Shown here in pieces: positions 1 through 64,000 of a stretch of 64,000 nt of DNA. Position 1 is the stretch's first letter, and each line of letters starts with the position of its first letter. The position numbers and the translations under genes were made by a program. Source of the DNA: Nevskia sp. (lineage in GTDB: Bacteria; Pseudomonadota; Gammaproteobacteria; Nevskiales; Nevskiaceae); assembly GCA_019689635.1 (NCBI GenBank), contig JADGHB010000014.1, positions 1 to 64,000 on the forward strand. Direction: 5' to 3'. The notes under the pieces were generated by a model. That model was given only the letters and a program-made list of their open reading frames with translations, searched no databases and had not been told where the DNA came from.

Positions 1-2
1 GC

Positions 3-110
3 CTGTGGAATCCCGCCATCCGCCATTCCGCACAGGCCCTCGCCGAACTCGACCCCGCCCACTACGCCAAACGCGAACAGAACGAGGGGGTGTATGAAAC
101 TCTGCGTTAA
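3..110 (+). CDS. C-terminal end of an unidentified protein (partial)
   Basis: The frame beginning at base 3 is open from the window edge to a TAA at 108-110. Its codons carry G or C in the third position as the real genes here do, and it reads as a charged tail ending in YETLR. Its last 17 bases overlap the next gene, an arrangement usual for coupled genes. Only 35 residues are visible, so no function can be given. By position it is probably the first visible member of the Exb/TonB-like cluster. The other two frames upstream of base 94 look less coding-like. Confidence 0.55.
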   Translation: MWNPAIRHSAQALAELDPAHYAKREQNEGVYETLR

Positions 111-765
111 GACCGCGCTGGGCGGCTTGCTGGCTGCCCTGCTGGCCGCCTGTGCGGCACGAGGTCCCGCGCACGTTCCGGCCGCCGGAGCCGAGACCGC
201 GAGGGCCGCAGGCACTCAGTCGCAGGCCGCGCCGAACGACGACGCCGAGCAACGGTTCCAGGCCGCTCTGGAGTTGATGAAGAACAACAAATCGGACGAC
301 GCGCGCGCGGCATTCGCTGCCCTGGCCAAGGATTACCCGCAGTATTCGGGCCCGCTGGCCGATCTCGGCGTGCTCTATGCGCGCGGCAACCAGCGCCAGC
401 AAGCGCTCGACAGTTTCGCCGCCGCCGTCGCCGCCAACCCCAAGAATGCTTTTGCCTACGGCTGGCTCGGCATTCTCTACCGAGAAAATGGAGATTACGC
501 GCGCGCCGAGGACGCTTACCGCAAAGCGCTGGCGCTCAACCCCAACGACGCCACCACTCATCTCAATCTGGGCATCCTGTATGACGCTTATCTCAAACGT
601 CCGCAGGAGGCCTTGACACACTATCGGGAGTACCAGCGGCTGAGCGGAGACCAAGCACGGCCCATCGTGGCCGCCTGGATCAGAGAACTGCAAGATCAGC
701 TGGGTGGCGGCGCGTCGCCAGCGACTCCCGCCGTCGACGCACCCGGCATGGAGCACAAGCCATGA
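94..765 (+). CDS. TPR-repeat lipoprotein of the Exb/TonB-like cluster
   Basis: A 223-residue protein. The N-terminus is a lipoprotein signal: short basic start, Leu/Ala-rich stretch and lipobox LAAC with the lipidated Cys at residue 20. A spacer rich in Ala and Pro follows (21-50), then about four tetratricopeptide repeats (roughly 51-86, 87-118, 119-152, 153-186) with the usual Gly/Tyr/Ala/Pro positions. It probably sits on the inner face of the outer membrane or on the periplasmic side and binds partner proteins. Its stop overlaps the next start by 4 bases (ATGA), so it is likely translated together with the ExbB/ExbD/TonB-like genes that follow. The lipoprotein and TPR calls are firm; the role in the system is inference. 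Confidence 0.85.
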   Translation: MKLCVKTALGGLLAALLAACAARGPAHVPAAGAETARAAGTQSQAAPNDDAEQRFQAALELMKNNKSDDARAAFAALAKDYPQYSGPLADLGVLYARGNQRQQALDSFAAAVAANPKNAFAYGWLGILYRENGDYARAEDAYRKALALNPNDATTHLNLGILYDAYLKRPQEALTHYREYQRLSGDQARPIVAAWIRELQDQLGGGASPATPAVDAPGMEHKP

Positions 766-1112
766 CATGGTTATCATCATCGCGCATACTTGCCGTGCTG
801 TTGGCGGTCACGGCAAGCGTGGCGGCACAAGAGCCGGGCGGAACGCCGCCCTCCGAATCGTCTCCGGCGTCGCCTGCGGCGACTACGGTGGACGAAGCGC
901 CCGGTACCGTGATCATCGGCGACCGCGAATCGCCGATCGGTCTGTACCTGACGCCGTGGAAGGACGAGTACGCCGCCCGCAATGCCGGACGTCCGGCGCA
1001 GCACTTGCTGGAGAGTATGGAGCCCATAGACCCGGAAGCATTCCATCGCCAGAACACCTACTACGACGTCATTACCGCTTATCGCCGCGCCGAGCTTGCC
1101 CAGCACCGATGA
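762..1112 (+). CDS. Small secreted protein of unknown function in the Exb/TonB-like cluster
   Basis: A 116-residue protein starting in a 4-base overlap with the TPR lipoprotein. Residues 1-22 look like a cleavable signal peptide ending in VAAQ. A Pro/Ser/Ala-rich linker (about 23-45) leads to a compact region with the notable string GDRESPIGLYLTPWKDEY, then a tail with a YYDVITAYRRAEL segment. There is no membrane segment beyond the signal and no cysteine pair. I do not recognise a named family. Its fixed place between a TPR lipoprotein and an ExbB-like channel suggests a periplasmic accessory subunit of that machine; this is inference. Confidence 0.75.
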   Translation: MTWLSSSRILAVLLAVTASVAAQEPGGTPPSESSPASPAATTVDEAPGTVIIGDRESPIGLYLTPWKDEYAARNAGRPAQHLLESMEPIDPEAFHRQNTYYDVITAYRRAELAQHR

Positions 1113-1167
1113 ATCCTTCGTCCGTCGCCATCGAGATTCACAACCGAACCGTTTGAGAGGAACTGCC

Positions 1168-1800
1168 ATGGAGCTTTTCGACCTCGTCGCCCGCAACTTC
1201 CAGGCCGGCGGCGCTTTCATGTATCCGATCCTGGTGGTGCTGGTGCTCGGCTTGACGATCGCCATCGAGCGCTACACCTACCTGCGCCGTGCCTACCGTG
1301 AGAACCGCAGCCTGTGGTCCAAGCTGCTGCCGCTGGTCAACGCCGGCCGTTACGAGGAGGCGGAAAAGCTCGCCGCGAACTCTTCCACCGCCGTGGGGCG
1401 CGTGCTCGGCTACGGCATTTCTCGCGCTCGCGGTCAAGCGCGGCGTGAAGAGGTCGAGCGCGCCATGGAGGAAAGCCTCATGGAGGTCACGCCGCTGCTG
1501 GAGCGGCGCACGCACTACCTGGCCACGTTCGCCAACGTCGCCACGCTGCTCGGCCTGCTCGGCACCATCATCGGCCTGATCCACGGGTTTTCGGCGCTGT
1601 CCGGCATCAATCCCGCCGAAAAACAGGACCAGCTCTCCGAAGCGGTGGCGATCGCGATGAACTGCACCGCCTTCGGCCTGTTGGTGGCCGTGCCCTTCAC
1701 CCTGATCCACGCCTGGCTGCAATCCATGACCGACGAGCTGGTCGACAATCTCGAAATGGCCTCGGTGAAATTCCTCAACAGCCTCGGCCTCCAGGGCTGA
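1168..1800 (+). CDS. MotA/TolQ/ExbB-family proton channel subunit
   Basis: A 210-residue inner-membrane protein of the ExbB/TolQ family. The start at 1168 is chosen because a GAGAGG ribosome site lies 7 bases upstream and the reading then opens directly with the family's N-terminal amphipathic helix and first membrane span; an upstream in-frame ATG at 1096 would add unrelated residues. Three hydrophobic segments are visible, at about 18-38, 107-130 (with TLLGLLGTIIGLIHGF) and 150-175, with the large cytoplasmic loop between the first two. With ExbD-like partners it should form a proton-driven stator that energises an envelope-spanning protein. It is not assigned to TolQ or ExbB proper because the neighbours differ from both classic operons. 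Confidence 0.9.
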   Translation: MELFDLVARNFQAGGAFMYPILVVLVLGLTIAIERYTYLRRAYRENRSLWSKLLPLVNAGRYEEAEKLAANSSTAVGRVLGYGISRARGQARREEVERAMEESLMEVTPLLERRTHYLATFANVATLLGLLGTIIGLIHGFSALSGINPAEKQDQLSEAVAIAMNCTAFGLLVAVPFTLIHAWLQSMTDELVDNLEMASVKFLNSLGLQG

Positions 1801-1832
1801 GGCCCAGCGCCGCATCCACCGGGGAAGCCGCC

Positions 1833-2363
1833 ATGGCACACGGACTGTCGCGCGAGCTGCGGCGCACCGTCAGGCGCGCTCGCCGCCGACGTGCCGCCGA
1901 GCTCAACATCGTCAACATGGTGGACGTGCTCACGGTGCTGATCTTCTTCCTGCTGGTCAACGCCACCGGTGTGTCCATCCTCGGGATCAACCTGCCTTCG
2001 GCCGACACGCCGCCTCCCGCGCAGCCGCCGCGGGCATTGACCGTGATCGTGCGCCAGAGCGGACTCACCGTTGCCGACCGCGGCGGTGCGATCCAGCAAT
2101 TCCCCGCCGCGGCCGACGGCAGTTACGATCTGCACGGCCTCGGCACGCTGCTGTCCCAGATCAAGGATCGCGCGCCCGACGAAGACAAGATCACCCTGCT
2201 GCTCGAGCCGGGCGTTTCTTACGACACGCTGGTGCAGGTGATGGATACCGTGCGCCTCGACCCGGGCGGCAACGGCAAGCCACAGCGCGAACTGTTCCCG
2301 CAGATTTCCATGGGCGACGCTCCCGCAGTGCCAGCGCCAGCCACGGCTGGAGGCTCGCCGTGA
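1833..2363 (+). CDS. ExbD/TolR-family protein 1
   Basis: A 176-residue protein with a strongly basic cytoplasmic N-terminus (residues 1-25), then LNIVNMVDVLTVLIFFLLV, the single membrane span of the ExbD family with its essential Asp at the start of the helix, and a periplasmic domain. A GGGGAAG ribosome site precedes the ATG. The tail is rich in Pro and Ala. It should pair with the ExbB-like channel to carry protons. It is one of two adjacent, clearly different ExbD-like genes; the stop overlaps the GTG of the second (GTGA). Confidence 0.88.
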   Translation: MAHGLSRELRRTVRRARRRRAAELNIVNMVDVLTVLIFFLLVNATGVSILGINLPSADTPPPAQPPRALTVIVRQSGLTVADRGGAIQQFPAAADGSYDLHGLGTLLSQIKDRAPDEDKITLLLEPGVSYDTLVQVMDTVRLDPGGNGKPQRELFPQISMGDAPAVPAPATAGGSP

Positions 2364-2875
2364 TCCTGCGTTCGAGTTTCATGCGCCAGCGCCTGCTGCG
2401 CAAATCGATCAAGCGCGAGGTCGTCGCGCTCAACCTGGTGTCAATGATCGACATCTTCACTACTTTAGTGTTCTTCCTGCTGCTGACCTCCACCAGCGTA
2501 CAGACGCTGCGCAGCCCGCGTTCGCTGACCCTGCCGATGTCGTTGTCCTCACAGACGCCGAACGACACGCCGGTGCTGATGATCACGGGTGATGCGATTC
2601 TTCTCCAGGGCCAGCCGGTGATGACGGTGGCGGAGGCGCAAGCCACCCCCGGCGACGTGCTGGCTCCGCTCAAGTCGCAACTGCTGCTGGTGCCGCTGGC
2701 GAAGATCGAGGGCCAAGCCAATGGCGCGCTGACGCGTGGCGAGATCAACATCATGGCGGACAAGCAGATCCCCTACGCCCTGCTGAAGAAAGTGATGCGC
2801 ACCTGTGGCGAGGCGCAGTTCGCGCGCATTTCGCTGTCGGTCAACCATCGCGGAATCCGGAGCGAGGGATCGTGA
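2360..2875 (+). CDS. ExbD/TolR-family protein 2
   Basis: A 171-residue protein opening at a GTG that overlaps the previous stop; an in-frame ATG at 2381 is the other possible start. The basic stretch KRE is followed by ALNLVSMIDIFTTLVFFLLL, the membrane helix with the conserved Asp. The periplasmic part ends in a region resembling the ExbD swap domain (PYALLKKVMRTCGEAQF). It diverges from ExbD 1 mainly in the periplasmic domain, which suggests a heteromeric stator rather than a recent duplication. The stop overlaps the next GTG by 4 bases. Confidence 0.88.
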   Translation: MILRSSFMRQRLLRKSIKREVVALNLVSMIDIFTTLVFFLLLTSTSVQTLRSPRSLTLPMSLSSQTPNDTPVLMITGDAILLQGQPVMTVAEAQATPGDVLAPLKSQLLLVPLAKIEGQANGALTRGEINIMADKQIPYALLKKVMRTCGEAQFARISLSVNHRGIRSEGS

Positions 2876-3819
2876 GCGCCGAGCGCGTCATTCGTTGGGA
2901 GTCCTGGGCGCTGGCGGAAGAAGCGGACCGCCGCTTCCGGCGCATCGTCGCGGCTTGCGCGGTGCCCGCGCTGGTGCTGGCGCTCGTGCTGTCGTTGGTG
3001 AAATTTGAAATCGCCACGCCTCCCGCCGGCAATTACCAGCCGCAACGTTACGTCGAACTGCTGCCACAACAACCGGCAGGCGTGCCCGCCCAGCAGCCGG
3101 AGCAGCCCAAGCCGGCGCCCAAGAATCAGGAACAGCCGCCGCAAAAAGCGGCGCCGGCCAAGCCCGAGCTGAAACCGGTGGTCAAGCCTCAAGAAAGCGC
3201 TCGCGAAGTGGCGCAGAAAACCCAGCAGATGCGCCTGATCCAGGATCAGCTCGCCGATCTGCGCGATCAGAAACTTTCGGCGCTCAACGATCAGCCCCTG
3301 ATCGCCAGCACGCTCAGCTCCAAGGGCGGCGTGGGCGCTTCGGAGCTGGCTTCGAACCTGGCCGCGTCGGCTGCCAATGCCAGCAGTGGTCTCGGCGGTC
3401 TGGGCCATGCGAGCGTCACCTCGCAACAGAGCGGAACCGGTCTGGGCGAGCGCCGCACCGGCGTCGTGCACAGCAAGCTCGGCACGGGCGGTGGCGAGCG
3501 CGTGGGCGGCAACGGCCGTGGGGCGGGTCGCACGCTCGAGGAAATCCAGGAAGTGTTCGACCGCAACAAGGGTTCCTTCAATGCGATCTACAACCGCGCG
3601 ATGCGCAGCAATGCCAACATCGCCGACGGCAAGATCGTCGTGAAACTCACCATCGCGCCGGACGGCACGGTGACCGAGTGTACCCTGGTGCACAGCACCT
3701 TCAACGATCCGGACTTCGAAAGGAAGGTCATCGCCCGCATCGAGCTGCTGCGCTTCCCTCCCAAGGCGGTGCCGCCCTTCACGCTGTCCAGTTATCCTAT
3801 CGAATTCCACCCGATGTAA
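2872..3819 (+). CDS. TonB-like energy transducer with AgmX/PglI-type C-terminal domain
   Basis: A 315-residue protein. Residues about 27-45 form one membrane span near the N-terminus; residues 55-110 are a Pro/Gln/Lys-rich periplasmic linker typical of TonB and TolA. A Gly/Ser-rich stretch follows, and the last 100 residues (EEIQEVFDRNKGSFNAIYNRA through TLSSYPIEFHPM) match the C-terminal domain known from AgmX/PglI-type proteins of gliding and TonB-like systems, including KIVVKLTIAPDGTVTEC. It probably converts stator motion into work at the outer membrane. GTG start in a 4-base overlap with ExbD 2. The family call is good; the transported cargo or function is unknown. Confidence 0.82.
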   Translation: MSAERVIRWESWALAEEADRRFRRIVAACAVPALVLALVLSLVKFEIATPPAGNYQPQRYVELLPQQPAGVPAQQPEQPKPAPKNQEQPPQKAAPAKPELKPVVKPQESAREVAQKTQQMRLIQDQLADLRDQKLSALNDQPLIASTLSSKGGVGASELASNLAASAANASSGLGGLGHASVTSQQSGTGLGERRTGVVHSKLGTGGGERVGGNGRGAGRTLEEIQEVFDRNKGSFNAIYNRAMRSNANIADGKIVVKLTIAPDGTVTECTLVHSTFNDPDFERKVIARIELLRFPPKAVPPFTLSSYPIEFHPM

Positions 3820-3840
3820 GCCGGCACCGCGCGCGACCTC

Positions 3841-4632
3841 ATGGGTTTCCTAAACGGGAAAAAAGCCTTGATCACCGGCGTGGCCAGCGAGCGCTCCATC
3901 GCCACCGGCATCGCCGAAGCCTTCCACCGCGAAGGTGCGGAGCTGGCCTTCACCTATCAGGGAGACAAGCTCAAGCCGCGCGTCGAGGACCTGGCCCACA
4001 GCCTGAACTCCACGATCGTGCTCCCGCTGGACGTCACCCGTGACGTCGAGATCGACGCGGTCTTCGAAACCTTGAAGGAAAAATGGGGGGCACTCGACAT
4101 CCTGGTGCACTCGATCGGCTACGCGCCGCGCGAGCTGCTCGCCGGCTCCTATCTCGACACGGTCACGCGCCAAGGTTATGCCATCGCGCACGACATCAGC
4201 GCCTATTCGTTCGCGGCGCTGGCCAAGGGGGCACGTCCGCTGATGCGCGACCGCAAAGGCGCGCTCTTGACCCTGACCTATCTCGGCTCCCAGCGCTTCG
4301 TGCCGATGTACAACGTGATGGGGGCGGCCAAGGCCAGCCTGGAGGCCAACGTGCGCTATCTCGCCGCCGAGCTCGGACCGCTGAACGTGCGCGTCAACGC
4401 GATCAGCGCGGGGCCGATCAAGACTCTGGCCGCCGCGGGCATCAAAGGCTTCCGCAGCATGCTGGCGTACGCCGAAAAAGGCTCGGCGCTCAAGCGTAAC
4501 GTGACCATCGAAGAAGTCGGCAATGCGGCCGCTTTCCTGTGTTCCGACCTGGCCTCCGGCATCACCGGCGAAATCCTTTACGTGGACGCTGGCTTCAACA
4601 TCATGGGCTTCAGCTTGGAAGGCGCAGAGTAA
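3841..4632 (+). CDS. fabI: Enoyl-[acyl-carrier-protein] reductase (NADH), FabI
   Basis: A 263-residue short-chain reductase that completes each round of fatty-acid elongation by reducing trans-2-enoyl-ACP with NADH. The N-terminal cofactor loop [15 protein letters not shown] is diagnostic of FabI, and the catalytic Y-x6-K pair is visible at Tyr157 and Lys164 (YNVMGAAK), with a further Tyr at 147. Length equals the family norm. It lies 21 bases after the TonB-like gene on the same strand, so it may share that transcript, and it converges on ppiD, as in Pseudomonas. Confidence 0.97.
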
Positions 4633-4701
4633 GGCGCTCGCGGCGGCGCCCGGCGTTTCTTTGCTCGCAGTCGTTGCACCTTCTGCCGTCCAGGGCAGCG
4701 C

Positions 4702-6642
4702 TCAGCCGCCCGGTTCGATCTCGGTGCCCGCGAGGGCCTGCTTCTCGACTTTGACCTTGATGCGCTTCTCGATGCCCTCGCGGTAAGCGGCGAACTCGGC
4801 GCCGGCCAGGGCGTCGCGCAGCCGCGCGGCATCTTCCTTGAACGCGCTGGCTTCGGAGGATTGCGGCTCCGGCGCGTTCACGGCAGACAGCGCCACGACC
4901 GCGATCATGCCGTTGTCCAGCCGCGCCTCGCCGTAGACGAGCTTGCCGCCCGATGGATGCGGCAGTTTAAACAGCGCATCCAGCAGTCCGGGGTCGAGCT
5001 TCTTGTCGTCGCGCGTGACGGCTCCGGGAGCGACGGCGGTCAAGCCGCGCCGCTTGAGCGCGTCGTCGAAGGTCTGTCCGCCCTTCAGATCCTCGAGCAG
5101 GGCATCCGCCGCCGCCTTGGCGCGGGCCTGGGCGGCCTGATTTTTCAGGAGGTCGCGAATGGTCGCGGAAACTTCGTCCAGCGTTTGCTGCGCAGGCGCC
5201 TGATAGTCGGCTTTGCGCACCACGACCAGATGATCCGGCGCCAGGGCCAGCGGCTTGCTGTTGTCGCCGTCCTGCAGCACCTCGGGCGAGAACGCCGCGG
5301 CGATGACCTTGGGATCCGCGGCGATGCCGCTGCCGCCTTTGCGCGTGAACCAGTCCGTGGTCTGCACCGGGAGATCCAGCGCCTTGGCCACGGGGTCCAG
5401 CGAACTCGGGTTCTCGAAGCTCAATTGATCGAGCTTGGAGGCCATGTCCTGAAAGCGCCGCGCCGCATCGCGCTGCTGCCACAGATCCAGCAGGCGCTTC
5501 TGCACCTCGGGGTCGTCAAAAGCCAAGGTCTTGGCCGGCTTGAGCGCTTCGAGCTGGATCAGGTGCCAGCCGAACTCGGTCTCGACCGGCTCGCTGATCT
5601 CGCCGGGACTGGCGAGCGCGAACAGCGCCGCCTCGAACTTCGGCGCCATCATGCCGCGCTTGACCCAGCCGAGCTCGCCCCCTTTGTCCTTGGACCCCGG
5701 ATCGTCGGAATTCTTGCGCGCCAGTTCGGCGAAGTCCGCGCCGGCCTTGAGCTGCTGGTAGAGCGCCTCCGCTTTCTTGTGCGCCGCCTCTTTGTCGGCG
5801 CCGAACGCGATCAGGATATGCCGCGCGCGTCGTTCCTCGGGCGTGGAGAACAGGCTGGATTTCTCGGCGTCGTAGATGAGCTTCAAGGCGTCGGCGCCGG
5901 GCGGCGCAGCCTTCGGCAACTGGTCCAGCGCCAGCTCGACATAAGCGAGCTTGACCCGTTCGGGCGTGCGGTAGTCGTTCTTGTGCTGCTCGTAATACTG
6001 CTTCACCTGATCGTCGCTGACGCTGACGGCGGAGATCTCCTTGGCCGGGTCGAACACGACGTAGCTAAACACGCGGCTCTGATGTTCAAGCTGCCAGGCG
6101 GCCTGCGCCTGCAAAGGCGTGATGAACGCGCTGTTGAGCACTGCGCCGCGCATCTGTTCGATGGCCAGTTGCTGACGCTGCTGCGTCTCGAACTGCTGCG
6201 GGGACTGGCCGATGCTGGCCAGCACGCTGCGATAGCGCTCGGCCGAGAAATGGCCGTTGTCCTGGAAGTACGGCAGCACCTGCAGGTATTCGCGCAACGC
6301 GGCATCGTCGATGCGATAACCGACCTTGCGCGCGTACTGTTTCAGCAGCAGGTCCTGGACCAGGTTCTTGAGCACCGCCTCTCGCATCTGCGCCTGGTGC
6401 AGCTCGTCGGCGTTGAAGCTGTCGCCCTGAAGCTGTCGCAGTTGCGCGTAATAACGCTCGTAGGCGCTGCGAAACTGCGACTGGGTGATCTTGACGCCTC
6501 CCACCTCGGCCACCGTGGGATCGGTGCCGCCGTCCATGAAACGCTGCACGCCGATGCCCCAGATGGCGAAGATCAGAATCAAGAAACCGAGGATCCCCCA
6601 CACCACGGGGCCGGAGACGCGATCACGGATGGTTTGCAGCAT
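4702..6642 (-). CDS. ppiD: Periplasmic folding chaperone / peptidyl-prolyl isomerase PpiD
   Basis: A 646-residue inner-membrane-anchored chaperone that helps proteins emerging from the Sec translocon. The N-terminus MLQTIRDRVSG leads into a single membrane span (about 12-35), then a SurA-like N-terminal chaperone region, a parvulin rotamase domain at roughly 265-355 (RARHILIAF ... GGELGWVKRGMM) and a long C-terminal arm. The start at 6642 is preferred over an upstream in-frame codon at 6690 because it gives the canonical PpiD N-terminus and follows an AGAGAG site. It lies just after the tRNA-Val/tRNA-Asp terminator and converges with fabI. Confidence 0.95.
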   Translation of the reverse strand: MLQTIRDRVSGPVVWGILGFLILIFAIWGIGVQRFMDGGTDPTVAEVGGVKITQSQFRSAYERYYAQLRQLQGDSFNADELHQAQMREAVLKNLVQDLLLKQYARKVGYRIDDAALREYLQVLPYFQDNGHFSAERYRSVLASIGQSPQQFETQQRQQLAIEQMRGAVLNSAFITPLQAQAAWQLEHQSRVFSYVVFDPAKEISAVSVSDDQVKQYYEQHKNDYRTPERVKLAYVELALDQLPKAAPPGADALKLIYDAEKSSLFSTPEERRARHILIAFGADKEAAHKKAEALYQQLKAGADFAELARKNSDDPGSKDKGGELGWVKRGMMAPKFEAALFALASPGEISEPVETEFGWHLIQLEALKPAKTLAFDDPEVQKRLLDLWQQRDAARRFQDMASKLDQLSFENPSSLDPVAKALDLPVQTTDWFTRKGGSGIAADPKVIAAAFSPEVLQDGDNSKPLALAPDHLVVVRKADYQAPAQQTLDEVSATIRDLLKNQAAQARAKAAADALLEDLKGGQTFDDALKRRGLTAVAPGAVTRDDKKLDPGLLDALFKLPHPSGGKLVYGEARLDNGMIAVVALSAVNAPEPQSSEASAFKEDAARLRDALAGAEFAAYREGIEKRIKVKVEKQALAGTEIEPGG

Positions 6643-6669
6643 GGTTCTCTCTTTTACGATCAGCGCCAC

Positions 6670-6697
6670 AAAAACGAAAGGCGCTCGCATGAGCGCC
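6670..6697 (-). terminator. Intrinsic terminator after tRNA-Asp
   Basis: On the minus strand a 7-base-pair stem GGCGCTC/GAGCGCC closes a 4-base ATGC loop and is followed directly by TTTCGTTTTT. It lies 10 bases past the tRNA-Asp 3' end and before the ppiD start, so it should end the hupB-tRNA-Val-tRNA-Asp transcript. This is the second clearest terminator in the window. Confidence 0.85.
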
Positions 6698-6706
6698 CAT
6701 CGTGGA

Positions 6707-6783
6707 TGGCGGAGCGGACGGGGCTCGAACCCGCGACCCCCGGCGTGACAGGCCGGTACTCTAACCGACTGAGCTACCGCTCC
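6707..6783 (-). tRNA. tRNA-Asp (anticodon GTC)
   Basis: A 77-base cloverleaf on the minus strand: acceptor GGAGCGG pairs with CCGCTCC, discriminator G and an encoded CCA. The anticodon stem CCGGC/GCCGG holds the loop CTGTCAC, giving GTC. The T arm contains GGTTCGAGCC. It lies 24 bases downstream of tRNA-Val. Confidence 0.97.
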
Positions 6784-6807
6784 GCGCTGGTCGCAATGTA
6801 AAGCGCT

Positions 6808-6883
6808 TGGTGGGTGCTGACGGGCTCGAACCGCCGACCCCCGCCTTGTAAGGGCGATGCTCTACCGACTGAGCTAAGCACCC
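6808..6883 (-). tRNA. tRNA-Val (anticodon TAC)
   Basis: A 76-base cloverleaf on the minus strand with acceptor GGGTGCT/AGCACCC, discriminator A and an encoded CCA. The anticodon loop CTTACAA gives TAC. It lies 40 bases after the hupB stop with no visible terminator between, so it is probably cut from a hupB-tRNA-Val-tRNA-Asp transcript. Confidence 0.97.
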
Positions 6884-6923
6884 TTGCCGGGTTGCGCAGC
6901 GGGACGCGCGCCGCAAAGGCCGT

Positions 6924-7196
6924 TTATTTTACGGCGTCCTTGAGCGCCTTGCCAGCTTTGAACGCCGGATTCTTGCTGGCCGCGATCTTCAACGGTGCGC
7001 CGGTCTTGGGATTGCGCCCGGTGCGCGCGGCACGCTTGCGAATCTGGAAGGTGCCGAAACCGACCAGGGAAACCTTCTCGTTCTTCTTGAGCGCGCGGGT
7101 GACGACCTCGATGAAGGCGTCCACCGCCCGCCCGGCATCGGCTTTAGAAATTTCGGCCTTGTCCGCGACCGCGTTGATGAGTTCGGCTTTGTTCAT
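6924..7196 (-). CDS. hupB: DNA-binding protein HU-beta
   Basis: A 90-residue histone-like nucleoid protein that dimerises and bends DNA without strong sequence preference. The sequence [20 protein letters not shown], the VSLVGFGTF motif and the DNA-clasping arm RTGRNPKTG identify HU. A GGGGAC ribosome site lies upstream. A sigma-70 promoter candidate at 7333-7362 is placed between lon and hupB, as in Pseudomonas and E. coli. A second family member, IHF-beta, is at 27640-27936. Confidence 0.97.
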
Positions 7197-7332
7197 TTAG
7201 GTAAGTCCCCTCAAGTCAGATGAATGGCGTTGCGCCGGAAAAGATTGACCGCGTCCTCGATCGACCGTTCCCCCAAACGTTGCGGCACCCAGCAGCACCG
7301 CCTTCGGGAATCGCTGTGGCAACGGAAGGAGT

Positions 7333-7362
7333 CTTATACCAAGCCCTGCACATGAGCGTCAA
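7333..7362 (-). promoter_or_regulatory. Sigma-70-type promoter for hupB
   Basis: Minus strand: TTGACG (bases 7357-7362), an 18-base spacer, then TATAAG (7333-7338). It lies in the 225-base lon-hupB gap and leaves a leader of about 130 bases before the hupB ATG. Nothing else is recognised in that gap. Confidence 0.6.
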
Positions 7363-7421
7363 CGAACCCGCGCAAGGCACCCTCTGCAGCGCACGACACT
7401 CGCGCGAGAATGAGTCGCCGA

Positions 7422-9821
<2,400 letters not shown>

Positions 9822-9875
9822 GATCAAACCTCGCAAAGCGCATGAGTAGCCTCGTCATTATGCGCCACAAGGCTT

Positions 9876-9903
9876 AGATGCAGGCGCGAAAGAATAATTC
9901 AAG
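9876..9903 (-). promoter_or_regulatory. Heat-shock (sigma-32-type) promoter of lon
   Basis: Minus strand: CTTGAA (9898-9903), a 14-base spacer and CTGCATCT (9876-9883), against the known sigma-32 consensus CTTGAA ... CCCCATNT. The 14-base spacing is the same as in the E. coli lon promoter as I recall it. The match in the -10 element is partial (5 of the 7 fixed bases). Confidence 0.55.
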
Positions 9904-9957
9904 GGGCAGCCTGCGCAGGCAGGCATGCCCGCGCCCTTCAGGCCGCCACCCAAGCGG

Positions 9958-11235
9958 TCAGCCCGCGTTCTTGACTTCGCGGCGCGGTGCCTCGGCGTTC
10001 TCGTACACCACGAACGGTTTGGCCTCTCCGCGCACCACCGCTTCGTCCACCACCACTTTCGATACGTTCTGCATCGACGGCAGCTCGTACATCACGTCGA
10101 GGAGGATGTTCTCGAGGATGGTGCGCAAGCCGCGCGCGCCGGTTTTGCGCTCCTTGGCTTTGCGTGCGATGGCCTGCAAGGCTTCCTCGCGGAACTCGAG
10201 CTGGCAGCCTTCCATCTGGAACAGCTTCGCGAACTGCTTGACCAGGGCGTTCTTGGGCTCCTTGAGAATCGCGATCAGGGCTCGCTCGTCGAGCTCCTCG
10301 AGCACCGCGACCACGGGTAGACGACCGACGAATTCCGGAATCAGGCCATAACGGATCAGGTCTTCCGGCTCGACGATGGACAGCAATTGCGAGATCTGGC
10401 GTGAATCCTTCTGAGATTTCACGTCGGCCGCAAAGCCGATCCCGGTCTTCTCGGTGCGGTTCTGGATCACCCGCTCCAGGCCGGAAAACGCGCCGCCGCA
10501 GATGAACAGGATGCCGGCGGTGTTGACCTGCAGGAACTCCTGCTGCGGATGTTTGCGTCCGCCTTGCGGCGGCACGCTGGCGATGGTGCCCTCGATGAGT
10601 TTGAGCAGGGCCTGCTGCACGCCTTCGCCGGATACGTCGCGCGTGATCGACGGGTTCTCGCTCTTGCGCGAAATCTTGTCGATCTCGTCGATGTAGACGA
10701 TGCCGCGCTGCGCTTTCTCCACGTCGTAGTCGCACTTCTGCAGCAGCCGCTGGATGATGTTTTCCACGTCTTCGCCGACGTAGCCGGCCTCGGTGAGCGT
10801 GGTGGCGTCGGCGATGGCGAACGGCACGTCGAGCAGGCGCGCCAGCGTTTCGGCCAGCAGCGTCTTGCCCGAACCGGTGGGACCGATGAGCAGGATGTTG
10901 GACTTCTGCAGCTCCACGCCGTCGGTTGCCCCCTTCTGCGACAGCCGCTTGTAGTGGTTGTAGACCGCCACCGACAGGACTTTCTTGGCTTGCTCCTGGC
11001 CGATCACGTATTCGTCCAGGACCGCGCGGATCTCCTGCGGCTTGGGCAGGCCCTTGACTTGCGGCTTGGCGTGCACCTCCTCGCGGATGATGTCGTTGCA
11101 CAGGTCGACGCACTCGTCGCAGATATAGACCGAAGGGCCGGCGATCAGCTTGCGCACCTCATGCTCGCTCTTGCCACAGAAGGAGCAATACAGCACCCGT
11201 CCGCCCTGCCCGCCACCGCGTACGTTGTCTGGCAT
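9958..11235 (-). CDS. clpX: ATP-dependent Clp protease ATP-binding subunit ClpX
   Basis: A 425-residue AAA+ unfoldase that selects substrates and feeds them to ClpP. The N-terminal zinc-binding domain has Cys17, Cys20, Cys39 and Cys42; Walker A GPTGSGKT lies near residue 120 and the Walker B region contains [16 protein letters not shown] ribosome site precedes the ATG. It stands between clpP (87 bases upstream) and lon, the normal proteobacterial order. Its last residues EVKNAG end the frame with no extension. Confidence 0.98.
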
Positions 11236-11322
11236 TCTGGTCCTCTACCTTCGTTTCAGCCGGCCTGTCGCCTCAGGCATGATGTTGCAGCAAAATGACC
11301 CTGAATTCCACGGTTGGTTCGG

Positions 11323-11955
11323 TCATTTGCCGGCCGCCGGGGCGGTCGGAACGCGCCGTTCGAGAATCTGGTCGATCAATCCGTACTCCCGGGCCTGCTC
11401 GGCGCTCATGAAGAAGTCGCGTTCCAGGTCGCGCGCGATCTTCTCCACCGGTTGGCCGGTGTGCTCCGCGTAGAGCCGGTTCAGCCGCTCGCGCAGGTAG
11501 AGGATCTCCCGCGCCTGGATCTCCACGTCGGCGGCCGTGCCCTGGGCCCCACCGGAGGGCTGATGCATCATGATGCGCGCGTTGGGCAGCGCGTAGCGCT
11601 TGCCCTTGGCCCCGGCCGAGAGCAGGAACGAGCCCATGCTGGCCGCCTGGCCGATGCACATCGTGGACACGTCCGGCTTGATGAATTTCATGGTGTCGTA
11701 GATCGAAAGCCCCGAGGTGATCACCCCGCCGGGCGAGTTGATGTAAAGGTGGATGTCCTTGTCCGGGTTCTCGGCCTCCAGGAACAAAAGCTGGGCGACC
11801 ACCAGGTTGGCCACGACGTCGTCGATGGGGCCCACCACGAACACCACCCGCTCCTTGAGCAGCCGCGAGTAGATGTCGAAGGCGCGCTCGCCGCGCGCGG
11901 TCTGCTCCACCACCATGGGCACCAGGTGCTGGGCACGAGCGATCTGTTCGTTCAC
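11323..11955 (-). CDS. clpP: ATP-dependent Clp protease proteolytic subunit ClpP
   Basis: A 210-residue serine peptidase that forms the double-ring proteolytic chamber used by ClpX. Catalytic Ser106 (ASMGS) and His131 (MMHQPSGG) are visible. The start is set at the GTG at 11955 because AAGGA lies 5 bases before it and the product then has the usual length; a longer reading would need a TTG at 11988 with no ribosome site. It begins 29 bases after tig and is likely cotranscribed with it. Confidence 0.96.
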
Positions 11956-11984
11956 GGGTTTCCTTCTTTTCGTGGGTTGCGGGT

Positions 11985-13322
11985 TCAAGCTGCGGGCTGC
12001 GCCTGGGATTTCAACAAGTCCTCCAGTGTCATCGCCACCTCGCTGGACTTGGCTTCTTGGAGCAGGCTCTCCACCACTTGTTCTTCCAGAACGCCCGCTT
12101 CGAGCCCGCGCATCAGTTCCGGGCGCGAGCGGTAGAATTGCTTGACGGTTTCCGGATGCTCGTAATCGGCGGCCAGCTCGTCCAGCGCGCGCTCCACGCG
12201 GGCATGGTCCGGCTGGATCCCGCGGCTACGGATCACTTCGCGCATCAGCAGGCCCAGCGCCACGCGCCGGCGCGCCGCCTCCTCGAACAGCGTATCCGGC
12301 AGCAACTGCTGGAGTTTTTCCGGTTTGAGCCGTCCGGCGCGGCTGAGTTGCATACGGCTTGCGGTTTCCTCGCGCAGGCGCGCGATTTCCTGCTCGATCT
12401 GGCTGGCCGGCACTTCGACTGGATGCGCGGCCAAGAGTTGCTCGAGAACCTGGCGTTTGAGATAGGCACGCAGCGCCTTGTCGCGCTCGGCTTCCAGGGC
12501 GCTGCGGCACTTGGCTTGCAGGCCGGCCAGGCCCGCGCCGGCTTCCACCCCGTGCGCGGCGAGGAACTCGGCGTCGTCCGGCGCCGGAAGTTTCGGCTCC
12601 TTGAGCGCGACGAGGGTGATCTCGAACCGGGCGAGCTTGCCGCGCAGATCCTCGGCGCGGTAGTCCTCGGGGAAGCGGATGTCCGCGGTAAAGCGCTCGC
12701 CCGGCGTTCTGCCGAGCAGGGTGTCTTCCAGCTCCGGCAGGAAGCGTCGCTCGCCGATCTCGATGTCCACCTTATCGCCCGTGCCGCCCGGAAACGTCTG
12801 GCCCTCGATGCGGCCTTCGAAATCCACGGTCGCGACGTCGCCGACGCGCGCCGGTCGCGTCACCGTCTCCAGGCTGCGACGGGCGCGACGCAAGCTCTCG
12901 ATCAGCCGCTCGACGTCCGCCTCGGTGATCTCGACGCGCGGTTTCTTGACCTCGATGCGGTCCAGGTGTTCCAGCCGCACCTCGGGAAAGACATCGAAGT
13001 GGGCCACGTAGCGGAACGGCTCACCGGCCTGCCCTTCGACAATCTCGATGCTCGGCGCGCCGGCCGGTCGCACCTGCGCCTGTTCCAAGGCCTGCGGCCA
13101 GCTTTCGCGCACCAGTTCGTCGATGGCGTCCTGGCGCACGGAGGCGCCGTACTGCTGCTGGATTAGCTTGAGCGGCGCCTTGCCGGGCCTGAAGCCCGGC
13201 ACGCGCGCACGCGCGGCCAGCCGCTTCAAGCGCGTGTCCAGCTCCTGCTGCAGGCGCTCGTAGGGGATTTTGACGTGCAAGCGGCGCGCCAGGCCGCCGG
13301 CCGATTCGACGTGGACTTCCAT
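11985..13322 (-). CDS. tig: Trigger factor, ribosome-bound chaperone
   Basis: A 445-residue chaperone and prolyl isomerase that meets nascent chains at the ribosome exit. The start [17 protein letters not shown] is the family's N-terminal ribosome-binding domain, with the signature-like [11 protein letters not shown] near residue 45; a PPIase domain and a long helical C-terminal chaperone domain follow. The ATG at 13322 gives the canonical N-terminus, although no strong ribosome site precedes it; upstream in-frame residues to 13436 run across the tRNA-Leu region and are not credible. Confidence 0.96.
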
Positions 13323-13366
13323 TAGATTCGACTGAACGGGTTTACGGAATGTCTTGTTTGAGAAGT

Positions 13367-13390
13367 CGCCGCCACGGATGGCGGCGTTTT
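13367..13390. terminator. Hairpin between tRNA-Leu and tig
   Basis: A 7-base-pair stem CGCCGCC/GGCGGCG with a 6-base loop. It lies just past the 3' end of tRNA-Leu. The T run is on the plus-strand side (13387-13390) and the minus-strand side is followed only by ACTTCTC, so termination of the tRNA-Leu transcript would be weak. Confidence 0.4.
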
Positions 13391-13409
13391 GCGCAGGACG
13401 CACATGGTG

Positions 13410-13491
13410 TGCGAAAGGAGAGATTCGAACTCTCACGCCTTGCGGCGCTGGAACCTAAATCCAGTGCGTCTACCAATTCCGCCACTTTCGC
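13410..13491 (-). tRNA. tRNA-Leu (anticodon TAG)
   Basis: Minus-strand cloverleaf with acceptor GCGAAAG/CTTTCGC, a class II variable arm (CGCCGCAAGGCGT) and anticodon stem CTGGA/TCCAG enclosing TTTAGGT, giving TAG. The base after the acceptor stem is A (discriminator); the next bases read CACCA, so the CCA tail is not encoded in register and must be added after transcription. Its position upstream of tig is also seen in Pseudomonas. Confidence 0.95.
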
Positions 13492-13526
13492 GCGAAAGCT
13501 GTCGTGCCGGCCGTTGCGGGGGAGGA

Positions 13527-13535
13527 ATTATAGCA
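13527..13535 (-). promoter_or_regulatory. Extended -10 promoter of tRNA-Leu
   Basis: Minus strand reads TGCTATAAT, a perfect TGnTATAAT extended -10, about 36 bases before the mature 5' end of tRNA-Leu. No clear -35 element is visible, which is acceptable for an extended -10. Confidence 0.6.
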
Positions 13536-13569
13536 GCGTGGGCAAGGCCGCCGCGGCAGAATAGCGCCG

Positions 13570-14601
13570 ATGAATGCCCTCGCCGACCGCTTGCGCCGCC
13601 CGCTGCCGCTGTGCCTGCTGCTCGGATTGCTGGCCTTGGTCGCCGCGCTGACCGGCCTGCGGGCCGGGGCCCTGCCGGTCGATCTGCGCGATGTCTTCGC
13701 CAGCCTCGGCCTGGCCCGCGCCGCCGATCCGGCCTTGGCCGTCGCGGTGCGTGAGCTGCGCTTGCCGCGCGTGGTGCTGGGTCTGCTGTGCGGGGCCGCG
13801 CTCGCGGTCAGCGGTGCGACCCTGCAAGGGCTGTTCCGCAATCCCCTCGCCGATCCCGGCCTGATCGGCGTCTCCGCCGGCGCGGCGCTGGCGGCGGTGG
13901 TCGCCATCGCGCTCGGCGTCACCCATGCGGCTGCGCCCGGGCTGCTGCCCGTGGCGAGCTTCGCCGGTGCGGCGCTCACGACCTGGCTCGTGACGCGCCT
14001 GTCGCAGTCCGACGGCGTGGTGCGCCCGGCGCAAATGCTCTTGGTCGGTCTGGCGGTCAATGCCGTGACCGGGGCCGGCATCGGCCTGGCCGCCAATCTC
14101 GCCAGCGGCGAGGCGCTGCGCACCCTCACCTTCTGGCTGTATGGCAGCCTGGGCCGCGCCGGCTGGGAGGAAATCGCGCTGGCCGCCGGGCCGATGCTCT
14201 TCGCGGTCCTGTGGCTGCCGCGCCGCGCCCGCGAACTCAACGCGCTGCTGCTGGGCGAGGCCGAGGCCGCGCACGTCGGGGTGAACGTCGAGCGGCTCAA
14301 GCGCGAACTGATCCTGCTCACCCTGCTCGCGGTGGGCGGAGCGGTGGCGTTGTCCGGCATCATCGCCTTCGTCGGGCTGATCGTGCCGCAGTCCCTGCGC
14401 CTGTGGACCGGGCCGGATCACCGCACATTGATGCCGGCTTCGGCCCTGCTCGGCGCCGCGCTGCTCACCGCCGCCGACACCGCGGCGCGCACCGTCGCCG
14501 CGCCGCTGGAACTGCCGGTGGGCGTGCTCACCGCCCTGCTCGGCGGACCGTTCTTTCTGTTCCTCTTGCTGCGCCTGCGCGATCGCGGGGAATGGCTGTG
14601 A
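13570..14601 (+). CDS. FecCD/BtuC-family ABC permease (heme/iron-complex type, HmuU-like)
   Basis: A 343-residue inner-membrane permease for import of heme, siderophore or vitamin B12. About nine hydrophobic segments are visible. Family landmarks include the RLPR motif early on, GATLQGLFRNPLADPGLIG near residue 82, and SGIIAFVGLIVPQ near residue 260 where the coupling helix meets the ATPase. The gene diverges from tRNA-Leu. The ATPase gene follows in a 4-base overlap. No substrate-binding protein or TonB receptor is visible here, so the substrate cannot be fixed. Confidence 0.9.
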   Translation: MNALADRLRRPLPLCLLLGLLALVAALTGLRAGALPVDLRDVFASLGLARAADPALAVAVRELRLPRVVLGLLCGAALAVSGATLQGLFRNPLADPGLIGVSAGAALAAVVAIALGVTHAAAPGLLPVASFAGAALTTWLVTRLSQSDGVVRPAQMLLVGLAVNAVTGAGIGLAANLASGEALRTLTFWLYGSLGRAGWEEIALAAGPMLFAVLWLPRRARELNALLLGEAEAAHVGVNVERLKRELILLTLLAVGGAVALSGIIAFVGLIVPQSLRLWTGPDHRTLMPASALLGAALLTAADTAARTVAAPLELPVGVLTALLGGPFFLFLLLRLRDRGEWL

Positions 14602-15440
14602 GCCTGGCGGCCGCGGGACTGATTTATACCGCCAACGGCCGTCGGCTGATCGATGAAGTCTCGCTCGAACTGCGGCCCGGCGAAGTGCACGCCCTGCTGG
14701 GCCGCAACGGCGCCGGCAAGTCCACCCTGCTGCGCGTGTTGGCCGGCGAACTGGCTCCGCAAGCGGGAACTGTGCGCCTCGAGGGCCGGCCGCTGGCGGA
14801 CTATCCGCCGCGCGAGCTCGCGCGCCGGCGCGCGGTGTTGCCGCAACAAGAAACGCTGCGCTTCGGCTTCACCGCGGAACAGGTCGTGGCGCTGGGGCTC
14901 TATGCCCACGCGGGGGGACCGCAACGGCAACGACGCATCGCGCGCGAGGCGCTGGCGGCGCTGGGCCTGCTGGCGCTGGCCGAGCGCAAGTATCCCAGCC
15001 TGTCGGCGGGCGAGCGCCAGCGCGTGCAGCTCGCGCGCGTGCTCGCCCAGGTCTGGGAGGACACCGATCATCCGCGCTACCTCTTGCTCGACGAGCCCAC
15101 CGCGGCGCTGGATCTCGCCCATCAGCACGGATGTCTGCTGGAAGCGCGACGTTTCGCCGCCAGCGGCGCCGGCGTGCTGGTCGCGCTGCACGACCTCAAT
15201 CTCGCTTTGCGCTACGCCGACCGTGTGACGGCGCTGATCGACGGGCACGTGCTCGCGCAGGGCGCGGTGCGCGATCTGCTCGATCGAGCGACGCTCGAGG
15301 CGCTGTACGGGGTGCCGATCGCCTTGCTGCACGCGCCGGGCGAAGCGCTGCCCTACGTCGCCGCCCGTCCGCGCGGATTCAGGCGGGACGCAGGAACTCC
15401 AGCCGCAGCTCCGGCGCCTCCAGACCACGGAAACGGTTGA
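14598..15440 (+). CDS. ABC transporter ATPase (heme/iron-complex type, HmuV-like)
   Basis: A 280-residue ATPase partner of the preceding permease. Walker A is GRNGAGKST near residue 37, the signature is SLSAGERQRVQLAR, and Walker B is YLLLDEPT. I choose the GTG at 14598: it overlaps the permease stop (GTGA) and GGGGAA lies 5 bases upstream; an ATG at 14592 is possible. The last 62 bases overlap the 3' end of recJ on the other strand, and the C-terminal residues there (Pro/Ala-rich, ending DHGNG) are not typical of the family. Confidence 0.9.
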   Translation: MSLAAAGLIYTANGRRLIDEVSLELRPGEVHALLGRNGAGKSTLLRVLAGELAPQAGTVRLEGRPLADYPPRELARRRAVLPQQETLRFGFTAEQVVALGLYAHAGGPQRQRRIAREALAALGLLALAERKYPSLSAGERQRVQLARVLAQVWEDTDHPRYLLLDEPTAALDLAHQHGCLLEARRFAASGAGVLVALHDLNLALRYADRVTALIDGHVLAQGAVRDLLDRATLEALYGVPIALLHAPGEALPYVAARPRGFRRDAGTPAAAPAPPDHGNG

Positions 15441-17154
15441 CTGCGAGCCGGTAAACGCAGTCCATGCGCGCTCCCGCCGGTAGCGCGCGCGCGGCCCCGC
15501 CGAAGTCCAGCGCTTCCAGCGGCAGGCCGCCCGGCGCCCGCACGCGGTATTTGATGTGGCGGCCGTCCTCGCCGAGCGCACGCGCCTCCAGGATTTCGAA
15601 CCGCCCCTCGAAACAGGGCTCGGGGAAGCCCTGCCCCCAGGGGCCGCCGCTTTCCAGCGCCTTGGCGGTGTCGATGGAAAGCTCCTCGGCGGCGAGCTCA
15701 CCGTCGGTGTCGATGCACTGGTGCAAGGCCGTGGCGTCCAGCGTCGCACGGCACTGGGCGTCGAAGGCCGCGGCGAATTCATCCAGCCGATCCTCGCGCA
15801 GCGTGAGGCCCGCGGCCATGGCGTGGCCGCCGAAGCGCGCGATGAGCCCCGGATGGCGCGTGTCGATGGCCGCCAGCGCGTCGCGCAAATGCAAGCCGGG
15901 AATCGAGCGCCCCGAACCTTTGAGCAGGCCCGCGTCGCGGGCGCGCGCGAAGGCGAAAGTCGGGCGATGCCGGAGTTCCTTGATGCGGGTGGCGACCAGG
16001 CCGACCACGCCTTCGTGCCATTCCGCCTTGAACAAGCAGACGCCCACCGTCCCGCGATCCGTGGCGAGCTGCGCGGCGTCCTCGCTCATCAGGTCCTGCA
16101 GCTCGCGACGTTCGCGGTTGAGCGCGTCGAGCTGCGCGGCAAGCGCGGTCGCACGCGCCTGATCCTCGGCGAGCAGGCACTCGATGCCCACGCGCATGTC
16201 TTCCAGACGCCCGGCGGCGTTGAGCCGCGGGCCGAGCACGAAACCCAGATCGCCGACGCTGCAGCGCGCCAGATCGCGACCCGCCACCTGCAGCAGCGCG
16301 CGCAAGCCCGGCCGCGTATGACCGGCGCGCAGCCGCGCCAGGCCTTGCGCCACGAGGATGCGGTTGTTGTGATCGAGCCGCACCAGATCGGCCACCGTGC
16401 CCAGTGCGACCAGATCGAGCAGTTCGGCCAGATTCGGCTCGGCCCCTGCGGCGAAGGCGCCGCGTTCGCGCAGCCGCGCGCGCAGTCCCAGCAGCAGATA
16501 AAACATCACGCCGACGCCGGCCAGATGCTTGGACGCGAAGCCGCAGCCGGGCTGATTGGGATTGACGATGGCGGCGGCGGGCGGCAGTTCCGGCGGGGCG
16601 AGATGGTGGTCGGTGACGATTACCGGCAAACCGGCGGCGTTCGCGGCGGCGACGCCGGCATGGCTCGCGATGCCGTTGTCCACCGTGATCAGCAGTTGCG
16701 CGCCGCGTTCCAGGGCGGCCGCCACCAGCGGCGGCGACAGGCCGTAGCCCATGGTGAAACGGTTGGGCACGACGTAGTCGAGATGCACCGCGCCGAGCGC
16801 GCGCAGGCCCAGAAGCGCCACGGCGGTCGCAGTGGCGCCATCGGCATCGTAATCGCCCGCGATCACGATGCGCGCCTGGGCGCGGATCGCGCGCTCCAGC
16901 AGCCGCACCGCCTCCTCGAGCCCGCGCAGCCCGGCCGGCGGCAGCAATGCCGTCAGGCGCAGTTCGAGCTCCTGCGGTTCGCGCAAGCCACGCGCGGCGT
17001 AGACGCGGCGCAGGACCGGGTGCAGATCGGCGGGAAGCCGGTGCGCCTGCCCGAGCGGCCGGCGGCGGATGCGCGGCGCAGGGGACGTCAGGGCGTCGTC
17101 GATCGCAAGGCCTGCCAATTCTGGCGAGCGCGCTCGATGTTGGCCTGGGGCCAT
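15379..17154 (-). CDS. recJ: Single-stranded-DNA exonuclease RecJ
   Basis: A 5'-3' exonuclease of recombination and mismatch repair. The DHH phosphoesterase core shows VIAGDYDADGATATAVALLG, VTVDNGI-type and TDHH motifs, then DHHA1 (GRLEDMRVGIE, FGGHAMAAGL) and a C-terminal OB fold. Start is uncertain: the ATG at 17154 gives 591 residues but overlaps the upstream gene by 67 bases; a TTG at 17118 would give 579, close to the 577 of E. coli RecJ, and no strong ribosome site decides. The 3' end overlaps the convergent heme ATPase gene by 62 bases. Confidence 0.93.
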   Translation of the reverse strand: MAPGQHRARSPELAGLAIDDALTSPAPRIRRRPLGQAHRLPADLHPVLRRVYAARGLREPQELELRLTALLPPAGLRGLEEAVRLLERAIRAQARIVIAGDYDADGATATAVALLGLRALGAVHLDYVVPNRFTMGYGLSPPLVAAALERGAQLLITVDNGIASHAGVAAANAAGLPVIVTDHHLAPPELPPAAAIVNPNQPGCGFASKHLAGVGVMFYLLLGLRARLRERGAFAAGAEPNLAELLDLVALGTVADLVRLDHNNRILVAQGLARLRAGHTRPGLRALLQVAGRDLARCSVGDLGFVLGPRLNAAGRLEDMRVGIECLLAEDQARATALAAQLDALNRERRELQDLMSEDAAQLATDRGTVGVCLFKAEWHEGVVGLVATRIKELRHRPTFAFARARDAGLLKGSGRSIPGLHLRDALAAIDTRHPGLIARFGGHAMAAGLTLREDRLDEFAAAFDAQCRATLDATALHQCIDTDGELAAEELSIDTAKALESGGPWGQGFPEPCFEGRFEILEARALGEDGRHIKYRVRAPGGLPLEALDFGGAARALPAGARMDCVYRLAVNRFRGLEAPELRLEFLRPA

Positions 17155-17453
17155 TCTTCGAAATACACCAGCGAGGTCGCGCTGGCGAAGCAGTAGCGTT
17201 TGTGATCGTCGGGATCGATCCAGTTGATGGAGCAATCCGTCGGAATGAGCTGCCCCGCGATCAGTCCGATGGGATCGTTGTTGTCGAATTCGCCGTGCAT
17301 GGGCACGGGCGGCACCACGGCTTTCCAGATGCCGGTCCGCGCCGCTTCGTCCGCCGTCTCCGGGCCGACCGTCTCCGCGCCCTGCACCGCGGTCCCGGCC
17401 AGGGCCAGGGCGATCAGCGTAGTTCGCAGGATGAACTTCTCGCCGGCTTCCAT
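17088..17453 (-). CDS. Small secreted protein, YHS-like, function unknown
   Basis: A 121-residue protein. AAGGGA lies 8 bases before the ATG at 17453. Residues about 8-25 form a signal peptide ending near AVQGAET. The mature part contains DCSINWIDPDDHKRYCF followed by YFEEWPQANIERARQNW: two cysteines, several acidic residues and a pattern recalling YHS/metal-binding domains, though I cannot assign a family. It lies between thrC and recJ on the same strand and its 3' end overlaps the recJ start region. A periplasmic metal- or redox-linked role is possible but only a guess. Confidence 0.7.
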   Translation of the reverse strand: MEAGEKFILRTTLIALALAGTAVQGAETVGPETADEAARTGIWKAVVPPVPMHGEFDNNDPIGLIAGQLIPTDCSINWIDPDDHKRYCFASATSLVYFEEWPQANIERARQNWQALRSTTP

Positions 17454-17510
17454 GGGATTGCGTCCCTTGCGCTTCACACGACGGGTGCAGCCTACCACGG
17501 AGCGGCGCGC

Positions 17511-18635
17511 TCAGCCGAGCCGGTCGAGCAGCACACGCTCCACCGCGGCGCGCTCGGCGGCCACCTCCAGCGGCGGCGGCAAGTCGGCCCCGAGGATCGC
17601 GTCGGGATCCTTGAGCCCGTGTCCGGTGAGGGTGCACACCACGGTGGATCCCGCCGGAATCTTGCCGCGCTTGAGATCGCGCAGCGCCCCGCCCAGCGCA
17701 GCGGCGGAGGCCGGCTCGCAGAACACGCCCTCGCGCTCGGCCAGCAGCCGCTGCGCGGCGTGAATCTCCTCGTCGGACAGCTCATCGAACCAGCCGCCGG
17801 ATTCCTCGTGCACTTTCCACGCCGCCGTCCAGCTTTGCGGATGGCCGATCCGGATGGCGGTCGCCGCGGTTTCCGGCGTTGCCACCGGTCCGCCGCGCAG
17901 GAAAGGCGCGCTGCCGGCGGCCTGGTAGCCGACCATGCGCGGGCGGCTGCGCGTGCTCGCCTGTCCCAGGAACGGGCAGTCTCCGCCGCAATGCGCGCAG
18001 GCGGCGGTGGCGAGCCCCGCGCATTCCGAATAGCCGATCCAGTGCGCGGTGATGTTGCCGGCATTGCCCACCGGCAGGCAGTGAAAGTCCGGGGCGCGGC
18101 CCAGCGCCTCGACGATCTCGAAGGCGGCGGTCTTCTGTCCCTGCAGGCGATAGGGATTCACCGAGTTCACCAGCGTCAGCGGTGCGGAGCGCGAAATCTC
18201 CTTGACCAGGCGCATGCCGTCGTCGAAGTTGCCGCGGATCTGCACGATGACCGCGCCGTGGATCAGCGCCTGCGCCAGCTTGCCGAGCGCGATCTTGCCC
18301 TGCGGGATCAGCACGAAGGCGCGGATGCCGGCGCGCGCGGCGTAGGCGGCCGCCGCTGCGGAGGTGTTGCCGGTGGAGGCGCACAGAATGGCGCGACTGC
18401 CCTCGTGCACGGCCTGCGTCACCGCCACGGTCATGCCGCGGTCCTTGAACGAGCCGGTGGGATTGGCGCCTTCGAACTTGGCGTAGAGCTGCGCCTCCAC
18501 GCCCGCGGCGCGCACCAGGTTGTCGAGCCGGATCAGCGGCGTGCGGCCCTCGCCCAGGCTGATGGCGCGCGCTTGTCTGGCCAGCGGCAGGCGCTCGCGC
18601 CAGGTCTCGACGATGCCAGTGTAATGAGCGTTCAT
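17511..18635 (-). CDS. thrC: Threonine synthase with a cysteine-rich insert
   Basis: A 374-residue PLP enzyme that turns O-phosphohomoserine into threonine. The PLP lysine is Lys64 in NPTGSFKDRG, and the phosphate-cradle region PVGNAGNI is present near residue 190. After HWIGYSE there is an insertion with Cys205, Cys213, Cys216 and Cys220 (spacing C-x7-C-x2-C-x3-C) before the conserved PRMVGYQAAGSAPF. Such a four-Cys loop is not a general feature of the family as I know it and may bind metal. It ends the alaC-hom-thrC operon, 32 bases after hom. Confidence 0.95.
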   Translation of the reverse strand: MNAHYTGIVETWRERLPLARQARAISLGEGRTPLIRLDNLVRAAGVEAQLYAKFEGANPTGSFKDRGMTVAVTQAVHEGSRAILCASTGNTSAAAAAYAARAGIRAFVLIPQGKIALGKLAQALIHGAVIVQIRGNFDDGMRLVKEISRSAPLTLVNSVNPYRLQGQKTAAFEIVEALGRAPDFHCLPVGNAGNITAHWIGYSECAGLATAACAHCGGDCPFLGQASTRSRPRMVGYQAAGSAPFLRGGPVATPETAATAIRIGHPQSWTAAWKVHEESGGWFDELSDEEIHAAQRLLAEREGVFCEPASAAALGGALRDLKRGKIPAGSTVVCTLTGHGLKDPDAILGADLPPPLEVAAERAAVERVLLDRLG

Positions 18636-18667
18636 GTTGCTTCGAGAAGTCCGGGGCGGACGGCGGG

Positions 18668-19990
18668 CTAAACGTCGAAGTGTTCGACGCGCAGCCGGGT
18701 CACGGGCTCGCGCACGAAGGGCAGACTCTGCATCTTGCTTCGCGCCTGGTCGCAACGGCGTTCGTTCACCACCGAGGTGATGATCGCCAGGGTGGCATCT
18801 TCGTGCTCGCGCGGTTCTTTCTGCAGGATCGCCTCCACGCTGATCTCCAGCTCGGCGAGGATGGAGGTGATGGCGCGCAGCACGCCGGGCGTGTCGGCCA
18901 CGCGCAGCCGCAGGTAATAGGCGCTCTCGATCTCGTCCAGGCTCGCCACGCGCGGGTGCTGCAGCGCCTGCGGGTGGAAGCCCAGCGCGGGCACGTGGTG
19001 GCGCGGATCGGCACCCTGCCAGCGGGCGACGTCGATGAGGTCGGCGATCACCGCCGAAGCGGTGGCCTCCGCGCCCGCGCCACGGCCCACGTAGACCGTC
19101 TGCCCCACCGCGTCGCCGTGCACCCGGACCGCGTTGAGCGCGCCGTCGGTCTTGGCCAGCAAGTGTTCGGCCGGCACCAGCGTCGGGTGCACGCGCAATT
19201 CCACGGCCGCTTCCGGCGCGCGCGCGATGCGCTTGGCCAGCGCCAGCGGCTTGATGCGATACCCCAGCTCGCGGGCCAGCTGAATGTCCTGCGGCGCGAC
19301 GCCGGAAATGCCCTCCGTCGCCACCGCGTCGAAGCGCAAGGGCATGCCGAAGGCGATGGCGGCGAGGATGGCGAGCTTGTGCGCGGCATCGATGCCTTCC
19401 ACGTCGAAGCGCGGATCGGCTTCCGCGTAGCCCAGGCGCTGCGCCTCGGCCAGCGCTTCGGCGAATGCCTGCCCGCGCGCGGCCATCTGGGTGAGGATGT
19501 AGTTGCTGGTGCCGTTGATGATGCCGGTCACCTGGTCGATACGGTTGGCCGCAAGCCCTTCGCGTAGCACCTTGATGATGGGAATGCCGCCGGCCACCGC
19601 CGCTTCGAAGCCGAACAGCGCGCCAGCTTTGCGCGCGGCCGCGAAAATCTCGTTGCCGTGCTGCGCGATCAGCGCCTTGTTGGCGCACACCACCGCGCGG
19701 CCACGGGCCAGCGCGTCCAGCACCAGGCGGCGCGCGGGTTCGATGCCGCCGATCAGCTCGACGACGACATCGCAGTCGGCCTCCACCACCGCCTGGGCAT
19801 CGGTGGAAAACCGCACCGCCGACAGATCGCAGTCGCGCGGCTTGTCCGCATCGCGCGCCGCGGCGTGAGTCACGACGACGGGACGACCGGCGCGGCGCTC
19901 GATCTCCTGGCGGTTGCGCGCAAGCACGCGCAGCACGCCCTGGCCGACCGTTCCCACCCCCAGCAGACCGACCCGCAGCGGCGCGGTCAT
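18668..19990 (-). CDS. hom: Homoserine dehydrogenase
   Basis: A 440-residue monofunctional enzyme that reduces aspartate semialdehyde to homoserine, the branch point to threonine and methionine. The N-terminal NAD(P) fold shows [12 protein letters not shown] (about 8-19); the catalytic region has [14 protein letters not shown] and [20 protein letters not shown]; residues about 355-435 form an ACT domain ([14 protein letters not shown]), usually the site of threonine inhibition. The ATG overlaps the alaC stop by 4 bases, so the two are coupled. Confidence 0.97.
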
Positions 19991-21231
19991 GCGGCGGCCC
20001 GATGCTGACCGTGATGGAGCATGCGCTTGATGTTGCGGATCGCCTGGCGCGTGCGCTGTTCGTTCTCGATCAGCGAGAAGCGCACGTATTCGTCGCCGTA
20101 CTCGCCGAAACCGATGCCCGGCGACACCGCGACCTTGGCCTCTTCCAGCAGGCGTTTGGAGAACTCCAGCGAACCGAGCGCGCGCAGCGGCTCGGGAATG
20201 CGGGCCCACACGAACATCGTCGCCTTGGGTTTCTCCACCGGCCAGCCGGCCTTGTTGAGCCCTTCGCACAGCACGTCGCGCCGTGATTTGTACATCTGCC
20301 GGATCTGGGCCACGCAATCCTGCGGGCCTTCCAGGGCGGTGATCGCCGCCACCTGGATGGGCGTGAACATTCCGTAGTCGAGGTAGCTCTTGATCCGCGC
20401 CAGCGCCGCGACCAGCGTCGGGTTGCCGCACATGAATCCCACGCGCCAGCCCGGCATGTTGTAGCTCTTGGACAGCGTGAAGAACTCCACCGCGATGTCC
20501 TTGGCGCCCGGCACCTGCAGCACCGAAGGCGCCACGTAGCCGTCGAACACGATGTCGGCATAGGCCAGGTCGTGCACCAGCCAAATGCCGTGTTCGCGAC
20601 AGATGGCCACGACTTTCTCGAAGAACGGCAGTTCCACGCACTGCGTGGTCGGATTCGCCGGAAAGTTGAGGATCAGCATCTTCGGCGTCGGCGTGGTCTC
20701 CTTGATCGCGCGCGTCAGTTCCTCGAAGAAATCGACCTCGGGCGTCAGGCGCACGTGGCGCACGTCGGCCCCCGCCAGCACCGTGCCGTAGGGATGGATC
20801 GGATAGGCCGGGTTGGGCACCAGCACGGTGTCGCCGGCGGACAGCGTGGCAAAGGCCAGGTGCGCCAGCCCTTCCTTGGACCCGATGGTGGCGATCACTT
20901 CGGTTTCGGGATCCAGCGCCACGCCGTAGCGCGTGGCATACCAGCGCGCCATCGCCCGGCGCAGGCGCGGGATGCCCTTGGACATCGAATAGCGGTGGGT
21001 GTGCACCGCCTCGGGATGCTGGTGCTCGGCCTTGACGTAGTCGGAATCGGTACCGCGCACCGCGACCTCGACCAGCTTGTCCACGATGTGGCGCGGCGTG
21101 GGCTGGTCCGGGTTGCCCATGCCGAAGTCGATGATGTCCTCGCCGCGGGCGCGGGCGGCCTTCTTCATCTCGCCGACGATGTTGAAGACGTAGGGTGGCA
21201 GGCGCTCGATGCGCGGAAAGACGGTGTTCAC
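19987..21231 (-). CDS. alaC: Alanine-type class I aminotransferase (AlaC-like)
   Basis: A 414-residue PLP aminotransferase that by homology makes alanine from pyruvate and glutamate. The PLP lysine is Lys255 ([12 protein letters not shown]). The GTG at 21231 is chosen; a longer frame begins at a TTG (21270) within the promoter region. Compared with E. coli AlaC there is an insert of about 15 residues, rich in His and acidic residues, at roughly 61-77, just before [14 protein letters not shown]. It opens the alaC-hom-thrC operon, which places it beside threonine synthesis, a common but not functionally explained pairing. Confidence 0.9.
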
Positions 21232-21288
21232 GACGAGTATCCGGGTGGTTCCAGCAATGACGCGCGGCAAGGTCCGCGCTGGCGCGCG

Positions 21289-21317
21289 ATTATCGGGCGC
21301 CGGGGTCCAAGTTTCAA
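21289..21317 (-). promoter_or_regulatory. Sigma-70 promoter of alaC-hom-thrC
   Basis: Minus strand: TTGAAA (21312-21317), 17-base spacer, GATAAT (21289-21294). Each hexamer matches the consensus at five of six positions. Transcription would begin near 21282, about 50 bases before the alaC GTG, too short for a classic leader-peptide attenuator. Confidence 0.7.
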
Positions 21318-21345
21318 ACCGTCTGCGTAGGAGTCCTGCGCCGCG

Positions 21346-22863
21346 CTAGCGCGAATTGTGCAGCTCGATGACGACGTTGCCCGCGCGCACGCGACGCGCC
21401 TCCTTGGCGGCGTCGGAGCGGAACAGCTCGAGCTGGTTGAGATAGTCCTCGGACACGTCCTGCGTCACGTACTCGCCGGTGAACACCGAGCAGTCGAAGC
21501 GCTCGATCTTGGAGTGCTTGTGACGCACGGCCTCGATCAGGTCGTCGAGATCCTGGTAGATCAGGCGGTCGGCGCCGATCAGCTTCTCGATTTCCGCCTC
21601 GCTGCGTCCGTGGGCGACCAGTTCCGAGGCGGTGGGCATGTCGATGCCGTAAACGTTGGGGTAACGCACGGGCGGCGCGGCCGAGGCGAAATAGACCTTG
21701 CGCGCGCCGGCGTCGCGCGCCATGCGGATGATCTCCTGGCTGGTGTTGCCCCGCACGATGGAATCGTCTACCAGGAGCACGTTCTTGCCCTTGAACTCGA
21801 AATCGATCGGATTGAGTTTCTGGCGCACCGACTTCTTGCGCTGCGCCTGGCCGGGCATGATGAACGTACGGCCGATGTAGCGATTCTTGACGAACCCCTC
21901 GCGGTACGGCACGCCCAGCCGCTGCGCCAGCTCCGAGCCCGGGACGCGCGAGGTGTCGGGGATGGGGATGACCACGTCGATGTCGTGATCGGGCCATTCG
22001 CGCTGGATCTTCTCGGCGAGCTTCTCGCCCATGCGCAGGCGCGCCTTGTGCACGGAGATGTTTTCCATCACCGAGTCCGGCCGCGCCAGATAGACGTATT
22101 CGAAGATGCACGGCGAGTACACCGGATTGGCCGCGCACTGGCGGCGGTGCAGCTTGCCGTCGAGCGTGACGTAAACCGCTTCGCCCGGCGCCACGTCGGC
22201 GATGCGTTCGAAGCCCAGCGCGTCGAGCGCGACGGATTCCGAGGCGATCATGTAATCCACGCCGTAGGTGCCCTGGCGCTTGCCGAAGACCAGCGGGCGG
22301 ATGCCGAACGGATCGCGGAAGCCCACGATGCCGTAGCCGGAGATCAAGGCCACGCAGGCGTAGGCGCCGCGCGCGCGCAGGTGCACGCGCGACACGGCCT
22401 CGAACACGTCCTTCGGCGCCACCCGCAAGGTGCCGCACATCATCAACTCGTGGGCGAAGACGTTGAGCAGGACCTCGGAGTCGGAATCGGTGTTGAGGTG
22501 CCGCCGGTCGTCCACGAACAGCTCGTGCTTGAGCTGTTCGGCATTGGTCAGGTTGCCGTTGTGGGACAGGCAGATGCCGAACGGCGTGTTGGTGTAGAAC
22601 GGCTGCGCTTCGGCCGAGGACGAGCAGCCGGCGGTGGGATAGCGCACGTGGCCCACGCCCATGTTGCCGCGCAGGCGCATCATGATCTCGTCGCTGCTGA
22701 AGACGTCGCGCACCAGACCGTTGTCCTTGTGCAGATACAGACGGTCGCCCTCGTTGGTGATGATGCCGGCGGCGTCCTGCCCGCGGTGCTGGAGCATGTT
22801 CAGCGCGTCGTACAGCTCCTGATTGACGGGCTGCCTGGCGACGATGCCGACGATGCCGCACAT
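21346..22863 (-). CDS. purF: Amidophosphoribosyltransferase
   Basis: A 505-residue enzyme of the first committed step of purine synthesis, transferring the amide of glutamine to PRPP. Cys2 after the initiator Met is the glutaminase nucleophile (MCGIVGIV). The PRPP loop is [13 protein letters not shown] near residue 360. Start lies 2 bases after the cvpA stop, the ordinary cvpA-purF pair. Confidence 0.98.
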
Positions 22864-22865
22864 GG

Positions 22866-23387
22866 TTATTTCTTCTCCGCGGCCGAGGCGGCGACCTGCA
22901 GCGTCTGCAAGGAATCGAACCATGGCCGCGGGATCGCGGCGTGCAGGGCGTCGGCGAACGGCTGCATCCGTGGCACCAGACGCGAATGCCGCCAGCCTGG
23001 GTCCTGCCGCAGGGACGTCGTGCCCACGAGCATCACCGCGGCGCAGGCGATGAAGGCTCCGCGCAGCAGGCCGAAACCGCAGCCGACCATGCGGTCGGCG
23101 GGGGCCAGGCCCGCGCCGCGCACGATGATCCACACCAGCCAGACGACGAGGGCGCCGACCAGCAGCACGCCGAGAAAAACCGCCGCATAGGCCAACGCCA
23201 GCCGCAGCGGTTCGGAGGACAGCGCGGGTTTGAACGAGGCCGCGAGCCAGGGACCGTAGCGCAAGGCCGCGAGGAAGGCGAGGATCCAGACCAGCAGACC
23301 GAGCGCGGAACGAACGAAGCCGTGCAGCGCGCCAAATAGAACGGAGACGAGGACGATTGCGATCAGGACATCATCCACCCAGGTCAT
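22866..23387 (-). CDS. cvpA: CvpA-family membrane protein
   Basis: A 173-residue inner-membrane protein named for its part in colicin V production in E. coli; it is also linked to bile and envelope stress. Four hydrophobic segments are visible (about 4-22, 26-44, 60-86, 98-120). The ATG at 23387 follows GGCAGGG; an in-frame TTG at 23408 is rejected because the family begins directly with the first span. It is cotranscribed with purF. Confidence 0.92.
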
Positions 23388-23432
23388 GCCGCCCTGCCGT
23401 ATGCTCAAGAACGCTCTGGCGTCACGGGGCGG

Positions 23433-23441
23433 ATTTTAGCA
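23433..23441 (-). promoter_or_regulatory. Extended -10 promoter of cvpA-purF
   Basis: Minus strand reads TGCTAAAAT about 46 bases before the cvpA ATG, a TGnTAnAAT extended -10. No good -35 is visible. Confidence 0.4.
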
Positions 23442-23490
23442 TTTTGCCGTTCTTTACGTTGAGCGCCGCCCGGATTTTTTGCCGACGGCC

Positions 23491-23519
23491 GAAACTTCTC
23501 CCTGCGCCGCGCATTCTAA
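23491..23519 (+). promoter_or_regulatory. Envelope-stress (sigma-E-type) promoter of bepA
   Basis: GAAACTT (23491-23497), a 17-base spacer and TCTAA (23515-23519), close to the sigma-E consensus GGAACTT-N15-17-TCnRA. E. coli bepA is a known sigma-E target. A TACACT hexamer at 23523-23528 could serve an alternative sigma-70 start. Confidence 0.5.
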
Positions 23520-23554
23520 GCGTACACTGGCGTGTGGAAAGCGACGCGCGTTTC

Positions 23555-25018
23555 ATGTTCAAACACTTCGCCGTCCTGTGCACCGCCGGGGCGCTGAGCG
23601 TACAACCGGTGCTGGCGCAGAAGGACATCGACCTGCCGCAGCTCGGCAATCCGGCCGACCTGGTCCTGTCGCCGGCGCAGGAGGCCAAACTGGGCGCCCA
23701 GGTCGTCGCCGAGTATTACCGCTACGACTACATCGTCGATGACCCCGAGATCACCGAATACCTCTCCACCATCGGCTGGAAACTCGCGGCGGCCGACCCC
23801 GGTACCGACAATCCCCCGCATTTCAACTTCTATCTGATCGCCGACAACCGCATCAACGCCTTCGCCCTGCCGGGCGGTTACATCGGCGTCAATGCCGGCA
23901 CCATCGTCGCCGCCGACGACGAAAGCGAGCTGGCCGGGGTGCTGGCACACGAGGAATCGCACGTCACCCAGCGCCACATCGCCCGCGCGGCCGGCGACAC
24001 CCAGCTCGGAGACATTGCCACCTGGGCGGCCATGCTGGCGGCGATCCTCGCCGGCTCCGGCAACCCCAACGTGGTGCTGGGGGCCTTGTCCCTGGGTCAG
24101 GGGATCAACTACCAGCGCCAGGTCAGTTACACGCGCGCCAACGAAATGGAGGCCGATCGCTTCGGCATCCGCAAGCTCGCCGCGGCCGGCTACGACCCGA
24201 TGGGCATGGCGGACTTTTTCGGCAAGCTCCAGCAGGAAGCCCGGCTCTACGGCAACCGTCTTCCGGAAATCCTGCTCACCCACCCCGCCGATACCACGCG
24301 CATCGCCGAGGCCACCGAGCGCGCGGCGCAATACGGACCGCGCAAAGTCAAGGACTCGATCGATTTCAGCCTGATGCGCGCGCGCACCCGGGTCCTGGAA
24401 ACCGACTCCGCCAACGAGGCGATGGGTTATTTCGCCGGCGAACTTGAGGCGGGCCACGACACGCCGGAAAACCGCTACGGCTATGCCCTGTCGCTGGCCA
24501 ACCTCGGGCAGGACGCGGAAGCGCTCAAAGCGATGCAGCCCTTGGTGGCGGCCTATCCGCACCAGGTCAACGTGCAGTTGCTGGAAGCGCAGATCCTGAT
24601 GGCGATGAATCGCACCCAGGACGGTCTCAAGGTTTATGCCGAGGCATTGAACGGCTATCCGCGCTATGCGCCGGCGATCCTCAAATACGCCCAGGCCCTG
24701 ATCGACGCCGGAGAGCCGGCACTGGCGCGCCAGATCCTCATCACCCATCCGCAGGCCCTGGGGACGCGCATCGACACTTACCGGCTGCTCGCCGAGGCCG
24801 CGCGCGCCATGGGCGAACCCGGCGAGGCGCAATACCAGCTCGCCAATTACCTCGACCAGCGCGGCGATCTACGCGGTGCCATCGAACAACTCAATACCGG
24901 GCTGCGCATGGCCAGCGTCACCGGCGCCGACCGCGCGCGTCTGCTCGCCCGTCGCCAGGAGCTGCTCAATTCCATCCCCAAGGACGAATTGAAACATCTG
25001 CAGCGAGAACCGGGGTGA
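23555..25018 (+). CDS. bepA: BepA-like periplasmic M48 metalloprotease with TPR domain
   Basis: A 487-residue periplasmic protease/chaperone that by homology helps assemble outer-membrane proteins such as LptD and degrades stalled forms. Signal peptide 1-21 (cleavage after VLAQ). The zinc site is HEESH at His132-Glu133-His136, with the third ligand Glu in NEMEADRFG near residue 200. The C-terminal half (about 300-470) is TPR-like. The ATG at 23555 is chosen over the longer frame because it gives the signal peptide. It is divergent from cvpA and preceded by a sigma-E-like promoter. Confidence 0.92.
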   Translation: MFKHFAVLCTAGALSVQPVLAQKDIDLPQLGNPADLVLSPAQEAKLGAQVVAEYYRYDYIVDDPEITEYLSTIGWKLAAADPGTDNPPHFNFYLIADNRINAFALPGGYIGVNAGTIVAADDESELAGVLAHEESHVTQRHIARAAGDTQLGDIATWAAMLAAILAGSGNPNVVLGALSLGQGINYQRQVSYTRANEMEADRFGIRKLAAAGYDPMGMADFFGKLQQEARLYGNRLPEILLTHPADTTRIAEATERAAQYGPRKVKDSIDFSLMRARTRVLETDSANEAMGYFAGELEAGHDTPENRYGYALSLANLGQDAEALKAMQPLVAAYPHQVNVQLLEAQILMAMNRTQDGLKVYAEALNGYPRYAPAILKYAQALIDAGEPALARQILITHPQALGTRIDTYRLLAEAARAMGEPGEAQYQLANYLDQRGDLRGAIEQLNTGLRMASVTGADRARLLARRQELLNSIPKDELKHLQREPG

Positions 25019-25061
25019 GCGTTCGCGCTGATGGCCTGCCAGTGGCGGGTCATGCGAACGC
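25019..25061. terminator. Inverted repeat between convergent bepA and epimerase genes
   Basis: Arms GCGTTCGC (25019-25026) and GCGAACGC (25054-25061) enclose a second possible stem CCTGCC/GGCGGG. It sits directly between two converging genes, as expected of a shared terminator, but neither side has a T run. Confidence 0.35.
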
Positions 25062-25073
25062 CCGCCGGAGCGT

Positions 25074-26060
25074 TCAAGCGCGCAGCAGGCCGCTCTCGCG
25101 CATCCAGCGGTGGCAGTCTTCCAGCAACCGGGACAGCGGCAGCGGCTGATAACCCAGCTCTTCCATCGCGCGCCGGCTGCTGCAATACAGTGTAGTGGAC
25201 AGCAGGTCCACGGCCTCGCGCGTCACCTCCGGCTCGCGCCCGAACAGTGGCGCGATCCATTCCTCGACGCGGGCGTAGGCCTTCATCACCGGCACCGGCA
25301 GGCGCGCGAAGCGGCCGCGCCGGCCAAGTAAGCGCGCGATCTCTTGCGCCAGGCTCAGGTAGGTGCTGTCGGCGCCGCCGAGCAGGTAGTTGGCACCGAT
25401 GCGGCCGCGTTCCGCGGCGGCGATATGCGCGCGCGCCACGGCTCGCACATGGCAGAAGCTGCCGCCGCCGCCCGGCACCGCCGGCAGCCGGCGGCGGTCG
25501 ATCAACCGGAACAGGCGCGACCAGTTGTCCTCGTCATAGGGCCCCATGATGTGCGCCGGGTTCACGATCACCGCCGGCAGCCCGCGGGACAGCCCGCGCC
25601 GGACTTCGCGTTCCGCCAAGGCCTTGCTGCGCACGTAGTTGATCGGGGCGTTGATGCCGGCGGGCGGCGTGTCCTCGGTGATGACGCCGCCGCGCAGGCC
25701 GTAGGCGACGATGCTCGAGGTGTGCACGAAGCGCCGCGCGCCGGTTTCCAGCGCCGCGCGCACCATGTTGCGGGTGCCGCGCACGTTGACCCGCAGTTGC
25801 TCGATCCGCCCGCGCGACCACAGGGTGGTATTGCCGGCGACGTGGAACACCGCGCTGGTTTCGCGCGGCATCGCCCGCAGCAGGCTCTTGAAATCGGTGA
25901 CGTCGCCGATCACGCGCCGGACCGGCAGCCGTTCGAGCCGGCGGAGGTCGGAGGTCGCGCGGTGCAGCGCGGTCACCTGCCATCCTTGCGCCAGCAGTTC
26001 CTCGACCAGATTGAGGCCGACGAAGCCGCTCGCGCCGGTCACGAACGCGGTCTTGGACAT
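25074..26060 (-). CDS. NAD(P)-dependent epimerase/reductase (dihydroflavonol-reductase-like SDR)
   Basis: A 328-residue extended short-chain dehydrogenase. The cofactor motif is TGASGFVGLNL at residues 8-18; the catalytic Tyr and Lys are in YVRSK near residue 143, with the upstream Ser in HTSSIVAYG. Its substrate cannot be read from the sequence: relatives act on nucleotide sugars, sterols or hopanoid precursors. It lies 93 bases after lapB on the same strand and may be the last gene of that transcript. Confidence 0.88.
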   Translation of the reverse strand: MSKTAFVTGASGFVGLNLVEELLAQGWQVTALHRATSDLRRLERLPVRRVIGDVTDFKSLLRAMPRETSAVFHVAGNTTLWSRGRIEQLRVNVRGTRNMVRAALETGARRFVHTSSIVAYGLRGGVITEDTPPAGINAPINYVRSKALAEREVRRGLSRGLPAVIVNPAHIMGPYDEDNWSRLFRLIDRRRLPAVPGGGGSFCHVRAVARAHIAAAERGRIGANYLLGGADSTYLSLAQEIARLLGRRGRFARLPVPVMKAYARVEEWIAPLFGREPEVTREAVDLLSTTLYCSSRRAMEELGYQPLPLSRLLEDCHRWMRESGLLRA

Positions 26061-26153
26061 CTCTCCTCCAAGCGGGACGACGTCGGTCTTGCGCCGTCGC
26101 TTTTTTGTCTAGCATGGCCGGCAACCGGACACCGCGCAAGCCGGCGGGTGCTG

Positions 26154-27296
26154 CTAAAGCGTCTCTTCGACAGGCGCAATGCTGCCCCATCGGCGGCAGC
26201 CAGGACATTGCCAGTAGAGCGCTTGGGGGGTGAGACCGCAGGTACGGCAGGCGTAGCGCGGGCGCAGCCGCAGCGATTGGCGTAGCGCGGCGAGAAAGGG
26301 CTGCAAGGAAGCGGGCGCGGCGTCTTCTTCGGCGCCTCCGTCCAGCCAGAGCAGCAGCCCCTCCCGGGTCGGCTTTCGGCCCAGATGGGGCGCGAGATAG
26401 CCGCGCAGACGCTGACCCTGGGCTTGCAGCCAGCGCGCCTTGGCCAAGGCCGGCGCCGCGGAATCCGGAAACGCCGTCTCCGCTTCCTCGAGAAACTGGG
26501 CGTATCCCTGTGCATCGCCCGCTTCGCGGTAACAGCGTTCCAGGGCCGGCGCCACGTCCGGAAAAAAACGGCCGTCCTGCCGCAAGGCGCGCCAATAGGC
26601 GCGGATCGCGCCCAGCCAGTCCTTGGCGGCTTCAGCGAGCGCCGCTTGTCCCAGGCTCGCCCTCACGCAGTCCCGATCTTCTTCGAGCGCCCGCTCGAAG
26701 TGGCGCGCGGCCGCCGCGGTATCGCCCGCAGCCCGCGCGGACTCCGCCAGCTCGCAGTAGTAGTGAGCGATCTGCGGCGCCAGGCTTTGTCCGCGCGCGG
26801 ACTGCAAGTGCCGTGCGGTTTCGATCGCCCGATTCCACTCGCGTCCCTGCTCGTAGACCTCCAGCAGCAGCTCCAGCGCCGCCGGGCGCGCGGCGGTCTC
26901 GACCAGATCGAGCAGCAGGCGCTCCGCGTGATCCATCAATCCGGCCTTGAGATAATCCTGGGCCAGCTCGTAACGCGCCATCTCCGCTTCCGCAGGGCTC
27001 AGCTTCGGGCGCGCCAGTACCGCCTCGTGCAGGCGGATGGCCCGATCGATCTCGCCCCGTTTGCGGAACAGTCCGCCGAGCGTGAGCTGCAGCTCGACCG
27101 CGCCGGGTTCGACCTCCACCGCCCGGGACAGGGCGGCGATCGCTTGATCGGCGTTGTCCCGAGCCAGGCTGCTTAAACCCGCCAGCGCATCGCGGTGCGC
27201 GGTGGATGCCGCGCCCGCGCACCCGCTGCGCGCCAGCGCCCAGCCGAGAATCACGCCCAGGGGCAACAGCAGCCAGTCGAAAAAGGCTTCGATCAT
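26154..27296 (-). CDS. lapB: LPS assembly regulator LapB (YciM)
   Basis: A 380-residue membrane-anchored TPR protein that, with FtsH, controls LpxC turnover and so LPS synthesis. One N-terminal membrane span (about 4-20), a series of TPR repeats through about residue 300, and a C-terminal rubredoxin-like zinc domain with CRTCG and CPGC pairs. This architecture is diagnostic. It follows lapA by 40 bases. Confidence 0.95.
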   Translation of the reverse strand: MIEAFFDWLLLPLGVILGWALARSGCAGAASTAHRDALAGLSSLARDNADQAIAALSRAVEVEPGAVELQLTLGGLFRKRGEIDRAIRLHEAVLARPKLSPAEAEMARYELAQDYLKAGLMDHAERLLLDLVETAARPAALELLLEVYEQGREWNRAIETARHLQSARGQSLAPQIAHYYCELAESARAAGDTAAAARHFERALEEDRDCVRASLGQAALAEAAKDWLGAIRAYWRALRQDGRFFPDVAPALERCYREAGDAQGYAQFLEEAETAFPDSAAPALAKARWLQAQGQRLRGYLAPHLGRKPTREGLLLWLDGGAEEDAAPASLQPFLAALRQSLRLRPRYACRTCGLTPQALYWQCPGCRRWGSIAPVEETL

Positions 27297-27336
27297 CCGC
27301 AGCGCCCCCGGCGGGTGCGGCGGCGGCGGGGCAACA

Positions 27337-27630
27337 TCATGAGTCCGCGTCGACGGGCAGGTTGCGCAGATTCTTGAGCTCGGCCTCGGCGTCGCGCAGC
27401 CGCCGCCGCAGTCGGCGTATTTCCGCGGTCAGCGCCAACAGGCGACCGGCGCAGAGCAGCAGAGTCAGCAACGCGGCCAGCACGGCGCTTCCGACGATGA
27501 GTGTCACCAGGCGTACTTGAACCTGGCCAAAGAGATAGTCGAAGCTCACCGGCGTGGCGTTGAAATAACCCAGCGCCGCACCGGCGACGAACACCGCCAC
27601 CAAGAGCAGGACCAGCAACAGGCGCAGCAT
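27337..27630 (-). CDS. lapA: LapA (YciS, DUF1049) inner-membrane protein
   Basis: A 97-residue protein with two membrane helices (about 3-25 and 40-62) joined by the short NATPVSFDYLFG segment, and a coiled, charged C-terminal tail. This is the DUF1049 pattern; E. coli LapA acts with LapB in LPS control. It starts 9 bases after the ihfB stop. Confidence 0.92.
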   Translation of the reverse strand: MLRLLLVLLLVAVFVAGAALGYFNATPVSFDYLFGQVQVRLVTLIVGSAVLAALLTLLLCAGRLLALTAEIRRLRRRLRDAEAELKNLRNLPVDADS

Positions 27631-27639
27631 TTTGCGGGC

Positions 27640-27936
27640 TTAGCGCGCAGCGGCCCGGCCGCGATTGACGCGCTCGCGCATTTCCTTGCCGGGCTTGAAG
27701 TGCGGTACGCGTTTGGCCGGGATATGCACCGCCTCGCCGGTCTTGGGGTTGCGGCCGACGCGCGCCGGTCGGCTATGCAGCGAAAAGCTGCCGAAGCCAC
27801 GAATCTCCACGCGCTCCTGGCGGGCCAGGGCATTGCTGATCTGATCCAGGACCAGCTTCACCGCCAGTTCCACGTCCTTTTGCATTAAATGCGTCTGCTT
27901 GAGCGCCAACTGCTCGATCAGCTCGGACTTGGTCAT
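27640..27936 (-). CDS. ihfB: Integration host factor subunit beta
   Basis: A 98-residue DNA-bending protein that pairs with IHF-alpha. [11 protein letters not shown], the motif [12 protein letters not shown] and the arm [12 protein letters not shown] identify the beta subunit. It follows rpsA, as in E. coli and Pseudomonas. A strong terminator lies between rpsA and ihfB, so ihfB probably has its own promoter in the gap 27937-28007, though I see no convincing one. Confidence 0.97.
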
Positions 27937-28007
27937 GGGCGGACCCTTAAGCGATTGATTTCACGATAGGGAAAAAACCGGCGCCGCGCAACTTCGCACC
28001 GCGGCGC

Positions 28008-28036
28008 AAAAAACAAGCCGCGCGGAGCGCGGCTTG
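28008..28036 (-). terminator. Intrinsic terminator of rpsA
   Basis: Minus strand: a perfect 10-base-pair stem CAAGCCGCGC/GCGCGGCTTG with a 3-base loop, followed by TTTTTT. It starts 50 bases after the rpsA stop and is the clearest terminator in the window. Confidence 0.92.
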
Positions 28037-28085
28037 CGGGACTGCGACGAAGACCTTGTTCGAAGTACTTTATCAGAAAAGACCG

Positions 28086-29768
<1,683 letters not shown>

Positions 29769-29871
29769 TCAATAGGCTCTTTGACCGTTTCCGCAGGCTG
29801 CACGCATCCCGCGGGCCGTTGGCTTCGGGCGGCATGAACCGCCTTCGTGGATGACAGCCGAAGCGAGGGCC

Positions 29872-30579
29872 TCAATCGAGGAGGCCGCGTTGCCGCAGCA
29901 GCGCCTCGATCGCGGCCAGCACCTCGGCCGGCTTCATCTGCGTCGTGTCCAGGACCACCGCGTCGGCAGCGACCGCCAGCGGCGCCACCGCGCGGCTGCG
30001 ATCGCGTGCATCGCGGGCGCGAACTTCGACGCAAAGGTCTATTAGATTAGCATCCACACCCTGTTCGCTCAACTGAAGCTTGCGGCGCCGGGCCCGCGCC
30101 TCGGCGCTGGCATCAAGAAAAATCTTGAGCCGCGCATCGGGAAAGACCACCGTGCCCATGTCGCGTCCATCGGCGACCAATCCCGGCGGCCGGCGGAAAT
30201 CGCGCTGGCGCTGCAGGAGCGCCGCGCGTACCTCCGGCAACGCCGCGATGCGCGAAGCGAGGTCGCCGGCCGTCTCTGCCCTCACCCGTGCGGTCCAGTC
30301 CTGGCCGTTGACGAGGATGCGTTCGTCGCTTTCCTGCCGCCCGGCGAACTCGATGGCCAGCTGCGGAGCCAGGGCGGCCACCGCGACGCCGTCTTGAAGC
30401 TCGATCCCGGCGTCTTGGGCGGCGAGGGCCAGGACCCGGTACAGCGCACCGCTGTCCAGGCGATGCCAACCGAGGCGTTCGGCCAGCATGCGGGTGACCA
30501 GTCCCTTGCCGGCGCCGCTGGGACCGTCGACGGCGATCACCGGCACTCGGGATTCTGGCCTTGGCGCTCCGGAAACCAT
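29872..30579 (-). CDS. cmk: Cytidylate kinase
   Basis: A 235-residue kinase that phosphorylates CMP and dCMP. The P-loop is DGPSGAGKG (about 18-26); the lid and CMP-binding regions include LDSGALYR and DGRDMGTVVFPDA. It begins 12 bases after aroA and precedes rpsA by 103 bases, the usual aroA-cmk-rpsA order. Confidence 0.97.
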   Translation of the reverse strand: MVSGAPRPESRVPVIAVDGPSGAGKGLVTRMLAERLGWHRLDSGALYRVLALAAQDAGIELQDGVAVAALAPQLAIEFAGRQESDERILVNGQDWTARVRAETAGDLASRIAALPEVRAALLQRQRDFRRPPGLVADGRDMGTVVFPDARLKIFLDASAEARARRRKLQLSEQGVDANLIDLCVEVRARDARDRSRAVAPLAVAADAVVLDTTQMKPAEVLAAIEALLRQRGLLD

Positions 30580-30591
30580 CGGATGCAGTGG

Positions 30592-31899
30592 TTAGATCGC
30601 CTGGATCGGCAGGCCGGCATTCTGCGCCAGCTCGACGAAACCGGGGAACGAAGTGCTCACGTTCGCGCAGTCCAGAATCGTGACGGTCTGGTCGGCGCGC
30701 AGCGCCGCCAGGGCGAAGCTCATCGCCACGCGATGATCGCCGCGCGAATCCACCGTGCCGCCGCGCAGGCCTCCGCCGACGATGAGGGCGCCGTCCGGCC
30801 GCGGCTGCGCGGCCACGCCCAGCGCGCGCAGCCCCTCGCACATCGCGGCGATGCGGTCGGACTCCTTGACCCGCAGCTCGGCCGCGCCGCTGATGCAGGT
30901 TTCGCCCTGCGCGCAGGCGGCGGCCACGAACACCGCCGGCATCTCGTCGATGGCCAGCGCCACCAGTTCGGGCCCGATGTCGATGCCGCGCAGGCGTGAG
31001 GGACCGCGGACGAAGATCTCCGCGACCGGCTCGCCGCCGAACAGCCGTTCGTTGCGCCATTCCACTTCCGCGCCCATGCGGCGCAGGATTTCGACGATGC
31101 CCGTGCGCGTGGGATTCACCCCGACTTCGGTCAAGACAATCTCGCAGTCCGGCACGATCGCCGCGCCGACCATGAAAAATGCCGCGGACGACAGGTCCGC
31201 CGGCACCGCGATCCGCGCCGCGCGCAAGATCTGGCCGCCGCTCAAGGCAGCGTAGCCGGGACGCGCCTCCACTTCGACCCCGAAAGCGCGCAGCATGCGT
31301 TCGGTGTGGTCGCGCGAGACGCCGGGCTCGTACACTTCCGTACGCCCCTGCGCATACAAGCCCGCCAGCAGGAGGCCCGATTTCACCTGAGCGCTGGCCA
31401 CCGGCGAGTGATAGCGGATGGCTTTCAGCCCCGCGACGGGCGCGATGGACAGCGGCGCGGTGCCCTGCGCGCTGGTCTGGATCGACGCCCCCATCTGCCT
31501 GAGCGGTTCGACGATGCGCCGCATCGGGCGACGCGACAGCGACTCGTCGCCGGTCAGCATCGAGGGAAAATCCTGGCCGGCGAGCAGCCCCGCGAGGAGC
31601 CGCATCGAAGTGCCGGAGTTGCCCAGGTCCAGAGGCGCCGGCGGCGCGCGCAAACCGCGCAGTCCTACCCCCTGCACGCGCAGCCGCGAGGCGCCCAGCC
31701 GCTCGATACGCACGCCCATGCGCTCGAACGCCCGCATGGTGCACAGGCAGTCTTCGCCTTCCAGGAAGCCGGTGATTTCGGAGGCGCCTTCGGCGATGGC
31801 GCCGAGCATCACCGCGCGGTGCGAGATGGACTTGTCGCCGGGCACGCGCAGGCGGCCGCGCAGACGGCCGCCCGGTTGAACGCGGTAAGTCAGGGGCAT
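30592..31899 (-). CDS. aroA: 3-phosphoshikimate 1-carboxyvinyltransferase (EPSP synthase)
   Basis: A 435-residue enzyme of the shikimate pathway joining shikimate-3-phosphate and PEP. The start at 31899 gives MPLTYRVQPGG directly before the first catalytic motif PGDKSISHR; the frame extends to a GTG at 31959 without support. Motifs are GDKS (21-24), NSGT (94-97, with Gly96), SAQVK (169-173), RDHTE (196-200) and NPTR (262-265), the set used to define class II enzymes. It is a separate gene here, not fused to tyrA as in Pseudomonas. Confidence 0.97.
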   Translation of the reverse strand: MPLTYRVQPGGRLRGRLRVPGDKSISHRAVMLGAIAEGASEITGFLEGEDCLCTMRAFERMGVRIERLGASRLRVQGVGLRGLRAPPAPLDLGNSGTSMRLLAGLLAGQDFPSMLTGDESLSRRPMRRIVEPLRQMGASIQTSAQGTAPLSIAPVAGLKAIRYHSPVASAQVKSGLLLAGLYAQGRTEVYEPGVSRDHTERMLRAFGVEVEARPGYAALSGGQILRAARIAVPADLSSAAFFMVGAAIVPDCEIVLTEVGVNPTRTGIVEILRRMGAEVEWRNERLFGGEPVAEIFVRGPSRLRGIDIGPELVALAIDEMPAVFVAAACAQGETCISGAAELRVKESDRIAAMCEGLRALGVAAQPRPDGALIVGGGLRGGTVDSRGDHRVAMSFALAALRADQTVTILDCANVSTSFPGFVELAQNAGLPIQAI

Positions 31900-31972
31900 G
31901 TCTCGTTCCACGCCGCCGGCCACGCCACGATGCTCATGCGCCGGATGGGCTTCTCCCACACTGCGGATGACT

Positions 31973-32848
31973 TCATTCGATCTGGCTGAGATGGCGTTCG
32001 CGCGCGCTGCGGGCGCGCTCGAACACCGCGCGTAGCGTATCCCACTGGCCGGCTTGCATCGCCCGCTCCAGCTCGGTCAGTTCGGCGATCTGCCGGCGCA
32101 GCAGTTCCATCACCCGCGGGGCGTTGGCGCGCAGGATGTCGTGCCACATGCGCGGGCTGGACGAGGCGATGCGGGTGAAATCGCGAAAGCCTCCGCCGGC
32201 ATTCGGGAAGATTTCCGTCTCCGCCTGAGGCAGGCGCGCCAGCATGTCCACGAAGCTGTAGGCGAGCAGGTGCGGCAAGTGCGAGGTGGCGGCGAAGATG
32301 GCATCGTGGCGCGCCGCGTCCATGGTCACCACCCGCGCTCCACAGCGCGTCCAGAGTTCGGAAACCAGCTTGAGCGCATGCCGATCCTGATCGGGGTGTG
32401 GCGTCAGAATCACGCGATGGCCGCGGAACAGCGCGGTCTGCGCATGCGCCACGCCGCTCTTCTCGGTGCCCGCGATGGGGTGGCCGGGAACGAAACGCGG
32501 CGGAATCGCGCCGAACACCTCGCGCACGGCGTCCAGCACCGACTGCTTGGTGCTGCCCACGTCGGTGACGACGGCGTCCTCGCGCAGGCCGGGGCGCACC
32601 GCGCGCAACGCCTCGGCGGTGGCCAGCACCGGCACCGCCAGCAGCACCACGTCGGCATCGTGCACCGCCTGCGCTGCGCTGTCCGCGCCGTCGTCGATCA
32701 CGCCCAAGGCCTGGGCTTGGCGTACCTGGGCCGGATCGGTGTCGTAGCCGCTGATCTTGCCCACCGCGCCCGCCGCGCGCAGGGCGCGAGCGCACGATCC
32801 GCCGATCAAGCCCAGGCCGACCACCGCCAGATGCCGCGCCCCGCTCAC
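31973..32848 (-). CDS. tyrA: Prephenate/arogenate dehydrogenase
   Basis: A 291-residue NAD(P)-dependent enzyme of tyrosine synthesis. The GTG start at 32848 overlaps the hisC stop (GTGA) and opens with HLAVVGLGLIGGSCARAL, the nucleotide-binding fold. GHPIAGTEKSGV near residue 125 is the family's catalytic region. There is no chorismate mutase domain and no fused AroA. A 73-base gap separates it from aroA. Confidence 0.95.
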   Translation of the reverse strand: MSGARHLAVVGLGLIGGSCARALRAAGAVGKISGYDTDPAQVRQAQALGVIDDGADSAAQAVHDADVVLLAVPVLATAEALRAVRPGLREDAVVTDVGSTKQSVLDAVREVFGAIPPRFVPGHPIAGTEKSGVAHAQTALFRGHRVILTPHPDQDRHALKLVSELWTRCGARVVTMDAARHDAIFAATSHLPHLLAYSFVDMLARLPQAETEIFPNAGGGFRDFTRIASSSPRMWHDILRANAPRVMELLRRQIAELTELERAMQAGQWDTLRAVFERARSARERHLSQIE

Positions 32849-34005
32849 TCGCAGTCCCGGGGAGAATGGCAGCGCAGCACTTCGCGCAGCGCGGCGAGGA
32901 AACGGTCGTTCTGCGCCGCCGTGCCGATGCTCACGCGCAGGAAATTCGGCAGACCGTAGGAAGCCATCGGCCGCACGATCACGCCGCGCTCGAGCAGACC
33001 ACGGTGCACCGGCGCCGCGGGGCGGCCGAAATCCACGGCGAGGAAATTGGTCTGCGAAGGCAGCACGCGCAAACCGAGTGCGTGCAGCGCCTCGCGCACG
33101 CGCGCGCGCTCGTGCGCGTTGAGCGCCACGCAACGCGCCACGTGCTCCACGTCATCGAGCGCGATTTCGGCGGCCAGCAGCGCCAGCGTGCCGTTGTTGA
33201 AGGGCTGGCGCACCCGGTGCAGCAAATCGGTGACGCGCGGATGCGCAAGGCCATAACCCACGCGCAGACCGGCCAGGCCGTAGGCCTTGGAGAACGTGCG
33301 GGTGACGACGAGATTCGGATGGCGCTTCAGCCATGCGCGCGAACGCGGCCGATAGTCCGGCTCCTGGAACTCGTAGTAGGCCTCGTCGAGCACCACGATG
33401 GTCTGAGCCGGCACGTGCTCGAGCAAGGCTTCCAGCTCGTCCGGCGCGTTCCAGGTGCCGGTGGGATTGTTCGGACTGGCGATGAAGATCACCGCGACGT
33501 CGGATCGCAGCCGGCGCGCGAAGCCTTCGAGGTCGTGACCGTAGGGCTGCTGCGGATGGTCCGCCGGCAGCGAGGGCACCACCACCGCCTCCGCGCTCTG
33601 CGCCTGGGTGACCAGCGGATAGCAGGCAAAGGCGTGTTCGCCGTACATGCCGCAGCGCCCCGGACCGAGGAAGACCTGGGCGATCAAGCCGAGCAAGGTG
33701 TTGGAACCATGGGTCAGCGTGATCTGCGCCGTGGAAACGCCGTGCAGCGCTGCCAGTTTCGCCTTCAAGCGGAACGCGCCATCGTCGGGGTACAGGGCGA
33801 GGTTGCCGCGCGCCGCTTCCGCCAGCGCTTCCTGCACGCGCGGGCTGGGGCCGAGCGGATTTTCGTTGGACGCGAGCTTGACCGCGCCGGCCACGCCCAG
33901 GTTGCGCTCCAGCTCCTCCACCGGCATGCCGGGTTCGTAGGGGCGCAGCGTGCGCACTCCCGGCGCGACGAAGCGCAGGAACGGCAGCTCGGGTTCGCTT
34001 TTCAT
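32845..34005 (-). CDS. hisC: Histidinol-phosphate / aromatic aminotransferase (HisC family)
   Basis: A 386-residue class I/II PLP aminotransferase. Motifs: KLASNENPLGPSP, SPNNPTGT, DEAYYEF, and PLP lysine in TFSKAYGLAGLRVGYG near residue 230. In this chromosomal block the gene (often called hisC2) is thought to aminate phenylpyruvate, hydroxyphenylpyruvate or prephenate for Phe/Tyr synthesis, given pheA 4 bases upstream and tyrA overlapping downstream. Whether it also serves histidine synthesis cannot be told here. Confidence 0.92.
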   Translation of the reverse strand: MKSEPELPFLRFVAPGVRTLRPYEPGMPVEELERNLGVAGAVKLASNENPLGPSPRVQEALAEAARGNLALYPDDGAFRLKAKLAALHGVSTAQITLTHGSNTLLGLIAQVFLGPGRCGMYGEHAFACYPLVTQAQSAEAVVVPSLPADHPQQPYGHDLEGFARRLRSDVAVIFIASPNNPTGTWNAPDELEALLEHVPAQTIVVLDEAYYEFQEPDYRPRSRAWLKRHPNLVVTRTFSKAYGLAGLRVGYGLAHPRVTDLLHRVRQPFNNGTLALLAAEIALDDVEHVARCVALNAHERARVREALHALGLRVLPSQTNFLAVDFGRPAAPVHRGLLERGVIVRPMASYGLPNFLRVSIGTAAQNDRFLAALREVLRCHSPRDCE

Positions 34006-34009
34006 GGCG

Positions 34010-35113
34010 TCACACGACGGCCCGCGGATACGAGCCGAGGATGCGGAAATAGGCGGCGCGCTCCTGCACGGTGGCCAGCACGGGCGCCACTTGCGGATCC
34101 AGGCGATGGCCGTCCAGATCGATGAAGAAGTTGTAGTCCCAGGCGGCGCGACGGCTGGGGCGCGACTCGAGTTTGGTCAGATTGATTCCGGCTTCGGCGA
34201 ACGGCCGCAGCAGGTCGAACAGCGCGCCGGGCTTGCCTCCGGCGTGCGCGGAGAATACCAGCGAGGTGCGGTCGCAGCCGGTGGGCTCCGGTTCCTGGCG
34301 TCCGATGACCAGGAAACGGGTGACGTTGTTGGGATCGTCCTCGATGTTGGCGGCCAGCACCGTGAGACCATACAGCTCGCCGGCCGCGGCGCTGGCGATG
34401 GCCGCGCCACGGCGCGTTTCCGCCGCCTGTTTGGCGGCCAGCGCGTTGCTGGCCATGGCCACGCGCGGCACGCCCGGCAGCTTGGCGTCCAGCCAGCGCC
34501 GACATTGCCCCAGCGATTGCGCGTGAGCGTAGACCTCTTCGACGTCCTCGAGGCGCGCGTGGGTGGACAGCAGCTGGTGATGCACCGGCAGCCACACCTC
34601 GCCGCAGATCGATAGCGGCGTGGCGGCGAGCAGATCGAGCGTGGACAGCACCACGCCCTCGGTGGAGTTCTCGATGGGCACCACGCCGTAGGCGGCGGCA
34701 CCCGCCTCCACTTCGCGAAAAATGTCGTCGATGGCGGTGAACACACGCGCGTTGACCTGACGGCCGAAATGCTTGTAGACCGCCGCCTGGGTGTAGGTGC
34801 CTTCGGGGCCGAGATAGGCCACGGTGAGCGGCGATTCCAGCGCCAGACAGGCCGACATGATCTCGCGCATCAGGCGCGCCATCACTTCGTCGGACAGCGG
34901 GCTGCCCAGCGCGCGGTTGCGCTCCATCGCACGCCGCAGCACTTGCGCCTCGCGCGCGGGCCGGTAGTGATCGTTGCCGCCGCCGAGCTTCTGCTTGATC
35001 TCGCGCACCTGTTGGGCGACGCGCGCGCGCTCGGCGATCAGGCGCTGGATCTCGGTGTCCAGCGCGTCGATCCGCAGGCGGGCCTGCGCCAGTTCGTCGT
35101 CCTTGCGATCCAT
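34010..35113 (-). CDS. pheA: Chorismate mutase-prephenate dehydratase (P-protein)
   Basis: A 367-residue bifunctional enzyme leading to phenylalanine. Residues about 5-90 are an AroQ chorismate mutase (RIDALDTEIQRLIAERA), about 95-275 the prephenate dehydratase (VAYLGPEGTYTQAA, ENSTEGVV, TRFLVIG) and about 285-360 an ACT regulatory domain with the ESRP motif that senses phenylalanine. It starts 1 base after the serA stop. Confidence 0.97.
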   Translation of the reverse strand: MDRKDDELAQARLRIDALDTEIQRLIAERARVAQQVREIKQKLGGGNDHYRPAREAQVLRRAMERNRALGSPLSDEVMARLMREIMSACLALESPLTVAYLGPEGTYTQAAVYKHFGRQVNARVFTAIDDIFREVEAGAAAYGVVPIENSTEGVVLSTLDLLAATPLSICGEVWLPVHHQLLSTHARLEDVEEVYAHAQSLGQCRRWLDAKLPGVPRVAMASNALAAKQAAETRRGAAIASAAAGELYGLTVLAANIEDDPNNVTRFLVIGRQEPEPTGCDRTSLVFSAHAGGKPGALFDLLRPFAEAGINLTKLESRPSRRAAWDYNFFIDLDGHRLDPQVAPVLATVQERAAYFRILGSYPRAVV

Positions 35114-35114
35114 C

Positions 35115-36287
35115 TCAGCCGCTCACCACCCGTGTGCGCAGCACGCCCTTGATCGCTGCGATCTCGTCCAGCACCGCGGGCGGCACCGGTTGATCGACAT
35201 CGACCAGGGTATAGGCGAGATCGCCGCGCGACTTGTTGAGCAGGTCGGAGATATTGATCTGGTGCTGCGCCAGCGCGGTGGTGATCTGGCCGACCATGTT
35301 CGGCACGTTGGCATTGACGATGGCCAGGCGTTGCTTGCCCGGCAACAGCGGCAATACGGCCTCGGGAAAGTTCACCGAGTTGCGCACGTTGCCGGCCTCC
35401 AGGAACTCCCGCAGTTGGTCGGCGACCATGATCGCGCAGTTGTCTTCCGCTTCATGGGTCGAAGCGCCCAGGTGCGGGGTGGCGATCACGCGCGGATCGC
35501 GCAGCAGGCGCGGACTGGGAAAATCGCAGGCGTAAGCCTGCAGGTTGCCGTCGTCCAGCGCGGCCAGCACCGCGTTCTCGTCGACGATCTCCGCCCGGGC
35601 GAAGTTGAGCAGCACGCCCGGCTTCTTCATCAGCCGGATGCGCTGCGCATCGATCAGCCCGCGAGTGGACTCCAGCAACGGCACATGCACGGACACGAAC
35701 TGGGAACGCGAGACGAGGTCGTCCACCGACAGCGCCTGCTTGACGCCGGCGTTGAGCTGCCAGGCGTTGTGCACCGTCATCGCCGGATCGTAGCCCCACA
35801 CTTCCATACCCAGCTCCAGGGCGGCGTTGGCGACCTTGACGCCCACGCTGCCCAGGCCGATCACGCCCAGCGCGCGGCCGGGCAACTCGAAACCGGCGTA
35901 GCGCTTCTTGCCGTCCTCGACTTTGCGGTGCAGCTCGGCCTCGTCGCCGTCCAGGCTGCGCACGAACTCCAGCGCCGGGGCGATATTGCGAGCGGCCAGC
36001 AACATCGCCGCCAGCACCAGCTCCTTGACCGCGTTGGCGTTGGCGCCCGGCGCGTTGAACACCGGCACGCCGCGCGCGGACATCGCCGCGACCGGGATGT
36101 TGTTGGTGCCGGCACCGGCGCGAGCGATGGCCTTCACCGAGGCTGGGATCTCGACGCGGTGCAAATCCGCGGAACGCACCAGGATCGCATCCGGGTTCTG
36201 GAGATCGGAGGCGATCTCGTAGCGCTGACGCGGAAAGCGCTCCAGCCCGGCCACGGAGATGTTGTTGTAAGTGCGGATCTTGAACAT
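35115..36287 (-). CDS. serA: D-3-phosphoglycerate dehydrogenase
   Basis: A 390-residue NAD-dependent enzyme of the first step of serine synthesis. MFKIRTYNNIS starts the catalytic domain; the Rossmann motif is GLGSVGVKVANAA near residue 148; the catalytic His is in TPHLGASTHEAE near residue 280; an ACT domain closes the protein (about 318-388, VPNMVGQITTALA). The ATG at 36287 is preferred over an upstream extension that runs into serC. Its position between serC and pheA is less usual and joins both serine genes to the aromatic block. Confidence 0.96.
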   Translation of the reverse strand: MFKIRTYNNISVAGLERFPRQRYEIASDLQNPDAILVRSADLHRVEIPASVKAIARAGAGTNNIPVAAMSARGVPVFNAPGANANAVKELVLAAMLLAARNIAPALEFVRSLDGDEAELHRKVEDGKKRYAGFELPGRALGVIGLGSVGVKVANAALELGMEVWGYDPAMTVHNAWQLNAGVKQALSVDDLVSRSQFVSVHVPLLESTRGLIDAQRIRLMKKPGVLLNFARAEIVDENAVLAALDDGNLQAYACDFPSPRLLRDPRVIATPHLGASTHEAEDNCAIMVADQLREFLEAGNVRNSVNFPEAVLPLLPGKQRLAIVNANVPNMVGQITTALAQHQINISDLLNKSRGDLAYTLVDVDQPVPPAVLDEIAAIKGVLRTRVVSG

Positions 36288-36355
36288 CGCGGGGGCAATC
36301 CGGAGCGGTGGATACGCGACAGGAATTCTAGAGGCGGGGACGGCCGGCGCGGGCT

Positions 36356-37438
36356 TCAAGCCCGAGTCCGGGCAAACTCCTTCATGTACTCGATCAGGGT
36401 GCGGACGCCAGATTCCGGCATGGCGTTGTACAGGCTCGCGCGCATGCCGCCCACCGAGCGGTGACCCTTGAGCCCGGACAAGCCGGCCGCTTGGGCGCCC
36501 TTGAGGAAGGCGTCGTCGAGCGCCGGATCGGCCAGGGTGAACACCACGTTCATGCGCGAACGGTCGCGCTTGACCACCGGGTTGCGGTAAAAGCTCTGAC
36601 CGTCGAGATAGTCGTAAAGCAGCGCGGCCTTGCGCTGGTTGCGTTCGCCGATCGCCGCCAGCCCGCCTTGCCCGCGAATCCACTTGAACACCAGGCCGCA
36701 GACGTACCAGGCGAAACACGGCGGCGTGTTGAGCATCGAATCGTGCTCGGCCATCTGCTGGTAGTCGAATACCGAGGGGGTATTCGGCAGCGCCTGTCCG
36801 AGCAAATCCTCGCGCACGATGACGATGGTCACTCCCGCCGGTCCGGCGTTCTTCTGCGCCCCGGCGTAGATCAACCCGAACTTGGAGACCTCCAAGGGGC
36901 GGGACAGGAAAGCCGAGGAAAAATCCGCCACCAGCGGTACCGCACCCACCTCGGGCACCTCGTGGAATTCCACGCCCTCGATGGTTTCGTTGGGCGTGTA
37001 ATGGACGTAGGCGGCCTGCGGATCGAGCTGCCAGGTCTCGCGCGGCGGGATGTGCGTGTATTTTCCGTCGGCCGGCCGGGCGGCGATGCGCGCCGTGCCG
37101 TAACGGCCCGCCTCCTTGGCCGCCTTAGCGCCCCAGGAACCGGTCACGAGGTAATCCGCGGATTTCTTGCCGCGCAAGAGATTCATGGGCACCGCCGCGA
37201 ACTGGCCTAGCGCCCCGCCTTGCAGGAACAGGACGCGATAGTTTTCCGGCACGCCCAGAAGCGCGCGCAGATCTTCTTCGGCCTGCTCGGCGATGGCGAT
37301 GAATTCCTTGCCCCGATGGCTCATTTCCATCACCGACATGCCGGCGCCGTGCCAGTCGAGCAACTCGGCCCGTACTTGTTCCAGCACTTCCAACGGCAGC
37401 GTGGCCGGCCCAGGGCTGAAGTTAAAAACTCTATTCAC
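36356..37438 (-). CDS. serC: Phosphoserine aminotransferase
   Basis: A 360-residue class V PLP aminotransferase of serine (and pyridoxal) synthesis. [11 protein letters not shown] opens the protein; the PLP lysine is in [15 protein letters not shown] near residue 195. GTG start. The 22 bases between the gyrA stop and this start are mostly A and T and hold no GG-rich ribosome site, unlike most genes in the window. Confidence 0.97.
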
Positions 37439-37460
37439 GTTAGATATTTATTCGCTATTT

Positions 37461-40160
<2,700 letters not shown>

Positions 40161-40287
40161 AAGGGCACGAAGCGACGCGGACGGCAGGCCGCGCGAACTC
40201 GACTCAAGCTCGATCTCAAACGCTCATGCGCGGTGGGTCGCCGCGCGGGCGCACGGACTGCATTAAGCGCAGGAGTTTGCACGCCCG

Positions 40288-40296
40288 ATTTTAACA
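40288..40296 (-). promoter_or_regulatory. Extended -10 promoter of gyrA
   Basis: Minus strand reads TGTTAAAAT, a TGnTAnAAT extended -10, about 128 bases before the gyrA ATG and just after the acyl-CoA dehydrogenase hairpin. No clear -35 is visible. The cvpA promoter has nearly the same form. Confidence 0.4.
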
Positions 40297-40308
40297 CGCC
40301 GCACCGGC

Positions 40309-40337
40309 GCCGCCGCCGGCACCGAGCCGGCAGCGGC
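40309..40337 (-). terminator. Hairpin after the acyl-CoA dehydrogenase gene
   Basis: Minus strand: a 12-base-pair stem GCCGCTGCCGGC/GCCGGCGGCGGC (one U-G pair) with a 5-base loop, 13 bases past the stop. There is no T run, so it is a strong hairpin but not a standard intrinsic terminator. Confidence 0.45.
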
Positions 40338-40350
40338 GGGCGTTCGAGGC

Positions 40351-42150
<1,800 letters not shown>

Positions 42151-42245
42151 GGGATTCTCCGAAGGCGTTTCTGAAAAGTCCGAAGAGCGCGCAGGTTACC
42201 ATACGCAACCGTAGGGTGTAATGCCCGCCGCGCTGGGCGGCCCCG

Positions 42246-42947
42246 TCACGACCGCCGCGCGGCCTGTTGTTCGTCGAGCGTCAGCGCCACGCGATTGCGC
42301 AGATAGCGCGGCGCGAGCTGCAGGGCCTCGACCGCCCGGCCGGCGATGAAATCGGGCAGCGCCAGCGTGAGCGCATCCTGCGCGTGCGGCAGGGCCTCAG
42401 CATCCACGCGCGCCAGGGGCAGACCCAGCGCCGCACGCAGCGCCGGGCCATATGCCTGCCAGCCGCTGCCGACGCCGACCCAGTCGCCCGCGGGAACGGT
42501 CGGAACCTGCTCCGGCGCACAGACGCTTTCCTCGCCCTCGGCGGACGCGCATCCCCCTTGCTTGCGATAGGCGCCGAAATACACCTGCCGCATGCGCGCA
42601 TCGATGGCGCACAGCGCGCGCTCGGCGCCATGGACGCGGATGGCGTACTGCGCCAGCATCGCCAGCGAAGAAACGCCCGCCACGGGGCATTGCAGGCCCA
42701 AGGCCAAGCCTTTGACATAGCCCACGCCGACGCGCACGCCGGAGAAGCTGCCGGGCCCGATTCCGCACACCAGGCCGTCGAGCTGTCGCACCGTGATCCC
42801 GGCCTCGCCGAGCAGCTCCGCCACCATCGAAGGCAGGCGCGCGGAATGCGCCTGGCCGACGCATTCCCAGCGCTCCAGCGTTGCGCCGTCCTGCCACAAG
42901 GCCACCGAGCAGGCCTCCGTGGCGGTGTCCACCGCGAGCAATTTCAT
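42246..42947 (-). CDS. tsaB: tRNA threonylcarbamoyladenosine biosynthesis protein TsaB
   Basis: A 233-residue partner of TsaD in t6A37 tRNA modification. The ASKHA fold begins MKLLAVDTATEACSVAL; the motif CGIGPGSFSGVRVGVGYVKGLA near residue 62 is diagnostic. The ATG overlaps the yoaA-like helicase stop by 4 bases. Length is normal. Confidence 0.95.
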   Translation of the reverse strand: MKLLAVDTATEACSVALWQDGATLERWECVGQAHSARLPSMVAELLGEAGITVRQLDGLVCGIGPGSFSGVRVGVGYVKGLALGLQCPVAGVSSLAMLAQYAIRVHGAERALCAIDARMRQVYFGAYRKQGGCASAEGEESVCAPEQVPTVPAGDWVGVGSGWQAYGPALRAALGLPLARVDAEALPHAQDALTLALPDFIAGRAVEALQLAPRYLRNRVALTLDEQQAARRS

Positions 42948-44863
42948 GCCGCGGCTCCGAGTTCGGCGAGCCACTCGAGGGCCGCGCCCGGCTCGGCGAG
43001 GATCGGCAGCGGCGGCAGGCTGGCCAGCACGCGCCGGCCGTAGGATTTGCTCCTCAGCCGCGGATCGCACACCACCACGAGTCCCCGATCGGATTCGTCG
43101 CGCAAAAGGCGTCCGATGCCCTGGCGCAAGAGAGTGATCGCGCGCGGCAGTTGCAGTTCGAAGAACGGATTGCCGCCGCGGGCGCGGACCGCGGCCAGAC
43201 GCGCTTCCAGCACCGGATCGTTTTGCTGGCCGAAGGGCAGGCGGTCGATCGCCACCAGCCGCAGCGCCGGCCCTTTCACGTCCACGCCTTCCCAGAAGCT
43301 CGCGGTGCCGACGAGCACCGCATCGCCCGCCCGCGTGAAACGCTCCACCAGGCGCGCCTTGTCGTCCTCGCCCTGCACCAGCAGCGGCAGCGGCAAGGCG
43401 CGCAGGCGCGCGGCGATGCGGCCGAGCGCGCGGTGGCTGGTGCACAGCACGAAAGCCCCGCCGCGACTGGCCGCGAGCAATGGCAACAGCACCGCGGCGA
43501 CCGCCTCCGGATACTCGGGCGCGTTGGGATCCGGCAACTCGGCCGGCAGATACAGGCGCGCCTGGCGCGCGTAGTCATAGGGGCTGTCGAGTTTCAAGCG
43601 GCGCACCTCGTCCAGCCCCAGCGCGCGACAGAAATGCGAAAAATCTTCGCCCGCCGCCAGCGTCGCCGAAGTGAAAATCCAGGCGCCGGGGTGGGCCGCC
43701 CGCAGCCGGCGGAAACCTTCCGCCGCTTCCACCGGTGCGCTGAGCAGCGCCCCGCCTCGCCCCTGTGCCTCGACCCAGCGCACCTGGGTCTGGTCCTCGC
43801 CATCCTCGGCGCTCAAGCGCGTGAGCACGGCCGCGAGTTCCTCCGCTCGGGCCGCGGTATTCGCCAGACCGGCGCTGCGCTCGGCATGACGACCCAGCTC
43901 GTGCGCGCATTGCGCCAGCGCTTCGCGCACGGCGCGCAGCAGCTCCGCGATTCCGTCGCGCGCGCGGAATTCGGCGTAAGGCAGGCGCCCGGAGACTTGC
44001 GCCAGCGGCGGCTCCAGCTCGGCGGCGGCATCGGCCAAGGCCTGGACCGCCGCACGCGCCTGCGGCATGTCGCGGAATTCCGCGAGTTCGGCGGCCGCGT
44101 CGCGCGCCAGGTCGGCGAGCTGGCGGGTGGACAGCCGCTCGCCGAAAAACTGCACCGCCAGCTCCGGCAACTGGTGCGCCTCGTCCACGATCACCGCGTC
44201 GGCGCCGGGCAGCACGCCGTAGCCTTCCTCCTTGAGCCGGAAATCGGCCAGCAACAAATGATGGTTGACCACCACCAGATCCGCCGCCGCGGCCGCGCGC
44301 CGCGCCTTGATCACGTGGCAGGCGGCGAAGTCCGGACAGCGGCTGCCCAGGCAGTTGTCGGCGGTGGAGGTGATGAAGGGCAGCAGCGGGTGGTCGGCGG
44401 CCGCCGGGCCGAGTTCGGCCAGCTCGCCGTGCTCGGTGCGCCGCGACCACTCGGCGACGGCTTCGAGCGGCCCCGCCCGCGTGGCAAGGCGCGCGTCGCG
44501 TTGAGCCTTGTGCAAGCGGTACAGGCAGAGATAGTTGGAACGACCCTTGAGCAAGCTCACCCGCGCGGGAGCACCCAGGATCTCGCGCACCTGCGGCAGG
44601 TCGCGGAAGAAAAGCTGATCCTGGAGATTCTTGGTGCCGGTGGAAACCACCACGCGCAGGCCAGAGCGCAGCGCCGGCACCAGATAAGCATAGGTTTTGC
44701 CGGTGCCCGTGCCCGCTTCCACGACCAGCGCGCCGCGCTCGGCCAGCGTCTGTTCGACCGCCTCGGCCATCTGGATCTGGACCGCGCGCGGTTTGAAACC
44801 GGGCAGCCGTCGGACGAAAGGTCCGCCGGCGCCGAGCAGCTCGCCGGCACTCGTGGCGTTCAT
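42944..44863 (-). CDS. yoaA: DinG/XPD-family ATP-dependent helicase (YoaA-like)
   Basis: A 639-residue Fe-S superfamily 2 helicase. Walker A is EAGTGTGKT (about 48-56), the DEAH box lies in AVIVDEAHQLPE near residue 228, and four Cys for a 4Fe-4S cluster are plausible in NYLCLYR and NCLGSRCPDFAACH (about 110-185). Motif VI is GIGRLLRDESDRG. In E. coli YoaA repairs replication damage. It is coupled to tsaB and follows the TPR lipoprotein by 22 bases. Confidence 0.93.
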   Translation of the reverse strand: MNATSAGELLGAGGPFVRRLPGFKPRAVQIQMAEAVEQTLAERGALVVEAGTGTGKTYAYLVPALRSGLRVVVSTGTKNLQDQLFFRDLPQVREILGAPARVSLLKGRSNYLCLYRLHKAQRDARLATRAGPLEAVAEWSRRTEHGELAELGPAAADHPLLPFITSTADNCLGSRCPDFAACHVIKARRAAAAADLVVVNHHLLLADFRLKEEGYGVLPGADAVIVDEAHQLPELAVQFFGERLSTRQLADLARDAAAELAEFRDMPQARAAVQALADAAAELEPPLAQVSGRLPYAEFRARDGIAELLRAVREALAQCAHELGRHAERSAGLANTAARAEELAAVLTRLSAEDGEDQTQVRWVEAQGRGGALLSAPVEAAEGFRRLRAAHPGAWIFTSATLAAGEDFSHFCRALGLDEVRRLKLDSPYDYARQARLYLPAELPDPNAPEYPEAVAAVLLPLLAASRGGAFVLCTSHRALGRIAARLRALPLPLLVQGEDDKARLVERFTRAGDAVLVGTASFWEGVDVKGPALRLVAIDRLPFGQQNDPVLEARLAAVRARGGNPFFELQLPRAITLLRQGIGRLLRDESDRGLVVVCDPRLRSKSYGRRVLASLPPLPILAEPGAALEWLAELGAAA

Positions 44864-44885
44864 GGGCTGTGCCTGGCGGCTGGCG

Positions 44886-45446
44886 TCACGGCGTCTTGGC
44901 CAGCGCGCGGGCGATATCGTCCGCGCGGGCCTGCGCCTGCAGGGCGCCGTCGCTGTCCCCGCGGGCCTGGCGGGCGGCGGCGATCAGCCGCCAGTTGCCG
45001 GCTTCGACGTAGGGATTGCCGTGCGCCAGGCTGGTGGATTTCTGCGCCGCCGCCTCGGCCTGGTCGGCCTGGTTGAGCGCCAGATGCGCGTCGGCCAGCG
45101 CCTGCCAGACGAAGGGATTGCGCGGATCGAGGTGCAGCGCGCGCTCGAGCGCGGCCTCGGCCTGATCGGCGTGGCCTGCCGCGCGCGCCTCCTGCGCCTG
45201 GCGGTAGAGCGCGAGCACCCCCGGCGTCGCGCCGGAATCCTGGATGCTCTTGGGATAGTTGGGCAGTGCGGGAGACGGGCGCGTGATGCCGGGCGCCCCC
45301 ACGATGCCGGCACCCGGCAGGATCGCGCCCGCGTCGGGAGTGGTGGTCACCGGCGGCTGGACCGTGGTCGTGCTGACCCGCCCCTGTTCGGTGGCGCAGG
45401 CGGCGAGCAGCAGGGCCAAGGCCAGAGCCGAAAACTTGCGTCTCAT
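44886..45446 (-). CDS. TPR-repeat lipoprotein
   Basis: A 186-residue protein. The signal ends in LLLAAC with the lipidated Cys near residue 17. Residues about 18-75 are a Thr/Pro-rich linker and two to three TPR units follow (about 78-180). The ATG overlaps the mrcB stop by 4 bases, so it is produced with PBP1b and may tune it from the outer membrane in the way LpoB does, but it is not an LpoB homologue that I can recognise; the functional link is inference. Confidence 0.82.
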   Translation of the reverse strand: MRRKFSALALALLLAACATEQGRVSTTTVQPPVTTTPDAGAILPGAGIVGAPGITRPSPALPNYPKSIQDSGATPGVLALYRQAQEARAAGHADQAEAALERALHLDPRNPFVWQALADAHLALNQADQAEAAAQKSTSLAHGNPYVEAGNWRLIAAARQARGDSDGALQAQARADDIARALAKTP

Positions 45447-47761
45447 TTCTTGAACAGCTTCTCGAACCAGTTCAGCGGCGAGGAGGATTGTGCCGCATTC
45501 GCGCAGGGCGCGTACTGCTGGGGCGCCGAGCCGCGCAGGAAGGGCAGCGCCTGCGCGTCCGCGCAGCCGGCGTCGGCGAGCAAGCCGCTGGCGGGATCGA
45601 TCAGCGCGTCTTCGACATCGGCCGGCGGCGTGGGATCCAGCCCGCGCGCGTGGAGATCGCGCATCAAACGCGCCCAGATGCGCAGCGCGCCGGTCGCGCC
45701 TTCCAGGCCGGTCGGCTTGTTGTCGTCGCGGCCGACCCAGATCGCGGCCACGCGGTCGGCGCCGAAGCCGGCGAACCAGCTATCGCGGAAGTCCTCGGTG
45801 GTGCCGGTTTTGCCCGCGTACACCTGGCCGGGCGGCAGCACCGAGCTGGCCCAGCGCGCCGTGCCCTGCGCGATGACCTGCTCCATCGCCCAGGTGGTGA
45901 GATAGACCGGCCCTTCCGGCAGCGTGCGCTCGATCTTGAAGGGATAGCGCGACAGCGGTTTGCCCTCCTGAGTGAGCACCGCGCGGATCGCCAGCAGCGG
46001 CGTGCGAAAACCGCCGGCGGCGAGCGTGGAATAGATCTGCGCCACGTCCAGCGGCGACATGTCGATCGCGCCGAGAAAGATCGACGGAACCGCCGGCACG
46101 TCGTCGAAGCCGGCGCGCGCGAACGTGTCGCGCACCCGGTCCACGCCCACGTTGAGCCCCAAGCGCACGGTCGGCAGGTTGTAGCTGTGCGCCAGGGCCT
46201 GGTACAGGGGCATCTGCCCGTGGAGCTGGCGGTCGTAGTTCTTCGGCTCCCACACCCGGCCGTTGGGCAGCTTGAGCGCGACCGGCTGGTCGTCGAGCGG
46301 GGTGTCCAGCGTGTATTGTTGCGGCTGCTCCAGCGCGCTCAGGTACAGAAACGGTTTGGCCAGCGAGCCGATCGGGCGGCGCGTGTCGATGGCGCGGTTG
46401 AAACCGGCGTAGCCCACGTCGCGTCCGCCGACCACCGCCAGCACTTCCCCGCCCTCCACGCTGGTCACCACCCCGGCCGCTTCCAGCGTGCCGGGCGCCA
46501 TACGGTGCGCTTTCTCGATTTCGGGCAGATCGGTCTGGATGCGGTTTTCCAGATCGCTCTGTACCCGCGGGTCCAGAGTGGTGAAAATGCGCAGCCCCTC
46601 GCTGGTGAGGGCCTCTTCCGGATAGAGTCCGGCGAGCTGCCGCCGCACCAGATCGACGAAGGCCGGATAACGCACCGCGCCGCCGCTGCCGCCGCGGCTG
46701 ACGCCGAGCGGCTCCGCGACTTCGCGCTGGTATTGATCCGCGCGCAACAGGCCGGCGTCGGCCATCATTTTCAGGATCAGGTTGCGGCGCTCCAGTACGC
46801 GCTGCGGATAGCGCCGCGGGTTGTAATAGCTGGGGCCCTTGACGATCGCCACCAGCGTGGCGATTTCGTGCGGCTGCAACTCGTTCAGCGGCTTGTTGAA
46901 GTAGAAATGGCTCGCCAGCCCGAAGCCGTGGATCGCGCGCGGTCCGTCCTGGCCCAGCGCCACTTCGTTGAGGTAGGCCTCGAGGATTTCGTCCTTGCCG
47001 ACGTGGCGCTCCAGCAGGATCGCCATCAGCGCCTCGCGCAGCTTGCGGTGCAAGGTCTGCGCCGGGGTGAGGAAGAAGTTGCGCACGAGCTGCTGGGTGA
47101 TGGTGCTGGCGCCCTGCACGGTGTGGCCGGCGCGCAGATTGGCCAGGGCCGCGCGCAGGATGCCGCGCAAGCTGACGCCGATGTGGCGATAGAAGTTCCG
47201 GTCTTCGACCAGGATCACGGTCTGGGGCAGCAGCGGCGGCACTTCGTTCAAGCGCACCAGCACGCGGTCTTCGCCGCCGTGGCTGGGGTAGATGCTGCCG
47301 ATCAGCAGGGGGTCGAAGCGCACCAGATCCAGCGTCTGGGTGCTGCCGAGGACGCGGATGGTACCGATGCCCTGCGCATCGCCGCGCACCTCGATGCGGT
47401 TTTCCTCCTGCACCCCGTCCCAGAACGCGAAACGCCGCGTATCGATGCGCAGATCGTTCCTGGCCGCGACGTAGGTTCCCGGGCCCAGCAGCTCGCTGGC
47501 CTCGCGGTAACCGAGGCGGTCGAGTTCGCGACGCAAATCGCCGATCGACAGCGGCGCACCGGGATAAATTTCCAGGGGCGCCGCATAGACCTGCGCCGGG
47601 AGCACCCAGCGCACGGCCGCGAACTCGCGCTGTACTTCCGCGTCCAGCCGCAGGAGATAGACCGCGAACGCCAGCAGCGCGAGGCCGAGCGCGACCAGCG
47701 TGCCGGTCAGCAGCCAGCGACGCAGGTCGGGATCGCGGGAGGTCTTGCGGGATCGCGCCAT
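45443..47761 (-). CDS. mrcB: Penicillin-binding protein 1B (bifunctional)
   Basis: A 772-residue murein synthase. A short cytoplasmic start and one membrane span (about 17-37) lead to a UB2H-like region, the GT51 glycosyltransferase (ILVEDRNFYRHIGV, then GASTITQQLVRN, about 180-350) and the transpeptidase with SxxK in GSLAKPF, SxN in SYN and KTGTTE. All active-site motifs are intact. It begins a four-gene run with the TPR lipoprotein, yoaA and tsaB. Confidence 0.96.
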   Translation of the reverse strand: MARSRKTSRDPDLRRWLLTGTLVALGLALLAFAVYLLRLDAEVQREFAAVRWVLPAQVYAAPLEIYPGAPLSIGDLRRELDRLGYREASELLGPGTYVAARNDLRIDTRRFAFWDGVQEENRIEVRGDAQGIGTIRVLGSTQTLDLVRFDPLLIGSIYPSHGGEDRVLVRLNEVPPLLPQTVILVEDRNFYRHIGVSLRGILRAALANLRAGHTVQGASTITQQLVRNFFLTPAQTLHRKLREALMAILLERHVGKDEILEAYLNEVALGQDGPRAIHGFGLASHFYFNKPLNELQPHEIATLVAIVKGPSYYNPRRYPQRVLERRNLILKMMADAGLLRADQYQREVAEPLGVSRGGSGGAVRYPAFVDLVRRQLAGLYPEEALTSEGLRIFTTLDPRVQSDLENRIQTDLPEIEKAHRMAPGTLEAAGVVTSVEGGEVLAVVGGRDVGYAGFNRAIDTRRPIGSLAKPFLYLSALEQPQQYTLDTPLDDQPVALKLPNGRVWEPKNYDRQLHGQMPLYQALAHSYNLPTVRLGLNVGVDRVRDTFARAGFDDVPAVPSIFLGAIDMSPLDVAQIYSTLAAGGFRTPLLAIRAVLTQEGKPLSRYPFKIERTLPEGPVYLTTWAMEQVIAQGTARWASSVLPPGQVYAGKTGTTEDFRDSWFAGFGADRVAAIWVGRDDNKPTGLEGATGALRIWARLMRDLHARGLDPTPPADVEDALIDPASGLLADAGCADAQALPFLRGSAPQQYAPCANAAQSSSPLNWFEKLFKK

Positions 47762-47794
47762 CGCCGGCGCATGTTAAAGCACTTTGCGCTCGCC

Positions 47795-47844
47795 AGTTTT
47801 CCGGATGACCGTCCGGGTTGAGCGCAGACCGAGACCGGAAAACT
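47795..47844. repeat. Perfect 10-bp inverted repeat in the phoU-mrcB gap
   Basis: Arms AGTTTTCCGG (47795-47804) and CCGGAAAACT (47835-47844) are perfect, with a 30-base loop. It lies after the phoU stop and before the mrcB start. It may be a phoU transcript hairpin or an operator for mrcB; no T run follows. Confidence 0.5.
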
Positions 47845-47864
47845 TCCGCGGCAGTGTCGCGCGG

Positions 47865-48584
47865 TTACCGGGCCGCGTGAACCTCGCGCTCCATCGCTTC
47901 CAGGCCGATGTGGCGCACGTCCTTGCCCTTGACGAAATAGATCACGTACTCGGCGATGTTGCGCGCGTGATCGCCGATGCGCTCCAGCGAACGCACCGAC
48001 CAGATGATGTCCATCACCCGGCGGATGGTGCGCGGATCCTCCATCATGAAGGTGATGCACTGGCGGATCAGCGCCTCGTATTCGCGATCGACGTTGACGT
48101 CCTCGCGCGCCACGGCCAGTGCCGCATCGGTGTCCATGCGGGCAAAGGCGTCCAGCGCATCGTGCACCATCTGCGAGACACGGCGCGAGAGATGCCCGAC
48201 TTCGACCAGCGCGCCTCCGAGCCGTTCCTGACTGGCCAAATCCACCGCCATGCGCGCGATTTTTTCCGCCTCGTCGCCGATGCGCTCGAGATCGGTGATG
48301 GTCTTGATGATGGCGTACACCAGCCGCAGATCGCCGGCGGTGGGCTGGCGCCGCGCGAGGATGCCGCTGCATTCCTCGTCGATCAGCACTTCCTGCCGGT
48401 TGACCTTGTAGTCGTTGCGCGACACTTCCTCGCCCAGCACGCCGTCGGCCTCCATCAGCGCGCGCGTGGCGTCCACGATCTGCTGCTCGACCAGTCCGCC
48501 CATGGCCAGCACGCGCTGGCGCACCTCTTCGAGCTCCGCGTTGAACTGGCTGGAGATGTGCTGTTTGTAAGGTGGTTTGTCCAT
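47865..48584 (-). CDS. phoU: Phosphate-specific transport regulator PhoU
   Basis: A 239-residue protein of two similar three-helix bundles that links phosphate transport to PhoR and dampens the Pho regulon. HISSQFNAELEEVR near the start and the paired DLERIGDEAEKIA and SLERIGDHARNIAEY metal-binding helices are diagnostic. The ATG at 48584 aligns with E. coli PhoU; an ATG at 48599 is possible. The pst transporter genes, usual neighbours, are not in the window. Confidence 0.96.
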   Translation of the reverse strand: MDKPPYKQHISSQFNAELEEVRQRVLAMGGLVEQQIVDATRALMEADGVLGEEVSRNDYKVNRQEVLIDEECSGILARRQPTAGDLRLVYAIIKTITDLERIGDEAEKIARMAVDLASQERLGGALVEVGHLSRRVSQMVHDALDAFARMDTDAALAVAREDVNVDREYEALIRQCITFMMEDPRTIRRVMDIIWSVRSLERIGDHARNIAEYVIYFVKGKDVRHIGLEAMEREVHAAR

Positions 48585-48666
48585 GCTGGGCGTGCGCATC
48601 AGCCAAAAACCGCGGATCGCTGGCGAGGGGATTGTCGAGCCGGCCGGATCGAGCGTCAACCGGCGT

Positions 48667-48699
48667 GAAAAGTACGCCCCGGCCACGGTGGCCGGGGCG
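48667..48699 (-). terminator. Intrinsic terminator of the phosphate porin gene
   Basis: Minus strand: arms CGCCCCGGCCAC and GTGGCCGGGGCG form a long GC stem with a tiny loop, followed by TACTTTTC. It starts 21 bases past the porin stop. Confidence 0.7.
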
Positions 48700-48720
48700 C
48701 GTCGTGCATGGATGAGACCT

Positions 48721-49749
48721 TCAGAACCGGACTTCGCTGAACAGGCCGATTTCGTCGGTCTTGGTTTGGGTCATGTTGTCCTTGACCCGATCCCATTTGT
48801 ACACCAGCGAGAAGCGCACGCCCTTGCGCACGGCATACTCGGCGCCGACATTGAAATAGGTGTCCTTCTTGGAAGGATCCACGTCCTTGCTCAGCTTGGT
48901 CCAGTCGTAGCGGCCGAACACGGTGACCGGCTTGTACACCTCGTAGCTCGCGAACACCGAGTAACCGTCAGCCTTGTCCTCGGTTCCGATGATGTTCGCC
49001 GCCTTGGGATTCTTCGACTGGAAATATTCGAACCCGGCGCGCGCGCCGTGACCGACGTAGGCCAGCAGGGCGTCGTAACGAGTGTTGGTGTGCGGGGCGT
49101 TGGTGCCTTCCTGGCTCTGGCCCAGTTTGCCGTTGTACAGCCCGGCGGCCAGGATCATCCCCTCCAGCGGATGGAGACCGAGGCGAGCTTCGTAGTCGAT
49201 GCGTTTGCTGCGGCCGGAAACGTTGCTGAAACCGGCGCCGTTCACCGCCGAGAGCTGGTAGTCGAAGATGCCTTGTTTGCCCTGCGCATGCGCGCCCCAG
49301 TCGGCCGAGTTGCCGAAGCCGAAGCGATCGATGATGGTTTTTTCGACGTAACGGAACCCGTAAGCATCCTCGACATAAGGAATCCACGGCATGTCGGCGG
49401 AGCCCAGGCGCAGCTTGAACAGCGGATCGAAGTTGCCCTCGATGAACGCCTTCTTGACGAAGAGATCGGTCTTGCCGTGCGCGCTGTCGTAGCTGAAGTC
49501 GGTGGTCAGATCCAGCAGCCAGGTGTCGTCGAATTTGTGGTCCACGCCCAGGTAAAAGCGCGTGACGTCGAAGCCATAACCGCTGCCCGGCTGGTTGACA
49601 CCGTCCTTCTTGATCGTCTTGTCCGAGAAGTCCCAATAGATTCTGCCGCTCAAGTTGGTGCTCGCGTCGTCCGCCGCCTGCGCGACGCCGATTCCCGCGC
49701 CGATGAACGCGGCGAGGACGCTGTTTCGAAGCAGTTTGTTCACACGCAT
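48721..49749 (-). CDS. Phosphate-selective porin (OprO/OprP family)
   Basis: A 342-residue outer-membrane beta-barrel with a signal peptide ending in VAQA (about residue 25). The strands alternate as expected (for example SGRIYWDFSD and YFNVGAEYAV), and the chain ends in aromatic Phe (EVRF), the outer-membrane sorting signal. It is shorter than the roughly 410-440 of OprP. Neighbouring phoU, phoR, phoB and a Pho box at 49932-49949 support a phosphate role. The GTG at 49743 sits 6 bases after GGGAG and may be the true start; the ATG at 49749 directly abuts that site. Confidence 0.85.
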   Translation of the reverse strand: MRVNKLLRNSVLAAFIGAGIGVAQAADDASTNLSGRIYWDFSDKTIKKDGVNQPGSGYGFDVTRFYLGVDHKFDDTWLLDLTTDFSYDSAHGKTDLFVKKAFIEGNFDPLFKLRLGSADMPWIPYVEDAYGFRYVEKTIIDRFGFGNSADWGAHAQGKQGIFDYQLSAVNGAGFSNVSGRSKRIDYEARLGLHPLEGMILAAGLYNGKLGQSQEGTNAPHTNTRYDALLAYVGHGARAGFEYFQSKNPKAANIIGTEDKADGYSVFASYEVYKPVTVFGRYDWTKLSKDVDPSKKDTYFNVGAEYAVRKGVRFSLVYKWDRVKDNMTQTKTDEIGLFSEVRF

Positions 49750-49931
49750 CTCCCGGTGGTTGGAAATTTCGATGTCGTTGACCGTGGCTCGTTATGCGGA
49801 TCGGCCCGATCCTTCGGCGCCGCACGAGTGCGACGGTACGGCCGCCACCCGCGCTGCGACGAATCCCGATATTTGCAACAGGAAACGACGCGAATTCTGG
49901 AAGCCGCGTGTGTTACGTCGATGAAAAACCG

Positions 49932-49949
49932 GTGAAGGATTTATGACGC
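49932..49949 (-). promoter_or_regulatory. Candidate Pho box upstream of the porin gene
   Basis: Minus strand reads GCGTCAT-AAAT-CCTTCAC, two half-sites at 11-base spacing against the PhoB consensus CTGTCAT-AWAW-CTGTCAY; ten of fourteen half-site positions agree. It lies 182 bases before the porin start in the gap 49750-50010, where I see nothing else apart from it. Confidence 0.5.
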
Positions 49950-50010
49950 GCGCATCGTTTGGGCGGCGGGCCTTCCCCCAAAAGCCCGGCCAGGGTTTTT
50001 CAGCGGCCGG

Positions 50011-51342
50011 TCAATGCGCGGTGCTGTACCGCTCGCTGCGCGCTTCGCCGCGGTGGACCCGATGCGGAGGAAAGTGGCAAGTGAAGGTGCTGCCGACGCC
50101 CAGCTCGCTTTCGATCTGCAGGCGCCCCTCGTGGCGCTCCAGGGCGTGCTTGACGATCGACAATCCCAGGCCGGTGCCGCCGCCGGCGCGCGAGCGCGCC
50201 GCATCCACCCGGTAGAACCGCTCGGTGATGCGCGGAATGTCCTTCTCGGCGATGCCGATGCCGGTATCGGCGACCGAAAAATGGGCACCCTGGTCGTCGC
50301 CCCACCAGCGGATGCGGACGATGCCGCCGGCCGGTGTGTACTGCACCGCGTTGGCCACCAGGTTGCCGAAGATGCTCTGCACCTCGCTTTCGCGGCCGAA
50401 CAGCTTGAGATCGGGCTGCGCCTCGAACTCGAAGCGGTGCTGGCCCTTGGACATCGCCTTGGCCTCTTCCAGGACGCGCTCCAGCATGCGCGGCACGTCC
50501 AGCAGGTCCTGGCGCGTCTGGATCACGTCGGATTCCAGCCGCGCCAGCTTGAGCAGGTCGTGGATCAGCGCCTCCATGCGCGCCGCCTGGTTGCGCATCT
50601 CCGACAGCGGGGCGTGCCAGGCGGCGAGCGCCGCGCCTTGACGGGTCTCGGGCTCCAGCGCATCGAGATAGCCGCGCAGCACGGTCAAGGGCGTGCGCAG
50701 CTCGTGGCTGGCATTGGCCACGAAGTCGCGCCGGGCCGTCTCCAAGCGCTTGAGTTCCGACACGTCGCGCACGATCAGCAGGCGCTGACCGGCCCCGTAG
50801 GGGATGATGCGGTAGGACAGCGTGCTGTCCGGATTCAACGGCGAGGGGCCTTCCACTTCGCCGCCGTAATCCTCGCGAGCGAAGTATTCCGTGAACACCG
50901 GCACGCGCACCAGGTTGGCCACGCGCAGACCCAGATCCTGCGGCAGGCGCAGTCCGAGCAGCGCCTGTGCCGCCGCGTTGAACCACACGATCTCGCCGCT
51001 GGGGCCCAGCACCACCGCGCCGTCCGGCAGCGCCTCGGTCGAGGCCTGGAACTCGGCGAGGATCGCCGCCAGTTTTTTCTTGCGCTTGCGGTTGCGCTTT
51101 TGCAGGTTCAGCAGGCCGTCGAAGACCTCGCCCCAGACGCCGCCGGCGAGCGGCAGGTCGCGGCGCTTGGGCTGATCCAGCCAGGCGCGCAGTCCGGCGA
51201 GATAACGGATGTACAGCCCCAGACGCAGTGCCAGAGCCGCCGCGAGACCGATCCACGCCCCGCCCAGCCAGTAACCGCCCAGCGCGCCGAGCGCGGCCCA
51301 CAGCAGCGCCCCGAACAGCTCGCGGCGCAGGGCGGGATGCAT
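50011..51342 (-). CDS. phoR: Phosphate sensor histidine kinase PhoR
   Basis: A 443-residue membrane kinase. Two short hydrophobic segments near residues 8-26 and 28-46 anchor it without a large periplasmic domain, as in other PhoR. A PAS domain covers about 95-205. The dimerisation/phosphoacceptor motif is SHELRTPLTVL near residue 218, and the ATPase has NLVANAVQYT, DTGIGIAEKD and GGTGLGLSIVK. It starts 7 bases after phoB. Confidence 0.96.
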   Translation of the reverse strand: MHPALRRELFGALLWAALGALGGYWLGGAWIGLAAALALRLGLYIRYLAGLRAWLDQPKRRDLPLAGGVWGEVFDGLLNLQKRNRKRKKKLAAILAEFQASTEALPDGAVVLGPSGEIVWFNAAAQALLGLRLPQDLGLRVANLVRVPVFTEYFAREDYGGEVEGPSPLNPDSTLSYRIIPYGAGQRLLIVRDVSELKRLETARRDFVANASHELRTPLTVLRGYLDALEPETRQGAALAAWHAPLSEMRNQAARMEALIHDLLKLARLESDVIQTRQDLLDVPRMLERVLEEAKAMSKGQHRFEFEAQPDLKLFGRESEVQSIFGNLVANAVQYTPAGGIVRIRWWGDDQGAHFSVADTGIGIAEKDIPRITERFYRVDAARSRAGGGTGLGLSIVKHALERHEGRLQIESELGVGSTFTCHFPPHRVHRGEARSERYSTAH

Positions 51343-51349
51343 CCGGCTC

Positions 51350-52042
51350 CTAGATTTTTTCCGAGAAGCGATAACCGGTCCCGCGCACGGTCTGGATCAT
51401 CGCGTCATAACCGAACGGCGCCAGCGCCTTGCGCAACCGGCGGATGTGCACGTCCACCGTGCGCTCCTCGACATAGACGTTCTGGCCCCACACGCGGTCC
51501 AGCACCTGTTCGCGGGTGTAAACGCGCTCCGGATGGCTGACGAAGAAATGCAGCAGGCGGTATTCGGTCGGCCCCAGATGCACCGGGGTGCCCTTGGCGG
51601 TGACGCGCTGGCTGGCGGCGTCCACCTGTAGGCCGGCGACCGACATCGTCTCGTTCACGCCACCGGGCAGCGTGCGCCGCAGCACCGCCTGGATGCGCGC
51701 CACCAGCTCCGCGACGGAAAACGGCTTGGACAGATAATCGTCGCAGCCCAGGTTGAGGCCGCGCACCTTGTCTTCTTCCTCGCCGCGCGCGGTGACCATG
51801 ATGATGGGCAGATCGTGCGTGGTGGGCGAGGACTTGAGCTCGCGCGTGAACTCCAGCCCGGAGACGCCGGGCATCATCCAGTCGAGCAGGATCAGGTCCG
51901 GGCGCTGCTCGGCGATCTTCAACCGCGCCTCGGGCACGTCGGCCGCGGTAGCGACGCTGAATTCCGCCCGCTCCAGCGCGAAGCGCAGCATGTCGCGGAT
52001 CGCTGCCTCATCCTCGACCACCAGAATGCGTTTGTGGCTCAT
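51350..52042 (-). CDS. phoB: Phosphate response regulator PhoB
   Basis: A 230-residue OmpR-type activator. The receiver has [10 protein letters not shown], the phosphoacceptor Asp in LLDWMMPG near residue 56, and Lys in LSKPFS; the winged-helix DNA-binding domain ends with [14 protein letters not shown] and TVRGTGYRF. Start is at the ATG at 52042 by homology; an ATG two codons upstream (52048) is equally open. A Pho box lies upstream at 52090-52107, implying self-activation. Confidence 0.97.
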
Positions 52043-52089
52043 GCCCATACGGCGACGATTTAATCCGCAAATCAGGCTATAAGCAACAC

Positions 52090-52107
52090 ATGACAGAGAT
52101 TTGACAC
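52090..52107 (-). promoter_or_regulatory. Pho box of phoB
   Basis: Minus strand reads GTGTCAA-ATCT-CTGTCAT: two half-sites 11 bases apart, the second a perfect CTGTCAT and the first 5 of 7. A TATAGC hexamer 8 bases downstream (52076-52081) fits the -10 of a PhoB-dependent promoter; the start codon follows about 27 bases beyond the predicted transcript start. Confidence 0.75.
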
Positions 52108-52139
52108 CGGGCGTGGCGCAGGACGCTGTATGAAACGTT

Positions 52140-53261
52140 CTACAGCCGCCGCAGCACCACGCTGCCGGCCGAATAGCCGGCCCCGAAGGCGCACAGCACG
52201 CCGATGTCGCCGGGCGCGAGATCACGATGGTACTTGTGGAAGGCGATCACCGAACCGGCCGAGCTGGTGTTGGCGTATTCGTCCAGGATCACCGGCGCCT
52301 CTTGCGCGCTCGGTTCGCGGCCGAGCACGCGTCGGGCGATCAGCTGGTTCATCGACAAGTTGGCCTGGTGCAGCCAGAAACGCTTGACCGCCGCGGGCTG
52401 GATGCCGAGGTCGGACAGATGGGCGAGCAGCAGATCGGACACCAGCGGCACCACCTCCTTGAACACCTTGCGGCCCTCCTGGCGAAACAGCACTTCGTCC
52501 CAGCGCCGCGGCGGCTGTTCGCAGGGATTGAGGAAGCCGAAGTCGTTGCGAATGTTGTTGGAGAATTGCGTCGCCAGCCGCGTGCCCAGCACCTCGAAGC
52601 GCTCGGCGCCGCGCGCTTCGTCCAAGGGCTCGATCAACAGCGCCGTGGCGGCATCGCCAAAGATGAAATGGCAGTCGCGATTGCGGAAGTTGAGATGCCC
52701 GGTGCAGATCTCCGGGCTGACCACCAGCACCGCGCGCGCCGAGCCGCGCGCACAGGCGTCCACCGCCGCCTGCACGCCGAAAGCGGCCGAGGCGCAGGCC
52801 ACGTTCATGTCATAGGCGTAACCGCGCGCGCCCAGACGGTATTGCAACTCCACCGCCATCGCCGGATAAGGGCGCTGCATGTTGGAGCAGGCGACCAGCA
52901 CCGCATCCACTTCGGACGCCGCCCGACCCGCGCTGGCCAGCGCCTGTTGCGCGGCGGCCAGTCCCATCTCCACCATCAAGGCCGGCTCGTCCTCGCCGCG
53001 CTTGCGGATGCGCGGACGCATGCAGGAAGGATCGAGCACCCCGGCCTTGTCCACCGTGTAACGCGCCTTGATGCCGGAAGCCTTGACGATGAATTCGCTG
53101 CTGGAAGGGGGCAGGGCGTTCGTCGTGCCGGCGGCGATCTCCGCCGCGTGCTCGGCGTTGTAACGCTCGGCATAAGCGTTGTACGCCGCCACCAGTTCGT
53201 CGTTGCTGATCGATTCGGCCGGGGTGAACAGGCCGCTGCCGCTGATGCAGGTTTTTTTCAT
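52140..53261 (-). CDS. FabH-like 3-oxoacyl-ACP synthase III (PA3286-type)
   Basis: A 373-residue thiolase-fold condensing enzyme. The triad is Cys156 (NVACASA), His298 (WLHQAN) and Asn331 (EYANTSSA). The long N-terminal insert (about 20-80, ending [16 protein letters not shown]) matches the Pseudomonas aeruginosa PA3286 group, reported to condense octanoyl-CoA with malonyl-ACP and so move beta-oxidation products into lipid synthesis. This does not look like the housekeeping FabH of about 320 residues. It is followed on the minus strand by phoB and preceded by the hydrolase gene 39 bases upstream. Confidence 0.88.
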
Positions 53262-53300
53262 GGGCTCGATACCAAACTCGATAGGGCAGTTTAGCCCGGC

Positions 53301-54716
53301 TTATACGGCCTCCCCCAGCCTCCAGCCCGCTCCCTCCATCGCCTCCCGGATGCAGGACTCCACCGCCGGCTCGCCGCGAAAGCTCAGATGACCGCCGGGA
53401 TACCAACGCACCTCGGTGCCCCAGTGGCGCGCCAGGGCCAGCGCCTGGGCGGGCGGCGCCACGGTGTCGGCGCTGCCGGCGAAGACGTGACGCCGTTCCG
53501 GAGCCAGCTGCGGGACTCGCGCCAGCGGCGAGACCACGTGCAGCAGTTCGCGATAACGCGCCTCGTCGAACCCGTGCGCGGCGAAGTACTGGCGGTGCGC
53601 CGCCGGCAGGTGACGCCATAGAAGTCCGGCGAAATCCACCACCGGAATGCCGGCGACCACGAAATCGAGCCCGCCGTCGTAAGCCGCCAGCAGCGCGGCG
53701 TTGTAGCCGCCGAGGCTGTAGCCGAGCACGCCGATCCGCGCGCCCGGATCCTGAGCGCGGATCCAGGCGAGACAGCGCCGCAGATCCCAGAGCGCCTGGC
53801 TCTGCGCGTGCAGCAGATCGATCGGATCGCCGTCGAGATAACCGTCGCCGCTGTGCCAGCCGCGGCGGCGCGGTCCGTGCAGCGGCAACACCGGCAGCAG
53901 CAGGTTCAGCCCCAGCTCGTCGTGCAGCGTGGCCGGCGGAAACAGGTGGAAGTCCACCCACGGCCAGCCCATGCGATAACCGTGGATGCACAGCAGCCAT
54001 GGGCGCCCGGGCTCGTCCTGGCGCAGCAGCCAGGCACGGCATTCGCGGTTGCGCAGCGCGGCGCTCCAGCGCTCCACGCCGGGCAGAACCGGCTGCGGTA
54101 CGAAACCGCTGGCAAAGCGCAGGCGTTGAAATTCGCGATGGAAGCTGCGCGCGTCGCCGAGGCTCGCATCCGCGGGCGCTTCCGGCGTCGCATGAAAAAG
54201 TTCCGGATGCTCCAGCCAGCCGCGCTCGCGCAACACCGACTCCGCACGCGCCGCCTCCTCGAGGACGCGTTGCGCCGCCGCGCCATCCGGCAGGCGCGCG
54301 GCGAACAGGAAATAACCCAGCAGCGCTTCGTCGAGCGCAGTCTTGGCATACGCCGAGGTGGTCATCGGCGGGCGCGGCACATCCGTTTCGGGTGCCGTGC
54401 GCAATGCGCAATAGCCCGCAATCAGATACGCAAGGAGCGACAGCAGCAGACCGACCACGGCGGTACCCAGACCGCCGACGAAAATCGCGGGCAGGCTCAC
54501 CACGACGCCGAGCAGCCCGCCGAGCGCCAGGTAATGGGTATGCTTGTCGTCGCCCGGCCACAGGAGCAGGGCGACGCCGGCGCCGATCAAGAGCAGTCCG
54601 GGCACCAGCGTCCACAGAAACCAGGCGAGCCCCTGCCCGGCCAAGAGCCACCACAGACCGGCGACGACCGGCACCAGACCCAGCCACTCGCGGCGCTGCG
54701 GCAGACGCTCGTTCAC
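53301..54716 (-). CDS. Alpha/beta hydrolase with N-terminal membrane region
   Basis: A 471-residue protein. Residues about 10-105 contain four hydrophobic segments; the rest is an alpha/beta hydrolase with HGPRRRG, the nucleophile elbow GYSLGGYN near residue 315, and a possible catalytic His in GGHLSFRG near the end. GTG start at 54716 in a 4-base overlap with the next gene upstream; the longer frame to 54809 is not needed. Substrate unknown; proximity to a FabH-like synthase hints at an acyl ester or thioester. That link is inference. Confidence 0.85.
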   Translation of the reverse strand: MNERLPQRREWLGLVPVVAGLWWLLAGQGLAWFLWTLVPGLLLIGAGVALLLWPGDDKHTHYLALGGLLGVVVSLPAIFVGGLGTAVVGLLLSLLAYLIAGYCALRTAPETDVPRPPMTTSAYAKTALDEALLGYFLFAARLPDGAAAQRVLEEAARAESVLRERGWLEHPELFHATPEAPADASLGDARSFHREFQRLRFASGFVPQPVLPGVERWSAALRNRECRAWLLRQDEPGRPWLLCIHGYRMGWPWVDFHLFPPATLHDELGLNLLLPVLPLHGPRRRGWHSGDGYLDGDPIDLLHAQSQALWDLRRCLAWIRAQDPGARIGVLGYSLGGYNAALLAAYDGGLDFVVAGIPVVDFAGLLWRHLPAAHRQYFAAHGFDEARYRELLHVVSPLARVPQLAPERRHVFAGSADTVAPPAQALALARHWGTEVRWYPGGHLSFRGEPAVESCIREAMEGAGWRLGEAV

Positions 54717-55009
54717 GGCTTGAGCTGCGCGCGCACGACGAACAACAGCACCGGCAACAGCGCGATGAAAGCCAGTTGCATCGGCCAGCGCCACGCCCGC
54801 CGCCGCCACACGCCATAGGCGGCCACGCCCGCGGCGCAGGTCAGCGCCAGGAAGCAGGCGGTGACGGTCAATACCCGACCGGCGCCCGCGACGATGCTCG
54901 GGGTGGCCTGCGAGTAGAGCCCGTAAACCAGCGCGACATAGCCCATGCTCAGGCTCAGCGCCAGGCCGAAGGCCGCCAAGGCCAGGTCGAGCATCAGCAG
55001 ATATTTCAC
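54713..55009 (-). CDS. Small membrane protein of unknown function
   Basis: A 98-residue protein with about three hydrophobic helices (5-32, 42-66, 72-92) and a basic WRRRAWRW turn. Start is a GTG at 55009 that overlaps the stop of the 89-residue gene (GTGA), and its own stop overlaps the hydrolase GTG, so three genes are chained by 4-base overlaps. No family recognised. Confidence 0.7.
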   Translation of the reverse strand: MKYLLMLDLALAAFGLALSLSMGYVALVYGLYSQATPSIVAGAGRVLTVTACFLALTCAAGVAAYGVWRRRAWRWPMQLAFIALLPVLLFVVRAQLKP

Positions 55010-55275
55010 CGGCCGCGGCTCCGGTCCGAGGGCTTGCGCGGCAGGGGAAACAGTTCGCGGATCACCTTGGGCTGACGCAGGCTCACGCGCACCAAGGTCT
55101 GGGCGAAGGCGCGCAGAATGCGGTCGCGGTTCTCGAGCACGCTGCCCACCATGGGCACGCGACGGTCGTCCATGACCGTCACCTCGTCGGCCGGCGCATC
55201 GCCGAACCTGAAGCGCAAGCTCAGGCGCACGTCCAGCGGCTCGCGCTGCCGGCGCGAACGGAGTTTGGCTACCAT
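55006..55275 (-). CDS. Hypothetical 89-residue protein
   Basis: A short, Arg-rich soluble protein with ATG at 55275, placed 32 bases from the divergent YqiA-like gene. It contains VMDDRRVPMVGSVLENRDR and a basic tail KPSDRSRGR. It has no signal peptide, membrane span or cysteine. Its support is the GTGA overlap with the next gene and the coding-like third-base pattern. I do not recognise it. Confidence 0.55.
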   Translation of the reverse strand: MVAKLRSRRQREPLDVRLSLRFRFGDAPADEVTVMDDRRVPMVGSVLENRDRILRAFAQTLVRVSLRQPKVIRELFPLPRKPSDRSRGR

Positions 55276-55307
55276 GCCCCGCGAACAGGATTTCGTGGAG
55301 CGCGCGG

Positions 55308-55817
55308 ATGGTGCCGGACAAGCTCGTGTGTTTCGCTCATGGCCAAGAAAGCGGTCCCTGGGGCACGAAGATCAGCCATCTCGCGCCGATCGCGCGCGCA
55401 CTCGGCTACGAAGTCTTGAGCCCGGATTATAGCCACACGCGCGATCCGCACGAGCGCGTGCGCCACCTGCTCGCGCTCGCTCCGCAGGCGCGCCAAGCCC
55501 TGGTGCTGGTCGGTTCCAGTCTCGGCGGCTACGTCTCGGCCATGGCCTGCGCCGCGCTCAAGCCACGAGCCCTGTTGCTGATGGCGCCGGCCCTGTACTT
55601 CCCCGGCTTCGACGAAGAACCCGCGGGCATCCCGGCGCTCGCCTGCGTGGTGCACGGCTGGCGCGACGAGCTCGTGCCCTACGAACGCGCGCTGCGCTTC
55701 GCGCAGAAACATCGCGCGGCGCTCCATCTGCTCGACTCTGGCCACACGCTGACCGACCAGCTCCCGCTGCTGGCGCTGCTGTTCGAGGATTTGCTGCGGC
55801 GGGCGGCGGCGACGTGA
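55308..55817 (+). CDS. YqiA-like alpha/beta hydrolase
   Basis: A 169-residue compact hydrolase of the UPF0227/YqiA type. The nucleophile elbow is GSSLGGYV near residue 70 and the catalytic His is in SGHTL near residue 144; the opening FAHGQESGPWGTKI carries the oxyanion-hole motif. No lid domain and no signal peptide. Likely a cytoplasmic esterase or thioesterase of unknown substrate. The next gene starts in a GTGA overlap. Confidence 0.88.
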   Translation: MVPDKLVCFAHGQESGPWGTKISHLAPIARALGYEVLSPDYSHTRDPHERVRHLLALAPQARQALVLVGSSLGGYVSAMACAALKPRALLLMAPALYFPGFDEEPAGIPALACVVHGWRDELVPYERALRFAQKHRAALHLLDSGHTLTDQLPLLALLFEDLLRRAAAT

Positions 55818-56245
55818 GCGCCTCGCGCGCCGAGCTTGAAGCGGCTTACCTGCGCACCCAGTATTGCGCGCGGCTTGCGCGCGGCGAAGTGATTCTGCGC
55901 ATCGGCGCCTACGACGAAGCGGCCGACCGCCGCCTGCGCGCGGAAGCCGGCGTGCGCGCGCACTGGGCGATCCTCACGCCCTGCAATCCGCAATCGCAAC
56001 TGTTGACCGCGGAAGACAACGCGGCACGGCTGGCGCGTCTGGCGAAGCGGCTCGCCGAGGCGCGCATCCGCGTCCTGCCCAGCCGCAACCGGGACCCGCA
56101 GGGGGCGTGGCCGGACGAAGACGGATTCTTCCTGTGCGATCCGCCCGCCGGCGCGGCGCAATCCTTGGGACGCGAGTTCGATCAAAACGCCATCGTGGTC
56201 GGCGAGCTCGGCCAGCCGCCGCGGCTGGTGTGGCTGAGGGACTGA
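55814..56245 (+). CDS. DUF3293 domain protein
   Basis: A 143-residue soluble protein matching the DUF3293 pattern: LEAAYLRTQYCA near the start, WAILTPCNPQSQ near residue 55, and a REFDQNAIVV segment near residue 124 before a short PRLVWL end. Function unknown. Its GTG overlaps the YqiA-like stop, and it ends base-to-base against the convergent rdx stop at 56246. Confidence 0.85.
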   Translation: MSASRAELEAAYLRTQYCARLARGEVILRIGAYDEAADRRLRAEAGVRAHWAILTPCNPQSQLLTAEDNAARLARLAKRLAEARIRVLPSRNRDPQGAWPDEDGFFLCDPPAGAAQSLGREFDQNAIVVGELGQPPRLVWLRD

Positions 56246-56518
56246 TTATTTGCGGTCGCTGTGACCGAGATCGCGCTGCGGCGCGATGCGGTCGCGCACC
56301 TGCTGCTTGAGTCTCGCCAGATCGGGGAACCCGCCGTCGCGCGTGCGATCGGCGAGGGTTTCGCCGCAAAGCCGCACCGCGAACACGCCGCCCTTGCCCG
56401 GTTTGAGCGCGACTTCCTGCAACTCCTCGGGGAACGTGGTCAGCAGTTCCTGGGCGATCCAGGCGGCGCGCAGTAGCCATCGACATTGCGTGCAATATTC
56501 GATTTCGATCCGGTTCAC
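56246..56518 (-). CDS. SelT/SelW/SelH (Rdx)-family thioredoxin-like protein
   Basis: A 90-residue protein with the Rdx CxxC motif in EYCTQCRW at the start of a small thioredoxin fold, followed by helix AAWIAQELLTTF and GGVFAVRL, the family's second strand. No selenocysteine is indicated. GTG start at 56518 with GGGAGG 6 bases upstream. The first 13 codons, the ribosome site and the upstream flank are repeated at 56620-56697. The TGA ending the duplicated fragment's frame overlaps this GTG. Confidence 0.88.
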   Translation of the reverse strand: MNRIEIEYCTQCRWLLRAAWIAQELLTTFPEELQEVALKPGKGGVFAVRLCGETLADRTRDGGFPDLARLKQQVRDRIAPQRDLGHSDRK

Positions 56519-56554
56519 GGAAACCTCCCTGTTGCCGCGGCCCGGCCCGGCCGT
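56477..56554. repeat. 78-bp direct repeat, copy 1 (5' end of the rdx gene)
   Basis: Identical over 78 bases to 56620-56697, offset 143 bases. It holds the GGGAGG site, the GTG start and the first 13 codons (through CTQCRW) of the rdx gene at 56246-56518, plus part of its upstream flank. Confidence 0.95.
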
Positions 56555-56661
56555 CCTTGGCCGGGCGTTCGGCGTCGCGGACGTTGACATTCAGTCAACG
56601 TCCAAGCGCGACGCCTCACCCATCGACATTGCGTGCAATATTCGATTTCGATCCGGTTCAC
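56515..56661 (-). pseudogene. Truncated duplicate of the rdx 5' end
   Basis: From the GTG at 56661 the frame repeats the first 13 codons of the rdx gene, then diverges into an Arg-rich, unrelated sequence and stops after 48 residues at a TGA (56515-56517) that overlaps the real rdx GTG. It has its own copy of the ribosome site. It is therefore a remnant or an accidental upstream coding frame. The repeat period, 143, is not a multiple of three, which explains the frame change. Whether it is translated is unknown. Confidence 0.6.
56571..56615. repeat. Long hairpin between the two repeat copies
   Basis: Perfect 10-base arms GGACGTTGAC (56579-56588) and GTCAACGTCC (56594-56603) with a 5-base loop, extended by an outer 8-base pair GGCGTCGC/GCGACGCC (56571-56578/56608-56615) with a 4-base bulge on one side. 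In total 18 pairs. Confidence 0.85.
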
Positions 56662-56697
56662 GGAAACCTCCCTGTTGCCGCGGCCCGGCCCGGCCGT
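56620..56697. repeat. 78-bp direct repeat, copy 2
   Basis: Second identical copy, lying between the hairpin and the thioesterase stop. The minus-strand frame from 56712 reads through both the flank and this copy's GTG. Confidence 0.95.
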
Positions 56698-56708
56698 TTC
56701 GACGCGGT

Positions 56709-57170
56709 TCATGCCGCCGGCTCCGCAGCGCGGTAGGCTCGCAGGAATTCCGGCGGCTGCCGGCGCGGCTTGCCGGATTTCATGTCCACGCAAACCCACT
56801 GGGTGCGCCCGCGCAGCACGGTTTTGCCGTCGCCGGCGCGGATGATCTGATAGCCGCGCCACATCGCCAGGCGACCGTCGTTTTCGATGATCCAGGTGCC
56901 CAGCCACAGCTCGTCGCCGGCAAAAGTCGGCGCCAGGTAGTCCAGCTCGTGGCGCCGCGCCACGCAACCGCAGCCCAGCCGCTCGTAGGCGGCGAAGTCC
57001 AGCCCCAGGCTCACCGAGTGCGCCCAGGCCACGCGCTCCAGCCAGGACAGATAAACCACGTTGTTGGTATGCCCGAACCGATCGAGGTCGGAAGCCTCAA
57101 CCACCACGCGCTCGCAGTAAGGTTCGCGCACATCCCAATCGAAGTCGCTCGATCTCATTGGCGTTTTCAC
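56709..57170 (-). CDS. Acyl-CoA thioesterase (4HBT fold)
   Basis: A 153-residue hot-dog-fold thioesterase. The active-site Asp region is SDLDRFGHTNNVVYLSWLER (about 27-46), as in 4HBT enzymes; the strand GDELWLGTWI and the WVCVD end are typical. GTG at 57170; an ATG at 57158 is a possible start. Substrate unknown. It is upstream of the rdx duplication and its stop overlaps an ATG at 56712. Confidence 0.9.
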   Translation of the reverse strand: MKTPMRSSDFDWDVREPYCERVVVEASDLDRFGHTNNVVYLSWLERVAWAHSVSLGLDFAAYERLGCGCVARRHELDYLAPTFAGDELWLGTWIIENDGRLAMWRGYQIIRAGDGKTVLRGRTQWVCVDMKSGKPRRQPPEFLRAYRAAEPAA

Positions 57171-57208
57171 ACCATCCGGGTATGGGGTCCGTCACCAGGG
57201 CGGGACAT

Positions 57209-58822
57209 TCACTGTGCCTGGAAACTGCGGCTGGAAGCCATGGGCCAGTACAGTTGATAGACGGCGTGCGCTTGGGGATTGCGCAACAGTTCACCCGGCT
57301 CGTGGAACTTGTAGAGGTTGGCCAGCAGGCGGATCTCGTTGCCGGAAACGCGGCGCACGATGTGCTGCGGACGAAACTGACCGGGGTGACTCAAACCCGC
57401 CGCGCCGGTCAGCTCGCCCAGCGCGCGCAGGGTGTTGCGGTGAAAGTGGTACACGCGCTGCGCCTTGTCCTCCACCACCAGTGCGCGTTGGCGCAAGCGG
57501 TCCTGGGTGGTGATTCCCGTGGGGCAGCGGTCGGTATGGCAGGACTGGGACTGCACGCAACCCAGGGCGAACATGAAACCGCGCGCGACGTTGCACCAGT
57601 CGGCACCCAGCGCCAGAGTGCGCGCGAGGTCGAAGCCGGAGATCAGCTTGCCGCTCGCGCCCAGGCGCAGCCGATCGCGCAGGTTCAGGCCGACCAGCGT
57701 GTTGTGCACCAGCAACAAGGCTTCCTGCAGCGGCGTGCCGACGTGATCCGCGAACTCCAGCGGCGCGGCGCCGGTGCCGCCTTCCCCGCCGTCCACCACG
57801 ATGAAGTCGGGCGCCAGGTCCGATTCCAGCATGGCCTTGCAGATGGCGAAGAACTCCCAGGGATGGCCGAGCGCGAATTTGAAGCCCACCGGCTTGCCGC
57901 CGCAGCGCTCACGCAGGCGCGCGATGAATTGCAGCAGCTCGAGCGGCGTGGAGAACGCCGAGTGCCGCGCCGGTGAAACGCAGTCCACGCCCACCGGCAC
58001 GCCGCGCGTGGCCGCGATCTCCGGCGAGACTTTCGCGCCCGGCAGCACGCCACCATGACCGGGCTTGGCGCCCTGCGACAGCTTGATCTCGATCATCTTG
58101 ACTTGGGGGTCGCAGGCCTGTTCGACGAAACGCGCTTCGTCGAAGCGGCCGTCCGGCGTGCGGCAGCCGAAGTAGCCACTGCCGATCTCCCAGATCAGGT
58201 CGCCACCGTGCTCGCGGTGGTAGGGACTGATCGAGCCTTCGCCGGTGTCGTGGGCGAAGCCGCCGAGCCTGGCACCCTTGTTGAGGGCGCGGATGGCGTT
58301 GGCGGAAAGCGCGCCGAAGCTCATCGCCGAGATGTTGAGCAGCGAGGCCTCGTAGGGTTGCGTGCAATCGCGCCCGCCGATACGCACCCGAAAATCGCAG
58401 TGTTCGATCTTGAGCGGCTGCAATGAATGGTTGACCCATTCGTAACCGGAAGCGTAAAGATCGAGCTCGCTGCCGAACGGTCGCTTGTCCTCGACGTTCT
58501 TGGCGCGCTGATAGACCAGCGACCGTTGCGCGCGCGAGTACGGCACCGCCTCCGTGTCGGATTCCAGCAGGTATTGGCGGATTTCCGGCCGGATGAATTC
58601 GATCAAGAAACGGATGTGCGCCAGCAGCGGATAGTTGCGGCGCAGCGAGTGGAGCGGCTGCACCAAATCGTAGACGCCCACCGCGACTAGAAAACCCGCG
58701 ACCGCGGCCGGGATCAGCCAGTGCCGATCGACTAGACCGGCGCCCAGCGCGGCCAAAAAGAACGCCACCACCGCAGCGAAGGCGTAATAGCGCGAGGACG
58801 GCAGCAGCGCAGCTTTGCCCAT
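57209..58822 (-). CDS. FMN-binding glutamate-synthase-like protein
   Basis: A 537-residue protein. Two N-terminal hydrophobic segments (about 12-33 and 37-55) are followed by a GltB-type FMN barrel: ISAMSFGALSANAIRALNKGA, IEIKLSQGAKPGHGG, and the 3Fe-4S motif CVQSQSCHTDRC (C-x5-C-x4-C) near residue 445. It lacks the glutaminase domain of GltB, so it is not glutamate synthase itself. The start at 58822 omits an unsupported upstream extension. Partner and substrate unknown. Confidence 0.88.
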   Translation of the reverse strand: MGKAALLPSSRYYAFAAVVAFFLAALGAGLVDRHWLIPAAVAGFLVAVGVYDLVQPLHSLRRNYPLLAHIRFLIEFIRPEIRQYLLESDTEAVPYSRAQRSLVYQRAKNVEDKRPFGSELDLYASGYEWVNHSLQPLKIEHCDFRVRIGGRDCTQPYEASLLNISAMSFGALSANAIRALNKGARLGGFAHDTGEGSISPYHREHGGDLIWEIGSGYFGCRTPDGRFDEARFVEQACDPQVKMIEIKLSQGAKPGHGGVLPGAKVSPEIAATRGVPVGVDCVSPARHSAFSTPLELLQFIARLRERCGGKPVGFKFALGHPWEFFAICKAMLESDLAPDFIVVDGGEGGTGAAPLEFADHVGTPLQEALLLVHNTLVGLNLRDRLRLGASGKLISGFDLARTLALGADWCNVARGFMFALGCVQSQSCHTDRCPTGITTQDRLRQRALVVEDKAQRVYHFHRNTLRALGELTGAAGLSHPGQFRPQHIVRRVSGNEIRLLANLYKFHEPGELLRNPQAHAVYQLYWPMASSRSFQAQ

Positions 58823-58957
58823 GACTTCCCAAAAGCCCGACGCGATGCGCAGCTTATACCGTCCCCGCGCCCGGTCTCCAAGCGCCGCGTCCGCATGGCG
58901 CATCGCCGTCGAATCGGCTAGACTTTCAATCCATACCGTTTAGGTCTGATTTGATCC

Positions 58958-59431
58958 ATGTTCAAGCTCGGCAAGCTGACCGACTACGGCACGGTGGTGA
59001 TGGCCACCCTGGCCGCCGAACCCCAGGCGTTGCGCAACGCGCAAGCGCTGGCGGCCGCCACCCATCTGTCGGTGCCGACGGTGTCCAAGCTGCTGCGCCA
59101 GTTGGCCCGCGCCGGATTGCTGGAATCCGCCCGCGGCGCGCAGGGCGGTTACCGGCTGGCCCGCGCGCCCGCGCGCATCACCGTGGCCGACGTGGTCGCC
59201 GCGCTGGAAGGACCGATCGCGCTGACCCAGTGCGCGATCCACAGCGGCGACTGCGCGATCGAGCCGCATTGCGCGGTGCGCGCCAACTGGCGGCTGATCG
59301 ACACGGCGATCCGCCAGGCGCTGGAAGCGGTCACCCTGGAGCACATGGCGGCGGCGCTCAAGAGCGCCCACGCGCACCGCCGCGACGTCCAGCCGCTGAG
59401 CTTCGTGCGCAGCCTGCCCGCGCGCCACTGA
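58958..59431 (+). CDS. sufR: Rrf2-family SUF regulator (SufR-like)
   Basis: A 157-residue repressor. Winged helix-turn-helix in the N-terminal 75 residues ([31 protein letters not shown]) and three cysteines, Cys92, Cys99 and Cys105, near the IscR cluster ligands, suitable for a 2Fe-2S cluster. This subgroup heads suf operons in Xanthomonadales and relatives, and likely relieves sufBCDS when clusters are scarce. The upstream gap 58823-58957 contains CCATACCGTTTAGGTC but no operator I can name. Confidence 0.93.
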
Positions 59432-59450
59432 ACGAGCGACGTTTACACTC

Positions 59451-60914
<1,464 letters not shown>

Positions 60915-60931
60915 GTCAGGTTCTTAATGAA

Positions 60932-61675
60932 ATGCTAGAGATCAGAAACCTCCACGCCACAGTCGCAGGCAAGGACATCCTCAAAGGCCTGGACCTCACG
61001 GTCCGGGCCGGCGAAGTGCACGCCATCATGGGGCCGAACGGCTCCGGCAAATCCACCCTCGCCCACGTACTGGCCGGCCGCGAAGGCTACGCGGTCACGC
61101 AAGGCACGGTACGCTTCGAGGGCAAAAACCTGCTGGAACTGCCGCCGGAAGCGCGCGCCTGCGAAGGCCTGTTCCTCGGCTTCCAGTATCCCGTGGAAAT
61201 CCCCGGCGTCAGCAATCTGACCCTGCTCAAGGCGGCGCTCAACGCGCAGCGCAAGCATCGCGGCGCGCCGGAGATCGACGCCACCGACTTCCTGGTCTGG
61301 GTGCGCGAGTGCGCGCGCGTTATGGGGATCGACCCCAAGATGCTCTCGCGCGGCGTCAACGAAGGCTTCTCCGGCGGCGAAAAGAAGCGCAACGAGATCC
61401 TGCAGATGCTCGTGCTGCAGCCCAGGCTCGCGATCCTCGACGAGACGGACTCGGGTCTGGACATCGATGCGCTCAAAGTGGTGGCCGAAGGCATCAACCG
61501 CTTGCGCGCGCCGCAACGCGCCTTCGTGCTGGTGACGCATTACCAGCGCCTGCTCGACTACGTGCAGCCGGACTTCGTGCACGTGCTGGCCGGCGGCCGC
61601 ATCGTCAAGAGCGGCGGGCCGGAGCTCGCGCGCGAGCTGGAAGAAAAGGGCTACGGCTGGCTCGAGGCGGCCTGA
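60932..61675 (+). CDS. sufC: Fe-S assembly ATPase SufC
   Basis: A 247-residue ABC-type ATPase. Walker A is GPNGSGKST (34-42), the signature SGGEKKRNEI lies near residue 144 and Walker B is LAILDETDSGLD. The ATG at 60932 is preferred; a TTG at 60911 overlapping the sufB stop would add seven residues. Confidence 0.97.
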   Translation: MLEIRNLHATVAGKDILKGLDLTVRAGEVHAIMGPNGSGKSTLAHVLAGREGYAVTQGTVRFEGKNLLELPPEARACEGLFLGFQYPVEIPGVSNLTLLKAALNAQRKHRGAPEIDATDFLVWVRECARVMGIDPKMLSRGVNEGFSGGEKKRNEILQMLVLQPRLAILDETDSGLDIDALKVVAEGINRLRAPQRAFVLVTHYQRLLDYVQPDFVHVLAGGRIVKSGGPELARELEEKGYGWLEAA

Positions 61676-61677
61676 AC

Positions 61678-62904
61678 ATGAGCGTCGCCTCGTACGCGCA
61701 AGTCTTCGAGCGCTGCGCGGCCGCATGGCCCGCCGCGCAGCGCCGCGCGCGGCGCGCGAAACTGGAAGAATTCCTGCGCCTGGGCTTCCCCACGCGCAAG
61801 CTGGAAGACTGGCGCTACACCGATCTTTCCGCGCTCGCCGAGCGCAGCTTCGAGCCCGCTCGTCGAACCGCCGTGGCGCTGCAAGACGCGCTGCTGCCGC
61901 GCAGTGACCGGCTGGTCTACGTCAACGGCGAACTGGACCGGAACGCCAGCACCGCCGACGAGCTGAGCGCCCTGGTCCAAACGGAAACGCCCGGCGCAAC
62001 CGGCGTGGACGCGCTCAACGCCGCCTTTGCGACGCCGGGCTTGAACCTCGCACTCGGCCCGCACGCGCGCCTGGCGCGACCGCTGCACCTGATCCTCGCC
62101 GGTGCCGCCAACCCGCAAGCGGCGATGACGCACCAGCGCCACCGCATCCATCTGGGCCAGGCCGCCGAAGCCGTGCTGCTGGTGGAGTTCCGCGGCGCGG
62201 CCGGCGGCGACCGGCTGGTGACGCAAACCTTCGACATCCGGCTCGCGCCCGGCAGCCGGCTCAGGCTCTATCGTTTGCAGGACGAGGCCGCGGGCAGCCA
62301 GCTGATCTCACGGATGGACGCGCGTCTGGCGCGCGACGCCCGCATCGACATCGTATGCCTCGACCGCGGCTGCGGTCTGGCGCGCCACGATCTCAACCTC
62401 GAGCTGGCCGAACCGGGCGCGGAAGTCGAGCTCGCCGGCTTCTACCAGCCGGCTGCCGGAGCGCACCTGGACAATCACACGCGCATCGTCCACGCCGCGC
62501 CCCACGGCCGCTCGCGCGAGCTGTTCAAAGGCATCGTCGGCGAAAAATCCCGCGCCGTGTTCAACGGCAAGATCGTCGTCTCGCCTGGCGCGCAGAAAAC
62601 CGACTCCGAACAGCGCGTCGCCAACCTGCTGCTGGCGCCGCGCGCGGAGGTAGACGCCAAGCCGGAGCTGGAAATCTACGCCGACGACGTCAAATGCGCG
62701 CATGGCGCCACCGTCGGTCAGCTCGACGAAACGGCGCTGGCCTACCTGCGCAGCCGGGGCATCGCCGATTCCGACGCACGCGCATTGCTGCGGCGGGCCT
62801 TCGCGCTGGAAGTCCTGGATCGCATCGCGTGGCCGGCGCTGCGCGATCGCGCGGCGCTGCTGCTGGGCTATCCGCCGCCGGCGGAGACGGCGCTCGAGCC
62901 ATGA
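61678..62904 (+). CDS. sufD: Fe-S cluster assembly protein SufD
   Basis: A 408-residue paralogue of SufB. FPTRKLEDWRYTDLS near residue 38 is the family's N-terminal motif; the beta-helix core ends with NGKIVVSPGAQKTDSEQRVANLLL and the His/Cys-bearing DDVKCAHGATVGQLDE. It starts 2 bases after sufC and ends in an ATGA overlap with sufS. Confidence 0.96.
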   Translation: MSVASYAQVFERCAAAWPAAQRRARRAKLEEFLRLGFPTRKLEDWRYTDLSALAERSFEPARRTAVALQDALLPRSDRLVYVNGELDRNASTADELSALVQTETPGATGVDALNAAFATPGLNLALGPHARLARPLHLILAGAANPQAAMTHQRHRIHLGQAAEAVLLVEFRGAAGGDRLVTQTFDIRLAPGSRLRLYRLQDEAAGSQLISRMDARLARDARIDIVCLDRGCGLARHDLNLELAEPGAEVELAGFYQPAAGAHLDNHTRIVHAAPHGRSRELFKGIVGEKSRAVFNGKIVVSPGAQKTDSEQRVANLLLAPRAEVDAKPELEIYADDVKCAHGATVGQLDETALAYLRSRGIADSDARALLRRAFALEVLDRIAWPALRDRAALLLGYPPPAETALEP

Positions 62905-64000
62905 ACGCGACGCAGCCCTCCCGGTCTCCGGCGCCTGCCTCTTACGAGCTTGCGCGCATCCGCGCCGATTTCCCCATTCTCGCCGAACCCGTGCGCGGCG
63001 GGCGTCTGGCCTATCTCGACAACGCCGCCACGACCCAGAAACCGGAAAGCGTGCTGCGCGCGCTGGACGACTACTACCGGCATCGGAATTCCAACGTGCA
63101 CCGCGCGGTCCACGACCTGGCCGAGCGCGCCACGATCGCCTACGAAGGCGCGCGCGACCGCATCGCCGCGTTCTTCGGCGTCGCGCGCGAGGAGATCGTC
63201 TTCACCCGCGGCGCCACCGAGGGCATCAACCTCGTGGCCTACGCCTTCCTGCTGCCGCGGCTCAAGCCCGGCGACGAAATCCTGCTCACCGAGCTGGAGC
63301 ACCACTCCAATATCGTGCCCTGGCAGCTCGTCGCCGCGCGCGCGGGAGCGCGCGTCGTCGCCGCCCGCATCGAGGACGACGGCCGGCTGGATCTCGAAGA
63401 CTGGCGCGCCAAGCTCACGCCGCGCACCCGGCTGGTCGCGTTCGCGCACGTTTCCAACACGCTGGGCACCGTCAACCCCGTGGTGGCGATGGTGCGCGAG
63501 GTGCAAGCGCGCGGCCTGCCGGTCTTGATCGACGGCGCGCAAGCGGTGGCGCACCTGCCGCTCGACCTGCGCGCGCTGGGCGCGGACTTCTACGCCTTTT
63601 CCGCGCACAAGCTCTACGGCCCGACCGGTTTCGGCGTGCTGTACGCCAAACGCGAACGCCTGGAGGCCATGGAGCCCTGGCACGGCGGCGGCGACATGAT
63701 CCGCAGCGTGAGTTTCGAGGGCAGCACCTGGAACGAGGTGCCGTACAAATTCGAGGCCGGCACGCCGCACATCGCGGGCGCCATCGGCCTAGCTGCGGCG
63801 CTGGACTATGTCGCCGGCATCGGCCTGGAGAACATCGAGGCGCACGAGCATCGGCTGCTGGAGGAGGCCACCGCGCGACTCGCATCGGTCCCGGGCCTGC
63901 GGCTGATCGGCACCGCGCCGGGCAAGGCCGGCATCCTGTCTTTCGTCATGGACTGCGCCCACCCGCAGGACATCGGCGCCGCGCTGGACCAGCAGGGCGT
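62901..64000 (+). CDS. sufS: Cysteine desulfurase SufS (partial, 3' end beyond window)
   Basis: The first 366 codons of a PLP-dependent cysteine desulfurase that supplies sulfur to SufBCD. The PLP lysine is Lys237 in FSAHKLYGPTGFG; TELEHHSNIVPWQ carries the family's His. The C-terminal loop with the persulfide Cys is beyond the window, so its type is not confirmed, but the operon position and N-terminus fit SufS rather than IscS. ATG overlaps the sufD stop by 4 bases. Confidence 0.95.
   Translation, partial: MNATQPSRSPAPASYELARIRADFPILAEPVRGGRLAYLDNAATTQKPESVLRALDDYYRHRNSNVHRAVHDLAERATIAYEGARDRIAAFFGVAREEIVFTRGATEGINLVAYAFLLPRLKPGDEILLTELEHHSNIVPWQLVAARAGARVVAARIEDDGRLDLEDWRAKLTPRTRLVAFAHVSNTLGTVNPVVAMVREVQARGLPVLIDGAQAVAHLPLDLRALGADFYAFSAHKLYGPTGFGVLYAKRERLEAMEPWHGGGDMIRSVSFEGSTWNEVPYKFEAGTPHIAGAIGLAAALDYVAGIGLENIEAHEHRLLEEATARLASVPGLRLIGTAPGKAGILSFVMDCAHPQDIGAALDQQG

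Follow-up and report, generated by a model that had tools for sequence, protein, structure and literature searches.

The window analysed here, a 64,000-nucleotide stretch of a Nevskia sp. genome, opens with six open reading frames on the plus strand, all of which an ORF check confirmed. They encode a gltE-like TPR lipoprotein of 223 residues (94..765; PF13432, 4.9e-18; lipobox LLAAC, assigned by eye); a small secreted protein of 116 residues, here called SEC, with the motif G-x-x-E-x-P...P-W and without a family (762..1112); an ExbB/TolQ/AglR-type motor subunit of 210 residues (1168..1800; MotA_ExbB, PF01618, 1e-27); two AglQ/AglS-type subunits, ExbD1 (1833..2363; PF02472, 1.4e-14) and ExbD2 (2360..2875; PF02472, 3.7e-16), both with the membrane residue Asp31; and a GltG/TonB-like transducer with an AgmX/PglI-type, TonB-fold C-terminal domain (2872..3819). 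For ExbB the ATG at 1168 was preferred as start, the mechanical ORF beginning at a TTG at 1096. By family (MotA_ExbB or ExbD) and order, an AglR-type motor gene stands next to two of the AglQ/S type. Downstream of the transducer gene lie fabI, a PPIase gene and Lon. A tandem ExbB pair is found elsewhere in the genome, on contig C26.

Ahead of these genes, positions 3..110 of the plus strand (frame 3) encode 35 codons and a stop, LWNPAIRHSAQALAELDPAHYAKREQNEGVYETLR*, the 3' end of a gltD-like TPR gene whose remainder lies off the contig. This peptide resembles the C-termini of gltD-like proteins from four relatives (L017, L019-L021) and aligns with residues 903-937 of the L018 protein. Four of the six junctions overlap: the gltD tail shares 17 nt with gltE (94-110), gltE and SEC share an ATGA (4 nt), and ExbD1/ExbD2 and ExbD2/TonB each share a GTGA (4 nt), while gaps of 55 nt (SEC/ExbB) and 32 nt (ExbB/ExbD1) separate the others. 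The first-pass annotation had the six genes and these junctions right, and the gene that it looked for upstream of base 1 is, judging from the relatives and from contig C99, the gltD-like one. Its unit of six genes was too small. Base 1 of the window is the first base of contig C11, so the gene set is incomplete in the window; the 5' genes, including gltC and the start of gltD, lie on C99, behind an assembly gap. Together C11 and C99 carry nine genes, for an exported coiled-coil protein, gltC-, gltD- and gltE-like TPR proteins, SEC, ExbB, ExbD1, ExbD2 and the TonB-like protein, and these form one nine-gene operon; its 3' portion, with six whole genes and the last codons of a seventh, lies in the window. 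The receptor gene immediately upstream that would have told against the first-pass annotation is absent: beyond the gltD-like gene C99 shows the gltC-like and coiled-coil genes and then gloB, with a methyltransferase gene also upstream among the flanking genes scanned.

The arrangement is strongly conserved. In the best 80 of 256 relatives, taken from one contig scan, the order from gltC onward is identical as far as the contigs extend, which places the gene set beyond chance and bears out its earlier description as a dedicated unit. The order gltC, gltD, gltE, SEC, ExbB, ExbD1, ExbD2, TonB is complete in 60 of these 80. Among the remaining 20, 15 end at contig ends, four have two adjacent TPR genes fused as one ORF (gltD-gltE in L027 and L032, gltC-gltD in L070 and L073, where sequence errors are possible), and in the last, L083, two names were exchanged through an over-long ORF start.

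This composition and order match the Agl-Glt core complex described from gammaproteobacteria, whose Group B comprises gltC, gltD, gltE, gltG, aglR, aglQ and aglS with one extra gene (Luciano et al., 2011; PMC3169522), so the nine-gene operon is of a known kind. A single ExbB-type gene and a pair of ExbD-type genes are common to both sets, as are a TonB-like GltG and three clustered TPR genes, assigned here to gltC, gltD and gltE by domain, size and order. Where the published core has one extra gene, the operon has two further conserved ones, for SEC and the coiled-coil protein, which are candidates for the extra gene without a myxobacterial homologue. GltG of Myxococcus xanthus contains an FHA domain (PMC3169522, Table 1), whereas the GltG-like protein here has no Pfam FHA match. 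The gene set thus looks like a widespread proton-powered envelope machine, the presumed origin of the Myxococcus gliding motor; the kinship to gliding motors noted at first holds, but the machine is not an undescribed one.

Four alignments (A1-A4) hold 52, 30, 22 and 26 proteins, from a subset of the relatives. All 23 aligned rows of ExbB share T126, T133, T167 and E106, and the closest match of ExbB, among solved structures and in NCBIfam alike, is TolQ. The membrane position of ExbD1 is Asn in 62 and Asp in 16 of 78 relatives among the loci listed, with Asp in the window's protein; the membrane Asp of ExbD2 is present in 75 of 77 among the loci listed, L074 and L083 being unreadable. To judge from these residues, the motor would be asymmetric in most loci seen, with one protonatable ExbD of two, while in Nevskia and its near relatives both appear protonatable. 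We found nothing relevant on an ExbD Asp-to-Asn change in the open literature.

The TonB-like protein consists of a transmembrane helix (12-42), a Pro-rich linker and, in the structure model, a C-terminal domain at about 219-315, with a block of pLDDT 94-98 across 221-310. This domain scores 57.1 bits against the AgmX/PglI model NF033768 (cut-off 40), passes TIGR01352 tonB_Cterm (29.8 bits, cut-off 27.1) and narrowly misses Pfam TonB_C (24.4 vs 24.6); the full GltG model matches its C-terminal end only (1e-9, 37.5 bits vs a cut-off of 650). Among structural matches the first 23 rows are TonB, the TonB homologues FusB and HasB, and TolA, with Z from 8.6 (H. pylori TonB) and 8.5 (TonB bound to BtuB) down to 5.2, where the first unrelated chain appears; the best Foldseek hit has an E-value of 1.7e-3 (probability 1.00). 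The AgmX/PglI domain had been set apart from the TonB fold, and since it passes TIGR01352 and C-terminal domains of TonB and TolA head its structural matches, it is no alternative to that fold: in the model, it is a TonB/TolA fold. The protein had no match among 72,556 plasmid records.

This fold and the motor family are common to the operon and to the TonB-ExbB-ExbD and Tol-Pal systems, and the Z-scores to H. pylori TonB and BtuB-bound TonB could speak for dedicated uptake through a classical TonB-dependent receptor encoded elsewhere. We regard that as very unlikely, as the scanned flanking genes of this genome include no receptor and the transmembrane helix differs from those of TonB and TolA, which contact the motor via a His (PMC12204202). 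The helix of the window's protein has no His, and any His in this stretch is seen in only 2 of 31 aligned rows, so it is not conserved. The operon further differs from both systems in its two unlike ExbD proteins, and its nine genes include no tolB, pal or receptor gene, as the first-pass annotation had held. A TonB2/TtpC-type system was rejected on the single ExbB gene and the lack of a receptor in the operon, and identity with Tol-Pal on the absence of tolB and pal from all nine genes.

Among the outer-membrane candidates, SEC has no Pfam or NCBIfam match and a single match to solved structures (E 0.78). Residues G53, P58, P65 and W66 are invariant across 53 aligned rows, and the model (pTM 0.29) shows an N-terminal helix, an extended motif and a C-terminal helix (91-115), with no globular core. 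It might be a divergent GltF, which in M. xanthus is likewise a small exported protein after GltE. The gltE-like protein matches the NCBIfam GltE model NF033758 far under the cut-off (9.8e-11, 41.3 of 225 bits), MamA and PilW scoring higher; for the gltD-like protein of L018, the YbgF and BamD models are matched above their cut-offs. That last result, with the proximity of ExbB to TolQ, would suit a Tol-Pal-like role in outer-membrane maintenance, in which the motor stabilises the envelope by pulling on TPR lipoproteins, but we consider it improbable: the small gaps in the relatives' eight-gene core leave no room for tolB or pal, and the patchy spread, with SEC in 85 of 369 genomes of the class, fits housekeeping poorly.

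With the SEC profile as a proxy for the core, we counted its association with DUF3570 over these 369 genomes. DUF3570 occurs in 94 and both occur in 69 (Fisher 9e-38 by genome; 5e-26 by genus, the level at which ancestry was otherwise handled; 4e-15 by family, for an assumed total of 180 families). Sixteen of the 85 SEC genomes lack DUF3570, this Nevskia genome included. Cultured carriers of the core include Hydrocarboniphaga effusa AP103, Sinimarinibacterium flocculans DSM 104150 and Thioalkalivibrio sp. XN8, with DUF3570 also present in the last (XN8, L052). The two genes share a contig at a distance of no more than 30 kb in at least 35 of the 85, in at least 33 with DUF3570 upstream, and at least 22 of those 35 pairs are on the same strand and within 11 kb, all these being lower bounds with the weakest matches left out. 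In a divergent DUF3570 subset, picked after the data were seen, SEC is present in 53 of 58 carriers. The order TlpA-DUF4266-DUF3570-coiled-coil-core on one strand is found in L151-L153. Flavinylation clusters of DUF3570, DUF4266, thioredoxin and ApbE have been described, one DUF3570 protein being by experiment an ApbE substrate (Meheust et al., 2021; PMC8238504), and in these three loci TlpA-DUF4266-DUF3570 stands directly 5' of the coiled-coil gene and core. Unlike in those clusters, the core-linked subset mostly lacks the flavinylation motif, [S/T]GA[S/T] being intact in only 1 of 7 proteins. Neither "ExbB" nor "TPR" figures in the main text of that paper.

Second copies of the core in Nevskia relatives (L155-L159) adjoin genes for DUF3034, globin, FMN_bind-like and PepSY proteins, and a Pfam ApbE lies beside three of the five (L156, L158, L159). 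All four FMN_bind-like proteins examined, one of them from contig C17 of this genome, contain SGAT, and two of the four fall under the Pfam cut-off. A class-wide link between DUF3034 and SEC was not seen (SEC in 2 of 18 DUF3034 genomes), and around the window's own copy the scanned flanks (gloB and methyltransferase genes upstream, fabI and PPIase genes downstream) contain no redox gene. Aromatic C-terminal residues and signal-peptide-like stretches, seen by eye, suggest that DUF3570 and DUF3034 are outer-membrane barrels; neither has a relative among solved structures (best E 0.28).

Motorless paralogous sets occur in 8 of 12 regions examined. They resemble Glt and Nfs of Myxococcus, which are both powered by AglRQS and associate with sugar polymers; the core itself has been suggested to be a basal transport machinery (PMC3858216). 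In both cases motor-bearing and motorless paralogous sets stand in a single genome, which would fit a shared-motor logic. The core might then be a basal surface-transport machine by which a polysaccharide or a lipid is moved along the outer membrane or through it, in the way that Exo polymer is moved by Agl-Nfs, the redox genes being mere neighbours. We hold this to be unlikely: no glycosyltransferase or exopolysaccharide gene was recognised by eye in 25 flanking clusters (built from mechanical ORFs, antisense included, few of them run against Pfam), and the DUF3570 co-occurrence would need another reason.

On balance we lean towards an Agl-Glt-core-type operon that encodes a PMF-driven motor and relay, most likely serving an outer-membrane redox protein. 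ExbB and the two different ExbD proteins would form the motor, the GltG/TonB-like protein would transmit force through the periplasm, and GltE, GltD, GltC, SEC and the coiled-coil protein would act as the relay at the outer membrane. In gammaproteobacteria the client would most likely be the outer-membrane-type DUF3570, or DUF3034 near the second copies, within a flavin/thiol redox module of ApbE, FMN_bind, PepSY, TlpA and DUF4266; the motor might load, gate or recycle it in redox-coupled uptake of metal or haem, the substrate being a guess. What this reading takes from observation is gene content, order, residues, transducer-domain fold, co-occurrence and synteny; against it stand the GltE and GltG models, under their cut-offs, and the fact that co-location is not interaction. 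A bolder and rather doubtful proposal sees the core, in bacteria other than myxobacteria, as a proton-powered engine that serves flavin/thiol redox proteins of the outer membrane and couples a mechanical motor to trans-envelope electron transfer. Such a motor-redox pairing does not appear in the searched text of the papers describing the core complex and flavinylation halves. As far as our literature searches reach, the sharing of genomes by SEC and the divergent DUF3570 subset, the three one-strand TlpA-DUF4266-DUF3570-core regions, redox-flanked second copies, ExbD1 Asn and motorless paralogous sets are new.

The Myxococcus gliding motor is regarded as descended from the core complex, whose function was called unknown in the 2011 and 2013 papers (PMC3169522; PMC3858216). 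The neighbours of the core in many bacteria suggest that it works with redox proteins of flavin and thiol type at the outer membrane, which would be a first testable job for the machine. If DUF3570 is indeed a redox partner, this would indicate how a motor of this kind may have been used before it drove movement, and would add a new kind of client to the ExbBD/TolQR motor family.

The host genome of the window (2.8 Mb in 101 contigs), for which Nevskia assemblies are the closest named relatives by the ExbB gene, carries the gene set at a contig end, the window starting with base 1 of its contig (C11). The 3' end of a gltD-like gene occupies positions 3-110 of the window, and the end of another contig of the same genome (C99) holds, after gloB, the start of that gltD-like gene together with two further genes, one gltC-like (605 aa) and one for an exported coiled-coil protein (187 aa) that is 52% identical to its counterpart in a related locus (L017); no middle part of gltD was found in the host assembly. 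With the genes at the end of C99, the operon of the host genome thus comprises nine members: the coiled-coil gene, gltC, gltD, gltE, the gene for the small secreted protein SEC, exbB, exbD1, exbD2 and a tonB-like gene. The six ORFs in the window reported by the first-pass annotation were all recovered, and its overlapping junctions, in four of six cases, were likewise confirmed. The fabI gene (3841-4632) starts 21 bases past the end of the tonB-like gene, an adjacency that may reflect either a chance neighbour or read-through; downstream of the core, 22 named loci have in their flank a member of a cluster of fabI-like reductase ORFs.

The gene order from gltC to tonB-like, eight genes in all, is identical in 60 of the best 80 of 256 relatives. 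The remaining 20 comprise 15 loci broken off at contig ends, four with two TPR genes in one ORF (gltD-gltE in L027 and L032, gltC-gltD in L070 and L073) and one with an over-long ORF start (L083). Unless they are sequence errors, these fused ORFs would favour physical contact between GltD and GltE and between GltC and GltD. A member of the coiled-coil cluster lies upstream in 53 named loci.

This composition and clustering agree with the Agl-Glt core complex, as compared by gene content and arrangement. As stated in part of the text of Luciano et al. (2011; PMC3169522), the core complex consists of seven genes (gltC, gltD, gltE, gltG, aglR, aglQ and aglS), which are clustered in one region, together with one additional gene, in gammaproteobacteria, Geobacter and others, and its function outside Myxococcus was unknown at that time. 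Operon proteins are matched by the GltE and GltG models of NCBIfam, both with scores below the model cut-offs. Sections of a later study propose that the core is possibly a basal transport machine (Wartel et al., 2013; PMC3858216). We consider it very probable that the operon encodes a PMF-driven trans-envelope transducer.

The structure model of the tonB-like protein (315 residues) displays a helix at residues 12-42, a low-confidence linker and a high-confidence C-terminal domain. An AgmX/PglI domain had been proposed instead of a TonB fold, an alternative which the model does not bear out; the best structural matches of the domain are the C-terminal domains of TonB, its homologues FusB and HasB, and TolA, with Z from 8.6 to 5.2 in the first 23 rows and the first unrelated chain at 5.2 (Foldseek: best E 1.7e-3, probability 1.00), so the AgmX/PglI domain is, as modelled, a TonB-fold domain. 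The helix of TonB and TolA carries a conserved His, according to part of PMC12204202, whereas that of the operon's protein lacks it.

In ExbB, all 23 aligned rows keep T126, T133, T167 and Glu106 unchanged, and the membrane Asp of ExbD2 is present in all 75 readable loci. The ExbD1 membrane position is Asp in 16 of 78 loci, eleven of them titled Nevskia or Hydrocarboniphaga, with which the window ExbD1 (1833-2363) groups; the other 62, which include the Sinimarinibacterium and Fontimonas loci, have Asn and hence a natural asymmetric ExbD pair (Asn versus Asp). A D28N change in AglQ paralyses the AglRQS motor (Wartel et al., 2013; PMC3858216, in part), which suggests Asp as the proton carrier; if so, the motor of most loci would have one active ExbD out of two. 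A tandem pair of ExbB-type domains lies apart from the operon, on contig C26 of the same genome (446-1340), and is perhaps a TtpC/TonB2-like system.

SEC (116 aa; 762-1112, forward strand) gave no family or structure match in Pfam, NCBIfam or solved structures. Residues G53, P58, P65 and W66 are common to 53 aligned rows, and its model is extended, with a signal helix and one terminal helix; as a guess, its role could be that of a linear linker or of a strand donor.

The host genome has a second SEC gene, located on contig C17 (1-4058) right after a gltD tail and with no gltE, its product showing 43% identity over 82 residues to the window SEC. The first 99 bases of C17 are identical to the window's start, for which a gltD duplication, a gene conversion at gltD or a mixture of strains in the assembly would each account. 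Further genes there encode a DUF3034 protein, globin-like and PepSY-like proteins (both by eye) and an FMN_bind-like protein with an SGAT motif, below Pfam's cut-off. In relatives, four regions (L155, L156, L157 and L159) have the core adjoined by DUF3034, globin, FMN_bind-like and PepSY genes, and a fifth (L158) is truncated, its contig starting at ExbD1; the next gene is ApbE in L156, L158 and L159, and L155 and L157 stop at PepSY. DUF3034 was detected in 22 of 41 relatives, and in 14 of these its contig also has a SEC gene no more than 15 kb away; across the class no link was seen, SEC occurring in 2 of 18 DUF3034 genomes. Other neighbours of second copies are NMT1/NrtA-like genes (L142 and L155 by Pfam, L157 and L159 by phmmer), Rrf2 regulators (L142, L156), recurrent ANTAR-like genes assigned by eye (L142, L145, L155-L157, L159 set) and, in L145, a nitrite-reductase-like gene. 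These neighbours hint at control by nitrate or nitric oxide.

Twelve regions around other SEC genes comprise eight gltC-gltD-gltE-SEC sets with no motor genes in view, two with a tonB-like gene and without exbB/exbD, and two cut at contig ends. The genomes of all eight motorless sets (seven from the window's family, taken to be Nevskiaceae, and one from its order) hold another place with tonB-like and SEC genes. By analogy, such coexistence of motorless and motor-bearing sets recalls the single AglRQS motor that drives both the Glt and Nfs sets (Wartel et al., 2013; PMC3858216, in part).

The class was surveyed in 369 genomes, of which 85 have the SEC profile, 94 DUF3570, 69 both of these and 89 DUF4266; by genus, DUF3570 is present in 53 of 65 with SEC versus 24 of 207 others. 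SEC and DUF3570 lie at most 30 kb apart on one contig in 35 of the 85 SEC genomes, DUF3570 being upstream in 33; in 22 of the 35 the two share a strand and are no more than 11 kb apart. A divergent DUF3570 subset was set post hoc by low score and late profile start; SEC is present in 53 of the 58 genomes with this subset, versus 16 of the 36 other DUF3570 genomes. In L151, L152 and L153, TlpA (Pfam-confirmed for L151 only), DUF4266 and DUF3570 precede the coiled-coil gene and gltC to tonB-like on one strand. Clusters holding ApbE, TlpA-like and DUF3570 proteins were seen in 27, 29 and 10 named loci, respectively, with about 2 kb upstream of gltC visible and one or two members per cluster checked with Pfam. 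Part of Meheust et al. (2021; PMC8238504) describes a DUF3570/DUF4266/thioredoxin module and the flavinylation of a DUF3570 protein by ApbE; the words ExbB and TPR are absent from its main text, as are ApbE, flavin and thioredoxin from that of PMC3169522. The operon is a machine of known kind: the original observation is sound and the functional lead is new, namely that this machine serves a redox client, a reading towards which we lean slightly.
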